Origin: Selenomonas dianae
GTDB lineage: Bacteria > Bacillota > Negativicutes > Selenomonadales > Selenomonadaceae
Direction: 5' to 3'
Length of the DNA stretch: 64,000 nt
NCBI RefSeq assembly: GCF_030644225.1
Contig: NZ_CP128650.1
Location: forward strand, 816,001 to 880,000
Made by a program: the position numbers and the translations under genes. The notes beneath the pieces are model-generated. The model did not search any database. It was not told the origin of the DNA and saw nothing but the letters and a program-made list of their open reading frames with translations. Positions 1 to 64,000 of the stretch are shown here, piece after piece; within the stretch, counting starts at the first letter, position 1; each line of letters begins with the position of its first letter.

Positions 1-518
1 ACCGTACGCATCCTGACCTTACGCGGGGCGCTCTTTGGGATAGAGATCCCCGTTGCCGGATTCGCTGAGATAAGCTCAGCAGGATAGACGGCGTACTTCA
101 TCGCCATAGAGAGAATCGCCTTTGCAAGGTGAATCGTCTTATAGGCGTAGCCCTTCTTTGCGAGTTCACGCAGCCATACATCCACATTGCGCGGTCGGAT
201 GTCCTGCACATTCAGATCACCAAGGTAGGGGAGAATGCGTGCGCGGGCGGTGCTCTCGTATGAGCTATAGGTGCTGCGCTTGAGATTCGCCTGCATGACA
301 TTTTCAAGCCATGCGGTGAGATAGTCACGCAGCTTCACGCGCTCCGACGTGATACCAATATTGCCGCTTTTCCAGTCGGCATAGGCTTTGATACCTGCCT
401 CTCGTGCATCCTTTTCGTTGACATAGCCTCCTTTCTCCTTCATGCGGCGTGGGTTTCTTCCAATCTCGAAACTGTACGAGAATGTATTTCCACGCTTGCG
501 TATGCGTATCTTGGACAT
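1..518 (-). CDS. Tyrosine recombinase/integrase, N-terminal part (cut by window edge)
   Basis: Reading leftwards from the ATG at 516-518, an open frame of 172 codons runs off the window. The first ~45 residues are basic and begin MSKIRIRKRGNTFSYSFEIG, like the AP2-like arm-binding domain of phage and ICE integrases. They are followed by a SAM-like core-binding domain (YLTAWLENVMQANLKRST, then RPRNVDVWLRELAKKGYAYKTI). The catalytic Arg/His/Arg/Tyr domain lies outside the window. A strong Shine-Dalgarno (AAGGAGGT) precedes the start. Such enzymes integrate and excise mobile elements; here it marks the left part of the element whose remains extend to about 5.9 kb. Family assignment rests on overall pattern, so the exact subfamily is open. 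Confidence 0.85.
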   Translation of the reverse strand, partial: MSKIRIRKRGNTFSYSFEIGRNPRRMKEKGGYVNEKDAREAGIKAYADWKSGNIGITSERVKLRDYLTAWLENVMQANLKRSTYSSYESTARARILPYLGDLNVQDIRPRNVDVWLRELAKKGYAYKTIHLAKAILSMAMKYAVYPAELISANPATGISIPKSAPRKVRMRT

Positions 519-548
519 AAATAAAACCTCCTTGTGTTTACAAAGGAG

Positions 549-590
549 GCGAATCATGGTAGTATGTAAGTGCAATAGGGCATGATTCGC
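549..590. repeat. 10-bp inverted repeat upstream of the integrase
   Basis: GCGAATCATG (549-558) is repeated inverted as CATGATTCGC (581-590), about 30 bp upstream of the integrase start. It could be an operator or a recombinase/excisionase binding site; the sequence alone does not decide. Confidence 0.4.
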
Positions 591-599
591 GTCATGTCT

Positions 600-636
600 G
601 CCGCTCGGTGTTGGTAGCACCGAGCGGCTTTTGTTT
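600..636 (+). terminator. Intrinsic terminator-like hairpin
   Basis: An 11-bp perfect stem (GCCGCTCGGTG / CACCGAGCGGC) with a 7-nt loop is followed by TTTTGTTT on the + strand. It lies between two minus-strand genes, so as a + strand terminator it would block transcription entering from the left. On the minus strand it would follow the gene ending at 720 but lacks a T-tract there. Confidence 0.55.
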
Positions 637-719
637 GCATTTTGCCGACGTTGGCAAATTGCATTTTTAACCTCGTCGAAATCGACCAGTTTAACCGTGT
701 CGGATGTGAGGCAGTTCGG

Positions 720-941
720 TCACGGCTCACAAACACCACAGGGTTCATAACCGTCGGCAATAGCCTCATCACGCGAACCGTAGTGAACAAAGTGCGGCGC
801 ATCGGGGTGTTTGATCGTACGGCAATCCGCATAGTGGAACTTGCCCGACTTTGTGTTTGCGAGGTAATCTGATGCAAGCGTGGGCGTGGCGATGGACAGA
901 GCCATAGCCGCGACAGTTGCGAGGGCGATTTTTTTCAGCAT
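720..941 (-). CDS. Small secreted protein with Ada-type zinc-binding motif
   Basis: This is a 73-residue protein. The ATG at 939-941 was chosen because AGGAGG stands just upstream and because it begins a signal peptide (MLKKIALATVAAMALSIATPTLAS). The mature part carries FHYADCRTIKH...GYEPCGVCEP, the pattern of the Ada metal-binding fold (Cys near the start, Cys-x-x-Cys at the end) that also occurs in secreted nucleases and small exported proteins. A four-Cys zinc site is not complete here: three Cys plus His are visible. Its role is unknown. It sits in the accessory region next to the integrase and probably belongs to the element. Confidence 0.65.
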   Translation of the reverse strand: MLKKIALATVAAMALSIATPTLASDYLANTKSGKFHYADCRTIKHPDAPHFVHYGSRDEAIADGYEPCGVCEP

Positions 942-999
942 ATACAATCCTCCTAAAAATCTCGTACGGGAAGGACTCCGGCAAGAAAAACGATGAAAC

Positions 1000-1037
1000 A
1001 AATGACCCGTATGACGATAACGCCATACGGGTCATTT
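1000..1037 (-). terminator. Terminator after the PemK/MazF-like gene
   Basis: A 14-bp perfect inverted repeat (AAATGACCCGTATG / CATACGGGTCATTT) has a 10-nt loop and lies 83 bp beyond the stop of the minus-strand gene at 1121. On the minus strand TTTGTTTC follows the stem. Confidence 0.65.
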
Positions 1038-1120
1038 CTTATGCTCTCGTGGAGCATGAATCAGATGTTGCGGCTCATGACCGCTTTGTATCTGCATTAT
1101 AACCCGTATAAACCACTTTG

Positions 1121-1723
1121 TCAATTTTCAAAGAACAACAACTGAATTTTATCCTGTATGGAGGTCATTGCAGAAGCGGATAAACATTCACCTGCCAAAT
1201 AATCCCTTGCCTTTGTTGGCGTAATGATTCGCATTTTGCTGATCGTACACATCTGTCCGACATCAGCAATCGTCTCATCGTACATATCGGCAGTGGTGTG
1301 GTTATGTCGGTTGAGAATATCCTTGACCTCTGTCCCGATATTGACCGTGTAGATGGAGAGATAGCGCGTATCTTTTCCCTTGTTGCTGCGCAGAGGGACA
1401 ACCGTCAGTTGATTGTTATGCTTTGAACTCCGTACATCCATCACAACCGCATAATGCGCCCCGCCAAGCTCACTGCCGATACGATAACCGAAATCGACGA
1501 GAATCACCTGACCGCGCCGATAGTTGATGTTATAGTTCGGGCGAAAACGCTGCTCATTCAGCTGATAGGAAAGATATTTACCGAGCCACAAGATAAAGAT
1601 GGCGGCTTTTTTGTAGTTGGATCTCAGTTGGTCATGGATATAATGATAGTATCGGCGCAGCGTCTGCGAACGCAGTCTTATGAGATGAACTCGATTGTTC
1701 GGGTCTTTATAGTCCATCATCAT
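1121..1723 (-). CDS. PemK/MazF-family toxin-like protein with N-terminal extension
   Basis: This is a 200-residue protein. Residues ~1-65 form a charged, aromatic-rich extension. Residues ~68-160 contain YRRGQVILVDFGYRIGSELG followed by HYAVVMD and LTVVPLRS, the beta-barrel signature of PemK/MazF endoribonuclease toxins (G-x-V-x-x-V-x-F; a hydrophobic VVM strand; V-x-P-L). These proteins usually cut mRNA and pair with a small antitoxin. No antitoxin ORF is apparent next to it; the extension could replace it, or the protein may be a stand-alone element-borne relative. Three ATG codons stand in tandem at the start (MMMDYK) behind AAGGAAT. Toxicity is inferred from the family only. Confidence 0.6.
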   Translation of the reverse strand: MMMDYKDPNNRVHLIRLRSQTLRRYYHYIHDQLRSNYKKAAIFILWLGKYLSYQLNEQRFRPNYNINYRRGQVILVDFGYRIGSELGGAHYAVVMDVRSSKHNNQLTVVPLRSNKGKDTRYLSIYTVNIGTEVKDILNRHNHTTADMYDETIADVGQMCTISKMRIITPTKARDYLAGECLSASAMTSIQDKIQLLFFEN

Positions 1724-1728
1724 TCCTT

Positions 1729-1769
1729 CCTACCGCCTATGGGCGGTCTTTTTTTATGCCATTTTTGCG
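1729..1769. repeat. Repeated hairpin leader, copy 1
   Basis: ACCGCC-TAT-GGGCGGT is followed by a T-run and ATGCCATTTTTGCG. Nearly the same module recurs at 2785-2820. Each copy lies just upstream of the ribosome binding site of a minus-strand gene (starts 1723 and 2759), so on the transcribed strand it would be a 5' leader hairpin, or an opposite-strand terminator. Confidence 0.5.
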
Positions 1770-1872
1770 TATGGAAAATACGTCATGAAGGTGCTATAAT
1801 GAATTTGCACATACGGAGCATCTTCATGGTGTTTCGGCGGGCGGCGATATTGTCAGTATCGCTTGCCCATGT

Positions 1873-1911
1873 AAGACCGTTTGCGTTGTCAGCGCGGGCG
1901 GTCTTTTTTAT
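1873..1911 (+). terminator. Hairpin with T-run
   Basis: AAGACCG (1873-1879) pairs with CGGTCTT (1899-1905), followed by a T-run on the + strand. It sits just past the stop of the SWIM gene and could close transcription in either direction; the T-run favours the + strand. Confidence 0.4.
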
Positions 1912-2759
1912 TTTGTCAGGATAATGTGAGTGTCGCCGGATTTATCGGTGAACTTCCCAGTCATGAGCAGACGAAGAAATTCATCCTGTCGGCAAGTAAA
2001 AGCCCGCTTCTTTTCGACGCGATCATGCGCCTCGTTGGGACGATATAGAGAGAATCGAACATCTCCGTAAGAGGGAAAGAAACGGCGAATGATTCCGTTT
2101 CGAGGAGGGCGTTTTTCACTTGGCGGGACGGGGACTTCACCGAATGAAACTTCAACGTCAACAGAGGAAGGGGACGCATCATCAATCTGTAAAGAGCAGC
2201 GCAGAACTTTCAGAGCATCGCCCCATTGAACCTCGTACGCAATCGGATCGGAATAAAAGACTTGACCGAGTGAGAAATTATACACTTCGCCCTGCGTCAG
2301 CACATTCTCCTTGACGGTGACCTCCTTTCCATTCTTAGTAGTTTTAACAATAACACCATCCCGCCTCATGGCGATAAGAGAATATACAATGTCAAGAGAT
2401 GGGAAATTACAAGGACGCACAACGAACGCCCACCCATCAGCATAGCCTTTGGAAAAATCAGCCATCAACTCAGTCGAGCGCTTCAGTGAGATGGAACGAT
2501 ATACGCCCAACTCAGCCGCCAACCTATAGATATGCTTGCAAGGTAAACGTCGCTGACGAAAATCGACGCATTTGCATTTCGTTAGGCTAGTTTCATAAGA
2601 ATGTCCGGAGTCCCTTGAACCGGAATAAACTAACCCAGTTCCAGCTACACGATCAATCTGAATAACCCTGAGTTCTGTCAAACGATCTTGACGTTGTAAT
2701 TGCTCCGGCGTGTTATGTAAATCAACACTCTCCTCAGAGAAGAAATCTATAACATCCAT
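1908..2759 (-). CDS. SWIM zinc-finger domain protein
   Basis: This is a 283-residue protein. Residues ~60-85 carry KCKCVDFRQRRLPCKHIYRL, the C-x-C-x(n)-C-x-H pattern of a SWIM zinc finger, which binds DNA or protein. The rest has no motif I recognise; residues ~100-250 look globular with alternating strands. The start has a good Shine-Dalgarno (GGAGGTCTGATA before ATG). SWIM proteins are common cargo in phage and ICE accessory regions. No partner gene points to a specific function. Confidence 0.7.
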   Translation of the reverse strand: MDVIDFFSEESVDLHNTPEQLQRQDRLTELRVIQIDRVAGTGLVYSGSRDSGHSYETSLTKCKCVDFRQRRLPCKHIYRLAAELGVYRSISLKRSTELMADFSKGYADGWAFVVRPCNFPSLDIVYSLIAMRRDGVIVKTTKNGKEVTVKENVLTQGEVYNFSLGQVFYSDPIAYEVQWGDALKVLRCSLQIDDASPSSVDVEVSFGEVPVPPSEKRPPRNGIIRRFFPSYGDVRFSLYRPNEAHDRVEKKRAFTCRQDEFLRLLMTGKFTDKSGDTHIILTK

Positions 2760-2784
2760 TATCAGACCTCCAAAAATACGAGCC

Positions 2785-2820
2785 GCCCTAGGAGCGGTCT
2801 TTTTTATGCCATTTTTGCGG
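2785..2820. repeat. Repeated hairpin leader, copy 2
   Basis: CCGCCCTAGGAGCGGTC is followed by TTTTTTATGCCATTTTTGCGG, nearly matching 1743-1769. It lies 25 bp upstream of the SWIM gene start on the minus strand. A related but shorter hairpin with a T-run (CCGTCCTCATCGGGCGGTTTTTTT) lies at about 2917-2940, just beyond the repressor stop. Confidence 0.5.
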
Positions 2821-2946
2821 CAACCTTTGCAGCCTCATCATAGGCTTTATGGTATTCATATTTCATGACTGATCCATCCACGCTGTTGCCCTATGGGCGT
2901 TATTTTTCTTATCAGCCGTCCTCATCGGGCGGTTTTTTTGATTGGA

Positions 2947-3321
2947 TTAGGAGGCGGTAGTTTCGTCCCACGACTTGGTGGATTTGCTCAAATGCTGCTC
3001 GTGCAGCTTGTCAATCATGCTGTCTACAAGCTCACGTCCAGCATCGTCTAGTGCGCGGTATTTGGTTATCAAGTTAACCTCATGATCGGAAAAGAGGAAA
3101 TAGGAAGAAGAATCCTTGCCCTTGTACTTGTTATATATGTATTCGACAGGAACACCTAAAACATGGCAAACGCGAATGAGTACCTCAATATCAACTTTCA
3201 TGCTGTCACGTCGAATCATGCTATACAACGTTTGGGGCGGGACAGATGCTTCTTGTGCTAATTTGTTGACGTTTGTTCCTCTCTTATCTATCAAGGCAGA
3301 CAGGATGTTTCCAATTCCCAT
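2947..3321 (-). CDS. XRE-family (phage CI-like) repressor
   Basis: This is a 124-residue protein. The N-terminal helix-turn-helix (residues ~10-65: NVNKLAQEASVPPQTLYSMI then EVLIRVCHVLGV) is of the Cro/CI type. The C-terminal ~50 residues (ITKYRALDDAGRELVDSMIDKL) form a short helix typical of compact Firmicute phage repressors without a LexA-like peptidase domain. It is divergent from the gene at 3484 across an intergenic region with palindromic operators and a promoter for each gene, the classic lysogeny switch. It should repress the rightward gene and itself. Confidence 0.85.
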   Translation of the reverse strand: MGIGNILSALIDKRGTNVNKLAQEASVPPQTLYSMIRRDSMKVDIEVLIRVCHVLGVPVEYIYNKYKGKDSSSYFLFSDHEVNLITKYRALDDAGRELVDSMIDKLHEQHLSKSTKSWDETTAS

Positions 3322-3351
3322 AAACCCACTCCTTTCAATAAGGTTGATTTA

Positions 3352-3465
3352 ACTATAAGCAAATAAAGCAAAAATGTCAACAAAAAAATATGCAGATGAA
3401 TAAAAAATTGTTGACAAAATTATTCAAAAGAATATAATAAGAGCATAGAGATATTCAAACGAATA
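3352..3465. promoter_or_regulatory. Divergent lysogeny-switch promoters with palindromic operators
   Basis: Rightward promoter: TTGACA 3411-3416, 16-bp spacer, TATAAT 3433-3438. Leftward promoter on the minus strand: TTGACA (3380-3375), 17-bp spacer, TATAGT (3357-3352). Two near-identical operators, TATTCAAAAGAATA (3421-3434) and TATTCAAACGAATA (3452-3465), overlap the rightward spacer/-10 and the start of the transcript, so binding there would shut off the rightward gene. Confidence 0.85.
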
Positions 3466-3483
3466 AAAAAGGGGGGAAGGATC

Positions 3484-3726
3484 GTGTATAAAAATTTGAA
3501 AGCTCAGATGACGGCGCATAATGTAACTATAGAGCAAATGTCACGTTTACTGAATGTTCATCGAAATACCGTTGCAAACAAATTGGACGGTGGGGCTTTT
3601 ACCGTTGAAGAAGCGTTTATCATCAAGGAATATATGTTTCGACAGTTTGATTTGTCTTATTTGTTTAAGCGGGAACTTTCAGACGTGACTGCCGCCGATG
3701 GCGGCAAAGAAAAACAGCCCGCATGA
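3484..3726 (+). CDS. Cro-like helix-turn-helix protein
   Basis: This is an 80-residue protein starting at GTG, 5 bp behind GGGGGGAAGG. The helix-turn-helix (residues ~13-55: NVTIEQMSRLLNVHRNTVANKLDG...) is of XRE type. It is the first gene rightward of the repressor and lies under the operators, the position of Cro in temperate phages. It would favour lytic gene expression or repress the leftward promoter. The C-terminal tail is short and polar. Confidence 0.75.
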   Translation: MYKNLKAQMTAHNVTIEQMSRLLNVHRNTVANKLDGGAFTVEEAFIIKEYMFRQFDLSYLFKRELSDVTAADGGKEKQPA

Positions 3727-3746
3727 GCGGGCGAGGAGGTGAGGAG

Positions 3747-3947
3747 ATGAAGGAGTTGCCTCTGGCAGGTGGAGAGCGCAGAGTTCGCCTCATTACGAGA
3801 GTTTCATCCAAAGAACTGGAGGAGGTTATGGAGGTGAACCCTCTATATTATGTTGATAGGGTGTCAAATCCATACGATGCCGAGTTCCGAAAGATGTGCC
3901 GCAAGGCGCGACTTCAAGGAATCGAAAGAAGTAAGGTCATGCAGTGA
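3747..3947 (+). CDS. Hypothetical phage protein
   Basis: This is a 66-residue charged protein from ATG 3747, which stands behind GAGGAGGTGAGG. An upstream in-frame ATG at 3723 overlaps the Cro-like stop (ATGA) but has no ribosome site of its own. It probably forms an early operon with the Cro-like gene. No recognisable domain. Its last ~84 bases overlap the minus-strand gene at 3864, suggesting that one of the two is broken or mis-extended after the nearby deletion. Confidence 0.45.
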   Translation: MKELPLAGGERRVRLITRVSSKELEEVMEVNPLYYVDRVSNPYDAEFRKMCRKARLQGIERSKVMQ

Positions 3948-4259
3948 TTCCGGCAGGTAGTCAAGTTCGAGATCCCCAGCGTCAAGTTCGGTTTGAATAT
4001 ACTGCATGGCGTAATATGCTGCGATGATTTCTGTTCTTGTGAGAGGAGAGACTGCATTATCTTCATCCGGGAAGGGAGAATTTTTCAATTTTGAAACAGC
4101 GGACGCAACCGCAGAGCGTACGCCATGATCTGGGACAGGAATATCAAACTCGTAGATTTCAGTGTCGTAGAAATATAAGGCGTCAAGAATCATTTGCCAG
4201 TCGCATTGGCTCATAAAAATGTAGGCAGTAATTTTAGGCGTACGTTTCCGTTTTCCCAT
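3864..4259 (-). CDS. Hypothetical protein
   Basis: This is a 131-residue protein, basic at the N-terminus (MGKRKRTPKITAY) and acidic later, with helical segments around DWQMILDALYFYDTEIYEF and LTRTEIIAAYYAMQYIQTEL. The likely ribosome site is AAAGGATGACC. It matches no family I recognise. It is convergent with, and overlaps, the early gene ending at 3947. Confidence 0.5.
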   Translation of the reverse strand: MGKRKRTPKITAYIFMSQCDWQMILDALYFYDTEIYEFDIPVPDHGVRSAVASAVSKLKNSPFPDEDNAVSPLTRTEIIAAYYAMQYIQTELDAGDLELDYLPESLHDLTSFDSLKSRLAAHLSELGIVWI

Positions 4260-4338
4260 GAGAGGTCATCCTTTCTGGAAGTAAAGAGCGAGATACGTCA
4301 ATCATAGCATGGAGAAAGGACTAGGGCAAACAAAATGA

Positions 4339-4530
4339 AAAACACACGCGCCCGCATTTGCCGCGACACTTGTCATCGGGTATCTCTCACTCACCGAGTT
4401 CATTTCAATCCTTGAGAATATGCAGAACGCGGGGATTGACGAGGCGGGGGCACTCGTTGAAATGGCACGCCGCAAAGGCGGCATTGGAAAGAGTACGGGC
4501 GAGAGCCCCAATGAGAAAGGAGAAAAATGA
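4339..4530 (+). pseudogene. Truncated phage holin (C-terminal fragment)
   Basis: An open frame without a start follows a stop at 4336. It reads ATLVIGYLSLTEFISILEN, then an amphipathic stretch and a charged tail ending EKGEK just before the endolysin. A last hydrophobic segment followed by TEFISILENM is the C-terminal part of Firmicute phage holins (toxin-secretion/lysis holin family). The N-terminal membrane segments are gone. This marks a deletion that joined early-region DNA directly to the lysis cassette, with the junction between about 4,270 and 4,340. Confidence 0.6.
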
Positions 4531-4531
4531 C

Positions 4532-5026
4532 ATGGAGCGCATTCCAATCGTAGAGACCTATCTGGAGATCGACCATAACCGGCTCACCGCACGGCGCGTG
4601 ACCGACCAGATCGTCATCCACCACACAGGCAACGCGGTGGATGACGACCTCTCGGCGGCGGAGATTGACGCAAGTCACAAAGGGCAGGGGTGGACGTGCA
4701 TCGGCTACCACTACGTCATCCGCAAGGATGGAACTGTGGAGGTCGCTCGTCCGCACTGGACAGTGGGAGCGCACGCCTACGGACACAACAGTCACACCAT
4801 CGGGATTCATGTGTGCGGGAACTTCGAGGAGGCGGAGCCGACGGATGCACAGATCGAGAGCCTTGCTATGCTGCTCGCGAACCTCTGTACCGACTACGGG
4901 CTGCCGATTGACCGCGACCACATCATAGGGCACAGGGAGCTCATGCCGACCGCGTGCCCCGGTGAGAATCTCTTTGCCGAGATGGATACGGTTGTCGGAA
5001 AGGCGAATTTTTACGCTGAGCAGTGA
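4532..5026 (+). CDS. Phage endolysin, N-acetylmuramoyl-L-alanine amidase (Amidase_2/PGRP fold)
   Basis: This is a 164-residue protein from ATG 4532, chosen because AAAGGAG precedes it and it follows the holin stop by 1 bp; the upstream open frame is non-coding. Motifs: IVIHHTG (zinc His), YHYVIRKDGTVE, NSHTIGIHVCGNF, and HRELMPTACPG (zinc His and Cys). It would cleave the amide bond between MurNAc and the stem peptide during lysis. No cell-wall-binding domain or signal peptide is present, so export would depend on a holin, which here is truncated. A host-type paralogue with the same fold and a Tat signal is encoded at 43726-44577. Confidence 0.9.
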   Translation: MERIPIVETYLEIDHNRLTARRVTDQIVIHHTGNAVDDDLSAAEIDASHKGQGWTCIGYHYVIRKDGTVEVARPHWTVGAHAYGHNSHTIGIHVCGNFEEAEPTDAQIESLAMLLANLCTDYGLPIDRDHIIGHRELMPTACPGENLFAEMDTVVGKANFYAEQ

Positions 5027-5034
5027 GGAGGGCT

Positions 5035-5652
5035 ATGGTGGACGAAGAGAAACGAAAGAAGCAAGCGCATATAATCGCACTCCTTTTGACCGTGGTCATC
5101 GTGATCTTCGGTTTTGCCTATGTGCTTGGGCACTATGCAGGTCATGCGGCAACACAGGAAAAACCCGCTGTCATGACACAGGAGCAGACGCAGGATGCGG
5201 CGGTACTGCGGGCGCAGCTCGATATTTCCCGTGCCAATGCGAATGCCCTGCAACAGCGGCTTGCGGAGGCACAGGCAGGACAGCGTGCGCCGACAACGAC
5301 GTACTATGTGAGTGCGCCAACGGTAGAGCGGGCGGCGCAGGTCGTTGAGCGGCAGATACGGGAGGACGACCCGACACTACCGAGGGCGGCACGGGAGAAG
5401 TCTGACCGCACCGTCGTCACACCGATCACGAAGGATAAGGATGGCAAGCAGTTGCCAACTGAAAAGCAAAAAGTTGACGTGTATAAGATCAACCTCCGAA
5501 AAGACCACCGCATCAAGGCGGGCGCATCCGTCATCGACGGCAAGGCACTCATGTCGATTGGCTACGAGCAAGGGCGATTTGAGGCATTGGCACATTTTGA
5601 CGGCGGGCGATATAAGGGTGCGACCGTCACATACAATATCATAGAGTGGTAA
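5035..5652 (+). CDS. Single-TM coiled-coil protein of the phage lysis region
   Basis: This is a 205-residue protein from ATG 5035, behind GAGGAGGG; a GTG at 5023 overlapping the endolysin stop is an alternative. A membrane segment (AHIIALLLTVVIVIFGFAYVL) is followed by a coiled coil (residues ~45-85, AVLRAQLDISRANANALQQR) and a C-terminal globular domain of ~100 residues. Its place right after the endolysin and its topology resemble accessory lysis or spanin-like proteins, but no family match is evident and the role is not established. Confidence 0.6.
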   Translation: MVDEEKRKKQAHIIALLLTVVIVIFGFAYVLGHYAGHAATQEKPAVMTQEQTQDAAVLRAQLDISRANANALQQRLAEAQAGQRAPTTTYYVSAPTVERAAQVVERQIREDDPTLPRAAREKSDRTVVTPITKDKDGKQLPTEKQKVDVYKINLRKDHRIKAGASVIDGKALMSIGYEQGRFEALAHFDGGRYKGATVTYNIIEW

Positions 5653-5710
5653 TTCATCCTGGAGCTTCGGCTTTGGGGCTTATTTTTGTATACATTTCAA
5701 AATGATAAAA

Positions 5711-5795
5711 TTTGTCTACAAAAATGGATTGAGGGACGGCGCAGCTTGCGTCATCCCTCATCTTTTTGTCTACCATTTGTCTACCGTTTGCCTAC
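5711..5795. repeat. TTTGTCTAC direct repeats, three at 11-bp pitch
   Basis: TTTGTCTAC occurs at 5711-5719, 5765-5773 and 5776-5784, with TTTGCCTAC at 5787-5795. The last three are spaced exactly 11 bp apart, on one face of the helix. Direct repeats at this phase next to the end of an integrated element are typical of integrase arm-binding sites. A hairpin of the GAGGGACG...CGTCATCCCTC kind lies between them (about 5730-5760). The 5653-5985 gap otherwise holds only the ctsR promoter. Confidence 0.55.
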
Positions 5796-5913
5796 AAAAA
5801 CCATGATTCACCGCCATAAACTGCTATAATCGGATAAAATAAAAGAGTAGGTGATATTTTCCTTCAGCCTTGCGGCTGTAAGGACGAGTGAAACTTTTCA
5901 TAAAGTGTCATAA

Positions 5914-5949
5914 TTAGCACTTGCTAAAAGTCAAAAAAACAAATATAAT
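5914..5949 (+). promoter_or_regulatory. ctsR promoter with palindromic operator
   Basis: TTGCTA (5921-5926), a 17-bp spacer and TATAAT (5944-5949) form the promoter. The perfect palindrome TTAGCA-CT-TGCTAA (5914-5927) overlaps the -35. The arms resemble the TTAGCAC/GTGCTAA ends of CIRCE but the spacer is far too short for HrcA. A partial CtsR-like heptad (AGTCAAA, 5929-5935) follows with a degenerate second copy (ACAAAT). CtsR autoregulation is expected for this operon, but the site here is atypical. Confidence 0.65.
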
Positions 5950-5985
5950 AGAAAAAAGCACAATTAACGAATCGGAGAAGGTGAT

Positions 5986-6441
5986 ATGATGAGCAACATT
6001 GCCGATATGATTGAGTCCTACATTCTCCGTCAGCTGGCTTCGCGGCAGGACGGTCAGGTGGAGCTGCGGCGGACAGAGATTGCGGATGAGATTTCATGTG
6101 CACCGTCGCAGATCAGCTATGTGCTCGCCACGCGTTTTACGCAGGATCGGGGCTTTGTGGTGGAGTCGCGACGTGGTCTTGGTGGCTTTATCCGCATTGT
6201 GCAGGTGCCGCTGCATGACCTCGTCTATCGGGATATGATGTCGAAAATTGACGAGAACACGGATATGGAGACGGTGCAGTCGATGGTGCGTTATCTCGCT
6301 CAGCATGGGATGGTGGAGACACGTGAGGCGGCACTTCTCATGCAGATGGTGACAGGTCTCTTCCACTCGGAGACACTCGCTGCAAAGGAACGTGTTCAGA
6401 TGCTCAAGACGATGATATCGACACTGGAGAATTTCAGATAG
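5986..6441 (+). CDS. ctsR: Transcriptional repressor CtsR
   Basis: This is a 151-residue protein of normal length. The N-terminal winged helix begins MSNIADMIESYILRQL and contains AEI/ADEISCAPSQISYVLATRFT and the wing ESRRGLGGFIRI, with the conserved RGGGG-type glycine loop represented by RRGLGG. The C-terminal four-helix domain (MVRYLAQHGMVETREAALL) is the McsB contact region. CtsR represses clp and protease genes until heat stress. It is the first gene of the ctsR-mcsA-mcsB-clpC operon, with GGAGAAGG at the ribosome site. Confidence 0.97.
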   Translation: MMSNIADMIESYILRQLASRQDGQVELRRTEIADEISCAPSQISYVLATRFTQDRGFVVESRRGLGGFIRIVQVPLHDLVYRDMMSKIDENTDMETVQSMVRYLAQHGMVETREAALLMQMVTGLFHSETLAAKERVQMLKTMISTLENFR

Positions 6442-6499
6442 TTCGTCGATATATACATAGAAATGAACAATCACGCAATATGCGATGGAAGGAAATGCA

Positions 6500-7030
6500 A
6501 TGATCTGTGAGGAATGCGGCCGCAACGATGCGATTGTGCACATTGTGCAGATTGGTCCGGGGGGGCGGAGTGAGAAGAATATATGTATGAGTTGTGCGGC
6601 TCGGTATGGGGCGTCGATTCTGCGTGCGCAGCAGGAAAATGTATCGGCAGAGGATTTCCTTAAAGGAATTTTTGGCAGCAACAAGCAGGAGCCTGCCGCA
6701 GAAGAAAACGCACCGCGTATCACATGCCCAAACTGCGGCATGAAATTTCAGGATTTCCAGCAGACAGGGCAGATTGGCTGCTCGGTCTGTTATGAAACGT
6801 TCCATCATGAGCTGACGCCGCTTCTGCGGCGCATCCATGGATCCAGTGTCCATCGGGGCAAGATTCCGCGCCGCTCGGGGAACTCGATCATGCTCCGTCA
6901 GGAGGCGGAGCAGCTGCGCACCCGTCTGAAGGAGGCGGTGGCACGCGAGGAGTATGAGAAGGCGGCAGAGTACCGCGATCAGATTCGCAGTCTGGAGCGT
7001 CGGATGGAGGAGGAGTCCTATGGCAGTTAA
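6500..7030 (+). CDS. mcsA: McsA, zinc-finger activator of the McsB arginine kinase
   Basis: This is a 176-residue protein from ATG 6500 (ribosome site GGAAGG); an ATG at 6485 would add five residues. Four Cys-x-x-Cys pairs are visible: CEEC, CMSC, CPNC and CSVC. They are followed by FHHELTPLLRRIHGSSVHRGK and a C-terminal UVR motif (LKEAVAREEYEKAAEYRDQI). McsA activates McsB and modulates CtsR. It overlaps mcsB by 11 bp. Confidence 0.95.
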   Translation: MICEECGRNDAIVHIVQIGPGGRSEKNICMSCAARYGASILRAQQENVSAEDFLKGIFGSNKQEPAAEENAPRITCPNCGMKFQDFQQTGQIGCSVCYETFHHELTPLLRRIHGSSVHRGKIPRRSGNSIMLRQEAEQLRTRLKEAVAREEYEKAAEYRDQIRSLERRMEEESYGS

Positions 7031-8090
7031 TGCGCTCCTTCAGAGCAGTCGGCTCTCATGGTTTGGTGCAGAGGGGGCGGACAGCGATGTTGTGCTCGCC
7101 AGTCGTGTGCGTCTGGCACGCAATCTCGTCGGACTTCCGTTCCCGGGACGTGCCGATCTCGGTCAGCTGGCAGAGATCCGGCAGTGTATCGATGTGGCTC
7201 TTGCAGATCTCGGTACGGAGCTTGGACAGCCGATTGACCGTATTGCACTTGACCAGCTCACGGCACTGCAGCGCGGTGTGCTGATCGAAAAACGTCTTGT
7301 CAGTGAAAAGTTTGCTGAGATGCTGCCGCACCGCATGGCATATATCAGCCGGGATACGCGTATCAGTATTCTCGTCAATGAGGACGATCATCTGCGCATC
7401 CAGTCGATGACACCGGGGCTGTCGCTCACGGCGGCGTTTGATATGGCATCACGGGTGGATGACTACATCGAGGCGCGGCTGGATCTTGCCTTTGATGAAA
7501 CGATGGGCTATCTGACGGCGTATCCGACGAATCTCGGGACGGGGCTGCGTGCCTCGGTCATTCTTCATTTGCCGGGGCTTGTCTATACGCGCAACATCGA
7601 GAATATTGTCAACACTTCCCCACAGATCGGACTTTCTGTGCACCCGCTTGAGGGGCTTGGCGAGGGCGCACATCTCTATAAGATTTCCAATCAGTTCACC
7701 CTCGGTTATTCCGAGGCGGAGATGATCGAGAATTTGCAGACGACTGTGGGGGAGATTGTCGCACATGAGCGTCGTGCCCGCAAGGCACTTTCCTGCTTTG
7801 GGAAGGATGGCGTCGAGGATGGCATTTGGCGTGCGTTTGGCATTTTGTCCTACGCGCGCGCGCTGACGGAGCAGGAGCTTTTCACGCTTGTTTCACGCGT
7901 GCGCTATGGTATCGACCGGGGGGTCATCAAAGAGGTGGCACCGGATGCCTATGCAGAGATCCTCGTCGCAGCACGGGATAACTATCTCAAATATGTGGCA
8001 GAAAATGAGAATCTGTCTGCGGGGGAAATTAGTGCCGTACGCGCTGCACGTGTGCGTACGATCTTACAAAAATACAGAATACAGGGATGA
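7020..8090 (+). CDS. mcsB: McsB protein arginine kinase
   Basis: This is a 356-residue protein of normal length. ATG 7020 lies inside the mcsA end and gives the expected N-terminus (LSWFGAEGADSDVVLASRVRLARNL). It is a phosphagen-kinase-like domain: SSRVRLARN-type nucleotide loop, LVNEDDHLRIQ, GYLTAYPTNLGTGLRASV and LGEGAHLYKISNQFTLG. It phosphorylates arginines to mark proteins for ClpCP and releases CtsR. The signature usually reads C-P-T-N-x-G-T; here the Cys is Tyr (TAY at codon ~171), unlike the Bacillus enzyme as I recall it. The other signature residues are present, so activity is plausible. Confidence 0.95.
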   Translation: MAVNALLQSSRLSWFGAEGADSDVVLASRVRLARNLVGLPFPGRADLGQLAEIRQCIDVALADLGTELGQPIDRIALDQLTALQRGVLIEKRLVSEKFAEMLPHRMAYISRDTRISILVNEDDHLRIQSMTPGLSLTAAFDMASRVDDYIEARLDLAFDETMGYLTAYPTNLGTGLRASVILHLPGLVYTRNIENIVNTSPQIGLSVHPLEGLGEGAHLYKISNQFTLGYSEAEMIENLQTTVGEIVAHERRARKALSCFGKDGVEDGIWRAFGILSYARALTEQELFTLVSRVRYGIDRGVIKEVAPDAYAEILVAARDNYLKYVAENENLSAGEISAVRAARVRTILQKYRIQG

Positions 8091-8103
8091 GGAGGGGGAC
8101 AGC

Positions 8104-10611
8104 TTGAACTACCGTCAATACTTCACACAGGCGGCAATCAAAGCCGTGGAATTTTCACAGTACATCGCACAGCGACGTGGAAAGGGATACATCGGTACGG
8201 GCCAGCTTCTGCTGGGTATTTTGCATATGCGCGAGACGATCTCGGCGGAGGTTATGGAAAAATTTGGTGTAGATTATGACAGCGTGGAACGTATTGTTCG
8301 CAGTGCGGACGGGTTTCAAGATGTCCTGCACCCCGCCGAGGATGCTCCGTACTATACACGACGTGCGCAGCGCGTCATGCAGGGGGCGATTGATACGGCA
8401 CGTGAGGAGCGTTCCTTTGTGACGACAGAGCACATCCTGCTCAGTTTGCTTACCGAGGCGGAGGGCGGTGCCGTCCATTCGCTTGAGGAACTGGATGTCG
8501 ACATCGAGGAGCTGCAGCGTGCGGTGCTTGAATGCATGAGCGAGGCAGAGGAGGAATCAAAGGAGAAGTCTGCACGTCAAAAAACGAAACGGGGAGGCGT
8601 CAAGGGGCTTCCCGCTTCGCTCAAGAAGTACGGGCGTGATCTGGTCGATGTCGCCCGTACGGGAGGGCTCGATCCCGTGATCGGGCGTGCGGGGGAGATT
8701 GATCGCGTGATCCAGATCCTCGCACGTCGTACCAAGAACAATCCCCTCCTCCTCGGAGAGGCGGGGGTTGGCAAGACTGCGGTCGCGGAGGGGCTTGCCC
8801 AACGCATCGCAGACGGGGAGGTACCGTTCCTGCTTGAGGATAAACGTGTCGTCACACTCTCGATGACGGCACTCGTTGCAGGGACGAAATATCGCGGTGA
8901 GTTCGAGGAGCGGCTCAAAAATGTGGTGGATGATGTCATCAAGGCGAAGAACATCATTCTTTTCATCGACGAGATCCATACGCTCATCCGCGCGGGCGGT
9001 GCGGAGGGGTCGCTGGATGCGGCGAACATCCTAAAGCCTGCCCTTGCGCGTGGGGAGATGCAGATCATCGGCGCGACGACACTCAGCGAGTATAAAAAGC
9101 ACTTTGCAAAGGACTCTGCATTGGCACGTCGCTTTCAGACGGTTCTGGTGGATGAGCCGAACGAGGAGAATGCGGAGAAAATTCTCTTTGGTCTGCGCAG
9201 CAAATACGAGGAGTTTCACCATGCGCACATTGAGGATTCCGCCATTCGTGCAGCGGTACGCCTCGCCAAGCGTTACATCACGGATCGCTGTCTCCCGGAC
9301 AAGGCGATTGACCTCATGGACGAGGCGGCATCGCGCGTGCGTATGAAGAGTGTGGGCAATACCGATCAGCTCATGGGGCTGCGCACAGAGATTGCAGAGA
9401 CGGTGAAGCAGAAGGATGCCGCGATCAGCGGGCAGGACTATGAGGCGGCGGCGCGTCTGCGCGACCGTGAGCAGGAACTGCGTGCGCACCTTGAGGCATC
9501 GCGCCTTGGAGAGGAGCAGCGGGCGGAGGTTCTGGTTTCTGAGAACGACATCGCGGATGTTGTGGCACAGTGGACGGGCATTCCCGTCCAACGCATCGCT
9601 GCCAAGGAGTCCGACCGTCTGCTTGCTCTTGAAAAGCAGATCAGCCGGCGCGTGATCGGTCAGGACGAGGCGGTACGCGCAGTGTCCAAGGCGGTGCGCC
9701 GTGCGCGTGCGGGCGTGAAGGATCCGCGTCGCCCGATCGGCTCGTTCCTCTTTCTCGGCTCGACGGGGGTGGGCAAGACGGAGCTTGCGCGTGCGCTCGC
9801 GGAATCCGTGTTTGGAACGGAGGATGCGATCATCCGCTTCGATATGTCCGAATACATGGAAAAGCATACGACGGCGCGACTTGTCGGTGCGCCTCCGGGC
9901 TATGTCGGCTACGAGGAGGGCGGTCAGCTCACGGATGCCGTGCGCAAAAAGCCGTTTTCCATCGTCCTCTTTGATGAAGTGGAAAAGGCACATCCTGATG
10001 TTTTCCATATGCTGCTGCAGGTGCTCGAAGATGGGCGGCTTACGGACGGGCAGGGAACGGTGACGGATTTCCGCAACACGATCATCATTATGACATCGAA
10101 CGCAGGGGCAAATCATCTGCGTTCCACAACGGGGACGATCGGCTTCACGGTCGGTCTGCAGACGAAGGATACAGACGAGGAACGCGTGAAGAAACAGGTT
10201 CTGGAGGAGGTGCGGAAGATTTTCCGTCCCGAATTTCTGAACCGCGTGGACGATATGATTGTATTCAACGCCCTCGGCACGCCGGAGCTGACGAAGATCG
10301 TGGATATTCTCTTGCGTGATGTAAAGGCACGCCTTGCCGAGCAGGAGATCAATATCGAGATCTGCCCGTCGGCGAAGCGTGTGCTCATCTCGAAGGGGAC
10401 GGATGTGAAATTTGGCGCACGTCCGCTGCGCCGCGCGATACAGAAGAACATTGAGGACGAACTTGCAGAGCGTATCCTCGCGCGTGATTTTACGGCGGGC
10501 GATGTCATCTCCGTGCGCAAGGCGGGCGATGGACTGGACTTTGTAAAAAAGGACACAAGCCGCAATAAGCGCGTAAAGGGAGAGAAGCAGGCATCCTATC
10601 ATGAAACCTGA
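8104..10611 (+). CDS. clpC: ClpC, AAA+ unfoldase of the ClpCP protease
   Basis: This is an 835-residue protein starting at TTG 8104, behind GAGGAGGGGG; this gives the standard N-domain start ([19 protein letters not shown]), whereas the longer upstream frame overlaps mcsB. The two Clp-N repeats (~1-145) carry the pArg-binding region. AAA1 has GEAGVGKT and FIDEIHTL, then the UVR/middle domain ([18 protein letters not shown]). AAA2 has GSTGVGKT and [12 protein letters not shown]. It delivers arginine-phosphorylated or adaptor-bound substrates to ClpP, encoded at 22259. Confidence 0.97.
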
Positions 10612-10750
10612 GGCACAGCGCAATGTGCTTGCACCGCCGTCCCGCACGGGGCGTGCGGGGGATTTCCTCCTCAATCTGGGCTGGTCACTGTACTGGCTTG
10701 TGCGTGCGGTATTTCGTGTGCTGACATATCGGAAACGGAAGGGGCTGTAA
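10601..10750 (+). CDS. 49-residue membrane-associated protein overlapping clpC
   Basis: ATG 10601 overlaps the clpC stop by 11 bp and the frame runs to TAA 10748-10750. The product has a polar N-terminus ([20 protein letters not shown]), a hydrophobic/aromatic segment (FLLNLGWSLYWLVRAVFRVL) and a basic end (TYRKRKGL). The overlap, the weak GAGAAGCAGG ribosome site and the terminator immediately after suggest a real, translationally coupled last gene of the operon. Function unknown; conservation in relatives would decide. Confidence 0.5.
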   Translation: MKPEAQRNVLAPPSRTGRAGDFLLNLGWSLYWLVRAVFRVLTYRKRKGL

Positions 10751-10770
10751 ACCGCAGTCCCTTTTCTTTT
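10739..10770 (+). terminator. Terminator after the clpC operon
   Basis: AAGGGGCTG (10739-10747) pairs with CAGTCCCTT (10755-10763) with one G-U pair, followed by TTCTTTTG. The left arm overlaps the end of the 49-residue ORF. Confidence 0.6.
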
Positions 10771-10783
10771 GTTAGGAGATTCT

Positions 10784-12160
10784 ATGGCAAAGAAGAAAAA
10801 AACTGCGTATGTCTGTCAAAATTGCGGTTATGACACGTTCAAGTGGATGGGGAAATGTCCGGGCTGCGGGGCGTGGAACTCCCTTGTGGAGGAAATCATA
10901 ACGCCCTCCGTAGAGGAACAACGTGGGATCGGAACGATTCAATCCGAGCCGCCGCAGTCCATCGGCAGCATCGCCGTTGAGGATCTGCCGCGCTTTTCGA
11001 CGGGATCGGGCGAACTCGATCGCGTGCTCGGCGGCGGTGTGATTCCCGGCTCGATGGTGCTTATCGTGGGCGACCCGGGGGTTGGCAAGTCGAGTCTGAC
11101 GCTGCGCATCTCGGCAGATATTGCGCGCGCAGGAAAGCGCGTTCTCTATGTGACGGGAGAGGAGAGCGCACGCCAGATCCGTATGCGCGCGGATCGTCTG
11201 CACGCGATTGCGGATGATCTGCTCGTCGTCAGCGAGACGAACCTCGATGCGATCTGTGCCCATGTGGAGCGCGAGCAGCCCGCACTTTTCATCATCGACT
11301 CCATTCAGACCATGTACCGCCCCGACATTGAGAGCGCACCCGGCAGTGTCTCGCAGGTGCGCGAGTGTGCAATGGAACTGATGCGTGTGGCAAAGACAGC
11401 TGGTATCGCCGTATTCGTCATCGGGCATGTGACAAAGGAAGGCAGCCTCGCAGGACCGCGTGTTCTTGAGCACATTGTCGATACGGTGCTCTACTTCGAG
11501 GGCGAGCGCAACGCCGAGTACCGCGTGCTGCGTGCCGTGAAGAATCGCTTTGGCAGCACGAACGAGCTCGGGCTCTTTGAGATGCGCGATGTCGGATTGG
11601 TCGATGTTCCCGATGCCTCGAAACTCTTTCTCTCGGAGCGTGCGATGGAGAGCGGCTCGATCATCGTGCCGACCGTGGAGGGGACGCGTCCTCTGCTCGT
11701 CGAGGTGCAGGCACTTGTTGCGCCAACCCCGTACCAGCCGCCACGCAGGACTGCGGACTCTGTGGATGTGAAGCGTATCCAACTGCTTCTTGCCGTGCTC
11801 GAAAAGCGCGTGAAGCTGCCCATCGGTGCGGCGGATGTTTATGTCAAGGTGGCGGGGGGCATCCGTCTCGACGAACCTGCCGCCGATCTGGCACTCAGCG
11901 TTGCAATGGCATCCAGCTTTGCGAATCGTCTGCCGCGCCCACATATGGTCGTCTGCGGCGAGGTTGGACTTTCGGGCGAAGTGCGTGCCGTATCCCAGGC
12001 GGAGTTACGCGTCGCCGAGGCGCGGCGGCTCGGTTTCAAGGCAGCCCTCCTGCCCATGAAGAACTATCGCCAGCTGCAGGGGAAATTTGATGATATGGCA
12101 ATCTTTGGTGCAGAGAGCATCGGCGATGCGCTGAAATGTGCCATGCCAAAAAATATTTAA
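10784..12160 (+). CDS. radA: DNA repair protein RadA (Sms)
   Basis: This is a 458-residue protein from ATG 10784 (ribosome site TTAGGAG). Four-Cys zinc finger (CQNCGYDTFKWMGKCPGCGAWNSL, residues ~10-33), RecA-like ATPase with GDPGVGKSSL (Walker A), FIIDSIQTM (Walker B) and the RadA signature KNRFGSTNELG, then a Lon-protease-like C-terminal domain (GGIRLDEPAADLALSVAMASS) without proteolytic function in this family. It is a branch-migration helicase in recombination and transformation. Placement after ctsR-clpC is common in Firmicutes. Confidence 0.97.
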   Translation: MAKKKKTAYVCQNCGYDTFKWMGKCPGCGAWNSLVEEIITPSVEEQRGIGTIQSEPPQSIGSIAVEDLPRFSTGSGELDRVLGGGVIPGSMVLIVGDPGVGKSSLTLRISADIARAGKRVLYVTGEESARQIRMRADRLHAIADDLLVVSETNLDAICAHVEREQPALFIIDSIQTMYRPDIESAPGSVSQVRECAMELMRVAKTAGIAVFVIGHVTKEGSLAGPRVLEHIVDTVLYFEGERNAEYRVLRAVKNRFGSTNELGLFEMRDVGLVDVPDASKLFLSERAMESGSIIVPTVEGTRPLLVEVQALVAPTPYQPPRRTADSVDVKRIQLLLAVLEKRVKLPIGAADVYVKVAGGIRLDEPAADLALSVAMASSFANRLPRPHMVVCGEVGLSGEVRAVSQAELRVAEARRLGFKAALLPMKNYRQLQGKFDDMAIFGAESIGDALKCAMPKNI

Positions 12161-12208
12161 GAGGGGACGTATTTGTTTCGATAAAAGAGTAGAAGAGGTG
12201 ATGTGTAG

Positions 12209-14008
12209 ATGAATGCAAGTAATCTCATGGCTGTATCGACAGCCGATGGGATCTCTGCGGGGGCAGGAGCACCGAAGGGGCGCACCGAGACCGCGGGGAA
12301 TCGTGCGCAAACAGCCTCAGGGAAGAATTCGTTCAGCGATACATTTGGCGCACTGCAAAAGGGAATGGGTGCAGACGCGTCAAAGACCGAGATGCGTGAA
12401 GCTCCTGTAAAAACGGCACAGACGAAGGTGCCTCAGACGGGAAGCACCGTACCGTCGCCGGACACACAGGATGTGACGGCAGAAATGCCGAAAATGGTCG
12501 ATCAGAAAACAGGGATCGACGCCAAAAAAACCTTATCCGTGGATGATCCCACGGCCGATGCTTCTGCTGTGGCGGCATTGGCGGCGCTTGTAAACACGGA
12601 TCGAACAAGCGTGGATGTAAATGTGAATGAGGGGCTGGATGCTGCGCTCACAGAGATCCTTGAGCGTTATGATTTGACGGCGGAACAGCTCGGTGACAAA
12701 AAGCTGCAAACTGCCGTGCAGAATCTCCTGCAGCAGATGCCGGAGGAGGGGGTGAAGAGCCGTAATCTCCTTCTTGCACTGGAAGGAAATCCTCCGACGC
12801 AGTCGGTCAGTGCAGAAGAGCTTACGACCGTGCAGGAGTCTGTGTCAGCGGTGTCACGTACCTCCCTGCAGTCTGCTCCCACATCGTCCCAAGTTCCGCG
12901 TCTGGCGGCACTGGATGCCGTACCTCCCGCACAGCTGCGTGCAGCACTGGCGGCTTCGGCTGCATCGACTGAGGTGCAGATGCCCTCTGTCGATGCGGCG
13001 ACAGAGGATGCTGTCGCGCCTTTGTCGGAGCAGTCCTCTGCAATGGACGATCTGATACCGCGCAATCCTGCGTCATCCGGCGCTTCTGCGCGTTTTGAGG
13101 AGATGGTCGCACCTGTGGAGATGCAGCAGTCCCCTGTGAAGTCAATGGCGGCGGACATCGTTGCCGCGCCGCTTTTGCGGGCACAGGCGGAGACGGCTTC
13201 TGCCGCTGCGCAGGGAAAATCTGCCGTGGATCTCGTTGGAGAGAATCTGATCGGTGAGGAGACTGCCGCAAATCCGCTCACCGTCCTTGCACAGCGTACG
13301 ATGCGTCATGATACGATGCAGGGCGATACGACGGGGCAGCAGAGCAGTGCACAAGAGGAGCAGTCACTGGCAAGCGGGCAGCAGGATGTGCGCATGGCAT
13401 CGGACACGGTCTTTGAGATTCCGACGCGCTTGGCAGAAACGATGCCGCAGCCCGCACAGCCCATCGCTGCACAGACGGGAGCGAATCCGCTTCCCATGCA
13501 GGATGTCAATGCTCCCGTACAGACGCAGGAGGCACAGCGTCCGCAGCCGGACTATGAGATCCCGCGTCAGATCGTCGAGCAGGCGCGCCTTTTGCGCACG
13601 CTCACGGACACGCAGATGGTCATTCGGCTCAAGCCCGAACATCTCGGTGAGCTGACCCTGCGTGTCGCTGTCGGGTCGGATGGCGCGGTGCAGGCTTCCT
13701 TCCATAGTGACAATGCCCATGTGCGGAACGTCATAGAGAACTCCCTTGTCCAGCTTCGACAGGAACTGACCAACCAAGGGATCAAGGTCGACCGCGTCGG
13801 TGTGTACGCAGGTCTCACGGATGGTCAGATGCCGCAGGGGCAGGGACAGGAAGCGTGGCAGCAGCAGAGCAGCCACCGCAGCGAGACACAACGTTACACG
13901 CGCGGTGATGCCGACGACTATCTTGATGAGATAGACGGACTAGCGCCGATCACAGCGGAGGAGATGGGCGGCAGTGTCGGCGCAGATGGCGTAGACTATC
14001 GCGTATAG
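12209..14008 (+). CDS. fliK: Flagellar hook-length control protein FliK
   Basis: This is a 599-residue protein. Residues 1-~440 are low-complexity, rich in Ala, Gln, Ser and Thr, the expected unstructured ruler. The C-terminal ~110 residues hold the Flg_hook domain (VIRLKPEHLGELTLRVAV, then VIENSLVQLRQELTNQGIKVDRVGVYAG). FliK measures the hook and switches export specificity at FlhB. The start has AGAGGTGATG upstream. flgD follows after 15 bp, the usual fliK-flgD order. No other hook gene follows in the window. Confidence 0.93.
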   Translation: MNASNLMAVSTADGISAGAGAPKGRTETAGNRAQTASGKNSFSDTFGALQKGMGADASKTEMREAPVKTAQTKVPQTGSTVPSPDTQDVTAEMPKMVDQKTGIDAKKTLSVDDPTADASAVAALAALVNTDRTSVDVNVNEGLDAALTEILERYDLTAEQLGDKKLQTAVQNLLQQMPEEGVKSRNLLLALEGNPPTQSVSAEELTTVQESVSAVSRTSLQSAPTSSQVPRLAALDAVPPAQLRAALAASAASTEVQMPSVDAATEDAVAPLSEQSSAMDDLIPRNPASSGASARFEEMVAPVEMQQSPVKSMAADIVAAPLLRAQAETASAAAQGKSAVDLVGENLIGEETAANPLTVLAQRTMRHDTMQGDTTGQQSSAQEEQSLASGQQDVRMASDTVFEIPTRLAETMPQPAQPIAAQTGANPLPMQDVNAPVQTQEAQRPQPDYEIPRQIVEQARLLRTLTDTQMVIRLKPEHLGELTLRVAVGSDGAVQASFHSDNAHVRNVIENSLVQLRQELTNQGIKVDRVGVYAGLTDGQMPQGQGQEAWQQQSSHRSETQRYTRGDADDYLDEIDGLAPITAEEMGGSVGADGVDYRV

Positions 14009-14023
14009 CGAGGAGGAAATATC

Positions 14024-14578
14024 GTGGCAAGTTCAAACCCGCTCAATACCATTACAACCGGTGGTGTTACGCAGAAGCTCTCTGAGTACGAAGCGGCACA
14101 GAATCAGGCAAAAGCGAAGGATAAGAAGAACGATACGCTCGGAAAGGATGCTTTCCTGAAGTTGCTCGTCACACAGATGCGCTATCAGGATCCGCTCGAT
14201 CCGCAGGACAACAGCCAGTATCTCTCGCAGCTCGCGCAGTTCTCCGCGCTTGAGCAGATGACCAACGTTTCCAAGGGACTTGAGAACGTGTCGAAGATCG
14301 TCGACAATATCAACTCCTCCGTCCTCATCGGACAGTTGAGCAATATGATCGGACAGCCCGTCCAGTGGAACAGCGTGGTTCTGGGTGCGGATAAAAAGCC
14401 GCTCAAGAACAGCGATGGAACGGTGAAGACGCAGAGCTATGAGGGCAAGATCATCGGTGTGAGCATCACCGACGGTCAGCCGAGCGTCATTGCTGACGTG
14501 AACGGTAAGACACATCAGGTTCAGGTATCCGACATCGTGCGTGTCGGCCGCCTTCAGGCAGAGAAGCCGAAACCGTGA
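14024..14578 (+). CDS. flgD: Flagellar hook capping protein FlgD
   Basis: This is a 184-residue protein starting at GTG 14024 behind GAGGAGGA. The conserved N-terminal FlgD segment is clear: LGKDAFLKLLVTQMRYQDPL, then PQDNSQYLSQLAQFSALEQM. FlgD caps the growing hook for FlgE assembly. The usual C-terminal FlgD Ig/Tudor region is reduced to ~80 residues (VQVSDIVRVGRL at the end). A strong terminator follows, so this pair ends its operon. Confidence 0.95.
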   Translation: MASSNPLNTITTGGVTQKLSEYEAAQNQAKAKDKKNDTLGKDAFLKLLVTQMRYQDPLDPQDNSQYLSQLAQFSALEQMTNVSKGLENVSKIVDNINSSVLIGQLSNMIGQPVQWNSVVLGADKKPLKNSDGTVKTQSYEGKIIGVSITDGQPSVIADVNGKTHQVQVSDIVRVGRLQAEKPKP

Positions 14579-14581
14579 GTA

Positions 14582-14625
14582 AAAAGCGACCTGCGAAGAC
14601 ATATTCCTTCGCGGGTCGCTTTTTT
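14582..14625 (+). terminator. Terminator after flgD
   Basis: AGCGACCTGCGAAG (14585-14598) pairs with CTTCGCGGGTCGCT (14607-14620) with one bulge, flanked by A-run and T-run. It can act in both directions; the LysR gene converges on it from the right. Confidence 0.85.
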
Positions 14626-14656
14626 AGAAATCGTTGATAAAATGAAGTCTGTTCTG

Positions 14657-15562
14657 TTACTCAAATGATGCATTAGGGGTGTTTGTATCGTCGAAGCGAC
14701 GGATCAGGAACTGCTGAAAGCAGATTGCCGCCGGTGGCAGTTGACGCTGTGTGTTCCATGCGACACCGACGGCACGCTTGCAGATTGGGAACGAAACGGG
14801 GATGTAGCGCAGCTCCGGATGCTCGACCCCGGCGAGTTTTGGCAGGAGGCTCACACCGAGCCCCGCAGCGACCAACCCCGAGATGGTCGATACATCGTCG
14901 CCTTCGAACGTGATTTCGGGATGAATGCCCGCGAGGTCGAAGAATTGATCGACGAGGATGCGCAGACTGTAGCTGCTCTTCATCGCGATCAGCGGTTCAT
15001 CCTCAAGCTCACGTAGATTGATTTGCTCGCGGTCGGCAAACGGATGCCCGAGCGGCACGGTGACGAAGAGTTCCTCTGACCAGAGATAGACCCACGCGCT
15101 GTATTCCGTCGTTGGGATGGTGGAGCAGAGACAGAGATCCGTTTCCCCTGCCGCAACCTGCTGTGCCAGTGTGGACGAGTCCTGCTGATTCAGTTGTACA
15201 CGGATGTCGGGGAAACTCGCGCGAAAGTCCTGCAGAATATGTGGCAGGACATAGCTGCCAAGCGAGTGGATGAACGAGAGCCTGAACTCGGTGGAAACCT
15301 CTGCGTGTGCGCTGTTCGCCTCCTCGCGTGCGCTGTCCACCTCGCGCAGAATGCGGTCTACGCGGCGCAGAAGCCGTTCTCCCTCCGATGTCAGCTCGAT
15401 TTCTCCATCGTGACGCTTGAAGAGGGGGATCTCAAGATCCTTTTCCAGTTTTGCCATTGAGCGGCTGAGTGCGGGCTGCGTCACATCCAGCATCCGCGCT
15501 GCGCGTGTAAAGTGGCGGATGTTTGCCATAACTTGAAAGTATTTTAATTGTGCAAGTTCCAT
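14657..15562 (-). CDS. LysR-family transcriptional regulator
   Basis: This is a 301-residue protein. The N-terminal winged helix (MELAQLKYFQVMANIRHFTR, then AARMLDVTQPALSRSMAKLE) and a periplasmic-binding-protein-like effector domain (residues ~90-290, with FIHSLGSYVLPHILQDFRASFP and GLVAAGLGVSLLPKL) have normal LysR length. The ribosome site is AAAGGAATAAT. The neighbours (flagellar operon on one side, an unknown gene on the other) do not reveal the effector or target. Confidence 0.93.
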   Translation of the reverse strand: MELAQLKYFQVMANIRHFTRAARMLDVTQPALSRSMAKLEKDLEIPLFKRHDGEIELTSEGERLLRRVDRILREVDSAREEANSAHAEVSTEFRLSFIHSLGSYVLPHILQDFRASFPDIRVQLNQQDSSTLAQQVAAGETDLCLCSTIPTTEYSAWVYLWSEELFVTVPLGHPFADREQINLRELEDEPLIAMKSSYSLRILVDQFFDLAGIHPEITFEGDDVSTISGLVAAGLGVSLLPKLAGVEHPELRYIPVSFPICKRAVGVAWNTQRQLPPAAICFQQFLIRRFDDTNTPNASFE

Positions 15563-15796
15563 TCGATTATTCCTTTCTGGTATTTTATTATATCTGTAGA
15601 AAGGATAATATTCAATGAAGGAAAAGAAAAATTCTATGTAGGTTTTTTATATTTTCTATTACTGATTGTTATAAGATGTGTTCATCCAGAAAGTACTTAG
15701 GCCGCATAAAATTGTAAAGTTAATTTTTTTGAAAAACGATATATTTAAATAGAGGAAAAATATAACTTGTTATATGAAAATGAAAGGAAGAGGATC

Positions 15797-16363
15797 ATGA
15801 GAATCGAGCAAACGTCAGCGGATGTTCTTGGACGGATGAATCAGACGCAAGGTGTAAAGAAACATAATGCGGGCGACTTTGCGTCGGTGCTTTCATCGGT
15901 TCAGTCCGAGCAGACGAAGAAGGCGGCGGAGAAAGAGCCGAAGGTCGGGAATCCTCTCGGTATTCCCGACGAGGAGTATCGGTGGTATTTCAGCGGTCTG
16001 CGTTATGATGCCGATCACGTTGCATATTTTCCACCGCATGACGCTCCGGTCGAGCAGCAGCGTGCTTGGTATGAAGCCGTCAAAGGCTTGTCTCATTCGG
16101 AGATGCAGTCGTTCATGTCGGATCTTTCGTTGGCTTTGCGCGGTGAAAAAGATTACCTCAGCTATGATGAGATGACCGAAAAAATTCAAAAGCTCGGCTA
16201 TCGCGGCGTTCTGGAAGAAGGTCAAAAATGGATGAAGGAGGTTGCACATGACAGCGCCGGCGTTGTAGATGAGGAGAGCTTTGCGATCATCAAGCGCCAT
16301 CTCCGTCTGTATGATGAGCTTCTCGATGAATGGCTCAAAGGAGAGAAGAAGGAGGACAAGTGA
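15797..16363 (+). CDS. Hypothetical protein
   Basis: This is a 188-residue protein from ATG 15797, behind GGAAGAGG; an earlier in-frame ATG at 15767 lacks a ribosome site. The N-terminus (MRIEQTSADVLGRMNQTQGV, then a Lys/Glu-rich linker) resembles the flexible start of flagellar or exported proteins. The rest is helical with GIPDEEYRWYFSGLRYDADHV and YDEMTEKIQKLGYRGVLEEG. There is no signal peptide. The sequence before it (15563-15796) is AT-rich with no clear promoter. Its terminator is at 16407. Function unknown. Confidence 0.6.
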   Translation: MRIEQTSADVLGRMNQTQGVKKHNAGDFASVLSSVQSEQTKKAAEKEPKVGNPLGIPDEEYRWYFSGLRYDADHVAYFPPHDAPVEQQRAWYEAVKGLSHSEMQSFMSDLSLALRGEKDYLSYDEMTEKIQKLGYRGVLEEGQKWMKEVAHDSAGVVDEESFAIIKRHLRLYDELLDEWLKGEKKEDK

Positions 16364-16406
16364 GGCAAGGGTATTGACGTGGGAACGATTACGTCTGCGC
16401 AATACG

Positions 16407-16442
16407 ATGAAGGGGCACGGAAGGCAGCCCCTTCATTTTTTT
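16407..16442 (+). terminator. Terminator before tRNA-Ser
   Basis: GAAGGGGC (16409-16416) pairs with GCCCCTTC (16427-16434), followed by ATTTTTTTC. It ends the gene stopping at 16363 and directly precedes the tRNA promoter. Confidence 0.8.
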
Positions 16443-16443
16443 C

Positions 16444-16472
16444 TTGACAACTTCGATATGTTCTGTTAATAT
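16444..16472 (+). promoter_or_regulatory. Promoter of tRNA-Ser
   Basis: TTGACA (16444-16449), a 17-bp spacer and TAATAT (16467-16472), 34 bp before the mature tRNA 5' end. Confidence 0.8.
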
Positions 16473-16506
16473 ATCCCATGTCGTTGATGAAGCGAAAAAA
16501 GAATAT

Positions 16507-16597
16507 GGAGTGGTACTCAAGAGGCTGAAGAGGACGGTTTGCTAAATCGTTAGAGTGGGTAACCGCTGCGAGAGTTCGAATCTCTCCCACTCCGCCA
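16507..16597 (+). tRNA. tRNA-Ser, anticodon GCT
   Basis: The acceptor arm GGAGTGG pairs with CCACTCC at the 3' end, followed by discriminator G and an encoded CCA (16595-16597). The anticodon loop GTTTGCTAAATC gives GCT, reading AGC/AGU serine codons. The long variable arm (GAGTGGGTAACCGCTGC region) is the class II arm of serine tRNAs, and the T-loop reads GTTCGAATC. Total 91 nt. Confidence 0.95.
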
Positions 16598-16607
16598 TTT
16601 TTGTTCT

Positions 16608-16630
16608 AAGCCTTATCGGGCTTTTTTTGT
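16608..16630 (+). terminator. Short terminator after tRNA-Ser
   Basis: AAGCC-TTATCG-GGCTT is followed by TTTTTGTTTTT, 10 bp past the tRNA. Confidence 0.6.
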
Positions 16631-16648
16631 TTTTAAGGAGATGTTTAC

Positions 16649-17983
16649 ATGGAGATGCAGGGCACGCCGCCGTCCTTTATTGAGCGGTATTTCAAGATAC
16701 GGGAGAAGGGCTCGTCCGTCCGCACGGAACTCATTGCGGGGCTGACGACCTTTATCGCAATGGCGTACATTCTCTTCGTCAACCCGAACATTCTTGCCGA
16801 TGCGGGGATTCCGAAGGATGCGGCGATTGCCTCGACGATCTGGATTGCGGCACTCGCCTCGATGGCGATGGGCGTCTTTGCGAACTATCCCGTCGCACTC
16901 GCGCCCGGCATGGGGCTCAATGCATTCTTTGCCTACTATGTCTGTGGTGTGCTCGGACTGCACTGGACGGTTGCACTCGGTGCGGTGTTCTTCTCCGGTG
17001 TGCTCTTCCTCATTCTGACAGTCGGCGGGATTCGGCAGGCGATCATCAACGCCGTGCCGCGCGATCTGAAACTCGCAATCAGCGTCGGTATCGGGCTTTT
17101 TATTGCATTCATTGGGCTCAAGGGCACCGGGCTGATTGTCGAGAACTCCGCGACGTATGTTTCGCTCGGTCATGTGACCGCACCGACGACGCTGCTCTCG
17201 CTGTTCGGTCTGCTCTTTACGGCGGCACTCATGGCACGCAATGTCCACGGCTCGATCCTCATCGGCATCTTTGTCACGACGGTGCTTGCGATGGTGCTTG
17301 GCATGACGCCCGCGCCGCAGGGGTTCGGCGATATTGTCAGCACGTCGCTGCCGCACATGGGCGGGACGTTCGGCCAACTCGATCTCGCGGGTGCATGGAA
17401 CTACGGCCTTGTTTCGATCATCTTTACGTTCACGGTAGTGGAGCTCTTCGATAATATGGGGACGCTCATCGGCCTTACGACGAAGGCGAAGATGGTGAAA
17501 CCTGACGGGCATATCGAAAACATCGACAAGGCACTGACGACGGACGCGGTCGGGACGATGGTGTCCGCCGTATTTGGTACGTCCACGGTTACGTCCTACA
17601 TCGAGAGTGCGGCGGGTATTGCTGCCGGCGGGCGTACAGGACTGACGGCTCTTGCTGCGGGCGTGCTCTTTCTCGCTGCGCTCTTCTTTACCCCGCTCAT
17701 CGGGCTTGTACCCGCCTTTGCGACAGCTCCCGCGCTCATCCTTGTCGGCGCACTGCTCATGTCCGAGGTCGGCAAGATCGACTTCTCGGATTTTACGAAT
17801 GCACTTCCTGCATTCCTCACAATCATCATGATGCCGCTCACGTCGAGCATTGCGAACGGCTTTGCGTTCGGCTTCATCAGCTATACCATTATGAAGCTCT
17901 TCGCGGGGCAGTATAAGAAGGTCAGCTGGATCATGTATTTGGTCTCGATCGCGTTTCTCATCAATCTGGCGCTGCGTTCGTAA
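16649..17983 (+). CDS. NCS2/AzgA-type purine (adenine/guanine/hypoxanthine) permease
   Basis: This is a 444-residue integral membrane protein with about 12-14 hydrophobic segments. Typical AzgA/PbuG-family motifs: RTELIAGLTTFIAMAYILFV, NPNILADAGIP, NYPVALAPGMGLNAFFAY (the family TM3 signature), VVELFDNMGTLIGL and GTSTVTSYIESAAGIAAGGR. It would import nucleobases by proton symport. The start (ATG 16649) has AAGGAG upstream. The leader from the tRNA terminator is only ~20 bp, so no purine riboswitch can fit. The exact nucleobase cannot be read from sequence. Confidence 0.93.
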   Translation: MEMQGTPPSFIERYFKIREKGSSVRTELIAGLTTFIAMAYILFVNPNILADAGIPKDAAIASTIWIAALASMAMGVFANYPVALAPGMGLNAFFAYYVCGVLGLHWTVALGAVFFSGVLFLILTVGGIRQAIINAVPRDLKLAISVGIGLFIAFIGLKGTGLIVENSATYVSLGHVTAPTTLLSLFGLLFTAALMARNVHGSILIGIFVTTVLAMVLGMTPAPQGFGDIVSTSLPHMGGTFGQLDLAGAWNYGLVSIIFTFTVVELFDNMGTLIGLTTKAKMVKPDGHIENIDKALTTDAVGTMVSAVFGTSTVTSYIESAAGIAAGGRTGLTALAAGVLFLAALFFTPLIGLVPAFATAPALILVGALLMSEVGKIDFSDFTNALPAFLTIIMMPLTSSIANGFAFGFISYTIMKLFAGQYKKVSWIMYLVSIAFLINLALRS

Positions 17984-18004
17984 CGCGCGGGGAGGGGCTT
18001 GCAA

Positions 18005-18916
18005 ATGAAACGATGGATGGCATCCGTCCTTGCGGGAGCAGTGCTCCTCGCAGCACAGTTTTTCGCGGGCTGCACGGCTGCACCTGCCTCCGATGCCCCC
18101 AAACAGGCGACGCAGGGGGAGATCACCGTTAAGGTGCTGAACATCGGGCAGGGCGACTCCATTCTCATCCAGACGGGGGAGAAGACGGTGCTCGTCGATA
18201 CGAGTGATGTGGACGAGCGCGACAAGCTGCGTGCGGAGTTGAAAAAGGCGGATGTCAAGAAAATTGACACAATCATCCTCACGCACCCGCACGCCGATCA
18301 CATCGGCGGCATGGATGTCCTGCTCAACGAGTATCCCGTCGGCATGGTCTACGACAACGGAATGCCCTCGACCTCGAAGCTCTACCTCGGCTATGTGAAA
18401 AAGCTCAAGGAGAAGAAGATCGAGCGCAAGGGGCTCGTCGCGGGCGACCGTGTCGATCTCGGCGGCGGCGCGGTGTTCGAGGTGCTTGGCCCCTCGGCGC
18501 AGCTGGTCAAGGAGGGAAATGTCAAGGGGTACAAGCATGACCCGAACAACGAGTCCGTGGTCGGACGGTTGGTCTTTGGCGATTTCTCCATGATGCTCAC
18601 GGGCGATGCGGAGAAGAAGGAGGAGCAGGCCATCCTTGCAGCGGATAGTGCCAATGTGAAGAGCACGATTCTGAAATCCGGGCATCATGGCAGCAAGACA
18701 TCCTCTTCGGCGGACTTCCTGCGTGCGGTTCAGCCCGAGGCGGCGCTCATCTCCTGTGGGGTGAACAATGACTACGGACATCCGCACAAGGAGACCATGA
18801 AGAAGTACCATGCACTGAATATCCCGATTTATGTGACAGCAGAGAACGGGACGATCACGGTGACGAGTGACGGAAAGACCTACAAGATTGTACCTGAACG
18901 GGGGGAGAAACAATGA
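18005..18916 (+). CDS. ComEC-like metallo-beta-lactamase-fold lipoprotein
   Basis: This is a 303-residue protein from ATG 18005 (ribosome site GGGGAGGGGC); TTG 17999 is an alternative. A lipoprotein signal ends in FFAGC (Cys at residue ~23). The MBL fold resembles the C-terminal domain of ComEC: VLNIGQGDSILIQ, TIILTHPHADHIGGMD (H-x-H-x-D-H metal site), GDFSMMLTGDAEKKEE and LKSGHHGSKTSSS. Free-standing versions of this domain occur as secreted hydrolases, probably nucleases. It overlaps the next gene (DUF3006) by 4 bp, a frequent partnership. The substrate is unproven. Confidence 0.85.
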   Translation: MKRWMASVLAGAVLLAAQFFAGCTAAPASDAPKQATQGEITVKVLNIGQGDSILIQTGEKTVLVDTSDVDERDKLRAELKKADVKKIDTIILTHPHADHIGGMDVLLNEYPVGMVYDNGMPSTSKLYLGYVKKLKEKKIERKGLVAGDRVDLGGGAVFEVLGPSAQLVKEGNVKGYKHDPNNESVVGRLVFGDFSMMLTGDAEKKEEQAILAADSANVKSTILKSGHHGSKTSSSADFLRAVQPEAALISCGVNNDYGHPHKETMKKYHALNIPIYVTAENGTITVTSDGKTYKIVPERGEKQ

Positions 18917-19110
18917 TTTCTGCATATCTTGACCGATTTGAAGGAAAATACGCCGTGCTTCTGCTCGGTGATGCGATGGAAAAGGTGAACTTCCCGAAGA
19001 CGTTTCTTCCTGTGGATGTTTCCGAGGGGGACTATCTGACGATCTCCATGGAGCGCGACGCAGCGGCTACGGAGGCTGCTGAGGCAGAGGCACTGGAACT
19101 GTTGAAGTAG
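18913..19110 (+). CDS. DUF3006 family protein
   Basis: This is a 65-residue protein whose ATG overlaps the TGA of the metallo-hydrolase gene. The small beta-rich N-terminus (DRFEGKYAVLLLGD, then VNFPKTFLPVDVSEGDYLTI) is the DUF3006 pattern, usually found beside ComEC-like hydrolases. An Ala/Glu-rich helix ends it. It is probably cytoplasmic and translationally coupled to its neighbour. Function unknown. Confidence 0.8.
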   Translation: MISAYLDRFEGKYAVLLLGDAMEKVNFPKTFLPVDVSEGDYLTISMERDAAATEAAEAEALELLK

Positions 19111-19135
19111 GGAAGTGGAGGTGTTATTGGTATTG

Positions 19136-20197
19136 ATGCAGTCAAACCAACATCGGTGGACAAGGACGCTGCTCGCTGTGGCAGCGCTTTTTGTCTGTTT
19201 TTGCACGCTTTTTATGAGCGGTACGGGCGAGGCAAAGGGAAAGACGTTCCGTCTCCTGAGCATGGAAAGTCATGCGGCAGAGATTGACGGCCGTGCCGCC
19301 GTCCGCATTCAGATCGGTGTGAACCGTGCAGGGGTATCCGATGCACTCGCTGCACAGACACAAGAGGAGAATGTGCTGAGTCTCGCACTTGAAAATGTGA
19401 AACTTGATAAAAAGTTCCCGCAGATATATACGCCGCGCGGAGAGCTTGCGACATCCGTTTCCGTGACATCGGAGGGGAAACGCGGTGCAGCACTCCGCAT
19501 TGCAGCGGCGTCGGATCTGACGTACGAGGATGCCTATCGTGTCTACACGATGCCTGCCGAGGCACACGGCAAGGTGAAGGAATATCTTGTCATTGACATC
19601 ATCGCACCACGGTTGAAGCCAAGTCCCGCACGCGGTCATACGGTGGTCATCGATCCGGGGCACGGGGGCAGCGATTCGGGGGCGATCGGATACACCGGAC
19701 TGCCCGAAAAGGTGGTTGCCCTTGCAGTGTCCAAACGCACGGAGGCATTGCTGCAGGCAGCGGGCGCACACGCCATCATGACGCGGACGGAGGATACCGA
19801 CGTTTCCTACGCAGGCGATACGTCATCGGGGGAACTGCAGGCACGCGTGGATGTCAGTTTGGAGCACCCCGAGGCGGAGCTCTTCCTCTCGGTACACTGC
19901 AACTCGTTTACGAATCCCGATGCGCATGGAATGGAAACGTACTACTACCCCAAGACGGATGCGGATGAGTATTTTGCGACGCTCCTCAACGAGGAACTCG
20001 CGGCGGCGGGCGGCCTCTACAATCGCGGGGTCAAATACGCGAAGTTCTACGTTCTGCGCCACACCGAAATCCCTGCCTCCCTCGTGGAGCTCGGTTTTCT
20101 CTCAAATCCGCACGAGGAGGACCTGTTGGCGAACGCCGGCTATCAGGAGAAGCTGGCACAGGCACTCGTCCGTGCGATCGAGCGATATTTTGAATAG
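19136..20197 (+). CDS. N-acetylmuramoyl-L-alanine amidase (Amidase_3, AmiC/CwlD type)
   Basis: The ATG at 19136 is shown; TTG 19127 and TTG 19133 fit the GGAGGT at 19117-19122 better and would add one to three residues. A signal anchor (TLLAVAALFVCFCTLFMSG) is followed by an AMIN-like domain (residues ~40-160) and an Amidase_3 domain: VVIDPGHGGSDSGAIG (zinc His), ELFLSVHCNSF (zinc His) and LVELGFLSNPHEEDLL (catalytic Glu). It cleaves peptidoglycan in the periplasm. It stands just before the GerMN lipoprotein gene, a common pairing in Negativicutes and Clostridia. Confidence 0.92.
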   Translation: MQSNQHRWTRTLLAVAALFVCFCTLFMSGTGEAKGKTFRLLSMESHAAEIDGRAAVRIQIGVNRAGVSDALAAQTQEENVLSLALENVKLDKKFPQIYTPRGELATSVSVTSEGKRGAALRIAAASDLTYEDAYRVYTMPAEAHGKVKEYLVIDIIAPRLKPSPARGHTVVIDPGHGGSDSGAIGYTGLPEKVVALAVSKRTEALLQAAGAHAIMTRTEDTDVSYAGDTSSGELQARVDVSLEHPEAELFLSVHCNSFTNPDAHGMETYYYPKTDADEYFATLLNEELAAAGGLYNRGVKYAKFYVLRHTEIPASLVELGFLSNPHEEDLLANAGYQEKLAQALVRAIERYFE

Positions 20198-20214
20198 AGG
20201 GGAGCGGACACAAA

Positions 20215-20796
20215 GTGTTGATACAAATGAAACGTATGACATCCATCGCTGCCGTACTCGCAGCCGCAGCGATGCTCGCACTTGCGGCGGGCTGCGGGGA
20301 TGCGCAGAAGCCGGCGCAGAAGGACAGTACCGTGCAGACGGAGCAGACGCAGGAGAAGGAAAAACCTGCGGCACTGACACCGAAGGAGATGCAGGTGAAT
20401 GTCTACTATCCGAGAAACGACGGGACAGGGCTCATCGCCGTCACTCGTACAGTGAACATCGAGAAGGACGACAAGTATACGGCTGCACTGAAGTCCCTCC
20501 TCACGGGGACGAAGGAGAAGGGGCAGACGACCGTCATCCCGAAGAAGGCGAAGCTGCGCAGTGTCACAGTGAAGAACGGTGTTGCAACGGCGGACTTCTC
20601 GAAAGAATTGGAGCAGAATTTCAGCGGCGGCTCGACGGGAGAGGAAATGCTCGTCGGCTCGATTGTGAACACGCTCACGGATTTCCCCGAGGTGCAGAAG
20701 GTACAGATCCTCATTGAGGGCGCGTCCGTGGAGACACTGTCGGGGCACATGGATCTCTCCGAGCCGCTCACGCGCATGACGGAGCTGCTCCATTGA
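20215..20796 (+). CDS. GerMN-domain lipoprotein
   Basis: The start is ambiguous: GTG 20215, TTG 20218 or ATG 20227, all behind GAGGGGAG. A lipoprotein signal ends in LAAGCG. The C-terminal ~130 residues form a GerMN (sporulation/spore germination) domain: VNVYYPRNDGTGLIAVTRTV, then ALKSLLTGT and VQKVQILIEG. Such proteins accompany cell-wall amidases and probably help assemble envelope complexes. It lies 17 bp after the amidase gene, so the two are likely cotranscribed. Confidence 0.85.
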   Translation: MLIQMKRMTSIAAVLAAAAMLALAAGCGDAQKPAQKDSTVQTEQTQEKEKPAALTPKEMQVNVYYPRNDGTGLIAVTRTVNIEKDDKYTAALKSLLTGTKEKGQTTVIPKKAKLRSVTVKNGVATADFSKELEQNFSGGSTGEEMLVGSIVNTLTDFPEVQKVQILIEGASVETLSGHMDLSEPLTRMTELLH

Positions 20797-20813
20797 CACA
20801 GCGAATCCCTTGC

Positions 20814-20842
20814 TTGTCATTTTGGTGTTTTTATGATACGAT
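20814..20842 (+). promoter_or_regulatory. Probable tig promoter
   Basis: TTGTCA (20814-20819), a 17-bp spacer and TACGAT (20837-20842). It lies just after the GerMN gene and ~100 bp before the trigger factor start. No other -10/-35 pair fits as well in this gap. Confidence 0.5.
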
Positions 20843-20944
20843 ACAGATAGAATCGCGGGCGCTATGCTCTTTGCATGTCCGCATATCGGGAAGCGCGTAG
20901 ATACGTTGTTTCCATAGGAAAATAGCAGGAGGTTGTTTCATACA

Positions 20945-22234
20945 ATGAAGGTTACGGCAGAGCATGGGGATAACCGTGAGGTCACTCTGACGATTGAAGT
21001 CGAACAGGAGAAACTTGAGAAGGCGACGGATGGTGCGTCCAAGCGCATTGCGGGACGTGTGAACATCCCCGGCTTCCGCAAGGGCAAGGCACCGCGCAGG
21101 ATTGTCGAGAACTTCGTCGGCAAGGATGCAATTTTGCAGGAAGCATTTGAGGGCGTTGCCCAACGTGCGTTCGAGGATGCTCTGACGGAGCAGAACATGG
21201 AGCCTGTGACGCGCCCCGAGATCGACATCGTGACCCTTGAGGAGGGCAAGGATGTTGTCTTTACGGCGAAGTTCACACAGCGTCCCGAGGTAACGCTCGG
21301 TCAGTACAAGGGGCTGACGGTAGAAAAACCCGAGGTCACTGTGTCCGAGGAGGACATCGACCGTCAGATCGAGGGGATGCGTCAGCATCAGGGAACGCTC
21401 GTGGACGCACCTGCGGATGCCGAGGTCAAGAAGGACGATTTCATCACGCTTGATTTCGAGGGCTTTGTCGACGGAACGGCGTTCGAGGGCGGCAAGGGCG
21501 AGGACTACCCGCTCCAGATCGGCTCGGGCAGCTTTATCCCGGGCTTTGAGGATCAGCTCATCGGCGCGAAGATTGGCGAGGAGCGCGAGGTGAACGTCAC
21601 GTTCCCCGAGGAGTACCATGCGGAGAATCTCAAGGGCAAGCCGGCCATGTTCAAATGCACGGTGCGCAGCATCAAGTCGCGTGAGTTGCCCGAGTTGAAC
21701 GACGAGTTTGCGAAGAAGGCGAGCAAGTTTGAAACACTCGCAGAACTCCGCGAGGACATCCGCAAGAACCTTCAGGCGGGAGCGGAGCGTCAGGCGGAGA
21801 CCGACCGTCGTACGAAGGCGATCGACATGGCGACGGAGAACTGCACGATGGAGATTCCGCCGGTCATGGTCGAAAACCGCATCACGGCGATGATCCAGGA
21901 GATGGCGATGCGTCTTGAGCAGCAGGGAATGAGTCTTGAGCAGTATCTCCAGTACGCGGGTCTCGATATGGCACGCATCCGCGACGAGTACCGAGAGACG
22001 GCGGAGAAGAACGTCCGCACGGATCTCATGCTTGAGGAGGTCGCAAAGGCTGAGGGGATCAAGGTCGAGGGAAGGGATCTCGATCAGGAAGTCTATGCGA
22101 TGGCACTGTCCTACGGTGCGACACCGAAGCAGGTCCAAAAGATTATTAAGGAGCAGGGACGTGTCAGTGACCTTGCCGCGACGGTTCTGCGCAAGAAGAC
22201 GGCGCAGTTCATCGTGGACAACATCACGGCATAA
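20945..22234 (+). CDS. tig: Trigger factor (ribosome-associated chaperone, prolyl isomerase)
   Basis: This is a 429-residue protein from ATG 20945 (ribosome site AGGAGG). The N-terminal ribosome-binding domain contains the signature GFRKGKAPR (NIPGFRKGKAPRRIVENFVG). The FKBP-type domain (ITLDFEGFVDGTAFEGGKGE, then GSFIPGFEDQLIG) is followed by the C-terminal chaperone arms (residues ~260-429). It folds nascent chains at the ribosome exit. It leads the tig-clpP-clpX-lon cluster, a standard arrangement. Confidence 0.97.
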   Translation: MKVTAEHGDNREVTLTIEVEQEKLEKATDGASKRIAGRVNIPGFRKGKAPRRIVENFVGKDAILQEAFEGVAQRAFEDALTEQNMEPVTRPEIDIVTLEEGKDVVFTAKFTQRPEVTLGQYKGLTVEKPEVTVSEEDIDRQIEGMRQHQGTLVDAPADAEVKKDDFITLDFEGFVDGTAFEGGKGEDYPLQIGSGSFIPGFEDQLIGAKIGEEREVNVTFPEEYHAENLKGKPAMFKCTVRSIKSRELPELNDEFAKKASKFETLAELREDIRKNLQAGAERQAETDRRTKAIDMATENCTMEIPPVMVENRITAMIQEMAMRLEQQGMSLEQYLQYAGLDMARIRDEYRETAEKNVRTDLMLEEVAKAEGIKVEGRDLDQEVYAMALSYGATPKQVQKIIKEQGRVSDLAATVLRKKTAQFIVDNITA

Positions 22235-22258
22235 TGCATCCCCTGTGGGGAGGAATAT

Positions 22259-22870
22259 ATGAGTTACTATGTACCGATGGTGGTGGAGAACTCGAGCCGT
22301 GGGGAGCGTGCCTATGACATCTACTCCCGTCTGCTCAAGGAACGCATCATCTTTCTGGGTGGGCCGATTGACGACAGCGTAGCGAACGTCGTTGTGGCGC
22401 AGCTGCTCTTCCTTGAGTCCGAGGATCCGGACAAGGATATCCACCTCTACATCAATAGTCCGGGCGGTGTCGTAACGGCGGGGCTTGCCATCTACGACAC
22501 GATGCAGTACATCAAACCGGATGTTTCGACGATCTGCATCGGACAGGCAGCGAGCATGGGCTCCATTCTGCTGACGGCGGGGGCTGCCGGGAAACGCTGC
22601 GCATTGCCGCACGCACGCATCATGATCCATCAGCCGCTTGGCGGGGCGCAGGGACAGTCGACTGACATCCAGATCCAGGCGAAGGAGATCCTGCGTCTGC
22701 GTGAGGTCGGCAACAATATTCTCGCGCATCATACGGGGCAGGATCCCGAGAAGATCAACGTTGACACGGAGCGCGACAATTTCATGTCGGCGGAGGAAGC
22801 AAAGGCATATGGGCTGATCGACGAGGTTGTCATCCGTCCCAAGGTCGCGCCCGCAGAAAGCAAAGGCTGA
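22259..22870 (+). CDS. clpP: ATP-dependent Clp protease proteolytic subunit
   Basis: This is a 203-residue protein with the catalytic triad: Ser in [11 protein letters not shown] (residue ~98), His in [12 protein letters not shown] (~123) and Asp in [11 protein letters not shown] (~172). ClpP forms the double-heptamer chamber used with ClpX (next gene) and ClpC (8104). The N-terminal propeptide is short ([20 protein letters not shown]). The ribosome site GGGGAGGA is 24 bp after tig. Confidence 0.98.
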
Positions 22871-22884
22871 GGGGGTGTGACGCG

Positions 22885-24150
22885 ATGAAATTTGGAGAGG
22901 AAGACAAGGGACAGCTCAAATGCTCGTTCTGCGGCAAGACGCAGGAGCAGGTGCGAAAGCTCGTGGCGGGTCCCGGTGTCTATATCTGCGACGAATGTAT
23001 CGAGCTCTGTAATGAAATCATAGCAGAGGAGTTCAGTGATGATGCTGAAGTCGGGCTCAAGGATGTTCCGAAACCGAAGGAAATTCGTCACATTCTCGAT
23101 CAGTATGTCATTGGGCAGGACGAGGCGAAGAAGTCCCTGTCCGTCGCCGTTTACAATCACTACAAGCGCATCAATGTGGGACAGGGAAAAAATGAGGATG
23201 TGGAACTTCGAAAATCCAACATTCTCATGATCGGTCCTACAGGCAGCGGCAAGACTCTGCTCGCACAGACGCTCGCGCGTATTCTGAACGTCCCGTTCGC
23301 GATTGCGGATGCAACCTCACTCACGGAGGCGGGCTACGTCGGTGAGGATGTCGAGAACATCCTGCTCAAGCTGATCCAAGCGGCGGACTACGACATTGAG
23401 AAGGCGCAGCGCGGCATCATCTATATCGACGAGATCGACAAGATCGCGCGTAAGTCGGAGAATCCATCCATCACGCGCGATGTTTCGGGTGAGGGGGTCC
23501 AACAGGCACTGCTCAAGATCCTTGAGGGAACGACGGCATCTGTGCCGCCGCAGGGGGGGCGCAAGCATCCCCAGCAGGAACTCCTGCAGATTGATACAAC
23601 GAACATTCTCTTTATCTGCGGCGGTGCATTTGACGGGATCGAGGAGATCATCGAATCCCGTCTCGGGAAAAAGCAGATGGGATTCGGGGCGCAGGTACGC
23701 TCGAAAAAACGCGTATCTGTCGGTGAATCCCTCAGCAAGGTGATTCCCGAAGATCTGATGAAGAACGGTCTGATTCCCGAGTTCATCGGACGTCTGCCCG
23801 TCGTCGTGACACTGAACTCACTGGACGAGGCTGCACTCGTGCAGATTCTGACCGAGCCGAAGAATGCGCTCGTGAAGCAGTTCCAGAAACTCTTGGAACT
23901 TGACGGTGTGCGGCTCACCTTCGAGGACGAGGCGCTGCATCTCATCGCGAAGGAAGCTCTCACACATAAGACAGGTGCGCGTGGACTGCGTTCCATCATC
24001 GAGAGCATTATGCGCAACGTCATGTACGAAGTCCCGTCGATTCAGGGCGTAACGGCGTGTCAGGTTACGAAGGATGTCATCGCGAACCACAGCGATCCCA
24101 TCCTGACGATTGACGGTACGGGTACGGCAAAGATGGCAGCCGCGAACTAA
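22885..24150 (+). CDS. clpX: ClpX, AAA+ unfoldase of ClpXP
   Basis: This is a 421-residue protein. The N-terminal zinc-binding domain has four Cys ([11 protein letters not shown] ... CDECIELC). AAA+ core: [15 protein letters not shown] (Walker A), [10 protein letters not shown] (Walker B), [14 protein letters not shown] (pore-2 region), GAQVRSK and the sensor-2 [10 protein letters not shown]. The ClpP-docking IGF-type loop is present as [10 protein letters not shown]. It follows clpP by 14 bp in the same operon. Confidence 0.98.
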
Positions 24151-24165
24151 CACGATAGACACCTG

Positions 24166-24188
24166 AGGAGCGCTGCGGCGCTCCTTTT
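24166..24188 (+). terminator. Terminator between clpX and lon
   Basis: GGAGCGC-TGCG-GCGCTCC (24167-24184) is followed by TTTTC. It would separate tig-clpP-clpX from lon or attenuate readthrough. Confidence 0.7.
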
Positions 24189-24223
24189 CATTAGGGGATG
24201 GTTCCCCATAGACGGAAGGAAAT

Positions 24224-26542
24224 ATGATGTCCGAGAAAGAAACGCTCCCACTGCTCCCGCTGCGCGGGCTTGTGGTCTATCCGCACATGATGGTCAATCT
24301 CGATGTCGGGCGCGACCGCTCTGTTGCCGCCATTGAGAGTGCCATTGCGGGCGACAGCCGTATTCTTGTCGTGGCGCAGCGCGACCCGGAGTGCGACGAT
24401 CCAACTGCAGCCGATCTCTACGACGTCGGTGCTGTCGCAGAAATTCGACAGTTTCTGCGCATGCCTGAAGGCGTTTTGCGCATCCTCGTGGACGGGCAGA
24501 AACGTGCAGAAATCCTTGCCATCCGTGAGGGAGAAACCTATGCCGAAGCGGATGTGCTTGCCATGGACGAGCCTCTGGATGAGCCTGAGACGAAGGATAT
24601 GGAGGCACTGGTACACGGTGTCACAAGCAAGTTCGAGGAGTGGGTGAAGCTCTCACACAAGATCCCCCCCGAGGCACTTGTTTCCATCTCCATCATGGAG
24701 GACATGGGACGACTGGCGGACATCATCGCAAGTCATCTGAGTTTGAAGCATGAGGTGCGGCAGGAACTCCTTGCCGCAATCGACGTGCGTGCGCGTCTCG
24801 AACGCCTCTATCAGGCACTCGTACATGAACTCGACATCATGGGGATCGAGAGTGAGATCAACCGCCGTGTACGCAAACAGATGGACAAGGTACAGCGGGA
24901 CTTCTATCTGCGTGAGCAGATCAAGGTGATCCGCAAGGAGCTTGGCGATGATGCGGACAAGGCGGCGGAGGTGGATCGCTACCGTGAGGCACTGGCGGCA
25001 AAGGAATTCCCGGATGCCGTGCGCGAGACCATTGAGCGCGAGATTCATCGCCTCGACATGAGCCACGCGATGAGTGCTGAGGTCGGTGTCATACGCAACT
25101 ATCTGGACACGCTCATCGAACTCCCATGGAACGAGATGACGGAGGAGCACGTCGATCTGACGGCGGCACAGGCGGTGCTTGAACACGATCACTATGGCCT
25201 TGAGAAGATCAAGGAGCGGATTCTCGACTACCTCGCCGTACGGCGGCTTGCTCCCGAGCAGAGTGCACCCATCCTCTGTCTTGTGGGTGCACCCGGTGTC
25301 GGAAAGACCTCACTCGGCGTGTCGATTGCACGCGCGATGGGACGCAAGTTCATCCGCATCTCACTCGGCGGCATTCGCGACGAAGCGGAGATCCGCGGAC
25401 ATCGCCGCACCTACGTTGGTGCAATGCCGGGGCGCATCCTCGAAGGGATTCGCCGTGCGGGAACGAAAAATCCTGTGTTTTTGCTGGACGAGGTCGACAA
25501 AATCGCAATGGATTTCCACGGCGATCCGTCGGCGGCGTTGCTGGAAGTCCTTGATCCCGCGCAGAACTGCACGTTTAGCGATCACTTCGTCGAGCTGCCG
25601 TTTGACCTCTCACATGTGTTCTGGATTGTAACCGCGAATAATCCCGCGAAGATCCCCGCGCCTCTGCGTGACCGCATGGAGATTCTGAACCTCTCAAGCT
25701 ACACCGAACTCGAAAAGATCGAGATCGCACGCCGTCACCTTCTGCCGCGTCAGCGCACGCAGAACGGGCTGAAGGCGAAGGACATCCGTATCAGTGCAAG
25801 TGTCTGGCCTGAGATTATCCGCTCCTATACGCGTGAGGCGGGTGTGCGTGAACTTGAGCGCGTGATCGGACGGCTCTGCCGCAAGGCGGCGCGTCGCATC
25901 GTCTCCGATGAGCAGCCACCCATTTCCGTGACCAAAGCGAATCTTTCGGACTTCCTTGAACGTCCGAAATACCATGCGACAAAGCAGGAGAAGAAACCGC
26001 TCGTCGGTGTGGTCACGGGACTGGCGTGGACGGAGGTCGGCGGCGATGTGCTGCGCACGGAGGTCAACATTCTGCGCGGCAAGGGCAAGCTCATCCTCAC
26101 GGGGCAGCTTGGCGAGGTCATGCAGGAGTCGGCGCAGGCGGCGCTCTCCTACGTACGCAGCCGTGCGGACGCATTTCATCTTGCCGAAGACTTCTATGAA
26201 AAGGATGACATTCACATCCACCTGCCCGAGGGGGCGATTCCGAAGGACGGACCATCGGCGGGCATCACAATGGCGACCGCGATGATCTCTGCACTCACAG
26301 GGCGCAAAGTGCGCTCCGATGTCGCCATGACGGGGGAGATCACCCTGCGCGGAAACGTCCTGCCCATCGGCGGACTCAAGGAAAAGACCCTCGCAGCCTA
26401 CCGCGAAGGGGTCAAGACCATTGTCCTGCCGCAGGAAAACGAGCGCGATATTGAGGATCTCCCCGATGCCGTACGCTCCTCGCTCGAATTTGTACCCGTC
26501 GCCCACATGGACGAAGTGCTGCGGGTTGCGCTCTATAATTAG
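24224..26542 (+). CDS. lon: ATP-dependent protease La (Lon)
   Basis: This is a 772-residue protein. The LON substrate-binding domain comes first ([17 protein letters not shown]), then the AAA+ module ([29 protein letters not shown]) and the S16 protease domain with Ser in [14 protein letters not shown] and Lys in [15 protein letters not shown]. It degrades misfolded and regulatory proteins. Tandem ATGs at the start follow GGAAGGAA. engB follows directly, as in many Firmicutes. Confidence 0.98.
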
Positions 26543-26553
26543 GAGGGATGCGT

Positions 26554-27177
26554 GTGATTGAACCGGTTGTAATCACCAAGGCGACCTATCTCGCCTCCGC
26601 TGTACGGCGTGATCAGTATCCCGAGGAATGCCGTCCCGCCGTCGCCTTCATCGGACGCTCGAACGTCGGAAAATCCTCGCTCATCAACTCCCTCACGCGC
26701 ATTCGCCAACTCGCACGCGTATCCTCGAAGCCGGGCAAAACACAGACCATCAATTTCTATGAACTGCTTCTAAAAATTGATGGGGGGGAGGCGCGTCACC
26801 CTGTTCACCTTGTTGACCTGCCGGGCTACGGGTACGCCAAGACCTCGCGCGAGAGCAGAAAGGTCTGGGCAAAGTTTATCGAGGAATATTTTTTGCACGC
26901 CGAGGAACTGCGTTTTGTCTGTCTGCTGCTCGACATTCGGCACACGCCGATGGAGTCCGACCGCCGTATGTTCGACTGGCTCGTCGAGCATGACATCCCT
27001 GTGCTCGTCATCGCCACGAAGGCGGACAAGATCGGAAGGAATGCACGCCGCACGCAGATCGCAGCGATGCAGAAGGCGCTCGGCGTGTCCGAACTCACGA
27101 TACTCCCTTACGCTTCCCCGAAAAATGAAGGGCGTTCAGAATTACTTGACGTGATGAAGGAATATTTGGTAGAATAG
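26554..27177 (+). CDS. engB: Ribosome biogenesis GTPase YsxC/EngB
   Basis: The GTG at 26554 is chosen because AGGAGG (26541-26546) leaves a 7-bp spacer; ATG 26548 would add two residues but sits against the ribosome site. GTPase motifs: GRSNVGKSSLINSLT (G1), VDLPGYGYAK (G3) and ATKADKIG (G4). It acts in large-subunit assembly. Its 3' end contains the likely promoter of the ahb genes. Confidence 0.96.
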   Translation: MIEPVVITKATYLASAVRRDQYPEECRPAVAFIGRSNVGKSSLINSLTRIRQLARVSSKPGKTQTINFYELLLKIDGGEARHPVHLVDLPGYGYAKTSRESRKVWAKFIEEYFLHAEELRFVCLLLDIRHTPMESDRRMFDWLVEHDIPVLVIATKADKIGRNARRTQIAAMQKALGVSELTILPYASPKNEGRSELLDVMKEYLVE

Positions 27178-27212
27178 GGACAGAAAGAAATGAATTCGGT
27201 TCATCTTTCTGT
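27146..27212 (+). promoter_or_regulatory. ahbA promoter and leader hairpin
   Basis: TTGACG (27146-27151), an 18-bp spacer and TAGAAT (27170-27175) lie inside the end of engB. The leader starts with a strong hairpin, ACAGAAAGA (27180-27188) with TCTTTCTGT (27204-27212), extended by TGAA/TTCA around a UUCG-like loop. No T-run follows, so it is not a simple terminator. The remaining ~100 nt to ahbA show nothing I recognise. Confidence 0.45.
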
Positions 27213-27317
27213 ACCCGATGATGCGGACAGGCAAATGCGCTGTGTTCATAGCCCCTGAGCAAGGCGGAAATCTGCGGGTGCAGAGGATTTCCATGTGTAT
27301 TGTGAGGGAGCTTTGCA

Positions 27318-27776
27318 ATGACTGCACTTACGGATTTTGACAAGCGGCTGCTGAACCTCCTGCAGGGCAACCTGCCGGTGTGTTCGCGGCCGTTTGCACG
27401 CTTGGGCGAGATGCTTGAAACGACGGAGGAACACGTTCTCAGTCGTTTGGACGATCTGAAACGCGAGGGATACCTCAGGCGCATCGGTACGTTTTTCAAC
27501 TCGGAGCAGCTCGGCTACCACGGTACGCTGATTGCCCTGCGTGTCACGGAGAAGCATCTCGTGGATGTGGCACAGGCGGTCAACCGCTATGCGGGGGCGA
27601 CCCACAACTACGAGCGAGAGGGCGACTACAACCTCTGGTTCACGCTGCTGACACCGTCGCGTCATGCGGAGGAGAAAATTCTCGCCGATATTGCAGCACT
27701 GCCGGGCGTGGAAGGGTATATGAGCCTCAAGGCAAATAAGCGCTATAAAATCAACGTGCAGTTCAAGTTGAACTGA
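27318..27776 (+). CDS. ahbA: Siroheme decarboxylase subunit AhbA (AsnC/Lrp-like)
   Basis: This is a 152-residue protein. A winged-helix start (LTDFDKRLLNLLQGNLPVCS) is followed by VLSRLDDLKREGYLRRIGTF and a RAM-like domain with HNYEREGDYNLWFTLL, the region that binds siroheme in AhbA/B. With AhbB (next gene, 21 bp on, same fold) it converts siroheme to 12,18-didecarboxysiroheme, the first step of the alternative heme route or of heme d1 synthesis. The later enzymes AhbC and AhbD are not in this window. Confidence 0.88.
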   Translation: MTALTDFDKRLLNLLQGNLPVCSRPFARLGEMLETTEEHVLSRLDDLKREGYLRRIGTFFNSEQLGYHGTLIALRVTEKHLVDVAQAVNRYAGATHNYEREGDYNLWFTLLTPSRHAEEKILADIAALPGVEGYMSLKANKRYKINVQFKLN

Positions 27777-27797
27777 GCGGACAGGGAAGGTCAATCT

Positions 27798-28283
27798 ATG
27801 ACAGAAGAAAAAGAAATCAGCGAACTTGATCGGAGGATCGTCCGCCTGCTACAGGGGGATTTTCCTCTCGTTTCGGAGCCGTACAAGGCACTTGCCGCAG
27901 AGATCGGGATTGCAGAGGAGGAACTCCTTGCACGTATTTCATCCATGCGCGCGGAGAAGAAGATCCGAAAGATGGGAGCGGTTCTGCGTCATCGCGAGGT
28001 TGGCTTTACCGCGAACTGTCTCTGTGTTTGGGATGTACCTGATGTGCGTGTGGATGAGGTCGCAAAACGGATGGCGGAACATCCACGCGTCTCGCATTGC
28101 TATGACCGCAACCGCGAGGACGACTGGCAGTACAATCTCTATACGATGATCCACGGATATAGCCGCGAAGAGTGCGAGAACATCGCCGCCGAACTCGCCG
28201 CCGCCACCGGTGTAGAGGATCGTCGAATGCTCTACACCAAGAGAGAGTGGAAGAAAACCTCAATGTTGTACTTTACAGAATGA
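27798..28283 (+). CDS. ahbB: Siroheme decarboxylase subunit AhbB (AsnC/Lrp-like)
   Basis: This is a 161-residue paralogue of AhbA with the same order of elements: ELDRRIVRLLQGDFPLVSEP, ARISSMRAEKKIRKMGAVLRH and SHCYDRNREDDWQYNLYTMI, the last being the His/Tyr/Arg-rich siroheme pocket. It completes the heterodimer with AhbA. A terminator (28301-28350) closes this two-gene unit and the right edge borders an islet with integrase remains. Confidence 0.88.
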   Translation: MTEEKEISELDRRIVRLLQGDFPLVSEPYKALAAEIGIAEEELLARISSMRAEKKIRKMGAVLRHREVGFTANCLCVWDVPDVRVDEVAKRMAEHPRVSHCYDRNREDDWQYNLYTMIHGYSREECENIAAELAAATGVEDRRMLYTKREWKKTSMLYFTE

Positions 28284-28300
28284 TCCATGCATATAAAAGA

Positions 28301-28350
28301 CCTTGAAAACCTTGTAGCTCTAAGAGATAGCTAGATTTTCAAGGCCTTTT
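28301..28350 (+). terminator. Terminator after ahbB
   Basis: CCTTGAAAA (28301-28309) pairs with TTTTCAAGG (28336-28344), with a possible inner TAGCTC/GAGATAGCTA pairing, then CCTTTTATATTT. Confidence 0.75.
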
Positions 28351-28411
28351 ATATTTATGGATATAAGGGCTAAAATGCTTATATAAGCACTCTATTAGCA
28401 CTTGACAAGCA

Positions 28412-29194
28412 CTAAAAAATAAAGCCTTTCCCGATGGTGTTGGCAGCGGATTCATCCATCTCTGGAATCCAATGGGCATACAGTTCAAGTGTAGTGCTTA
28501 TGCTACTGTGCCCCAGTCTTTTAGAAACTTCCTTCACATTGATCCCATTGAGCAACAGATATGTAGCATGATAGTGTCTGAACCCGTGGAAGGTGAAGCC
28601 TTTAGGGACTACAGTGCTTTTAGACAAAAACTTATGCACCTGCATTCCAGCCGCCATACTTGTCACTTGTCTGTCATGGATTGCCCATAGCTTTGTTGTC
28701 TTTTCCGAAGGAGGTACAAGCTCCAACACGGTGTCCAAGACATCAGGCTGTACATATATGACCCGATAGGATGATTGTGTCTTTAAGGGATAATCACTTC
28801 CGAAGCGCGTCAGCTGCGAGTTGATACTAACAGTATGCTTCTCCACATTTATGTCTTTTATGCGATCCAAGTCAAGAATCTCACCTATACGCATTCCTGT
28901 GGATACAGCAAGTAAGAATAGGGGATAGAGCAGCAAAGATGTCCCTGTGTTGTGTTTGTCATATTCTTTTGCAGTGAGCAATAACTCCTTCATTTGTTCC
29001 TCGGATGGGATTGCCAAAGTGTTGATTCTGTTTGATGGTTTTGGGCGTAGCTTTGTGTGCTTCATAGGAGATATTGCTATGATCCCCTTAGAAACAGCAA
29101 AGTTAAACACAGCAGACAATCTGCCTCGTAGATTCTGAACAGTCGCTTTTGCCATCGGCTTTCCATCTTGATTAGAAAGATTTGGAATACCACA
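28412..29194 (-). pseudogene. Tyrosine integrase, N-terminally truncated
   Basis: The catalytic domain is intact: first Arg in TGMRIGEILDLD, His-x-x-Arg in FHGFRHYHATYLL, and the nucleophile Tyr in TTLELYAHWIPE. The longest ATG frame is only 247 residues (ATG 29155). The frame continues upstream with homologous residues (PNLSNQDGKP before MAKATVQNLR) to an in-frame stop at about 29195, so the arm-binding and most of the core-binding domain (about 130-150 residues) are missing. It is a decayed recombinase from a second mobile element, next to the ahbB terminator, a plausible old attachment site. Confidence 0.85.
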
Positions 29195-29405
29195 TATTCA
29201 AAAATCTACATCATACCAACAAAGAACATCATAACACACTCTGAAACAACTATAAATAGCCCTAGAACTGCTAGAAACTATCGACGAATAGAATTAAAGA
29301 AGGGATTAAATAGCGTGCTTTTGGGACTATGCAGAGCGGCAGAGGTATGATATACTTGTCAAAAATGTTAGTATTGTGTGAAAATAGCTAAAGGAGATGT
29401 GAAGG

Positions 29406-29960
29406 ATGATTAGGCGTATTGGTGTTTTGTGCCTGTTGCTTTGGATGTCCCTATTTTCTAATGCGTTTTGCTATGAACAAACTCCAAATTTCCCGCAATA
29501 CAAAGAATACTATAGAGGGGGAATTTTAACGAAAGCGGCTATAGATCACATATTTTTGATAACAGATACAGGAAAGACGTTTGTGTTTGAATCTCTTTCA
29601 ATCGCTATTAACTTTTTATATGATGAAAATGATTCTGTAGTTGCTTCTTGTATCGAAATCATGCAACCCAATAATGCGAATCAACATAACAAAGAATATA
29701 TAACACGAAATCTTTCTAGTGCACAAATAATAACAGATGTACAAACACTAAATTATACATTCTCTCATAAACAGGAGCGTGGCTTAGAATATGTAACAGA
29801 TTATTTTTTCACCACACCTTCAGACGCGCCTAAACTCTACAATGTTTTTAACACTCCTACACAAAATGTTGTACTTCGTTTGATAGATATAACAAAAAAG
29901 CCTCACGACTACTTTCTAAACGCTTCTTTCGTCGAAATGATACAACAAGCAACCCGTTAA
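29406..29960 (+). CDS. Secreted hypothetical protein, AT-rich
   Basis: This is a 184-residue protein with a signal peptide (IGVLCLLLWMSLFSNAFC) and a clear ribosome site (AAAGGAGATG). The mature part has mixed alpha/beta character (LTKAAIDHIFLITDTGKTFVF) and no recognisable domain. Codon usage is far more AT-rich than the flanking housekeeping genes, so it was probably acquired together with the neighbouring integrase fragment. Function unknown. Confidence 0.6.
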   Translation: MIRRIGVLCLLLWMSLFSNAFCYEQTPNFPQYKEYYRGGILTKAAIDHIFLITDTGKTFVFESLSIAINFLYDENDSVVASCIEIMQPNNANQHNKEYITRNLSSAQIITDVQTLNYTFSHKQERGLEYVTDYFFTTPSDAPKLYNVFNTPTQNVVLRLIDITKKPHDYFLNASFVEMIQQATR

Positions 29961-29978
29961 AGCTACACAATAATTATA

Positions 29979-30022
29979 AAAGCCCTACACAATGCAGATC
30001 GTTGCAGCGTGTAGGGCTTTTT
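29979..30022. terminator. Bidirectional terminator
   Basis: AAAGCCCTACAC (29979-29990) pairs with GTGTAGGGCTTT (30009-30020), a 12-bp perfect stem with T-run on the right and A-run on the left. It serves both the secreted-protein gene and the convergent small gene at 30030-30188. Confidence 0.8.
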
Positions 30023-30029
30023 GTTGTCT

Positions 30030-30188
30030 TTATTTTGTGTCTTTCTGCTGCTCTCTCAACCATTTCTTTAATAACATCATCGTTAGAGCTGATAAAGTTA
30101 AACCTGCTTCATCTGCTGCCTTTTCAATCTCATTCTTGAATTCTTTATCAATACGAATGTTTAACCGCTTGTCTTTTGTGTCCTTCAT
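30030..30188 (-). CDS. Small ribbon-helix-helix (Arc/CopG-like) protein
   Basis: This is a 52-residue protein read from ATG 30186-30188 to TAA. It begins MKDTKDKRLNIRIDKEFKNE, a beta strand with alternating residues followed by a helix, then AADEAGLTLSALTMMLLKKW, as in ribbon-helix-helix DNA-binding proteins. A ribosome site AGAAGG precedes it. Such proteins are often antitoxins, but no partner toxin is adjacent. It is probably a leftover of the islet. Confidence 0.6.
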   Translation of the reverse strand: MKDTKDKRLNIRIDKEFKNEIEKAADEAGLTLSALTMMLLKKWLREQQKDTK

Positions 30189-30270
30189 TATATGACCTTC
30201 TAAAATGTGCTACTATTGGTAAAAGTATAGCATTGATGGTACTTTACAGAGAAATAAGTACTGCTGCAAA

Positions 30271-30306
30271 AAAATCCCGAAGGACTTGTGAATCCTTCGG
30301 GATTTT
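30271..30306 (-). terminator. Terminator after fprA
   Basis: AAAATCCCGAAGGA (30271-30284) pairs perfectly with TCCTTCGGGATTTT (30293-30306). On the minus strand it is followed by a T-run. Confidence 0.85.
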
Positions 30307-30316
30307 CTATGCTGTC

Positions 30317-31477
30317 CTACAGTGCCAAAATCTGGTCGCGCAGTCCTGCGAGCTGCTCGGCGGAGGGGACGTAGAGCATACGCACCTTGTCCATGACGAT
30401 CTCACAGCCGCCTGCCTTGAGCTCGTCCTCGATCTGTTGGATGCTCTGTCCGCCCCAGCCGTAAGAGCCGAACGCAAACGCCTTGCGTCCCTTCGGCGCA
30501 AGTCCCTTCATATAGCAGAGGAAGCCGGCAATGGTGGGGAGCATCTGATTGTTGAGCGTCGGGGAGCCGACGGCGAGATAGCGGCTCGTGAGCACGTCTG
30601 TCATGATGTCGGCGTGCGTGTTCTTCTGGATGTCATAGTAGCCGACGGAGAAGCCCTTGTCGATGAATGCTTCGGCGATGGTGTGCGCCATTTTCTCCGT
30701 GGAGTGCCACATACTGTCAAAGACAATGACCGCGCGATCCTCCGTTTCGCCGAGCGACCACTTGTTGTAGAGGTCGATAATCTCGGGGATGTGCGAACGC
30801 CAGATGATGCCGTGCCCCGTGGCAATCATCTCGATATCGAGCTTGTGGACTTCCTTGAGCGCGGTCTGTGCCTGCTTCGCATACAGGAAGAGGATGTTCG
30901 CGTAGTATTTCTTTGCTTCCTGGATGACGACAGAGAGGTCATTGTCATCGTCATAGCGGTTGCCGGAGGCGAGATGTTGACCGAACGCATCATTCGAGAA
31001 AAGGATCTTTTCCTCGGGGCAGTACGTCACCATGCTGTCCGGCCAATGAAGCATTGGTGTTGGGACGAATGCGAGTGTGCGTTTGCCGATGGAGAGGGTA
31101 TCGCCCGCCTTGACCGTGTCATAGGGCAGTTCCCCGTAGTAGGCACGCAGACCCTTGAGCCCGTTCGGCGCACTCGTGATGATCTTCGCATTTGGTGCGA
31201 GGGAGGAGATGAGCGGGACGCCGAACGAGTGATCCGGTTCGACATGGTTCGAGATGATGTAGTCGATTTTCGACGGATCAATGACGGAGGAGATCCGTGA
31301 AAGCATTTCCTCCTCGAAGCCGTGTTTCACCGTATCGATGAGCGTGATCTTGTCATCGATGATGAGATAGGCGTTGTAGGTGGAACCGCGCTGCGTATCA
31401 TAGCCGTGAAAGCTGCGCATCGACCAGTCAATTGCTCCGACCCAGTAGATGCCGTCCCGAATTTTGATAGCGTTCAT
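30317..31477 (-). CDS. fprA: A-type flavoprotein (flavodiiron protein), O2/NO reductase
   Basis: This is a 386-residue protein. The N-terminal MBL-fold diiron domain has NHVEPDHSFG (H-x-E-x-D-H ligands), MLHWPDSM (His) and FSNDAFGQHL (bridging Asp), with a further His in ATGHGIIW. The C-terminal flavodoxin domain (VIVFDSMWHSTEKMAHTIAE; FGSYGWGG) binds FMN. These enzymes reduce O2 to water or NO to N2O in anaerobes, protecting them from oxygen. It is a single-gene unit with its own terminator and a striking inverted repeat upstream. Confidence 0.95.
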   Translation of the reverse strand: MNAIKIRDGIYWVGAIDWSMRSFHGYDTQRGSTYNAYLIIDDKITLIDTVKHGFEEEMLSRISSVIDPSKIDYIISNHVEPDHSFGVPLISSLAPNAKIITSAPNGLKGLRAYYGELPYDTVKAGDTLSIGKRTLAFVPTPMLHWPDSMVTYCPEEKILFSNDAFGQHLASGNRYDDDNDLSVVIQEAKKYYANILFLYAKQAQTALKEVHKLDIEMIATGHGIIWRSHIPEIIDLYNKWSLGETEDRAVIVFDSMWHSTEKMAHTIAEAFIDKGFSVGYYDIQKNTHADIMTDVLTSRYLAVGSPTLNNQMLPTIAGFLCYMKGLAPKGRKAFAFGSYGWGGQSIQQIEDELKAGGCEIVMDKVRMLYVPSAEQLAGLRDQILAL

Positions 31478-31525
31478 GAATTGCTCCTTTCGGCGATAGG
31501 ATCATTTATACGACTTATAGTTTCT

Positions 31526-31554
31526 TTCTATAAATGGGAACTATATTTATAGAA
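31526..31554. promoter_or_regulatory. Palindromic operator candidate upstream of fprA
   Basis: TTCTATAAAT (31526-31535) and ATTTATAGAA (31545-31554) form a perfect 10-bp inverted repeat with a 9-bp centre, ~50 bp upstream of the fprA start. The AT-rich symmetric arms fit a dimeric repressor. It does not match the PerR or NorR consensus sequences I know. The 31478-31726 gap otherwise holds the leaders of the two divergent genes. Confidence 0.5.
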
Positions 31555-31726
31555 GTATTCTAGCTTAATTCCAAATCTTTTGCAACAGGAAATTGCGCGT
31601 ATCTTTTCCGTACAGAATCGGCAGAATATAGGCGATTTCTTGACAGATGATATGCCATGCGATATAATATTTATAACGAAAGCCATATCAATTTAGGAGA
31701 AAATGACTAGAAAAGGAAGGACTTTC

Positions 31727-32266
31727 ATGCTAGGAAAAATTCTGGTCTTTGATACTGAGACGACTGGTTTTCGCAGTGATGATGAGGTGCTGACACTTGC
31801 CGTTGTAGACGGCACAGGCAAGACGCTCGTGGACGGGATGTATGCACCCGTACGCAAGAGTGCATGGCCGGAGGCGGAGAAGATCAATCGGATCTCGCCG
31901 GCGATGGTCGCGGACTGTGCACCGATTCGCGCCCATCAGGCGGAGCTTGAGCGGCTGTTCAATGCAGCTGATACATTGCTTGTCGGCTACAACATCGCGT
32001 TTGATATTCGTCTTTTGGCGCAGTCCGGCATACGCATTACGAATCCGAACCGCCACGATGTCATGCAGGCGTTCTCAGAGTTTCGCAAGGTGCCCGATGC
32101 ACGGCGCGGCGGCTACCGTTGGTGGAAGCTGACGGAGTGTGCGGACTACTATCGCTATGACTGGGGGACGACCGAGGCACACGGAGCACTTGCAGATACG
32201 CTTGCGACGCTCTACTGCTACCAAAAGATGAACGAACCGGTCTATGAGGAGCAGAGTCTCTTCTGA
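31727..32266 (+). CDS. DEDDh 3'-5' exonuclease (DnaQ/RNase T-like)
   Basis: This is a 179-residue protein from ATG 31727 (ribosome site AAGGAAGGA). ExoI motif FDTETTGF (two acidic metal ligands), ExoII NIAFDIRLL (Asp), and ExoIII TEAHGALADT (His and Asp) complete the DEDDh set. As a stand-alone exonuclease domain it could proofread, process RNA or degrade ssDNA; the substrate is not evident. The next gene (32299) may be cotranscribed. Confidence 0.9.
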   Translation: MLGKILVFDTETTGFRSDDEVLTLAVVDGTGKTLVDGMYAPVRKSAWPEAEKINRISPAMVADCAPIRAHQAELERLFNAADTLLVGYNIAFDIRLLAQSGIRITNPNRHDVMQAFSEFRKVPDARRGGYRWWKLTECADYYRYDWGTTEAHGALADTLATLYCYQKMNEPVYEEQSLF

Positions 32267-32298
32267 AGCCGGATGCGGCAGAGAGAGGAGGGGGCATT

Positions 32299-32574
32299 AT
32301 GCCAAAGAAATCACATGGGAATACGCCTCCGAGCGAACCCATACGGGTGCGCAGACGGCAGGAGCTGGAACGCCGGCTTGACCGCGTACGGCGGCGCCGC
32401 GCTTCCTACCAGCGCAAGATCATCGGTACTGCGGTTGCCGTCTTTATTATCCTCATTATTCTCTGTTCTCTCCTGCCGGGGGATGATCCTACGGCGTACG
32501 GTGACAAGTGGGAAAAGCAGGTGAATGACCGTCAGATAAAGATCTTGCAGAGTTTGCAGGATAATTTTAAGTAG
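32299..32574 (+). CDS. Small membrane protein
   Basis: This is a 91-residue protein. The highly basic N-terminus (RVRRRQELERRLDRVRRRRA) is followed by one membrane segment (IIGTAVAVFIILIILCSLL) and a short polar tail (DRQIKILQSLQDNFK). The topology is probably N-in. No family recognised. It lies 32 bp after the exonuclease gene with GAGAGGAGGGGG at its ribosome site. Confidence 0.65.
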   Translation: MPKKSHGNTPPSEPIRVRRRQELERRLDRVRRRRASYQRKIIGTAVAVFIILIILCSLLPGDDPTAYGDKWEKQVNDRQIKILQSLQDNFK

Positions 32575-32590
32575 GTGCTTGCCATTTTCC

Positions 32591-32628
32591 AAAAACCGCG
32601 TATTCTATAGAGTGACGCGGTTTTTTTG
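32591..32628 (+). terminator. Terminator before glyQ
   Basis: AAAAACCGCG (32591-32600) pairs with CGCGGTTTTT (32616-32625), followed by more T. Only ~20 bp remain before glyQ, so there is no room for a T-box leader. Confidence 0.75.
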
Positions 32629-32645
32629 ATGAAGGAGTTGTTTGC

Positions 32646-33527
32646 ATGAAATTCCAGGAGGTCATCCTCGCATTGCAGGAGTTCTGGTCGGGGCAGGGAT
32701 GTATTCTCGCACAACCGTATGACGTGGAGAAGGGCGCGGGCACGATGAGCCCGTGGACGTTCCTGCGCGTGCTTGGACCCGAGCCGTGGAACGTTGCCTA
32801 TGTGGAGCCGTCGCGCCGCCCTGCGGACGGGCGCTATGGGGATAATCCGAACCGTCTCTATCAGCACCACCAGTTCCAAGTTATCATGAAGCCCTCGCCG
32901 GACAATATTCAGGAGCTCTACCTTGAGAGCCTTGCGCGTCTCGGGATTCGTGCCGCCGAGCATGACATCCGCTTTGTCGAGGACAACTGGGAGTCGCCGA
33001 CGCTCGGCGCGTGGGGACTCGGCTGGGAGGTCTGGCTCGACGGCATGGAGATCACGCAGTTCACGTATTTCCAACAGGTCGGCAGTCAGGATGTAAAGCC
33101 GGTCTCCGTCGAGATCACCTACGGCCTTGAGCGCCTTGCCATGTATATTCAAGGCGTGGAGAACGTCTATGACATCGCGTGGACGGATGATGTGACGTAT
33201 GGAGATGTGTTCCATCAGAATGAGTTCGAGCAGTCGACGTATGCCTTTGATCTCTCGGATGAGGCGCTGCTCTTTGATCTTTTCGATAAATACGAGGCGG
33301 AGGCGGTGCGCGTCATCGGCGCGGGTCATGTGCATCCTGCGCATGACTATGTGCTGAAATGTTCGCATACGTTCAACCTGCTCGATGCACGCGGCGCGAT
33401 CAGCGTTTCACAGCGCACGGCGTTCATCGGGCGCGTTCGCAAGCTCGCACGTCTCTGTGCGGAGGCGTATCTCGAACAGCGCAAGGCGCTCGGCTATCCG
33501 ATGCTGAAGAAGGAGGGAAAGGCATGA
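32646..33527 (+). CDS. glyQ: Glycine-tRNA ligase alpha subunit
   Basis: This is a 293-residue protein of normal length. Class II aminoacyl-tRNA synthetase catalytic subunit: [55 protein letters not shown] and [15 protein letters not shown] (motif 3). It forms the alpha2beta2 bacterial GlyRS with GlyS, whose start codon overlaps the glyQ stop by 4 bp (ATGA). Confidence 0.97.
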
Positions 33528-35575
33528 GTAAGGATCTGCTGCTTGAAATCGGGACGGAGGAAGTACCCGCACACGTTATGCCGCACCTCCTTGACGATTT
33601 GAAACGTCTGGCATCGAATATGTTGGCGGAGCGTCGTTTCGCCTATGAGAACCTGCGCACGATTGGTACGCCGCGCCGCACGGCGCTCCTTGTGACGGGG
33701 CTTGCGGAGCGGCAGGAGGATGTCCGTACGGAGACGCGCGGTCCCTCGGTCGCCATTGCCTTTGACGCGGAGGGGAATCCGACAAAGGCGGGGGCAGGCT
33801 TTGCACGCGGACAGGGCATCGAGCCATCCGCGCTCATTCAACGGGACGGCTATGTCTACGCCTCCGTTCATGAGAAGGGGGCGGAGACGGCGCAGCTGCT
33901 CACGGAACTCTTGCCCGAGCTCATCCGCGCAATTCCGCTGCCGAACAGTATGCGTTGGGGGGATCTGGACTTCCGTTTCATTCGCCCGATCCGCTGGATT
34001 GTCGCGCTCTACGGGACGGAGGTTGTACCCTTTACGCTTGCAAATGTCACGAGCGGGAATACATCACGCGGACACCGTACACTTGCCCCTCAGGATTTTG
34101 TCATCGCGTCGCCCGCAGACTATGAGGCGGCGTGTGAAAAGGCGTACATCATCGTTGACCAAGAGCGTCGGCGTGCGATGATAACGGAGCAGATCGCCGC
34201 CGTTGCGAAGGAATGCAGCGGGACGGCGGAGATCACACCGGATCTCCTTGAGGAAGTCCTTTATCTTGTCGAGTACCCGACCGCACTCAGCGGATCGTTC
34301 GAGGAGAAATATCTTGCACTGCCCGCCGAGGCGGTCATCACGCCCATGCGCGACCATCAGCGCTATTTCCCTGTGAAGGCAGAGGACGGCAGTCTCCTGC
34401 CGGTATTCATCACCGTGCGCAACGGCGGGAAAGAGTATCTCGATGTGGTTGCGCACGGCAACGAGCGCGTTCTGCGTGCACGCCTTGCCGATGCGCAGTT
34501 CTTCTTTGATGAGGATCGCAAGAAGTCGCTTGCCGAGCACCGCGAAAAGCTCAAAACCGTTGTTTTTCAGCAGGGGCTTGGTTCGATGTACGAAAAGACG
34601 GAGCGTTTGATGGGGCTTGTCACAGCAATTGTCGAGGATCTTGCGGACGATGATGCGGCATACGAGATGATGGCAGTGGACGCACAACGTGCGGCAGAAC
34701 TGTCGAAGGCAGATCTCGTGACGGGCATGGTGACAGAGTTCACGGAACTGCAGGGCATCATGGGACGCGAGTATGCGTTGTTGGACGGTGAAAAGCTCGC
34801 TGTCGCGTGCGCGATTGACGAGCAGTATATGCCGCGCTTCGCGGGTGACGAACTGCCGAAGAGCGATCTCGGCTTCGCACTCAGCGTTGCGGACAAGATC
34901 GACAACATCGTCGGCACATTTAGTCGCGGCAAGATTCCGACCGGATCGCAGGATCCGTTTGCTCTGCGCCGTCAGGCACTCGGGCTCGTACTCATGCTGA
35001 TTGAGCGGAAGAGTGGGCTGCTCCTCGGCGATCTCGTCGAGGAGGCGTGTGACCTATATGAATTGAATGATGTGGCTCGGGACAAGATGCAGACAGATGT
35101 TGCAGACTTTATTCGTCTGCGCCTCAAGAACGTCCTCACGGAGCGCGGTGTGCGCTACGATGTGCAGGAAGCTGTGCTTACGGACGTGGACTGCGTTGCG
35201 GACGTGCCCGTGCGCGCCGCCTATGTGGAGCGTCTGCTTGCATCGGACAGAGCGGAGGCACTCGTGCAGGCTTTCGTTCGCGTCGGCAATATTGCACGCG
35301 CGGCAGAGATCGGGACAGTGGATGCAGCGCTCTTTACAGCGCAGGAGGAGGGAGCACTGCTCGCCGCATACGAGAACGTTGTTGCGGTACGTGCCGAGGC
35401 TGAGGATCCACTTGCGGCGGAGCATACTCTTGCGAAGGCCATCGACGCGTTCTTTGATGCGGTTATGGTTATGGACAAGGATGAGCGCATCAAGAAAAAT
35501 CGTCTGACGCTGCTCAAGGCGGTGGACAACTATCTGCTGTGGACGGCAGATTACAGTAAGATCGTATTGAACTAA
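33524..35575 (+). CDS. glyS: Glycine-tRNA ligase beta subunit
   Basis: This is a 683-residue protein from ATG 33524 ([19 protein letters not shown]), overlapping glyQ; the longer upstream frame is spurious because it lies within gly[12 protein letters not shown] and [13 protein letters not shown] are typical N-terminal GlyS motifs, and HD-domain-like and anticodon-binding regions follow ([31 protein letters not shown]). It recognises tRNA-Gly. A terminator at 35600 ends the operon. Confidence 0.97.
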
Positions 35576-35599
35576 CTGGAATTTCCTAAGAAGGATCGT

Positions 35600-35658
35600 A
35601 ATGGTGGAACTGTTTCATGATTTCGATGTTGAACATCGTGCTGCAGTCCACCATTTTT
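35600..35658 (+). terminator. Terminator after glyS
   Basis: AATGGTGGAACTG (35600-35612) pairs with CAGTCCACCATT (35644-35655) with one bulge around a long loop, followed by TTTA. Confidence 0.6.
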
Positions 35659-35710
35659 ACATTTCCCTCTAGGCAACGCCATTACTTTATGCTATTATAT
35701 GAAAGTTAAA

Positions 35711-35729
35711 AATGATAGTTGTTTTCATA
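35711..35729 (+). promoter_or_regulatory. Weak Fur-box-like sequence upstream of tonB
   Basis: AATGATAGTTGTTTTCATA (35711-35729) is an imperfect relative of the GATAATGATAATCATTATC consensus, lying ~35 bp before the tonB start and just after a TATTAT -10-like hexamer (35693-35698). A better copy precedes exbB. Confidence 0.35.
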
Positions 35730-35761
35730 ATGCGAAGACGACCGTTTCAGGGGGTGAAAAT

Positions 35762-36463
35762 TTGGATGTTACAATGAGGGAAAAGTACCTGTCGTGGGGG
35801 GCGTCGTTCGGGATTCATTTTTGTATTCTCGCAGTGGCTGCGGCGATGGGTTTGTTCTCAATGACGACGGAGACGGAGAAGCGTCCGATCGACGTTGAGA
35901 TCTACGATGCGTCTGCGCCGGAGAGCGCGCCCGAGCCGGCTGCGGCTGAAGCGGCACCGCCGATGCCGAGCATCGACGATATTCCGTTCGAGCCGCCGAA
36001 GGAAGAGCGGCAGCAAGAACCGCAGGAACAGCAGGAACAGCCGAAGGAAACGCCGCAGACTGCCGCAACTCATCCGAGTACAGCACCGAGCACCGCCGAG
36101 GGGAGGAGCGAGAAGCCGAGTGCTGCGCCTTCGGAGAATGTGGGGAGCGGATCCGGCGAGAGTACGGGACGCGATGCTGCAGCGGCGCAGCGCCCGAGTG
36201 TCCCGCCACGGCTGCTCTCGGGCTCTGAACCCGCCTATCCCAAGGAGCTTGAGCGCAAGGGCATCACGGGTACGGTCGGGCTTGCCATTGTGGTCGGGGC
36301 AAATGGCGGCGTGCAGAGCGTCGATGTTACAAGCTCCTCGGGGCACGAGGAACTCGATCAGGCGGCGATTACGGCGGCGTATACCTACAGCTTTGAGCCG
36401 GCGCGCAACATCTACGATGAGCCGGTCGCATGCCGTGTGAACCGTTCGTTCTCGTTCTCGTGA
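35762..36463 (+). CDS. tonB: TonB family energy transducer
   Basis: This is a 233-residue protein from TTG 35762, chosen for the GGGGGTGA ribosome site; ATG 35774 is an alternative. One N-terminal membrane segment (ASFGIHFCILAVAAAMGLF), a Pro/Glu-rich periplasmic spacer (residues ~45-145, with PPKEERQQEPQEQQEQPKET) and a C-terminal TonB domain (PAYPKELERKGITGTVGLAI, then DQAAITAAYTYSFEPA). It couples the proton gradient, through ExbB/ExbD (46474-47558), to outer-membrane receptors, and so implies a diderm envelope. Confidence 0.92.
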   Translation: MDVTMREKYLSWGASFGIHFCILAVAAAMGLFSMTTETEKRPIDVEIYDASAPESAPEPAAAEAAPPMPSIDDIPFEPPKEERQQEPQEQQEQPKETPQTAATHPSTAPSTAEGRSEKPSAAPSENVGSGSGESTGRDAAAAQRPSVPPRLLSGSEPAYPKELERKGITGTVGLAIVVGANGGVQSVDVTSSSGHEELDQAAITAAYTYSFEPARNIYDEPVACRVNRSFSFS

Positions 36464-36493
36464 GAGGGGTTGCAGGGGATCGCTGTCAGTACT

Positions 36494-36531
36494 AAGGAAT
36501 CTGTATTCGGACGGGTACAGATTCCTTTTTT
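36494..36531 (+). terminator. Terminator after tonB
   Basis: AAGGAATCTGTA (36494-36505) pairs perfectly with TACAGATTCCTT (36516-36527), followed by TTTTTT. Confidence 0.85.
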
Positions 36532-36533
36532 AT

Positions 36534-36562
36534 TTGACAAAATACAAGTCTCCATCTAACAT
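36534..36562 (+). promoter_or_regulatory. trpF promoter
   Basis: TTGACA (36534-36539), a 17-bp spacer and TAACAT (36557-36562), immediately after the tonB terminator and 26 bp before the trpF start. Confidence 0.7.
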
Positions 36563-36587
36563 GAAACGATATGAACGGAGGGATCGG

Positions 36588-37199
36588 ATGCGTGTGAAGA
36601 TGTGCGGGATGAGGGCGGTTGCGGCAGCGCGTGTGGTGGAAGAAGCGGGTGCGGACTATATTGGCTTTATCTTTGCAGAAAACAGTCGGCGCTATGTCGC
36701 TCCCGAAACAGCGCGGGAGATTGCGCGCGCACTGCGTCACGTAAAGACGGTCGGTGTCTTTGTGGATGCATTGATGTCGGACGTGAATGCGATTGCAGAG
36801 CTCGTGGGTCTGGACTATGTGCAGCTGCATGGGCATGAGACGGCGGCGATGGCACGGCAGTCGGAGCGTCCTGTGATCAAGGCGTACCGCTATGGCGATG
36901 ATTTCTCGGTGGAGGAGGCGAATGCCTATCCCGCCGAGATGATCCTTGTGGACAGCTACGTTGCGGGTGCGGCGGGCGGCACGGGGACGGTGTTCCACTG
37001 GCAGGAGGCGGCGCGGGAGATTGCGCGTGTGACGAAACCGGTGCTGATTGCGGGCGGCATTACGACGGAAAATGTCGGCGAAGCCGCCGCAATTTTCCAG
37101 CCGTTTGGCGTGGACGTATCGGGGGGGCTTGAGGAGGACGGCGTGAAGTCTGCGGCGAAAATCAGAGCCTTTATGGAAGTGGCACGAAAGTTCCGTTAG
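36588..37199 (+). CDS. trpF: Phosphoribosylanthranilate isomerase
   Basis: This is a 203-residue protein from ATG 36588 (GGAGGGA ribosome site). TIM barrel with the substrate and catalytic motifs KMCGM (Cys; usually K-I-C-G-I/L), DYIGFIFAENSRRYV, VGVFVD, VQLHGHE, LVDSY and the phosphate loop LIAGGITTENV. It catalyses PRA to CdRP in tryptophan synthesis. It has its own promoter and is followed by a separate promoter for trpCBA. Confidence 0.96.
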   Translation: MRVKMCGMRAVAAARVVEEAGADYIGFIFAENSRRYVAPETAREIARALRHVKTVGVFVDALMSDVNAIAELVGLDYVQLHGHETAAMARQSERPVIKAYRYGDDFSVEEANAYPAEMILVDSYVAGAAGGTGTVFHWQEAAREIARVTKPVLIAGGITTENVGEAAAIFQPFGVDVSGGLEEDGVKSAAKIRAFMEVARKFR

Positions 37200-37249
37200 G
37201 GTTCGCTTAGGAGCTGCACAAGTCATATGTTCTCCTTCGTCCGTTATAT

Positions 37250-37278
37250 TTGACAAATGCGCTGTCCTCCACTAGAAT
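37250..37278 (+). promoter_or_regulatory. trpC promoter
   Basis: TTGACA (37250-37255), a 17-bp spacer and TAGAAT (37273-37278). A ~50-nt leader precedes trpC, too short for a leader peptide plus attenuator. It gives trpCBA a start separate from trpF. Confidence 0.75.
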
Positions 37279-37332
37279 GAGGAAATACGCCGAAAGGCAC
37301 AGGCCTTATAGAGATGCCGAAGGAGGTGCAGT

Positions 37333-38112
37333 GTGCGCGATATATTAGCCGAAATTGTCGAAAAGAAGCGCAGAATCGTAGCGGACGCAAAGAAACGTCG
37401 CCCGCTCGACGAACTGAAAGAAAATCTCCCATGCGGTACGTTCCGCATGGCGGAGCACTTCCGATGGCGTGGCTGGGGACTGATCGCAGAGTGCAAACTG
37501 CAGTCGCCCGCAAAGGGGCGGTTGACAACAAGTCACAGTGTCACAGAGCTGGCCGAAATTTACGTGTCGACGGGTGCAGCGGTGCTCTCCGTGCATACCG
37601 ATCCGCATTTCCTCGGAAGCAATGAGGACTTCGCGGCGGTGCGTGCGCGTGTGGATACGCCTCTCTTGCGTAAGGACTTTATCATCGACCCGTATCAGGT
37701 CTACGAGGCACGTGCACTCGGCGCGGATGCCGTTCTTCTCATCGTGCGTATTCTCTCGCCCGCGCAGCTGAAAGAACTGCTCTACCTCACATGGAGTCTT
37801 GGCATGGATGCTCTCGTGGAGGTGCATGACCGCGCCGATCTTGCGATTGCACAGGAAACCCCTGCGGAGTTCATCGGCATCAACAACCGCAACCTCGTGA
37901 CGTTCGAGACGAGCGTTCAGACGACGCTTGACCTCCTGCCATATGCGGACATGGATCGCACGCTCATCAGCGAGAGCGGCATATTCACGCGTACGGATGC
38001 CCTGCGCGTCTATGAGGCGGGCTGCAAGGGGGTGCTCGTGGGCGAGGGGCTTGTGCGGGCGGCAGATGTGGGCGCATTTGCAGGAGAATTGGCGCATATA
38101 AAGGAGCAATGA
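37333..38112 (+). CDS. trpC: Indole-3-glycerol phosphate synthase
   Basis: This is a 259-residue protein with a GTG start behind AAGGAGGTG. IGPS motifs: [26 protein letters not shown] (catalytic Glu/Lys), [40 protein letters not shown] and LISESGIFT. It converts CdRP to indole-3-glycerol phosphate for TrpA. It abuts trpB. Confidence 0.96.
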
Positions 38113-38117
38113 TATAT

Positions 38118-39305
38118 ATGGGTAAGAAGGGAAGATTTGGCGACTACGGCGGGCAGTACGTGCCCGAAATCGCGATGCCTGCGTTGAATGAGCTGGAAGA
38201 AGCATATCTGAAATACCGCGCGGATGAGGACTTCCTCACGGAGTTTCGCAGCTATCTCCGTGACTATGCGGGCCGCCCGACGAACCTCTACTTTGCCGAG
38301 CGTCTGACAAGGCACTACGGCAAGGCGAACATCTATCTGAAACGCGAGGATCTCCTCCACACGGGCGCACACAAGATCAACAATGCGCTCGGACAGGCGC
38401 TCCTCGCGCAGCGCATGGGCAAGAAGCGCATTGTCGCGGAGACGGGCGCGGGGCAGCACGGCGTTGCGACGGCGACGGTCGCAGCGCTCTTCGGCATGGA
38501 GTGCCACATCTTTATGGGGGCGGTGGACGTGGAGCGTCAGCGGCTCAATGTGTTCCGTATGCGTCTGCTGGGAGCGACGGTCATCCCCGTGTCGAGCGGC
38601 ACGGGTACGCTCAAGGATGCGACGAGCGAGGCGATCCGCTACTGGGCGACGAACATCACGGATACCTACTACGTCATCGGTTCGGTGGTCGGTCCACACC
38701 CCTATCCCGAGATGGTGCGTGACTTCCAGAAGGTCATCGGCGAGGAGATTCGTGCACAGGCAAAGGAGCGGTTCGGTGCAAAGCCCGACTACCTCGTCGC
38801 GTGCATCGGTGGCGGCAGCAACGCGATGGGAACGTTCTATGATTTTCGTAACGACGCGGATGTCAGGAAGTTCTGCGTCGAGGGCGGCGGACGCGGTGAC
38901 GCGGACGGGGACAATGCAAAGACCCTCAGCGGCGCAGGTACGCCCGGCATTCTCCACGGTGCATACAGCTACCTCCTGCAGGATGCGGACGGGCAGGTCG
39001 TTGAGGCGTACAGCATCTCGGCGGGACTGGACTACCCCGGCGTCGGTCCGGAGCATTCCTATTTCAAGGATCAGGGCATTGTCACCTACGTTTCCGTGAC
39101 GGATCAAGAGGCTCTTGCGGCATTTCAGAGACTTTCGCGCATCGAGGGCATCATCCCCGCGCTTGAGAGTTCGCACGCGCTTGCGTATCTCGAAAAACTC
39201 ATGCCCGAGACGAAGGCGGGTGAGAATGTTGTCGTCTGTCTCTCGGGACGCGGCGACAAGGACGTGCAGATGGTTGCAAAGGAACTGGGGGAGGAGATCG
39301 CATGA
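38118..39305 (+). CDS. trpB: Tryptophan synthase beta chain
   Basis: The ATG at 38118 gives the usual N-terminus ([19 protein letters not shown]) and an 11-bp spacer from AAGGAG; ATG 38109, overlapping the trpC stop, is the alternative. PLP-binding Lys in [17 protein letters not shown], allosteric loop [16 protein letters not shown] and phosphate loop [10 protein letters not shown]. It condenses indole with serine. About 395 residues, full length. Confidence 0.97.
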
Positions 39306-40087
39306 GCAAGCGGCTGGATGAAAAACTCGCGAAGCTCCGCGCAGACGGCCGCACAGGGCTGTACATCTATGTGACGGCGGGATGCCCGAGTGCAGAGGCG
39401 ACCGTGGACATCGTGCGCCGTGCCGAGGCGGCGGGAGCGGATGTGATCGAGCTTGGACTTCCCTTCTCCGACCCGATGGCGGATGGCCCTGTCATTCAGG
39501 AGGCGAGCGTCATCGCCCTCCGGAACGGCATGACGATGGCAAAGGCACTTGAACTCGTCAAGGAGATTCGCAGGTACTCCGAGATTCCGCTCATCGGGAT
39601 GGGCTACATCAACATGGTGCTCCACTACGGCTTCGAGAAGTTCGTTGCGGACTTCAAGGCGGCGGGCATGGATGGCGTGATCTTTCCCGACGTACCGCAC
39701 GAGGAGTCGGCGGATCTGCGGCGGATCTGCGCCGCGCATGACTTTACCCTGACGGAGTTCATCACGCCGGGCACGACCGAGGAGCGTATGGCTGAGACGT
39801 GCAAGGACGCGCGCGGCTTCATTTACTGCATTTCGAACTACGGTGTCACGGGTGTCAAGGAGATCGACTACTCTATCATTGGCTCTGTCTGCAAGGCGGC
39901 ACGCCGCTATACGGACGTACCGCTTGCCATCGGCTTCGGCATCGGAACGCCTGCGGCGGCGGCACACGCGGGAAAGCAGGCGGACGGTGTCATCGTCGGC
40001 AGTGCTGTGGTGAAACAGATCATCAACGGCGACATCGACGGCGGCATTCAGCTCATCGCTGATATGCGCAGGGCGCTCGATGCGTAA
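39302..40087 (+). CDS. trpA: Tryptophan synthase alpha chain
   Basis: This is a 261-residue protein whose ATG overlaps the trpB stop by 4 bp. Catalytic Glu and Asp: [20 protein letters not shown] and [11 protein letters not shown]. Phosphate-binding parts: [11 protein letters not shown] and [15 protein letters not shown]. It cleaves indole-3-glycerol phosphate and channels indole to TrpB. No trpE, trpG or trpD occurs in the window, so early steps are encoded elsewhere. Confidence 0.96.
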
Positions 40088-40116
40088 ATTCATTCGTTCG
40101 AATCCCACGAAACCCC

Positions 40117-40247
40117 TTGCACGCATCCTTCAAACGTGATATACTATGCCCTGTCGCGTGAGCGTGTGCGTCTTTCGTGCGCGTTCGCATCAAATTAACT
40201 CTGCCGCTCTTAGGGGGGCGGTCACAGACCGAAGAGGAGGTGATTTC
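40117..40247 (+). promoter_or_regulatory. Promoter and leader of the rpsF operon
   Basis: TTGCAC (40117-40122), a 17-bp spacer and TATACT (40140-40145). The ~100-nt 5' leader is rich in GTGCG repeats and contains CTGCCGCTCTTAGGGGGGCG and GTCACAGACC just before the ribosome site. Leaders of rpsF-rpsR operons often bind S6:S18 for autoregulation. I cannot confirm that fold by eye, so only the promoter is firm. Confidence 0.6.
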
Positions 40248-40541
40248 GTGAGATTGTACGAAGTCATATTTATTGTGAAGCCGATGGAGGAAGAAGCGAC
40301 AAACGCCGTCATCGAGAAGTTCACAAAGCTCATTCAGGCAAACGGCGGTAAGATCGAGAAAGAGGATCGCTGGGGCAAGAAGCGCCTCGCCTATGAGATC
40401 AAGGACAACAGTGAAGGATACTACGTTCTGCTGTACGTCAATGCAGAGCCCGCCTGCGTCGCCGAGTGCGACCGCGTGATGAAGATCACGGACGAGCTTT
40501 TGAAGCACATGATCGTCCGTGCGGACGGTGTCGAGGAGTAA
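40248..40541 (+). CDS. rpsF: 30S ribosomal protein bS6
   Basis: This is a 97-residue protein from GTG 40248, behind GAGGAGGTGA; the longer upstream frame is leader. [15 protein letters not shown] and [21 protein letters not shown] are diagnostic of bS6. It is first in the rpsF-ssb-rpsR operon. Confidence 0.97.
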
Positions 40542-40577
40542 TCGACGGACGGGAATCCATCCAGGAGAGAGAAACCG

Positions 40578-41021
40578 ATGAACAGAGTCATATTGATCGG
40601 TCGCCTTACGCGCGATCCGGAGATTCGCTACACACAGAGCGGAAAGGCGTTCTGCCGCTTCACGATTGCGGTGGATCGGCGGTTCTCGCGGGCTGCGCAG
40701 CAGGAAGGCCAGCAGACGGCGGACTTCATTCCCGTTACCTGTTGGGAAAAGCTTGCCGAGATCTGCGGAAACAATCTGACGAAGGGGCGCCGCATTGGTG
40801 TCGAGGGGCGCATTCAGGTGCGCAGTTATGACGGCAGCGACGGACAGCGCAAGTACGCGACGGATGTTGTGGCGGACAATGTGGAGTTTCTTGATTCCAA
40901 GAATGCCGGCAGCTCCTCGGGCGGCTATGACGCGCCGACGGGGCGCAGTGCAGCACCCGCAGCGGGCGGCGCACCGGATATGATGGGTCCCGTGATTCCT
41001 GACGACGACATTCCATTCTGA
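40578..41021 (+). CDS. ssb: Single-stranded DNA-binding protein
   Basis: This is a 147-residue protein. OB fold with MNRVILIGRLTRDPEIRYTQ and GKAFCRFTIAVDR, then a Gly/Ser/Ala-rich linker and the acidic tail PDDDIPF used to recruit repair proteins. It sits between rpsF and rpsR as in most Firmicutes. Confidence 0.97.
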   Translation: MNRVILIGRLTRDPEIRYTQSGKAFCRFTIAVDRRFSRAAQQEGQQTADFIPVTCWEKLAEICGNNLTKGRRIGVEGRIQVRSYDGSDGQRKYATDVVADNVEFLDSKNAGSSSGGYDAPTGRSAAPAAGGAPDMMGPVIPDDDIPF

Positions 41022-41065
41022 GCGGGTGACGCTCAGTACATCCCGTAATAAGGAGGGACAGCGAA

Positions 41066-41299
41066 ATGATGAAACGAGATCGAGGCCGCAAGCCTCGTCG
41101 TAAGGTCTGCTCGTTCTGCGTGGACAAGGTGGATCACATCGACTACAAGGACGCAGCAAAGCTGCGCCGCTTCACGACGGAGCGCGGCAAGATCCTGCCG
41201 CGCCGCATTTCCGGCAACTGCGCGAAGCATCAGCGTCAGGTGACGCTTGCGATCAAGCGCGCGCGTAATATTGCGCTTCTTCCGTTCACAGCGGAGTAA
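41066..41299 (+). CDS. rpsR: 30S ribosomal protein bS18
   Basis: This is a 77-residue protein. The motif [20 protein letters not shown] and [20 protein letters not shown] is diagnostic of bS18. An N-terminal CSFC pair suggests the zinc-retaining form. It is last in the operon, before a strong terminator. Confidence 0.97.
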
Positions 41300-41332
41300 A
41301 TCGGTGTCGTACCGACAAGGTACAGCAATACC

Positions 41333-41381
41333 AAAAGAGGCGATTGGACGAAACCTTCTGTTTCGTTCAATCGCCTCTTTT
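41333..41381. terminator. Bidirectional terminator after rpsR
   Basis: A 21-bp stem (41333-41353 with 41361-41381, one mismatch) begins AAAAGAGGCGATTG and ends CAATCGCCTCTTTT, with a 7-nt loop. It serves rpsR on the + strand and the metallophosphatase gene on the minus strand. Confidence 0.9.
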
Positions 41382-42618
41382 ATTTGTGCATTGTAATCTC
41401 GTCCAACAGCCGTCCGTCTGTCATTTCACATTGTATGTGAAGTCTATGCTCATCTGCTTCCATGTAGAGATAATTCGATGGTGTCGGATTTGGTCCTGCG
41501 GCAATATCATAGCTTTCTGCGCGAACGTCAAAGTACTGATTTCCCGCAGGTCCCGCGAGGAGATAGAGCGTGCCGCGTGCATCTGTCTGCCGCGCACGGA
41601 TGCAGCGGCGACGGTAGGCGTGGACGTGACCCGAGATAACGAGGTCGATGCCGAGTGTGTCGAATGTGTCCAAGAACATCTGCCCCACGTCGCTGATGCC
41701 ATCATTTGTTTGCTGGTCGGGCTGATACTCGCCGTATGAGAGAATGTCCTTGTGCATAAGGACGACCTTCCACACGGCGGTGCTTTCCTTTGCGTCGCGG
41801 TTCAGCCAATCCATCTGCTCCGTCTTTAACTTTTCGCCGTATTCCTCAGCTTCGAGGAATTGCGTATCAAGGACGATGATATGCACTGCATCAAGATCAA
41901 AGGAGTAGTAGCGTCCGCGAAATGCGCGGCTGCCGTTGTCGGGGAGTGCAAAGGTTTTCAGATAGCGCACGGGCGGAACGGCAGTCCAGTTCAGTCCGTA
42001 GTATTCGTGGTTGCCGAGGACGGGGGCGTGCATATGACGCGCGAGCGGGGAATTTGCACCCTCCATCGCCTCGAAGAATGCACGCCAGTGCCATGCGGAC
42101 TCTCCGTTGTCCGTGAGATCACCGACAATGGCGGCACAGTCGGCATCCGGATGACGCGCCCACGCCGTCTGATAGGTCGCGCCCCATACGTCGTAACTCT
42201 CGCCGCATTGACTGTCCGAAAAGAACAGGACACGCGTCTGTCCGTTTTCATGGATGGGCAGGAGGGGAATCCACTCCGTTGCGCCCGTTGCGTGCACGAC
42301 ACGATAGGCACTGCCTGTGGCGGCAGGAATCTCACAGCGATAGATGAACTGTACCTCGTCATCCATGGAGAGGTAGGTATAGGCGGGAGTCCGGCGATCT
42401 ATACGTCCTTGGCTGTCACGCTGCTCGATGCGTACATTTTCGAGCTGCTGCGGGCTGTCCCACTGGATCATGCGCGTTTTTGCGGGCTGTGCCGTGACGA
42501 TCTGGCGCAGATGACGTATATCCTTTGCGCCGGCAGCAGCGTGCGGCACAAAGAGCCCGCCGAGCCCCATCGTCAGAATGCTGCTTATGGCGGTCTGCAA
42601 AAACGAGCGGCGCGTCAT
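41380..42618 (-). CDS. Tat-exported metallophosphatase (purple acid phosphatase-like)
   Basis: This is a 412-residue protein. The Tat signal starts MTRRSFLQTAISSILTMGLG (twin Arg). A fibronectin-like N-terminal domain (residues ~35-125) is followed by a calcineurin-type metallo-esterase: FFSDSQCG, AAIVGDLTDNGE, VLGNHEYYG and VISGHVHAYRRR. The first motif is D-S-Q where D-x-H is usual. This domain pair matches purple-acid-phosphatase-like esterases acting in the periplasm. Its start overlaps the VTT membrane gene upstream by 4 bp. Confidence 0.85.
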   Translation of the reverse strand: MTRRSFLQTAISSILTMGLGGLFVPHAAAGAKDIRHLRQIVTAQPAKTRMIQWDSPQQLENVRIEQRDSQGRIDRRTPAYTYLSMDDEVQFIYRCEIPAATGSAYRVVHATGATEWIPLLPIHENGQTRVLFFSDSQCGESYDVWGATYQTAWARHPDADCAAIVGDLTDNGESAWHWRAFFEAMEGANSPLARHMHAPVLGNHEYYGLNWTAVPPVRYLKTFALPDNGSRAFRGRYYSFDLDAVHIIVLDTQFLEAEEYGEKLKTEQMDWLNRDAKESTAVWKVVLMHKDILSYGEYQPDQQTNDGISDVGQMFLDTFDTLGIDLVISGHVHAYRRRCIRARQTDARGTLYLLAGPAGNQYFDVRAESYDIAAGPNPTPSNYLYMEADEHRLHIQCEMTDGRLLDEITMHK

Positions 42619-43340
42619 TCTTTTTTCTCCATGTTCTGCGTAACAGCTTCGGTGCGCATCAGATTTTTCTCATATCGGATGGCAGTGTAGATGAGGATGC
42701 CGGCGACGATGACGACGGCGATGAGGCGTGTATTGTCCTCCTGCTGCATGATGATGTCATGTCCGATGATCGCCTCGATGCCCGTCGAGGGGAATTTGCC
42801 GACGAGCGAGGCGAGCACATAGTCGCGGAAGCGGATGGAGGAGAGTGCGCCAACGGCATTCATAATGGCAGAGGGGAGGTAGGGGACCATGCGTCCGATC
42901 AGCATGATGATAAATCCCTTGCTGCCGCTGTACTGGTCGACCTTCGCGAGGAAGGGGCTTTTGGCAATCGCTTTCTCTGCGGCATCGCGGAAGTAGAAGC
43001 GCATAAGGACGAATGCGACCGTTACGCCGACGGTCTCTGCGACGCAGGAGAGGACGATGCCGGGCACGATGCCGAAAAGGATGACGTTTGCCGTCGAGAA
43101 GATGACGGCGGGCGGGAAGCCAAGCGCATTTGTGAAAAGGGTGAGAAGGAAAGCAAAGACGATCGCCCACTCGCCGAACGAGCGGATGTACTCGACCGTG
43201 TTCGGAATGTCGCCGCTCGCGAGCAGCGTAAAGAGCTCGGGCAGGAATTCCGGCGCGAGTACGTGTATGATAACAAAGAGCAGGACGATCGCAAGCGCTG
43301 CACCGATTTTCAAGATACCCATGCCCATTTGCTGCTTCAT
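42615..43340 (-). CDS. TVP38/TMEM64 (VTT/DedA-like) membrane protein
   Basis: This is a 241-residue protein from ATG 43338-43340, behind CCTAGGAGGTTC. About six hydrophobic segments surround the VTT core: FTNALGFPPAVIFSTANVIL and IMLIGRMVPYLPSAIMNAVG. Members are linked to lipid scrambling or envelope homeostasis; the substrate here is unknown. It is coupled to the metallophosphatase by a 4-bp overlap. Confidence 0.85.
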   Translation of the reverse strand: MKQQMGMGILKIGAALAIVLLFVIIHVLAPEFLPELFTLLASGDIPNTVEYIRSFGEWAIVFAFLLTLFTNALGFPPAVIFSTANVILFGIVPGIVLSCVAETVGVTVAFVLMRFYFRDAAEKAIAKSPFLAKVDQYSGSKGFIIMLIGRMVPYLPSAIMNAVGALSSIRFRDYVLASLVGKFPSTGIEAIIGHDIIMQQEDNTRLIAVVIVAGILIYTAIRYEKNLMRTEAVTQNMEKKE

Positions 43341-43353
43341 GACAATGAACCTC

Positions 43354-43701
43354 CTAGGTGGTGAGAACCAGCGTGAGCGCACCGAGAATCAGTGCAATGC
43401 TGAAGCCCTGCATTGCGTTTGCGATGCTTTTGCCATAGCGACGGGAATAGCGCTCGACAATCTTTCGAACTTCAAAAATTAAAAAGGATAGACAAAAGAA
43501 AACGAGGGAGAGATCCCCCTCTATCCAGCCGAAGGCGAAGATCAGTGCGGCGAGCACAATGCCGGTCTGCTCTCCGCGTGAAAAGATGCGTTTTGGCGGG
43601 GCTGCATGTTCACGCTCGTCAATCTGCGCACGCGTGAGAGGAATGCCCATCTCGTCGACTTTTTCCCCATTGCGGTCAAACCAGCGGTAGTGGAATCCCA
43701 A
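43354..43701 (-). CDS. Small membrane protein
   Basis: This is a 115-residue protein. TTG 43699-43701 is the best start (7 bp after GGAGGT); the GTG three codons upstream lies inside the ribosome site. It has a basic N-terminal half (PLTRAQIDEREHAAPPKRIF) and two or three membrane segments (GIVLAALIFAFGWIEGDLSLVFF; FSIALILGALTLVL). No family recognised. It is part of the minus-strand envelope block. Confidence 0.6.
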   Translation of the reverse strand: MGFHYRWFDRNGEKVDEMGIPLTRAQIDEREHAAPPKRIFSRGEQTGIVLAALIFAFGWIEGDLSLVFFCLSFLIFEVRKIVERYSRRYGKSIANAMQGFSIALILGALTLVLTT

Positions 43702-43725
43702 GGTTATCACCTCCGTGGATGCGTG

Positions 43726-44577
43726 CTATGTTGCAATACGCCGCTGTGCAGGGCGTGGATTTGGTTTCGGCAGATCCGGGCGCTTGTTTGGTTTCAGAGC
43801 GGGCTTTTCCGGTGATGGATGTACGGGCGGGTTCGGCGTGCTTGGTGTCGGGTGCGCGGGGCGTTCCATTCCGTTTCTGCGCTGTGACTCATCCATCTGC
43901 CGGCGAATGCGTGCACGCTGTGCTTCACGTTCCTCACGTTCGCGCTGCGCAATGCGCAGACGTTCCGTCTGCAGTTCCTCGGAGCTGTAGCAGACGCGTG
44001 CCTGCCGAACGATCTCCGGCAGCTGCGTGTAGAGATACCGACCGGGGCAGGCGGTCGCATTCAGGTCGCGATGCCCCTTTACAGTGGACTGCCATACGGG
44101 ATCGAGTTGGTAGACAGTGCAGAGTGATGCGATGAGGCGTGCCGCCGAGGCTTTCTGCGCCTCTGTCGGAGTACCGATCTCGAAGTTGCCGGCGAGGTTG
44201 ATGCCGACCGTATGACGGTTCTCTCCGTAGACATGGGCACCGACCGTGCCGAGCGGCCGTCCCTCCTCGATTGTGCCGTCCTTGCGGATGATGAAATGAT
44301 AGCCGATGCCCGCCCATCCTTGATTCAGATGCCATGTATGCACTGTTTCTGCCGCGACATCGTCATCCGTTGCCATGCCGACATGATGAACGACGATACA
44401 GTCTGTCACAAAGCGGTTTTCGAGCGATCCGAATTTCAAATGTGTCGGACGAACGGTGACACCGGGCAGCACCGATGGAATGTACCATGATGCCTCTGCT
44501 GCGGCAGGGAAGAAGGGAAAGACGGCAGCACCGATGCCGACGAGTGCCAGACGGCGTAAAAATTCTCTACGAGTCAT
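43726..44577 (-). CDS. Tat-exported N-acetylmuramoyl-L-alanine amidase (Amidase_2)
   Basis: This is a 283-residue protein from ATG 44575-44577; the open frame upstream lies over the ABC gene and is not real. Tat signal MTRREFLRRLALVGIGAAVF. PGRP/Amidase_2 domain: CIVVHHVGMATDDD, YHFIIRKDGTIEEG, NRHTVGINLAGNF and KGHRDLNATACPG (zinc ligands). It ends in a charged coiled coil and a Pro-rich tail (PTPSTPNPPVHPSPEKP). It is closely patterned on the phage endolysin at 4532 but is exported. Its start overlaps the ABC transporter stop by 11 bp. Confidence 0.9.
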   Translation of the reverse strand: MTRREFLRRLALVGIGAAVFPFFPAAAEASWYIPSVLPGVTVRPTHLKFGSLENRFVTDCIVVHHVGMATDDDVAAETVHTWHLNQGWAGIGYHFIIRKDGTIEEGRPLGTVGAHVYGENRHTVGINLAGNFEIGTPTEAQKASAARLIASLCTVYQLDPVWQSTVKGHRDLNATACPGRYLYTQLPEIVRQARVCYSSEELQTERLRIAQREREEREAQRARIRRQMDESQRRNGMERPAHPTPSTPNPPVHPSPEKPALKPNKRPDLPKPNPRPAQRRIAT

Positions 44578-46315
44578 GTGGGATCTCCTGATAGGAATAC
44601 GTTTGGTTACTGAGATGGAGCTCCGCGTCATGAAGGGCAAAAAGTGTCGAGCGATGCCCGACGCTGATGATGCTTGCGTTGGGGAGTTCCTGATGCAGCA
44701 GCGCATAGAGCGCGTGCTCGCGTGCCTCGTCGAGGGCGGATGTCGCCTCGTCGAGGAAGATCCAGTCGGGGCGGATGAGCAGGATGCGTGCAAAGGCAAG
44801 CCGCTGCTGTTCACCAAGTGAGAGGATGCGGCTCCAGTCGTCCACATCGTCGAGACGTGCAGCAAAATGATCCATGCCGACCAGCTTCAAAATACGTGCG
44901 ATTTCCGCATCGGATGCCGCTGCCGTACGCGGATAGGAGAGTGCGCGGCGCAGCGAACCGAGGACGAGATAGGGGCGTTGGGGGAGAAAGAGGCGCTTTG
45001 CCCCCTGCGGCAGTGCGATCGTACCCTTGCCGTACGGCCAAATCCCCGCGAGTGCACGGAGCAGGGTGCTCTTTCCTGCACCCGATGCGCCTGTCACGAG
45101 CACATGACTGCCGCGCACAAGATGCAGTGTGCATGACGTGAGGAGCGGTGTGCCGTCCGGAAGATCGATGGAGAGATCCTGTAGTATGAGGGCGTCGTTT
45201 GCTCCCTCGCTCCGCACAATATCACTCGTGACGCGTGCAGATTCCTCGATGTGCTGCGTAAATCCCGTCAGTCGCTGAATCACAGCGGCAAGTTCCGCGA
45301 TGGAGCTGTAGGACTCGACGAAGAAGGAGAGTGCGTCCTGCACGCGTCCGAATGCCGAGATGGTCTGCATGAGTCCACCGAGTGCCATTTCGCCCGCGTA
45401 GTAGCGCGGCGCTGCCATGATGAGCGGAAAGATGATCGCGAGCTGACCGTAGCCGTTGACGTAGAAGTTCAGCAGCTTCGTACGGCGCATGAGCCCCCAG
45501 TAATTCTTGATGACGTTTGCGAACCGCTCCTTGAACCCGACCCCTTCCGCCATCTCACCGCGGTAAAATGCGATGCTCTCGCTGTTTTCGCGCACGCGCA
45601 TCATGCTGAAACGAAAGTCCGCCTCATAGCGCTGCTGATCGAAGTTCAGACGGATGAGCTTCTTTCCGACGATGTGGACGAAATACGTCCCCAGTCCCGA
45701 GTAGAGGAGGGACAGCCAGAACATATAGCCGTAGACTGTGAACTCTGTACCGCCGATGGGGACGGTAACTGCACCCGAGAGATTCCAGAGTACGACGGCA
45801 AATGCCCCGAGCGTCGTCAGCTGCTTGAGGATGCCGACGAGGAGCGTCAGCGTCAGGCTGACGAACTGGTTGATGTCCTCGCTGATGCGCTGGTCAGGGT
45901 TGTCCGTATCGCTGCGCAGTACCTGCAGACGGTAGTAGACCTGTCCGTGCATCCAGCGTGCGAGATACTGCTCCGTCATCCATGTGCGCCAGTTGATCGT
46001 AAGCATTTGCCGCAGATAAACAGCGTAGACTGCAATGACAATATAGATGAACGCGAGTCCCGTGAACTCACCGATGAGCGGCCAGAATGATGCCCAGTCA
46101 TACGCCTGCAGCGCGTCGTAGAACACACGGTACCAGTCGTTGATCCGCACGAGCAGGTACACCATGATGAGATTCAGTGCAATGACCGCCGCGAGCAGAC
46201 CGCGCGCCTTCCATTTTTCGGGGGAACTCCAATATCCTTTGAACAGCTGCCAGAAGCCGTGCAAGAGGGGTAGCTTCAATCCATAACCTCCATTCGTCGA
46301 AAGAACGGCTTTCAT
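44567..46315 (-). CDS. ABC transporter with fused permease and ATPase (SbmA/YddA/ABCD-like)
   Basis: This is a 582-residue protein. The N-terminal ~340 residues hold the membrane domain with the family motif DNPDQRISEDINQF. The C-terminal ATPase has GASGAGKSTLLRALAGIWP (Walker A), the signature ILSLGEQQRLAFARILL, and IFLDEATSALDE (Walker B). Relatives move peptides, vitamin B12 or lipids. Cotranscription with the Tat amidase hints at an envelope role, but the substrate is not known. Confidence 0.9.
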   Translation of the reverse strand: MKAVLSTNGGYGLKLPLLHGFWQLFKGYWSSPEKWKARGLLAAVIALNLIMVYLLVRINDWYRVFYDALQAYDWASFWPLIGEFTGLAFIYIVIAVYAVYLRQMLTINWRTWMTEQYLARWMHGQVYYRLQVLRSDTDNPDQRISEDINQFVSLTLTLLVGILKQLTTLGAFAVVLWNLSGAVTVPIGGTEFTVYGYMFWLSLLYSGLGTYFVHIVGKKLIRLNFDQQRYEADFRFSMMRVRENSESIAFYRGEMAEGVGFKERFANVIKNYWGLMRRTKLLNFYVNGYGQLAIIFPLIMAAPRYYAGEMALGGLMQTISAFGRVQDALSFFVESYSSIAELAAVIQRLTGFTQHIEESARVTSDIVRSEGANDALILQDLSIDLPDGTPLLTSCTLHLVRGSHVLVTGASGAGKSTLLRALAGIWPYGKGTIALPQGAKRLFLPQRPYLVLGSLRRALSYPRTAAASDAEIARILKLVGMDHFAARLDDVDDWSRILSLGEQQRLAFARILLIRPDWIFLDEATSALDEAREHALYALLHQELPNASIISVGHRSTLFALHDAELHLSNQTYSYQEIPHDS

Positions 46316-46365
46316 TATAGTATTTTTTTACGTGGTCTGCAAGAGATTCCCTAAGAGTAATAAAA

Positions 46366-46413
46366 ATAATGATATTTGTTATCGTTGACGTGAATAAAAA
46401 TATATAGTAGAAT
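46366..46413 (+). promoter_or_regulatory. exbB promoter with Fur-like box
   Basis: TTGACG (46385-46390), a 17-bp spacer and TAGAAT (46408-46413). Just upstream, ATAATGATATTTGTTATC (46366-46383) is close to the Fur consensus in both half-sites. Iron-controlled expression would fit TonB/ExbB/ExbD. Confidence 0.6.
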
Positions 46414-46473
46414 AAATTCGTTTATGATGGATGGCGCGGGTGATTCTTACAGAAGGGAAGGAACGGTTACACA

Positions 46474-47163
46474 ATGGGCTTTCTTGCACAGGGGATGAAT
46501 TTTTTTCAGCAGGGCGGACTGGTCATGTACTTCCTGCTTGCAGCGTCGATCTTTGTTGTATTCATCGGCATTGAGCGTGCGTTCTACTTCGGGCGCATGG
46601 ATGCGGGGCGTGCATTTGCACATGAGTTTATGCTGCATATCGCTAACGGCAGATATCAGGATGCTGTCACGCTGACGGATACGCATCGCGGCGCGATTGC
46701 GGACATCCTGTTCAGTGCGGTTACAAAGAACAGCAAGAACTCGCGCAAGATGTCCTCCTACATGGAGATCCAGTCGGGCATCGCGCTCTCGAAGCTGCGC
46801 AACCGTATGTACTATCTGAGCGTTATTGTCACAATGGCACCGCTGCTCGGACTCCTCGGTACGATCAGCGGCATGATCTCGACGTTCAGCGTGTTCAACA
46901 TCGAGGCGGGCGAGCCGAGTGCCATTACGGGCGGTGTCGGCGAGGCTCTGATTGCAACAGCGATGGGATTGTGCGTCGCGATCATCGCCCTCGCGGTACA
47001 CGCATATTTTTCCCAGCGCATCGAGAATATTGTCACGGATATGGAGATGTGTTTTTCCGCCGCCGAGAGCAACCGTGTAGAACTGGCGCGTGCGGCGGGG
47101 GTCAAGGGCGTGCTCGAAACCTCTCTGCATACCGGAGAAACGGCGGAAGGTGATGAGGCATGA
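46474..47163 (+). CDS. exbB: ExbB/MotA/TolQ-type proton channel subunit
   Basis: This is a 229-residue protein with three membrane segments: GGLVMYFLLAASIFVVFIGI at the N-terminus and the pair YYLSVIVTMAPLLGLLGTIS and TAMGLCVAIIALAVHAYF. TMAPLLGLLGTISGMISTF is the ExbB/TolQ signature. With ExbD it energises TonB (encoded 11 kb upstream); a Tol role is less likely because no tolA/tolB is near. It overlaps exbD by 4 bp. Confidence 0.9.
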   Translation: MGFLAQGMNFFQQGGLVMYFLLAASIFVVFIGIERAFYFGRMDAGRAFAHEFMLHIANGRYQDAVTLTDTHRGAIADILFSAVTKNSKNSRKMSSYMEIQSGIALSKLRNRMYYLSVIVTMAPLLGLLGTISGMISTFSVFNIEAGEPSAITGGVGEALIATAMGLCVAIIALAVHAYFSQRIENIVTDMEMCFSAAESNRVELARAAGVKGVLETSLHTGETAEGDEA

Positions 47164-47558
47164 GACTGCGCGACAGAAGGGCGTTTGAAAAACCTGAGGT
47201 CATGATTATCCCTATGATCGACATCATGTTTTTCCTGCTCGTGTTCTTCATCATGAGTACGCTCTACATGGTAAACCTAAAGACCGTGGATGTGAATCTG
47301 CCGAAGGCACAGACGGCACAGACCCAGCTGAACGTCACCTATCTCGTCACCGTACGCAAGGACGGCTCGCTCTGGCTTGAGGACAAGCAGATCGACGAAG
47401 CGACCCTCCTGCGCCGTGCGCGTGCCGAGAGTCAGAAGAACCCGCGTTTTGCCGTCGTCGTTCGCGCGGATGGGGATCTGAACTACAGCGGTGTTATGGA
47501 GCTGCTGGATAAGTTCCGCAAGGAGGGAATCACGCGATTCGGACTTGCGGCGGAGTGA
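47160..47558 (+). CDS. exbD: ExbD/TolR-type biopolymer transport protein
   Basis: This is a 132-residue protein. One membrane segment carries the functional Asp (MIIPMIDIMFFLLVFFIM), followed by a periplasmic domain (VNLPKAQTAQTQLN ... VVVRADGDLNYSGVMELLDK). It pairs with ExbB. Its ATG overlaps the exbB stop. Confidence 0.92.
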   Translation: MRLRDRRAFEKPEVMIIPMIDIMFFLLVFFIMSTLYMVNLKTVDVNLPKAQTAQTQLNVTYLVTVRKDGSLWLEDKQIDEATLLRRARAESQKNPRFAVVVRADGDLNYSGVMELLDKFRKEGITRFGLAAE

Positions 47559-47570
47559 GTACGTATATGA

Positions 47571-47603
47571 AAAGACCGAAGTCACTGCGGCTTCGGTCTT
47601 TGT
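47571..47603. terminator. Bidirectional terminator after exbD
   Basis: AAAGACCGAAG (47571-47581) pairs with CTTCGGTCTTT (47591-47601). The DUF4127 gene converges from the right, ending at 47605. Confidence 0.8.
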
Positions 47604-47604
47604 G

Positions 47605-49299
47605 TTACGGCGATATTTCGGTGTACGGCTGCGCCTCAAGGCGTATCTCGAACGTGCGCGGCCATGGGTAGTATGCTGTGATATTGCTTTGCATAACACG
47701 CAGACGCATATCGTTCTGTATGAACGGGGCGCGAAATGCGGCGGTGGATTCATAGCTGCGGATGCGGCGGTTGAGGTCGTTTGTGAGCAGGTCGTTTGCC
47801 CAGCGCCAGTTGCGCGTGAGGTCGAGGTCTGCGGTGTTCCGATAGCCCGCTGTGCGGAGCGTATCGTTCACGCGGTCGATTGTTTCCTTTAGATAAAACT
47901 CGTCCTCTGCGATGCGTCCCGTGAGAAATGCGAGATTTGCATATGTGCTGCGCTCACGCTCCTCCTTATTGGGGGCTTTCTGCATGGCGCAGTGATAGAG
48001 GACAGCCTCTGCGAGTGCCGTACCGATGGCGTTGCTCGCCGTGTTCCATCCTGCATACGCCGTGAGCGCATTTACAGGCACATTCTTTTCCACCAGAATC
48101 GGGAGCAGCGTCTCCTCTGCGCGGAAGTGCCGCGCGAGATCGACGAGCGCGACATTTGTCCCTGCCGCGAGCATATTCTTGACGGCGGCTGCGGCGGGGG
48201 CGCGTGTGCCGAGTGTGTCCATCGCATTGTCGCCCGCCGAGAGAACGAGCGTCAGATCGCTGCGTCCACCATCCTCTGCAAGCGATGCGCCGAGCATTGC
48301 AATCTTTTCGCGTGCCGTTACATCGTTCGAGACCGCCATAAACGGGAAAATCATATCTGCCATATCCGCCCGCGCATAGCGCAGGGCGATGCGCGGAGCT
48401 GCGCCGCCGTGCGCACACAGATCATCGACCGCCATGCGTGCGAGCATGGTGAGCGCGATTTCATCCGCACCGTGCACAATCATCGCCCGCTCTTGGGCGA
48501 TGTTTTTTTGTGTCAGCAGTGCGGCGAGCTCCATTTTTTTCAGATTGCCGACGGAATACTCCTCTCCGTCGTCCTGTCCGAGGATGAGGCGCGTGAGTAC
48601 ACCCTCCTCCGTGAGCTCGATGAGCATGGAGGCGAGTGCCGTGCTCTCGTCGAAGTGTGCGAGATATTTTTCCAGATCGTCGGGTGGGAACTCTCCGCGC
48701 AGCCGCTCCATCTCGTTCTCATCGACGGGCAGTCCCGCTCCCGCACGTCCGAGTAGACGCGCGTAGGCGAGTAGGGAACGCCGCTCACGCCAACCCTCGA
48801 TCCCATCCTGCGGAATCGCACGCGGCAGGATGTAGAATGCGTGCAGGGGGACATTCGGGTGCGCCGTGTGCAGTGCGCGCAGATATGCGGCAAGCGCGTC
48901 GATGTCGGCATGAGAAATATGTGCCTCACGCGCCGCGAGCAGCCCGCCCGAGAGCAGCTGATCGATCGAGAGAATGACGGCGTCGGCATTTCCCATATGC
49001 TCCGCGAGCCAGCGGCGCATTTCCTCCGTTTCACCGGGTTTCGAGTAATAGTCCATATACTCTGTGGGCGGCGTTACAATCGTGCACCCGATGATCTTCC
49101 CGCCGTTTACGACAAACTCTCGGCACGGCGGGCGCGAGTCGAGCGGCACAAGGAGGAGCGGTCGTTGCCCCTCGGTGCTGTTATCCATCGCAGCGTGCAG
49201 CGTGCGCCACTGTCCCGTATCGCTCGGATGAAATACAACGTGAAAGAGGAGGAGGGAGAGCATAAGAAAAGCGGCGACCATCCCGAAATTCTGCCTCAT
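47605..49299 (-). CDS. DUF4127 family protein
   Basis: This is a 564-residue protein from ATG 49297-49299 (GGAGGGAACGC ribosome site). One N-terminal anchor (FGMVAAFLMLSLLLFHVVF) is followed by LLLVPLDSRPPCREFV, which opens the DUF4127 domain. Later landmarks are IVTPPTEYMDYYSKPG, AVILSIDQLLSGGLL, AGDNAMDTLGTRAP and LTAYAGWNTASNAIGTALA. The family is widespread in Firmicutes and its function is not established; probably extracytoplasmic. Single-gene unit just before the CRISPR locus. Confidence 0.88.
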   Translation of the reverse strand: MRQNFGMVAAFLMLSLLLFHVVFHPSDTGQWRTLHAAMDNSTEGQRPLLLVPLDSRPPCREFVVNGGKIIGCTIVTPPTEYMDYYSKPGETEEMRRWLAEHMGNADAVILSIDQLLSGGLLAAREAHISHADIDALAAYLRALHTAHPNVPLHAFYILPRAIPQDGIEGWRERRSLLAYARLLGRAGAGLPVDENEMERLRGEFPPDDLEKYLAHFDESTALASMLIELTEEGVLTRLILGQDDGEEYSVGNLKKMELAALLTQKNIAQERAMIVHGADEIALTMLARMAVDDLCAHGGAAPRIALRYARADMADMIFPFMAVSNDVTAREKIAMLGASLAEDGGRSDLTLVLSAGDNAMDTLGTRAPAAAAVKNMLAAGTNVALVDLARHFRAEETLLPILVEKNVPVNALTAYAGWNTASNAIGTALAEAVLYHCAMQKAPNKEERERSTYANLAFLTGRIAEDEFYLKETIDRVNDTLRTAGYRNTADLDLTRNWRWANDLLTNDLNRRIRSYESTAAFRAPFIQNDMRLRVMQSNITAYYPWPRTFEIRLEAQPYTEISP

Positions 49300-49405
49300 G
49301 CGTTCCCTCCTCCCTTTTGGTGCATTCATTTCAACTGGAAGTATTTTACTGGATACTGCTGTGTTCTGCAATCCCGTGTTTGCTGTCGAATTGATTCCTG
49401 CGCGA

Positions 49406-49454
49406 AAAGGTGCAGGGAAAATTGCATCTTTTCATGCGCTATGACTGCTAGAAT
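49406..49454 (+). promoter_or_regulatory. Shared CRISPR-locus element, copy 1 (before the viperin-like gene)
   Basis: AAAGGTGCAGGG then AAAATTGCA (49406-49426) is identical over 21 bp to 57623-57643 before cas10. It forms an inverted repeat, AAAGGTGCA ... TGCATCTTTT. TTGCAT (49422-49427) could act as -35 and TAGAAT (49449-49454) as -10, but the spacer is 21 bp, so an activator or repressor that bends DNA would be expected. Confidence 0.7.
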
Positions 49455-49500
49455 GTGGACATGGATAAGGCAGTGAGCACAACGGATGGAGGGATGACCT

Positions 49501-50343
49501 ATGACGACGATGAATCACTTGAAGGTCAATCTGCACATTACCGAGCGGTGCAATTTCAAATGCCGGTACTGCTTCGCGCACTTCGAGAACAAGAATGATA
49601 TGGGAATCTCCGATTGGAAGCGCGTGATCGATAATCTGAAGCGGAGCGGTATGGTGACGAAGATCAACTTTGCGGGCGGTGAGCCGGTACTGCACAAGGA
49701 TTTTGCGGAGATCGTCGACTATGCCTACGGGCAGGGATTCCAGCTCTCCGTGATCTCGAACGGCTCGCTGCTGCTCGATCGGAAAAACTTGCCGCAGGAC
49801 TTCTTTCGTAAAATCACGACGCTTGGGATTTCTGTAGACAGCATCGTACCGGAAACACTTCAAAAACTTGGCTGCTGCGATGCAGGCGACAATGTGTTGA
49901 CGAAGGAGAAGCTGGCGCGGCTCTTGTCTGTGGCAAAAACGGAAAACCCCGATCTTATCATCAAGCTGAACACGGTCGTCACGAACCTAAACGCCGGGGA
50001 GAAGCTCACACATCTGGAACGGGAACTTCCGATTGCCCGATGGAAGTTCCTCAAGATGAAGCGTTTCGACGACGGGCAGCGCACGAACAAGAGCCTCGAA
50101 ATCGACGAGGAGACGTTTCAGAACTTCCTGCGCAGCAACGCCCGTATGCAGGGGGAGAGTGTTCCCGAAAGCTCCCTTGCGCGTTCCTACATCATCATCG
50201 ACAACCGTGGTTCTCTCATCGACAACGCAGAGGATCACTACAAGACCGTCGGCAGTCTGCTTCGTGAGGAATTTCGGACGGTGTTTTCCCGCTACGCATT
50301 CGATGAGGAACTCTATGCAAGCCGGTATGAACAGGTCGGATGA
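49501..50343 (+). CDS. Prokaryotic viperin-like radical SAM enzyme
   Basis: This is a 280-residue protein. [4Fe-4S] motif CNFKCRYC (Cys17, 21, 24), then KINFAGGEP (residues 54-62), SVISNGS (83-89), ISVDS (110-114), IKLNTVVTNLN, RWKFLKMKRF, and SLARSYIIIDNRG after VPESS. These match, in order, the viperin series (NFSGGEP, SIVSNGS, ISCDS, KINSVI, RWKVFQ, VPESN...DSYLILDE). Viperins turn CTP, UTP or GTP into 3'-deoxy-3',4'-didehydro nucleotides that stop viral RNA polymerases. The end is FDEELYASRYEQVG, without the RGGxYxW tail. No nucleotide kinase is adjacent; it is followed by two CARF-HEPN genes. Confidence 0.85.
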   Translation: MTTMNHLKVNLHITERCNFKCRYCFAHFENKNDMGISDWKRVIDNLKRSGMVTKINFAGGEPVLHKDFAEIVDYAYGQGFQLSVISNGSLLLDRKNLPQDFFRKITTLGISVDSIVPETLQKLGCCDAGDNVLTKEKLARLLSVAKTENPDLIIKLNTVVTNLNAGEKLTHLERELPIARWKFLKMKRFDDGQRTNKSLEIDEETFQNFLRSNARMQGESVPESSLARSYIIIDNRGSLIDNAEDHYKTVGSLLREEFRTVFSRYAFDEELYASRYEQVG

Positions 50344-50368
50344 GGAGCGTTCTTCCCTCCGATCATTC

Positions 50369-50397
50369 TTGCAGATGATGTGTATATTCGGTAAAAT
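50369..50397 (+). promoter_or_regulatory. Promoter for the CARF-HEPN pair
   Basis: TTGCAG (50369-50374), a 17-bp spacer and TAAAAT (50392-50397), in the 83-bp gap after the viperin-like gene. No terminator is seen in this gap, so readthrough from the viperin promoter is also possible. Confidence 0.6.
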
Positions 50398-50426
50398 AAG
50401 AGATAGCTTAGGAGGTGTGTGTTTTC

Positions 50427-51989
50427 ATGAGACAGAACATTGCCATCAATTTTTTCAGTCCGGTACATATGGGGAAGGGCGTGGATGCAGCGACGGGGCT
50501 GCGTTTCGCCTGTGTGACAGAGAACCCGTTTATTCTGGAGGTGGGGACAGAGCCGTTCCCCGGCTTCCAGACGAACGAAGCCCCGCTTGCCAATGTGGTC
50601 GACCTGCTTGCACGGGATGGGGAGCAGTTGGATCGCGTCTATTGCCTCGTTACGCCGCAGTGCATCTCAAGAGCAATGGGCGGCGAGAATAGTGATCTTT
50701 TGGTGATTGAGAATGAGGCGCGGCGTATTTATCCGAGCCCGTTCGATTTTTGGTGTACCCGTATGAAGCGGCTGCGTCCTGCACTCACGGAAGCCATATT
50801 CATCCCGATCCTGCTCCGCTATCGTGAGGACGCTCTCATTGAGGATATTGAGGGTCATGTTGCATCCCTTACAGAACGCATCAAGGCAGATGCCGGCGGC
50901 TTCGCTGCATGGGGAGACTGTCACATCTATGCGGATATTACAGGCGGGGCGCGTTATGTCAACATGATGATGACCTCGGTTCTGCAATTCCTGCAATATG
51001 ACGGTATGCAGATTGAGAAGATGCTCTATGCGGATTTTCATACCCTTTCGCAGGAGAACCGCATCTTTGACGTGCGTGCCGCTGGTGATGTTTATAAGTT
51101 GGTTGCGGGTGCGGATGCATTCGTCTCCTACGGTATTTCTCGAACCATCGAGGAATATTTCGGCTATGACGCAGCGACAGGTCGAGCGGCAAAACCCATT
51201 GGCAGTGCGCTCAAGGACGTACTCGGCGCAATGCACACGTTTTCCGATGTGATTCAGATCTGTCAGACGGGAAATGTGCCACACGCGTTAGACGGATTAA
51301 GTGAGGCACTTGCGGCATTCTTGGAGATGCCCGAAGAAGAACGTACGGTGGATGACCGTATGTTCATGCAGATCATAGATACGATCACAGAGGGGGATGG
51401 TGCATTGCTTGCGGTGGCGGACGACGAGACGGAACGCTATGAGGTCATCATCCGCTGGTGTGCAGAGAAGGGGCTCCTCCAACAGGCGATGACCTTTGCG
51501 ACGGAGTGGCTGCCCGTCTGCTTCATCCGGCGCAAAATCGTCTATCCTCTGCCCATGCTCCGTTCCTGTGCGAGGTCGGCGGTGGATCGGATGCACCCCG
51601 GGTGGATGCAGAACTTCATCATCAGTCCGAACCTTTACTGGAATGCCATTCAGGAGCGCAAGAAAAAGAACGATCCGATTGTTCTTCAACTGGGGCTTGA
51701 AAAGTGTACATTTCAGCAGGGCGACCCCAACAGCAGTGAAGCACGGTGGGCGGCATGGCAGGATACATGGCAGCAACTGCTCGAAAAGGTGGAGGTCGTG
51801 CGGACGGATTGCGGAAAGAGTCTCATGTTTGACTGCTTGCGTACACACTTTTACCTGCGAGAGCGGCGAAATCTGATGAATCATGCAATCGCGGAAAATG
51901 TATCGCGCAGGGAAATCGGAGTGCTGCTCGACGATGCACTTACGGCACTTGCTGCGGCTACGGACAGGATACAGAAGGGAGCAATGTAA
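50427..51989 (+). CDS. CARF-HEPN protein (Csx1/Csm6-like, TM1812-type), first paralogue
   Basis: This is a 520-residue protein from ATG 50427 (GGAGGTG ribosome site). The N-terminal CARF sensor domain contains HIYADITGGARYVNMM (the D-x-T-x-G motif of TM1812/Csx proteins) and LQYDGMQIEKMLYADF. The C-terminal helical domain has the HEPN RNase motif R-x4-H in ERRNLMNHA (about residues 481-486). Such proteins bind cyclic oligoadenylate made by Cas10 and then degrade RNA. It is a paralogue of the next gene (shared RWC...LLQQAMTF segment). Which cOA size it uses cannot be read. Confidence 0.85.
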   Translation: MRQNIAINFFSPVHMGKGVDAATGLRFACVTENPFILEVGTEPFPGFQTNEAPLANVVDLLARDGEQLDRVYCLVTPQCISRAMGGENSDLLVIENEARRIYPSPFDFWCTRMKRLRPALTEAIFIPILLRYREDALIEDIEGHVASLTERIKADAGGFAAWGDCHIYADITGGARYVNMMMTSVLQFLQYDGMQIEKMLYADFHTLSQENRIFDVRAAGDVYKLVAGADAFVSYGISRTIEEYFGYDAATGRAAKPIGSALKDVLGAMHTFSDVIQICQTGNVPHALDGLSEALAAFLEMPEEERTVDDRMFMQIIDTITEGDGALLAVADDETERYEVIIRWCAEKGLLQQAMTFATEWLPVCFIRRKIVYPLPMLRSCARSAVDRMHPGWMQNFIISPNLYWNAIQERKKKNDPIVLQLGLEKCTFQQGDPNSSEARWAAWQDTWQQLLEKVEVVRTDCGKSLMFDCLRTHFYLRERRNLMNHAIAENVSRREIGVLLDDALTALAAATDRIQKGAM

Positions 51990-51990
51990 C

Positions 51991-54228
51991 GTGCGGAAGG
52001 ATATTATGCTTTGCTTTTTGAGCGATGTCAAAACCAAAGACGAAAAAATTTCTGTCGCAGAGTATCAGAACATAGGAGACCAAAAAGAATGTCATACAAC
52101 GAATGAATCCGCTGTCCGCTATTTGCTATACGGATCGAATGAGCCTGTGGATAAGTTGTCGCGGCTCTTTCTCGTGCGGACGAACAAAGTTGCTGGAAAT
52201 ATTACTTGTCTTGTGAAAGAACAGGATTTGGAAGGCAAGCGGACTTCTCGCTACATAGACTACAAAGATGAGCAGGAGAGAACATGGACGCATTATAAGT
52301 ATTTCTTGCACCGCATTTCTGAGCTTATAGCGGATACAGAGGAGATTGAAGATGTCAGGGTTAGGGACATTGTCGAACATATTGATTTTGATGAGGATGA
52401 GCCCATTGAAGAAAATATGAACGCACTTATCCGCGTTGCCTCCCGCGTACGCGCCTATGCGAAGAGCGTCCGAGAAGATGACCCTGCGGCAGAGATTGTT
52501 CTCCATGTTGACTGTACGGGCGGAATGCGCAACGCCTCTATGATTCTCGTTGCACTCATGCGTCTCCTCCAATATGAGCGCATCGAGATTGGTAAAGTTC
52601 TCTACTCGAATTTCAATCGAAATGACCCACAAAAGAATCGGGTGGAGGAAGTCAATCCCTTGTACTCATTCTTTGATCTCGTTGCGGGAGCGGAAGAATT
52701 CGTCCGTCATGGGGAAGTGACCGTGCTGAACAAGTTCTTTGAGAAGCGGGAGCGCAGCACCCATCTGGATACACTCCTCAATGCCATGCAGAAGTTTGCA
52801 GAGGAATTGAAGCTCTGCCATTACGGTGATTTGAGTGAGGCGATTACAGTCCTTCGAGATGCCATTCATGATTTTCCGGAGATCTCTCCCTCCGATGTAT
52901 CATCGGCGGCAAAGCAGAACGACGACCTCATGCGTCAGATGCTTGGGCGCATTCAGGAGGACTATGCGCCGATTCTGAAGGAGAAACTCGACGACATCGC
53001 ACTCATCCGATGGTGCATTTCTCATAATCTCCTTCAGCAGGCGATGACACTCTTTACCGAACGTGTGCCGGAGTCCTTGGTCAAATCAGAATTTTTGTGG
53101 ATTCAACCCGCTTATCAAACAGATTTTTCCAACGAGCAAAAGAAGGATTCGATGAAGCGGACGGAAGCTTTCTATCTTGTCAATGTCTATCCGGAGCAAC
53201 GCCGATATGTAGGACAACAGAAAGACACGCAGGACACGATGCTGAACCGAGGAAAACAGGTATGGAAGGAGCGGTTTGGAGAATTTCTGCAAAACCTTCT
53301 GACGGAGCCGCACCATGTAGAGAAGCAAGACATTCACAAGCTGCTTGAAAAGCCGTTGCTTGAATTCGATGAAATACGCTTAAGCAATGCAGCGGAATTG
53401 GGCAAAATTCTCTTTTCCATTCATACGATGTGCAGAGCGCAGGCGGGAGAGATTTCACCGGTAAGAGCAGAGATGAAAAAATATCTTGACTACGTTCAAA
53501 CATGGGTTGCAGATAAAAAAGTAAGTAAAAATGATCTAAAAGAGGATATTTTTACAAAAGACGACCACGAGCTTGCGGGAACGATCATCAAATTCATGGA
53601 GGAAAAAGTTGGTCAGGCAAGGTTTTATCTTAGTGTAGAACGGATGCGTGGAGCAGTCAGAATGAACGAGGGGCGACTCTGTTCGTGGAATCCGGAAAAG
53701 GCACGCAGTATCCTCACACGGTATTTTGACATCAAGGATGAGCGGAACCATACGAGCCATGCCGGCAACAAAACAAGACGATTTGACGCTGCCGAATTGG
53801 AAAAGCAGATGAGCGTAGCACTTGATGAAATCGAGACTGTTTGCGCGAAAAAACCGGTGGAACGAAATGCGTTTATCAACCACACAAATCACCCCTCCTC
53901 GCGTTGGGAGGAAGGGCAGAGACGCGCCGTAGGAAAAGATCGAAAGATTATTGATTGGCCGTTTCCCTTAATTCCCGCCGATGGGGGGGAGGAGGAAGTG
54001 CGTCGCCTTGCGGAGGAGAATGCACGCATGATCCTTGCATATCGCCCTTCAGCGGTGCTTGTGCAGGGCGAGTTCAGTTATACTTTTGCCCTTGTCAGCA
54101 TCTTGAAGGAGGCAGGAATCCCAACCCTCTCTGCGTGCAGTGAGCGCCTTGTGCATGAGCGCGTCGATGAAAACGGAGAAACGATACGCGAGTCACGCTT
54201 TGCATTTCGACGCTTCCGCACCTATTGA
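51991..54228 (+). CDS. CARF-HEPN protein with fused C-terminal domain, second paralogue
   Basis: This is a 745-residue protein from GTG 51991; a second start, ATG 52006, is possible. CARF motif VLHVDCTGGMRNASMILVAL, then LLQYERIEIGKVLYSNF. RWCISHNLLQQAMTLFTERV matches the first paralogue. HEPN R-x4-H in DERNHTSHAG (about residues 585-590). From ~625 an extra ~118-residue domain opens INHTNHPSSRW and contains AVLVQGEFSYTFALVSILKE and LSACSERLV; it looks like small stand-alone proteins of type III loci, possibly of the Csx15/16/20 ring-nuclease class. Its 3' end overlaps the convergent WYL gene by 7 bp. Confidence 0.85.
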   Translation: MRKDIMLCFLSDVKTKDEKISVAEYQNIGDQKECHTTNESAVRYLLYGSNEPVDKLSRLFLVRTNKVAGNITCLVKEQDLEGKRTSRYIDYKDEQERTWTHYKYFLHRISELIADTEEIEDVRVRDIVEHIDFDEDEPIEENMNALIRVASRVRAYAKSVREDDPAAEIVLHVDCTGGMRNASMILVALMRLLQYERIEIGKVLYSNFNRNDPQKNRVEEVNPLYSFFDLVAGAEEFVRHGEVTVLNKFFEKRERSTHLDTLLNAMQKFAEELKLCHYGDLSEAITVLRDAIHDFPEISPSDVSSAAKQNDDLMRQMLGRIQEDYAPILKEKLDDIALIRWCISHNLLQQAMTLFTERVPESLVKSEFLWIQPAYQTDFSNEQKKDSMKRTEAFYLVNVYPEQRRYVGQQKDTQDTMLNRGKQVWKERFGEFLQNLLTEPHHVEKQDIHKLLEKPLLEFDEIRLSNAAELGKILFSIHTMCRAQAGEISPVRAEMKKYLDYVQTWVADKKVSKNDLKEDIFTKDDHELAGTIIKFMEEKVGQARFYLSVERMRGAVRMNEGRLCSWNPEKARSILTRYFDIKDERNHTSHAGNKTRRFDAAELEKQMSVALDEIETVCAKKPVERNAFINHTNHPSSRWEEGQRRAVGKDRKIIDWPFPLIPADGGEEEVRRLAEENARMILAYRPSAVLVQGEFSYTFALVSILKEAGIPTLSACSERLVHERVDENGETIRESRFAFRRFRTY

Positions 54229-56714
54229 TCCAATTCCTGCGGAGGGGCGCCGTATTCTCTTTGGTAGAGTTCCTGTGCCTTGCGGAGGCGGCGCACGATC
54301 TCGTCGCGGATAGATGTCGGTTCGAGGACGCGGGCATACGGACCGAGCGAGAGAATGCGGCGCAGCACATCTTCTTGTTCAAACGTGCAGAAATAAACGG
54401 TGAGATGATAGCTTCCATCCTGCTCAATGAACGCCTTTTTGTCAAAGGCTGAGAACAGCGTGTATGTTCGTTCACGTGCATTACGCGAATCATGAAAGGC
54501 AATCGTGACAAAATTGCTCTTCTTATCATCCGTGGTGCGACCGTTTTTCGACAGATATGCCTGCCATGCCTGCCGTGCCGCTTGAAAGGCTTCATATGGC
54601 ATCGTTGTTGGGATGCAGAGAGGGAGCTGCTTCTCTGAAACAATATGCGGTTCATGCGTTTGTGCATCCCAGAGCAGGAGACTGTATATGCCGTTGGAGG
54701 CGTTTTGCCGAAGAAACAGCGGAATGTAGTTCTTCTTTTGGAAGGAGATTCCTTGATGCGTTCGGAGTGCGTATATTACGGTCGTCAACGCCGTATGAAT
54801 TTCTGAGGGGCGTTGATCGAGCGGATGCCAAATCGGCTGACGTTTCCAACACGAGAGGTCAAAGGGGGCGATATTGACGAGTGCAGAAAGCAGTTTTTCC
54901 TTTAGTTCTTTTGACAGGAAGAGATCGGCTTCTTGCGTGAGTAGGCAGGTTTTCAGCCAGCGGCGTTCGAGCGTCGTCGGAAGAATAGGGATTTTGTTCT
55001 TCGGTGGAACAACGATGAGATCTTTGGGTGTCAGCTTATGGGCGGCATTTTCTTTGATTTTATCCGACGCTGCAGCAGTTATTTCAAAATGAAATGCCGC
55101 CATGATATATTGACAAAATAGGTGTTCATGCTCAATTCTGTAGTATGGCGCGTCACGTAATAACTTCTGCATGGTAGGCATTTCTTGCTCACGTTTTGCC
55201 ATGTCACATAGACGATTGTGCCGGTCAATCAGCCAGCGATATGTACCTGCATGAACTTCTTGGAAGAGTGTGTCCATGGAGGATTTTGATTTCTGCTTAT
55301 TATTGGCATCAGTGGGCTCTTGAGGTTCTTCGGATTCTGCTTCTGTGTCAATTATATTTGGATGTCCGTCGTAGAGCTGAAGCGTTTGCTCAATGCCGCA
55401 GCGCATATCCGTATGCAGATGCGTTTTCGTACTTGGCAAGATTTCGATATATGGCAGAAATGTACGGAGGAGAGGGAGATATTTTTTGGGGTCGCGGCAG
55501 AACAAGGAGCAGAGCACAGAATCATCTGCATCCTCATGGACAATGATTTTTGGGAGCTCGGCACGCAAACGCTGCATGACGATGTGCTTTTCGTCTGCTG
55601 TGTGAAAGAGGAAACGGAGATGTATGTCTGTTTTCCGAAATCTTTCCTTTCGATAAGATGGCGTAGAGGAGGGAGGATCGATGAGGCGGAGATCACTGAT
55701 CTCCTCAATCCGCAGAAGGTGACGGGATGGTTTGTCCGACTTATATGTGAAAATTGCAATGAGCTGACGCCTTCCATCTCCCTGCTCATCTTCCCGTATT
55801 TCGAGTGGATGCACATCTGTGAGTTCGATGTTCGTGAAGCCTTCGTTTTCTTTGCGATGCCAAACGAGGTGTAAATATTTGCCGCGGGCAATAGCGAGGA
55901 GTATCTGATAGACAACATCATCGTCGAGGATGCGGCGAATATCGAGATTGATAAAATGAAAGGGCTGACACCTGTTTTTATTGATGTTGAATTTACAACG
56001 AAGGGTATCTGCGAGAAAATAGCCCGGAACGTTCAAAAAGGCGCTGTTCTTAAAATAATCGACGGCAAAGAGCAGCGACTTCGCTTCATCTGCGGACAAA
56101 TCGGCGAATGGATCGCTTGCGAGCGCATAGAGGAGCGGTTTCTTTTTGTCATCTATCTGCACGAGTCCGTAGGCGGAAAGTTTTCGGAGGTAGGTATGAA
56201 TCTTACGTTCCTCCAGCCCTTTTTGTTCCAAACTATACATAGCGTAAGCGGAGCTCGGGTATTTGGAGTCGTTGTTGATGTCGTTGTTGAGCAGCTTGTT
56301 GTCGAGATGTGGCACAGCAGTGTAGATGGCATCATTGTCGTGGCGTGTACCAAGCACACGGAGGAGGTGGATGAAGAAAAAGACTTCCGGCTGCGTCAAG
56401 CCTTTCAAGCGATAGGTATCTGCGAGAAAGTTTTCGTTTCCGTGATAAGAGTCACCGCGAAATGCCGGTCTGCGATTGCGTTTGTACTGTGTTGGCTGAT
56501 AGCGATCCTTTGGAAAGATAGCTTCACAAAACGTCACGAAATATTGATAGGTGCGTATCTGACGGAGCAGGAGGCGCAGCAAATCTTTTCTGGAATAGCA
56601 TCCATAGGAGGCGAGACGAAAAAAACGACGGCGTGTTTCATAGGTGCCTTTGAAGAACTCATCCCTTTTTGCGTCTTTTACCGTACGCTCAAAGAATTGT
56701 TTGAGAGCATCCAT
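54222..56714 (-). CDS. Very large WYL-type regulator of the CRISPR locus
   Basis: This is an 830-residue protein. The WYL-like domain lies around residues 235-320 (LAIARGKYLHLVWHRKENEG; TDVHPLEIREDEQ; LRIEEISDLRLID). A C-terminal WCX-like region ends it (YHLTVYFCTFEQEDVLRRIL, then LGPYARVLEPTSIRDEIVRR). The N-terminus may hold a degenerate winged helix (TQPEVFFFIHLLRVLG ... IHTYLRKLSAYGLVQID). Typical WYL regulators are ~300 residues, so this is unusually long, with a second half of unassigned function. WYL proteins often control CRISPR-Cas and other defence genes and may bind nucleic-acid ligands. Confidence 0.75.
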   Translation of the reverse strand: MDALKQFFERTVKDAKRDEFFKGTYETRRRFFRLASYGCYSRKDLLRLLLRQIRTYQYFVTFCEAIFPKDRYQPTQYKRNRRPAFRGDSYHGNENFLADTYRLKGLTQPEVFFFIHLLRVLGTRHDNDAIYTAVPHLDNKLLNNDINNDSKYPSSAYAMYSLEQKGLEERKIHTYLRKLSAYGLVQIDDKKKPLLYALASDPFADLSADEAKSLLFAVDYFKNSAFLNVPGYFLADTLRCKFNINKNRCQPFHFINLDIRRILDDDVVYQILLAIARGKYLHLVWHRKENEGFTNIELTDVHPLEIREDEQGDGRRQLIAIFTYKSDKPSRHLLRIEEISDLRLIDPPSSTPSYRKERFRKTDIHLRFLFHTADEKHIVMQRLRAELPKIIVHEDADDSVLCSLFCRDPKKYLPLLRTFLPYIEILPSTKTHLHTDMRCGIEQTLQLYDGHPNIIDTEAESEEPQEPTDANNKQKSKSSMDTLFQEVHAGTYRWLIDRHNRLCDMAKREQEMPTMQKLLRDAPYYRIEHEHLFCQYIMAAFHFEITAAASDKIKENAAHKLTPKDLIVVPPKNKIPILPTTLERRWLKTCLLTQEADLFLSKELKEKLLSALVNIAPFDLSCWKRQPIWHPLDQRPSEIHTALTTVIYALRTHQGISFQKKNYIPLFLRQNASNGIYSLLLWDAQTHEPHIVSEKQLPLCIPTTMPYEAFQAARQAWQAYLSKNGRTTDDKKSNFVTIAFHDSRNARERTYTLFSAFDKKAFIEQDGSYHLTVYFCTFEQEDVLRRILSLGPYARVLEPTSIRDEIVRRLRKAQELYQREYGAPPQELDQ

Positions 56715-56799
56715 AACCTCATCCCTCTCTATTCATCTATACTCTTATGCCGTATAATTTCGTCATATTCCGTTATAACCCTTGTCATAGGAGGAAAAT
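56715..56799. promoter_or_regulatory. Divergent WYL/cas6 intergenic region
   Basis: 85 bp separate the two divergent starts. Two imperfect tandem repeats, CCGTATAATTTCGTCATA (about 56750-56767) and CCGTTATAACCCTTGTCATA (56770-56789), could be operators. TATAAT (56753-56758) and TATAAC (56774-56779) are -10-like for cas6, without a good -35, as expected of an activated promoter. AGGAGG precedes the cas6 start. Confidence 0.45.
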
Positions 56800-57621
56800 A
56801 TGTTAGGTGTTTTGGTTCTGCGTCTGCGCGTGGAGCGGGGCGGTCATTACTCCATGTTTCCGGGCAAGCTGCTCCACGGTGCGCTCTTTCGCTGCATTGC
56901 CGCATACAATGCCCTGCTCGCGGGCGATCTTCATGAACGCAGGGTAAAACCCTTTACCGTCGGGATGCTGCGGCGTGTGGGGAAAAGTTTCGGTGCAGTC
57001 CCGCAGGCACGAGAGCTGAATGAGTCGCACTATGCTGCGGGGGAGAAGCTGCTGCTGCGTTTGACCGCGCTCGATGAGGATGTGCTTTTCGCATTCCTTC
57101 ACATCCCGTGTGGAACACAGCTTGCAGTAGGGAAACTCGTCTTTACCGTCGAGGAGGTCCTTGCCAACGGGCAGGAGGACACAGGATGCGTCGAGGTGGA
57201 GGAACTGATCGCGGCGGCTCTCTCGATGGAGGAGGTTACACAGTTTCGCATTTCCTTCCGGTCGCCGACGGTCTTTCGCGTGGATAATGCTGACTGTGCC
57301 GTTCCGCGTCCCGAACTCATCTTCGCCTCCCTCGCGGATAAGTGGACGTGGCAGAGGCTTCCCTCTGTTCTGGACAAAGCCTATGTGCGTGGGGTCGCCG
57401 CAAAGCTAACGCAGCTCGAATGGAGGGGTGCAGGACTTCAGATTCGGCAGAGCGCGCAGAAAACAGTACCGGGATTTATGGGGGATTTCACGTTCCGCAT
57501 GGATCGCCTCTCTGCGGAGGAACGGGAGATTATCCTGCTGCTCGCGCAGTTTGCGCCCTTTTGCGGGACGGGGCGGCTGACTGCGCAAGGCTTCGGGGAG
57601 ACGCAAATCGTATTTTCATAG
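56800..57621 (+). CDS. cas6: Cas6 CRISPR RNA endoribonuclease
   Basis: This is a 273-residue protein. Two RAMP-type ferredoxin folds: an N-terminal part with LLHGALFRCIAAYN (His26 is a candidate catalytic residue) and a C-terminal part with ISFRSPTVFR, FMGDFTFRMD and the Gly-rich loop FCGTGRLTAQGFGETQI. Cas6 cuts pre-crRNA within the repeats. No array is in the window, so it presumably processes one nearby or elsewhere. It is transcribed toward cas10 but separated from it by the shared regulatory element. Confidence 0.88.
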   Translation: MLGVLVLRLRVERGGHYSMFPGKLLHGALFRCIAAYNALLAGDLHERRVKPFTVGMLRRVGKSFGAVPQARELNESHYAAGEKLLLRLTALDEDVLFAFLHIPCGTQLAVGKLVFTVEEVLANGQEDTGCVEVEELIAAALSMEEVTQFRISFRSPTVFRVDNADCAVPRPELIFASLADKWTWQRLPSVLDKAYVRGVAAKLTQLEWRGAGLQIRQSAQKTVPGFMGDFTFRMDRLSAEEREIILLLAQFAPFCGTGRLTAQGFGETQIVFS

Positions 57622-57622
57622 G

Positions 57623-57670
57623 AAAGGTGCAGGGAAAATTGCACTTTTTACGGTAGAATTCGTGTAAGAT
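57623..57670 (+). promoter_or_regulatory. Shared CRISPR-locus element, copy 2 (before cas10)
   Basis: The 21 bp at 57623-57643 are identical to 49406-49426. TTGCAC (57639-57644) may be the -35, with TAAGAT (57665-57670) as -10 at 20 bp. TAGAAT (57654-57659) is also present but too close. It lies directly after the cas6 stop, giving cas10 and the RAMP genes a promoter that may respond to the same regulator as the viperin-like gene. Confidence 0.7.
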
Positions 57671-57749
57671 GATAGAAGAAAGAGGGAAAAAGATTAGAAC
57701 TGTCGAAATATAGTGTATTCTATATTGATGAGATTGAGGAGGCTGTGCA

Positions 57750-59471
57750 GTGGAAGACAGGACATATACATATCAGGCAATACTCTTTGACACACGCTCC
57801 ATTCAAAAGTATATCTTTTCGAGCAATCGGCTCAAGGCGAACATCGGCGCATCTCATCTCGTCGATCGCGTCTTTGATGATGTACTGCTGCCGACCGTTC
57901 GTGGGGAGCTGGGTGCGGATGCGCTCGATGATAGCTCGTGGGAGCAGCCGGAGATGATTGATTGGACGGATATGCGGACAGCGGCGCGCGTGGGCTACAT
58001 CGGCGGCGGCAACGCACTCCTTCTGTTTCGGACGGAGACGGTGTACGAGACACTTCGTTCTATTGTGTCTGCATTCACCAAGAAACTTCTCGAAAAAGCC
58101 CCCGGACTGCGCACGGGAGCGGCGATTGGTACGATGACGCTTCGGGCAGACGGCAGCTATGCCGGCGCATCGGATCATTCCGATGCGCCCAATGATCTGA
58201 CGCGCCTTGTTCACAAGCTAAAGAACTTCCAGAACACGGTGATTCCCACTGTGAACGTTCCCTACACGGGGCTGACACTCGTGTGCGGTGAGAGCGGGGA
58301 GACTGCGAACGTATGGATGAGGGACGAAAAAGAGCCGAACGGTGACAAAGCATCTGACGATGTGGCGAGTGTTCCGGCAAACGTGAGGATGAGAGATGAG
58401 AAGGCGCCGAACGGGCGGTTCTACGCGTGGGAAGTCGCGGAGAAACTGCGCGTGGCAATGCCGCAGGATGGAAAACCGGCAGCGGTGCAGACCGCACTGA
58501 TGGAGAAATTGCAATCTTTCCTTCCGACAAAAGAGCGGGAGAACTTTAGGAAGAACTATGCTTTCCCGATGAAGTTCGATCATCTCGGACAGCAAACGCC
58601 GAAGAATGACATTGCTGTCGTCCACATCGACGGCAACAACATGGGGAAAAAATTCCAAGAATGTAAAACATTGACCACGCGCATCCAACGCTCGCTTGCG
58701 ATCCGTGACACGACCATTGCCGCCTTTGCTGCACTGGTACAGAATATTGTGGCACATATTGAGCGTTATAATGGAATCCTTGCACTTGGCGAAGATCAGA
58801 AGAAGCGCACGCTGCTTCCCATCCGTCCCCTCGTTCTGGGCGGCGACGATATGACCTTCGTCTGTGCTGCTAAGGTCGCGGTGGAGTTTGCGAGTTTTGT
58901 GATGCGCCATTTGGTGCATGACGATACGGAAGGCCGTACCCCCATTGACAGCTGCGCCGGCATCACGATCATGAATACATCATACCCCTTTTTTCGCGGG
59001 TATCAGATGGCGGAGGAACTCTGCGCAGCGGCGAAGAAGCGTATGCGTGAGAGCAAAGAGGCGTCCTGCTGGCTTGACTTTGCCATCCTGCACGGAGATC
59101 GGGCATCGACACTCGCGCAGTTCCGCGCGCAGGAATACACCGGTGTATGCGGTGATCTGCATTTCGGTCCTTACCGTGTCGATGCGGATGCGGGAGAGAT
59201 GGAGAGCCTTGCAGCACTCCTTGCAGGAGTACGAGGGATGCGGAAACTCCCGAACAACAAGGTCAAGGAACTGCGCCGTGTCCTCATCTACAGTGCACAT
59301 GAGCAGCGGCAGTTCCTTGCACAGATCGGCTATCTCGGGATGCGTATTCCATCTCCGGAGGCGTGGCGTGATTACGAGAAAGACCTTTGGGGGAAGGATA
59401 AGCGAACGCCCTATATGGATGCGGTTGAGCTGATGGATTATATCATAGAGGATGAGGAGGTGTGCATATGA
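57750..59471 (+). CDS. cas10: Cas10, HD-less, with GGDD cyclase motif
   Basis: This is a 573-residue protein from GTG 57750. It starts directly in the palm domain (LFDTRSIQKYIFSSNRLKAN, ASHLVDRVFDD) with no HD nuclease domain, so it is shorter than typical Cas10. Palm 2 has VVHIDGNNMGKKF and the catalytic LGGDDMTFVC (G364-D367), intact, so cyclic oligoadenylate synthesis is predicted. A linker at residues ~187-222 contains an internal duplication (NVWMRDEKEPNG and NVRMRDEKAPNG). It leads an operon of RAMP genes and overlaps the next gene by 4 bp. Type III-D is inferred from the neighbours. Confidence 0.92.
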   Translation: MEDRTYTYQAILFDTRSIQKYIFSSNRLKANIGASHLVDRVFDDVLLPTVRGELGADALDDSSWEQPEMIDWTDMRTAARVGYIGGGNALLLFRTETVYETLRSIVSAFTKKLLEKAPGLRTGAAIGTMTLRADGSYAGASDHSDAPNDLTRLVHKLKNFQNTVIPTVNVPYTGLTLVCGESGETANVWMRDEKEPNGDKASDDVASVPANVRMRDEKAPNGRFYAWEVAEKLRVAMPQDGKPAAVQTALMEKLQSFLPTKERENFRKNYAFPMKFDHLGQQTPKNDIAVVHIDGNNMGKKFQECKTLTTRIQRSLAIRDTTIAAFAALVQNIVAHIERYNGILALGEDQKKRTLLPIRPLVLGGDDMTFVCAAKVAVEFASFVMRHLVHDDTEGRTPIDSCAGITIMNTSYPFFRGYQMAEELCAAAKKRMRESKEASCWLDFAILHGDRASTLAQFRAQEYTGVCGDLHFGPYRVDADAGEMESLAALLAGVRGMRKLPNNKVKELRRVLIYSAHEQRQFLAQIGYLGMRIPSPEAWRDYEKDLWGKDKRTPYMDAVELMDYIIEDEEVCI

Positions 59472-60334
59472 AGAAAAAACAAAATGCCGCTGAGCGGCGA
59501 AATGCGAAAAAACAGCAGACACAGGAGGCGCGCCTTGCAGCGGTAAAACAAAAACGGGAAGAAAAAGAAAAAGCGGCACGTATCGAAAAAGCAAAATCCG
59601 CACGTGTTCCTGTGAAAACACCGATGCTCCGATATGGAGATAAGGCTTCGAGCGCGGAGATCAAACCGACCGCTCCACTTTATGTTCACGTTAAGATCCT
59701 TTCTCCGCTTCATCTTGGTTCGGGAGGTGCGGACATCCATGTCGATGCCGATGTTGTGCAGGATGATGTCGGGCTTCCGTATTTCCCCGCGAAGCGGCTC
59801 AAGGGGCTGCTCTATGAGAGTGGGCTTGAGGTTTCGGAGATGGCGGGGGGATGCCTCATTGCTAAGGAAAAACTCGATACCCTCTTTCAGCGCGGGAGAG
59901 GCGGCGTACAGCAGCTTGTTATTTCCAATCTGTATCTTGAAAACTATGATGTGCTCCACGTGGATCTGTTGTATTTGCAAAAGAACTTCCCTTCCGTGTT
60001 CCGCCCTGCATACGTCCTTGATCAGTATGCGAGCGTGCGTTATCAAACGGCGATCAACCCGGAAACCGGTGTTGCACAGGAAAACTCGCTGCGCAATATG
60101 CGCGTGCTTGATGCGGGACTTACGTTCGTGGGCGAGATTCGGATTCTTGGCGGGGACAAGGATTGCCTCAGGACACTTGCGCTTGCCGTGCGTAACCTTT
60201 CGCAGTGTGGCGGCAAACGCACGCGTGGATTTGGACAGATCGCGTGTACGCTTACGCAGAACGGCAAGGATGTCCTTGTACCTCTTGTGGAGGAGGCACT
60301 GTCCAAAATCAGAAGGAGAGGAGGAAAAGCCTGA
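59468..60334 (+). CDS. Cas7-like RAMP protein with lysine-rich N-terminal arm
   Basis: This is a 288-residue protein from ATG 59468 (GAGGAGGTG ribosome site, overlap with the cas10 stop). Residues 1-50 form a charged helix (KKKQNAAERRNAKKQQTQEA, EEKEKAARIEKAKSA), not usual in Cas7. The Csm3-like core follows: LSPLHLGSGGADIHVDADVV (Asp candidates for target-RNA cutting), LPYFPAKRLKGLLYES and the Gly-rich GGKRTRGFGQI. It would form part of the crRNA-binding backbone. The next start overlaps its stop by 1 bp. Confidence 0.82.
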   Translation: MKKKQNAAERRNAKKQQTQEARLAAVKQKREEKEKAARIEKAKSARVPVKTPMLRYGDKASSAEIKPTAPLYVHVKILSPLHLGSGGADIHVDADVVQDDVGLPYFPAKRLKGLLYESGLEVSEMAGGCLIAKEKLDTLFQRGRGGVQQLVISNLYLENYDVLHVDLLYLQKNFPSVFRPAYVLDQYASVRYQTAINPETGVAQENSLRNMRVLDAGLTFVGEIRILGGDKDCLRTLALAVRNLSQCGGKRTRGFGQIACTLTQNGKDVLVPLVEEALSKIRRRGGKA

Positions 60335-61896
60335 TGATGGAGATACAAGTTCGGATTCACACAAAGACACCCGTCATCCTCCCGTGTACGGGAGATGCGT
60401 CGGATCTGACGGCGACACAGGAGTTTTTCAGCGGCTCGGTGCTGCGCGGGATTCTTGCACGGCAATTCATCGGGAAACGGAAATTGGACGATGATGCCCA
60501 TGAAGATGAAACGTTCAGGAAACTCTTTTTTGGCGATCTGCGCTTTGTTCATGCCTATCCGTACGATCCTCGGAACGATACACGGGCGATGATCCTGCCC
60601 TTTTCCCTCCAACGGAGCAAGGACGGTACGTGCATCAAAGACCTTCTGCAAGCAGATCCTGAACCGAATTTCAAGGGGGTGAAGGGCTTTGCTGTGATTG
60701 CCGAAGGGGAGATTCGTTCGGTAGATGTACGAAAGAGCATCGGCTTTCATATGAGCCGCACCGATTTGAAGAGCGAAGGCGGTACGGCACGGCTTGCGGG
60801 GAAAAGCGGCGACGTCTACAACTATGAGGCGATCGCGGCGGGGCAGGATTTCCTCGGGTACATCTATGGATCGCTGCAGTTCCTCAATGCGCTCCTCGAA
60901 CACATAGAAGAGCGCACTTTTTCCTGCTATGTCGGACGGTCGAAATATACGCAGTATGGTCTGTGTGAGGTAACGCTTGGTGAGCCGCAGCCTGTGCAGA
61001 GGATAGCCGCTCCATCAGGAAATACTGTATACCTCCGTATGGAAACCCCATTCATCCCACATGGCGGTACGCCGGGAGATGTCGCCTCCATGCTGACGGA
61101 AATTACAGAACGCTTGAACGCTGCATACGGCAAAATTTTTGCCAAGACGGAGGAGATTGATAACTTCGTCGGTGTATGGGGTCTGCGGCGTCCGCGCGAA
61201 ACTGCTCTTGCGGCGGGGACGGTCTTTGCCGTCGCGAAGGAGGGAGGCTGGCAGGACGCAACTGCGGTGCTCAATGAGCTTTGTCTGCGCGGCGTCGGAC
61301 GCCGCCGCGCAGAGGGATTCGGTCAGCTGCGGATCTGGACTGCCGACACACTTCGTTGGGGAACGCCATGGGAGATGACGCGCACAGGGCGGGGGCCTAT
61401 TGGTGATGAGGCAAAGACACTCGCACAAAAGATCCTGATTGCGCACATCATCGAACAGGTGAAACTCATCGCAGATGAGGATGCGAAGGGGGCGATGCGA
61501 TCCTGCGAAGCGTGTACACCGCATCAATTTGCACGTCTGGAACAGGATCTCGGTTCGCGCCCGAGCGGTGTAAAAACACGCATGGAAGGCAGTGTCGCAG
61601 ACTACAAAAAGGATACACCGGTAGAAAACATCAAAATTGGTGAGCGATCCCTTCGTACATATTTCACTGTGGGAGCAGAGATCACAACCATGCCGTATTA
61701 TGCCAAAGCAGCGGAGACGATGAAGCCGGATTCTGATTTGGCGAAGGCTGCCGATGAGATCGGCATGGAGATTACTAAGCTCCTACGCGCGGAGGAAGTT
61801 TATCATGCCTACTGGCACACATTCTTCCGCTATGCGCGAAAGAGGACAAAGGATACGGACGAAGGGAGATGCGCTCATGTGTCAGAAGGAGAATAA
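60334..61896 (+). CDS. Csx10-like RAMP (Cas5 group of type III-D)
   Basis: This is a 520-residue protein from ATG 60334. An N-terminal RAMP fold (QVRIHTKTPVILPCTGDASD; FFSGSVLRGILARQFIG, the G-S-x-L-R-G motif) is followed by LFFGDLRFVHAYP and a second RAMP-like part with VYLRMETPFIP and the Gly-rich GVGRRRAEGFGQLRI. Length and order match Csx10, the Cas5-type subunit of III-D complexes that would hold the crRNA 5' tag. It overlaps the next gene by 20 bp. Confidence 0.78.
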   Translation: MMEIQVRIHTKTPVILPCTGDASDLTATQEFFSGSVLRGILARQFIGKRKLDDDAHEDETFRKLFFGDLRFVHAYPYDPRNDTRAMILPFSLQRSKDGTCIKDLLQADPEPNFKGVKGFAVIAEGEIRSVDVRKSIGFHMSRTDLKSEGGTARLAGKSGDVYNYEAIAAGQDFLGYIYGSLQFLNALLEHIEERTFSCYVGRSKYTQYGLCEVTLGEPQPVQRIAAPSGNTVYLRMETPFIPHGGTPGDVASMLTEITERLNAAYGKIFAKTEEIDNFVGVWGLRRPRETALAAGTVFAVAKEGGWQDATAVLNELCLRGVGRRRAEGFGQLRIWTADTLRWGTPWEMTRTGRGPIGDEAKTLAQKILIAHIIEQVKLIADEDAKGAMRSCEACTPHQFARLEQDLGSRPSGVKTRMEGSVADYKKDTPVENIKIGERSLRTYFTVGAEITTMPYYAKAAETMKPDSDLAKAADEIGMEITKLLRAEEVYHAYWHTFFRYARKRTKDTDEGRCAHVSEGE

Positions 61897-63223
61897 GGCG
61901 GCGATTCGCGGCCGTATCACCGTAAAGGGCATCCTTCAACTGGATGCGCCGCTCCTCATCGCCGAGGGCGCGTCGTCAAATGAACGCGGCGGTCTCGACA
62001 TCCATGTGCTTCAAAACAGAGACGGTGTGCCGTTCATCCCGGGCACGTCACTCGCGGGCGTTCTGCGCAGTGCGGTCAAGGACGATAACGTGCGTAATCT
62101 GCTCTTTGGAACGATTGACGAAGAGAACCCACAGCAAAGTGCTGTTCTTCTCTACGATGTCCTTCTTGCGAATGCAAAGATTGGCGTGCGCGACGGCGTC
62201 AGCATTGATGCGGTCACGGGAACAGCAATCAAAGGCTATAAATATGACTACGAAGTCGTGGAGAAGGGCGCAAAAGGGGTTTTTTATGCTGAGATTGTTT
62301 TGCGTCAGATCCATGCGGAGCAGCAAGAGGAACTGACGCAGGAACTGCGTCATCTTTGCAGACTGCTGTGCAGTGGATTTCATGTTGGCGCGCTCACAAC
62401 AAAGGGGTTCGGGCGTGTTCATATGACACAGATTGATATTGACTGCTACGACTTCAGCAATTCTGATGATGTTGCCGCATGGCTTTCGCCTGAACGTAAA
62501 CCGGCGGTCATGCACTGGGACGAAAGTGATTTTTTGGAGGCGGAGCATCCACGATATGCCGCAGAGGACTTTATGATCGAGGCGGATTTTGTTCTCACGG
62601 GATCGCTCATTGTTCGGGACAAGGATGACGACAAAGATGTCGCTGCGACGATGAAGAAGTCCGACGGTGAATACATCATCCCCGGAACGAGCCTCAAGGG
62701 GGTTCTGCGCCATCGTGCAGCATACATCCTGCACGCATTGGGGAAAGATCAGACCGTGGCGACAGAGCTCATCGACCGTCTCATGGGTACAACTGCCGTG
62801 CGCAGCCGCTTCGTCGTTGAAGAAACGATCATCGATGCCGAGGCTCATCCGCAGACACGCAACCGTATCGACCGATTTACAGGTGGGACAATAAAATCAG
62901 CACTCTTTTCGACCGAGCCGGTATGGCGGAAAACGGAAGGAGGGCGTCCTGTTACACTACGTTTCGGCGTGCATCAGGCTCGTGATTGGGAGGCGGGGCT
63001 GTGTGTCCTCCTGCTCAAGGATCTCTGGCTCGGACGCATAGCGATCGGCGGGGAGAAATCCATCGGGCGCGGCACCCTTGAGGGGCTGCGTGCTGTCATC
63101 CATGACCGGGGACAGTGCTATGAACTGGCGCAGGAACAGCCCTTTCATGAGGGGACGATGCAGATCTTGCAGAACTATGTGGCGGCATTGCATCAGATAC
63201 AGACGAAGGAGGTGGAGGCATGA
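61877..63223 (+). CDS. Double Cas7 (two fused Csm3-like RAMP domains)
   Basis: This is a 448-residue protein from ATG 61877 (GGGAGATGCG). First domain: LLIAEGASSNERGGLDIHVL, VPFIPGTSLAGVLRSA and the Gly-rich GALTTKGFGRVHM. Second domain from about residue 220: ADFVLTGSLIVRDKDDDKDV, YIIPGTSLKGVLRHRA, GTTAVRSRFVVEETIID, then IGGEKSIGRGTLEGLR. Fused Cas7 units are typical of III-D and related complexes. The first domain keeps an Asp in GLDIHV where Csm3 has its catalytic Asp; the second has an acidic DKDDDKD loop instead. Confidence 0.82.
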   Translation: MCQKENKAAIRGRITVKGILQLDAPLLIAEGASSNERGGLDIHVLQNRDGVPFIPGTSLAGVLRSAVKDDNVRNLLFGTIDEENPQQSAVLLYDVLLANAKIGVRDGVSIDAVTGTAIKGYKYDYEVVEKGAKGVFYAEIVLRQIHAEQQEELTQELRHLCRLLCSGFHVGALTTKGFGRVHMTQIDIDCYDFSNSDDVAAWLSPERKPAVMHWDESDFLEAEHPRYAAEDFMIEADFVLTGSLIVRDKDDDKDVAATMKKSDGEYIIPGTSLKGVLRHRAAYILHALGKDQTVATELIDRLMGTTAVRSRFVVEETIIDAEAHPQTRNRIDRFTGGTIKSALFSTEPVWRKTEGGRPVTLRFGVHQARDWEAGLCVLLLKDLWLGRIAIGGEKSIGRGTLEGLRAVIHDRGQCYELAQEQPFHEGTMQILQNYVAALHQIQTKEVEA

Positions 63224-63816
63224 GCACGGAAAAGGAAAAGCGGTTTTGCCGGATTCGCGAGGGGTGCAGTAAGACAGAAGCGATTGACATTCCTGCATCC
63301 GAGGAAGCTCTCTGCGATCAACTGCGTGGCGTACAGCAAGCAACAGTCGTCCTCTGGCAGATGAACGCAGTTCGTTTTGGTACATGGGATGGACGTGCGT
63401 TCTCCTTTCCCGTTCATGCGCCGTTGCGGATGGAGCTCCTTATCGAACTTCGCATCTTCAATGAACAGGGAGAGCTGTATCTGCGATGTGAGGATGAGCG
63501 GCTCATCGGACGCCTTCGTACGGACGAGGCGGGGGATAAGACAGCGTATGTCGATACCATTGCGCGATTTTGGGGAAGCTGGGGCGATAAGGATCAGGAA
63601 AAGGAGAAGAAAACCGAATGGATGACCCTGCGCGACACGTCGCGCAAGCTGAAACTGCGGCTGCCCATCGTCGGAGGGAAACCCCACTTTGTCGGGCTTG
63701 TGACGCGCAGCTACATCGGCTTTCACAAAGAAACAGGACAGGCGGGCTATATCGACCATCGCTATTACGCAATCGAATCGGCAGATATGGAGGTATATGA
63801 TGGGCAAGGAAAATGA
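63220..63816 (+). CDS. Csx19-like protein
   Basis: This is a 198-residue protein whose ATG overlaps the previous stop by 4 bp. VLWQMNAVRFGTWDGRAF followed by LLIELRIFNEQGELYLRCED resembles Csx19, a small subunit-like protein specific to type III-D loci. The C-terminal half (WMTLRDTSRKLKLRLPIVGG, LVTRSYIGFHKETGQAGYID) also fits. The assignment rests on pattern, length and position. Function is not established. Confidence 0.65.
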   Translation: MSTEKEKRFCRIREGCSKTEAIDIPASEEALCDQLRGVQQATVVLWQMNAVRFGTWDGRAFSFPVHAPLRMELLIELRIFNEQGELYLRCEDERLIGRLRTDEAGDKTAYVDTIARFWGSWGDKDQEKEKKTEWMTLRDTSRKLKLRLPIVGGKPHFVGLVTRSYIGFHKETGQAGYIDHRYYAIESADMEVYDGQGK

Positions 63817-64000
63817 GATCGCGACAGCACCGTATAACTTCGTATCCCTGCCAAAGACGGTGCTCGCCTCGCCGATGAACGGAAATGCCGTGACCGATGA
63901 GGAGCGCACACTGAACTACCGTACACATGTCCTTGAAAAGGGACAGTTTAGTGGGCGCATCGAACTGACGATTGAAACAAAGACACCCGTCTTTATTGGT
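63800..64000 (+). CDS. RAMP protein of the TIGR03986 type, start only (cut by window edge)
   Basis: ATG 63800 (GGAGG upstream; ATG 63797 is also in frame) opens 67 codons to the right edge. APYNFVSLPKTVLASPMNG near the start and FSGRIELTIETKTPVFIG at the end are typical of TIGR03986-family RAMPs found in type III-D loci. It overlaps the Csx19-like gene by 17 bp. The rest of the protein and the locus continue beyond the window. Confidence 0.7.
   Translation, partial: MGKENEIATAPYNFVSLPKTVLASPMNGNAVTDEERTLNYRTHVLEKGQFSGRIELTIETKTPVFIG

Follow-up and report, generated by a model that had tools for sequence, protein, structure and literature searches.

Our analysis of a 64,000-nt stretch of the Selenomonas dianae chromosome (the window) identifies, on sequence grounds, a true prokaryotic viperin, related to the antiviral viperin of humans, at the head of a type III-D CRISPR-Cas locus, and finds viperin linked to III-D loci in four further genomes of the same family, in other arrangements. 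Within the range of the search, an already described enzyme turns up repeatedly as an accessory to an established CRISPR type, largely in a single family, the Selenomonadaceae. We consider it fairly probable that viperin is an accessory gene of the III-D loci in this family and is used together with them.

The type III-D locus and its chromosomal site

The III-D locus of the window is complete and contains, in order, viperin, two CARF-HEPN genes, a WYL gene, cas6, cas10, cas7, cas5, a double cas7, and csx19 (Table 1). An earlier note on this DNA had placed viperin ahead of two CARF-HEPN genes inside a Cas10 locus, and this description holds: PADLOC recognizes the two CARF-HEPN products (PDLC01835 and PDLC01830) and III-D cas genes. 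Past the end of the window, in locus L043, there follow a CRISPR leader, 17 repeats (L043:1389–2562), and cas1 (259 bits for the Cas1 match). By gene content, the locus is type III-D CRISPR-Cas, and it resembles known type III-D systems with CARF-HEPN (Csx1/Csm6-like) proteins in having the full core cassette, the array, cas1, and the effectors. The ORF of CARF-HEPN RNase 1 is listed from 50415, and inspection by eye finds an ATG after AGGAGG at 50427; the true start of Cas5 probably lies further inside its ORF. Csx20, fused to CARF-HEPN RNase 2 in the window, is a separate 129-aa ORF in the congener G025 (L082:8625–10783). Upstream of carf-hepn1, inspection by eye picks out a stretch, TAAAATAAGAGA, that is also conserved in G025, G031, and G036; it may serve this gene as a separate promoter.

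Table 1. Features of the viperin/type III-D region, in window coordinates
Feature	Position	Strand	Evidence and remarks
Upstream element	49406..49432	+	Imperfect inverted repeat, 9/10 pairs, 8-nt spacer
Viperin (prokaryotic viperin, radical SAM)	49501..50343	+	NF038283, 238 bits; pVip PDLC02903, 228 bits; trees
Upstream region of carf-hepn1	50366..50426	+	Homologous to congener G025
CARF-HEPN RNase 1	50427..51989	+	PDLC01835, 654 bits; R-x5-H motif
CARF-HEPN RNase 2 with C-terminal Csx20	51883..54228	+	PDLC01830, 597 bits; PDLC01397, 105 bits; NF040559, 40 bits (under cut-off 70); start codon uncertain
WYL/WCX-type regulator, 830 aa	54222..56714	-	PF25583; PDLC01652
Cas6	56800..57621	+	PF10040, 49 bits
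Second copy of element, between cas6 and cas10	57623..57649	+	Inverted repeat, 8/10 pairs
Cas10 (III-D; Cas10d)	57750..59471	+	PDLC02057, 355 bits; GGDD intact
Cas7 (III-D)	59462..60334	+	PF03787; PDLC02091, PDLC01585
Cas5 (Csx10-like)	60205..61896	+	TIGR02674 (NCBIfam Csx10), 67 bits, below cut-off 177; PDLC02091 (PADLOC Cas5_IIId), 148 bits
Cas7-Cas7 (double RAMP)	61754..63223	+	PF03787, two stretches; PDLC02111, 323 bits
Csx19	63220..63816	+	TIGR03984, 103 bits (cut-off 35)
Gene start running off the window	63800..64000	+	Weak BLAST likeness to double Cas7

The earlier note had also reported that the region upstream of viperin repeats an element found before cas10. The element is real and rare. 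Specifically, 68 nt separate the end of its first copy from the start of viperin, and the sequence AAAGGTGCAGGGAAAATTGCA is present at 49406–49426 and 57623–57643 with 0 mismatches at both sites, which are the sole two at ≤3 mismatches in the 2.39-Mb genome (reversed control, 0; a pattern one base shorter, four genome sites at the same tolerance). Two matches are observed in the window, compared with 0.10 expected, and a 14-nt core recurs in the CRISPR leader (L043:1168–1181). However, G027, G035, and G026 have near-copies with 1–2 mismatches at the equivalent chromosomal position, next to the gene that also neighbours it in the window; in these genomes no III-D proteins were found near the element and no Cas10d match was found either. 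The general Cas10 palm model also matches GGDEF-like proteins (those of E. coli among the controls), and weak matches in these three genomes were therefore not counted. Because the element sits at the same site in congeners that lack III-D, it does not alone tie viperin to cas10, and we reject the proposal that it proves a viperin–cas10 regulon. Judged by its distribution, the element is a feature of the chromosomal site and not proof of a CRISPR regulon.

Two other readings of the element were rejected. As a CRISPR-repeat-like RNA, it has no more in common with the repeat than one 9-mer, which 241 and 160 of 2000 shuffles reached. A general role for the window WYL protein in binding the element is contradicted by G025, G026, G027, and G035, in which the element is present and no homologue of the WYL protein was found; among 13 congeners, homologues were found in three (G024, G031, and G036), and these are distant and split over two ORFs. 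In the BrxR report (PMC9122601), a WYL regulator acts over defence islands; as in the window, inverted-repeat sites stand before two gene groups and the WYL protein is encoded in the island, but the window element, unlike that case, also occurs in those four congeners. A consensus search found no sigma-70-like promoter before the window viperin.

The site, bounded by a gene for a 588-aa protein and by the gene behind the III-D locus, has variable contents among congeners: III-D with viperin in S. dianae (G000); III-D without viperin and WYL in G025; III-D without viperin, as judged by neighbours, in G031 and G036; nothing in G027; and viperin remnants, with no cas gene found beside them, in G026 and G035. 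Homology with G025 falls into two blocks, one spanning the neighbour gene through the element and the other beginning at window position 50366, before carf-hepn1; the blocks are 56 nt apart in G025 and 943 nt apart in the window. In G035, homology covers the viperin ribosome-binding site together with codons 1–5 of the gene and then joins the far flank. In G026, the element is followed by a 657-bp viperin remnant that is 75% identical, lacks the first 62 residues, and has a broken frame. A DNA search of 14 genomes of the genus thus accounts for one intact viperin (G000), one degraded (G026), and one stub (G035). Stretches of this site were compared with window positions 49300–50343 at L097:6300–6760, L096:6080–6560, and L098:5840–6640. 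The remnants in G026 and G035 speak against claiming that viperin was newly inserted in the window compared with G025; G035 may have lost viperin and III-D together, or may never have had III-D. By these contents, the site is a hotspot in the genus. The repeated presence of viperin here, intact or as a remnant, counts for the accessory reading; the remnants lacking cas genes count against it, as they look as if viperin can hold the site alone.

Recurrence of the viperin/III-D linkage

Viperin was found above cut-off in 9 of 189 Selenomonadaceae genomes. A search of 380 genomes across the class, Negativicutes, returned the same nine, and a phylum sample of 398 genomes returned the window's own viperin only. 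In five of the nine (G000, G147, G158, G166, and G188) viperin lies within or beside a III-D locus, so that the linkage to cas10 proposed in the earlier note does recur in related genomes; the other four are located in another cassette (G057 and G099), apart from the III-D contig (G065), and at a contig end (G082). A strong Cas10d match (E below 1e-40; counted by hand in 52 of the 189 family genomes) is present in 7 of 9 viperin genomes versus 45 of 180 others (Fisher p 0.002).

Only 5 of the 52 strong-Cas10d genomes have viperin in the III-D locus, and 47 do not. These numbers would suit a stand-alone viperin that shares defence hotspots with III-D and acts alone, its closeness to cas genes being functionally meaningless, and this reading also draws on the genus site, with its III-D with or without viperin, viperin remnants without cas genes, or nothing; on the solitary viperins and those in other cassettes elsewhere; and on one island that also holds JukA. 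We regard it as possible, though on balance unlikely, in view of the following features of the linkage.

A tree of the Cas10 proteins from 13 loci (the five with viperin and eight picked from the other 47) requires the presence of viperin to change at least four times, as forced by the starred branches; these changes argue against shared hotspots as the whole explanation, as do three different arrangements of viperin with cas genes. The position of viperin varies as well: it is before carf-hepn1 in the window, after cas6 in G158, beyond the array in G166, and before cas10 in G188; in G147 it is flanked by an array on one side and a remnant of two repeats on the other, and follows a putative cas1-like gene. 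Between G158 and G147, viperin is 85% identical, compared with 49% for Cas10 and 39% for Csx19, indicating that one viperin lineage accompanies different effector cassettes. We read the linkage as recurring beyond the common descent of one locus. If viperins were placed uniformly, five of seven would fall within 20 kb with a probability of about 1e-8, a figure that counts against the hotspot reading but ignores hotspots and relatedness.

Spacing and a promoter-like motif also weigh against functionally meaningless closeness. In G188, viperin is followed by cas10 at a distance of 112 nt; in G158, it is preceded by cas6 at a distance of 99 nt; in both cases the two genes share a strand. The motif, ATGCCAAA-N16-GGTTWTA, has 15 exact copies (six in G147, one in G158, and eight in G166), all inside the III-D island or no more than about 3 kb away from it (motif loci L034, L037, and L077–L081; G147 C44 and G166 C44), and is common to viperin and island genes in G166 and G147: it precedes viperin in G147 (one copy) and in G166 (one exact copy and one with a mismatch), and it also precedes jukA, a csx20-like gene, and genes of unknown kind. 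In G158, no copy precedes viperin at ≤2 mismatches, although cas6, the gene immediately upstream, is preceded by a copy with 2 mismatches. The arrangement in the four other loci (G147, G158, G166, and G188) suggests common expression.

The motif was rejected as a general III-D feature, because the exact form occurs in 3 of 20 genomes and is absent from the other 17, comprising ten with strong Cas10d (G188 and nine viperin-less III-D genomes) and seven without. At ≤1 mismatch, the islands of G147 and G166 contain seven and nine copies, respectively, and the remainder of these genomes zero and two. A gene of 336–347 aa recurs near cas10, viperin, or a jukA-like gene (L033:16627–17670, L037:979–1989, and L077, at G147 C44:89828–90838), and the two copies tested had no PADLOC match.

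Searches beyond these loci covered other bacteria, plasmids, and viruses. Ten genome-contig loci of 18 (L052–L061) had no match to the proteins of the window's III-D locus except the radical SAM gene, in a search that a divergent type III system would escape, and the Synergistaceae relatives of viperin are not near cas genes. Among plasmid viperins (8 of 15 records, with incomplete gene tables), none was found in a type III operon; cmr6 lies about 8 kb from viperin on Anabaena pANACY.03, and a short cas1 about 7.5 kb from viperin on Nostoc pNsp_a. A phage search for viperin gave no match. Viral contigs contributed 15 viperin-search loci, and two closely alike viperins on viral contigs (L062:8001–8855 and L063:4456–5355) fall outside the clade of the window protein.

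Rumen Selenomonadaceae and one Synergistaceae MAG contain another viperin cassette (L035:3141–10011, L038:2135–9871, and L052:1921–9015). It comprises viperin, GTPase-like genes (IIGP/MMR_HSR1 in L038), a gene for a large kinase-ATPase-TPR protein (Pfam, L035), and, following viperin, a further radical SAM gene (recognized by Pfam in L035 and by BLAST in L038). This viperin-GTPase-kinase-ATPase-TPR cassette may be an undescribed defence system.

Identity and conserved residues of the viperin

The window viperin is encoded by an unbroken ORF of 280 aa and matches NF038283, the NCBIfam equivalog for prokaryotic viperin (cut-off, 180 bits), over residues 7–277. The eukaryote-type viperin model scores 90 bits. 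The top PADLOC model is the pVip model 'not associated with kinases', and the top matches in a PDB search are viperins. In a tree of 27 proteins, 19 viperins, including the window protein, separate from 8 other radical SAM proteins with support 100/99; in the best tree of 17, the five III-D viperins lie together on one side of a branch with support 60/84, a value that neither establishes nor rejects a single III-D clade. The motif series from which the enzyme had originally been recognized is present: C17-x3-C21-x2-C24, NFAGGEP from residue 56 (G59–P62 being GGEP), ISVDS, RWK at 180–182, and SYIIIDNRG. No second domain, whether CARF or other signal-binding, was found with Pfam or PADLOC. The G+C content of the gene (53.0%, versus 54.3% for the window) is uninformative.

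The protein ends in SRYEQVG and has no RGGxYxW tail. The absence of this tail and of a nucleotide kinase had been called unusual, and neither proves to be so. The missing tail is clade-wide: an SRY ending occurs in 14 of 19 aligned viperins (all 12 nearer relatives and two viral proteins), an R-x-G-x-Y-x-W ending in four, and the one left is an ORF cut short. For kinase-less viperins, PADLOC has a model of their own. Both absences are ordinary for the clade of the window viperin.

Across the 19 aligned viperins, 25 columns are invariant, including C17/C21/C24, GGEP, K155, N157, W181-K182, E223, and Y230. By hand mapping, K155, N157, R180, and K182 of the window protein align with mouse K220, N222, R245, and K247, which we take to be functional residues of viperin. 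Comparison of the G158 (L033) and G147 (L034) viperins gives a dN of 0.08 and a dS of 1.32, values by which viperin is under purifying selection. At the position aligned by hand with mouse R194, a residue that presumably touches SAM, five of the nine family proteins have Cys and the other four Ala, whereas the 10 other aligned viperins all have Arg. This substitution could mean that an enzyme of viperin lineage has changed its chemistry or substrate, with SAM or the nucleotide bound differently and a product other than the classical ddhNTP; we consider this improbable, as the 25 other columns are invariant and the score is well above the equivalog cut-off. The founding paper on prokaryotic viperins (pVips) is reportedly that of Bernheim et al. 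2021. The window protein resembles pVips in its NF038283 and PADLOC pVip family, in its invariant residues, and in belonging to the kinase-less group; it differs in its III-D locus, its lost R194 equivalent, and its SRY tail.

A MoaA/PqqE/SPASM-type radical SAM identity, whose MoaA and W-maturase models match through the common radical SAM core but reach 70–71 bits at most versus 238 for NF038283, has a negligible probability and is refuted by the scores, the PDB matches, and the tree, as the earlier note had expected in calling the protein a viperin.

Proposed function and meaning

That the pairing of viperin with III-D recurs in related rumen bacteria suggests that phages may be met by two measures at once, the destruction of RNA and an inhibitor of its synthesis. 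In the proposed mechanism, viperin with SAM would convert a ribonucleoside triphosphate to its ddh form, which would end the RNA chains of the phage polymerase. Recognition of phage RNA by the crRNA would lead the Cas10 complex to make cyclic oligoadenylate, which would switch on the CARF-HEPN RNases to cut RNA. Together, the two arms would degrade RNA and halt its synthesis at the same time. We infer the enzyme activity, its substrate, joint induction, and synergy. Nothing seen points to viperin sensing the cyclic nucleotide signal.

A closer coupling, which we consider very improbable, would have viperin as a type III output that meets signalling: a ddh-nucleotide could be a chain-ending Cas10 substrate, or the signal could set the ddh-nucleotide supply, and a single infection would yield terminators of RNA chains as well as cyclic oligoadenylate, or either of the two would tune the other.

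To our knowledge, the known type III accessory proteins are nucleases, proteases, membrane proteins, and transcription proteins. The type III literature searched, insofar as its text was available, showed no accessory of the radical SAM, nucleotide-modifying kind. Among the open-access titles and abstracts listed, there is no report of viperin in type III loci, although the founding pVip paper or its supplements may note the link. The link is likewise not stated in the passages available from PMC12988326, PMC8649781, PMC13356809, PMC5379612, PMC4158269, PMC9123187, PMC9122601, PMC10865869, PMC12926258, PMC11084316, PMC10848311, PMC9090908, and PMC10952713. One of these reports describes viperin genes beside hicA or relE RNase toxin genes and raises joint action (PMC10865869). 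Viperin stands beside RNA-cleaving proteins in both cases, but the proteins there are toxins of toxin-antitoxin pairs, whereas the window RNases are of the CARF-HEPN kind and belong to an adaptive system.

If viperin is indeed an accessory used together with III-D, an adaptive RNA-guided system would have gained a small-molecule antiviral arm, with cyclic-oligoadenylate RNases and ddh-nucleotide chain terminators joined in one locus. The locus makes mutual reinforcement of viperin and signal-activated RNA decay directly testable. In animals, RNase L and viperin are both part of the interferon response, and one bacterial locus with both arms would be a notable parallel to it.
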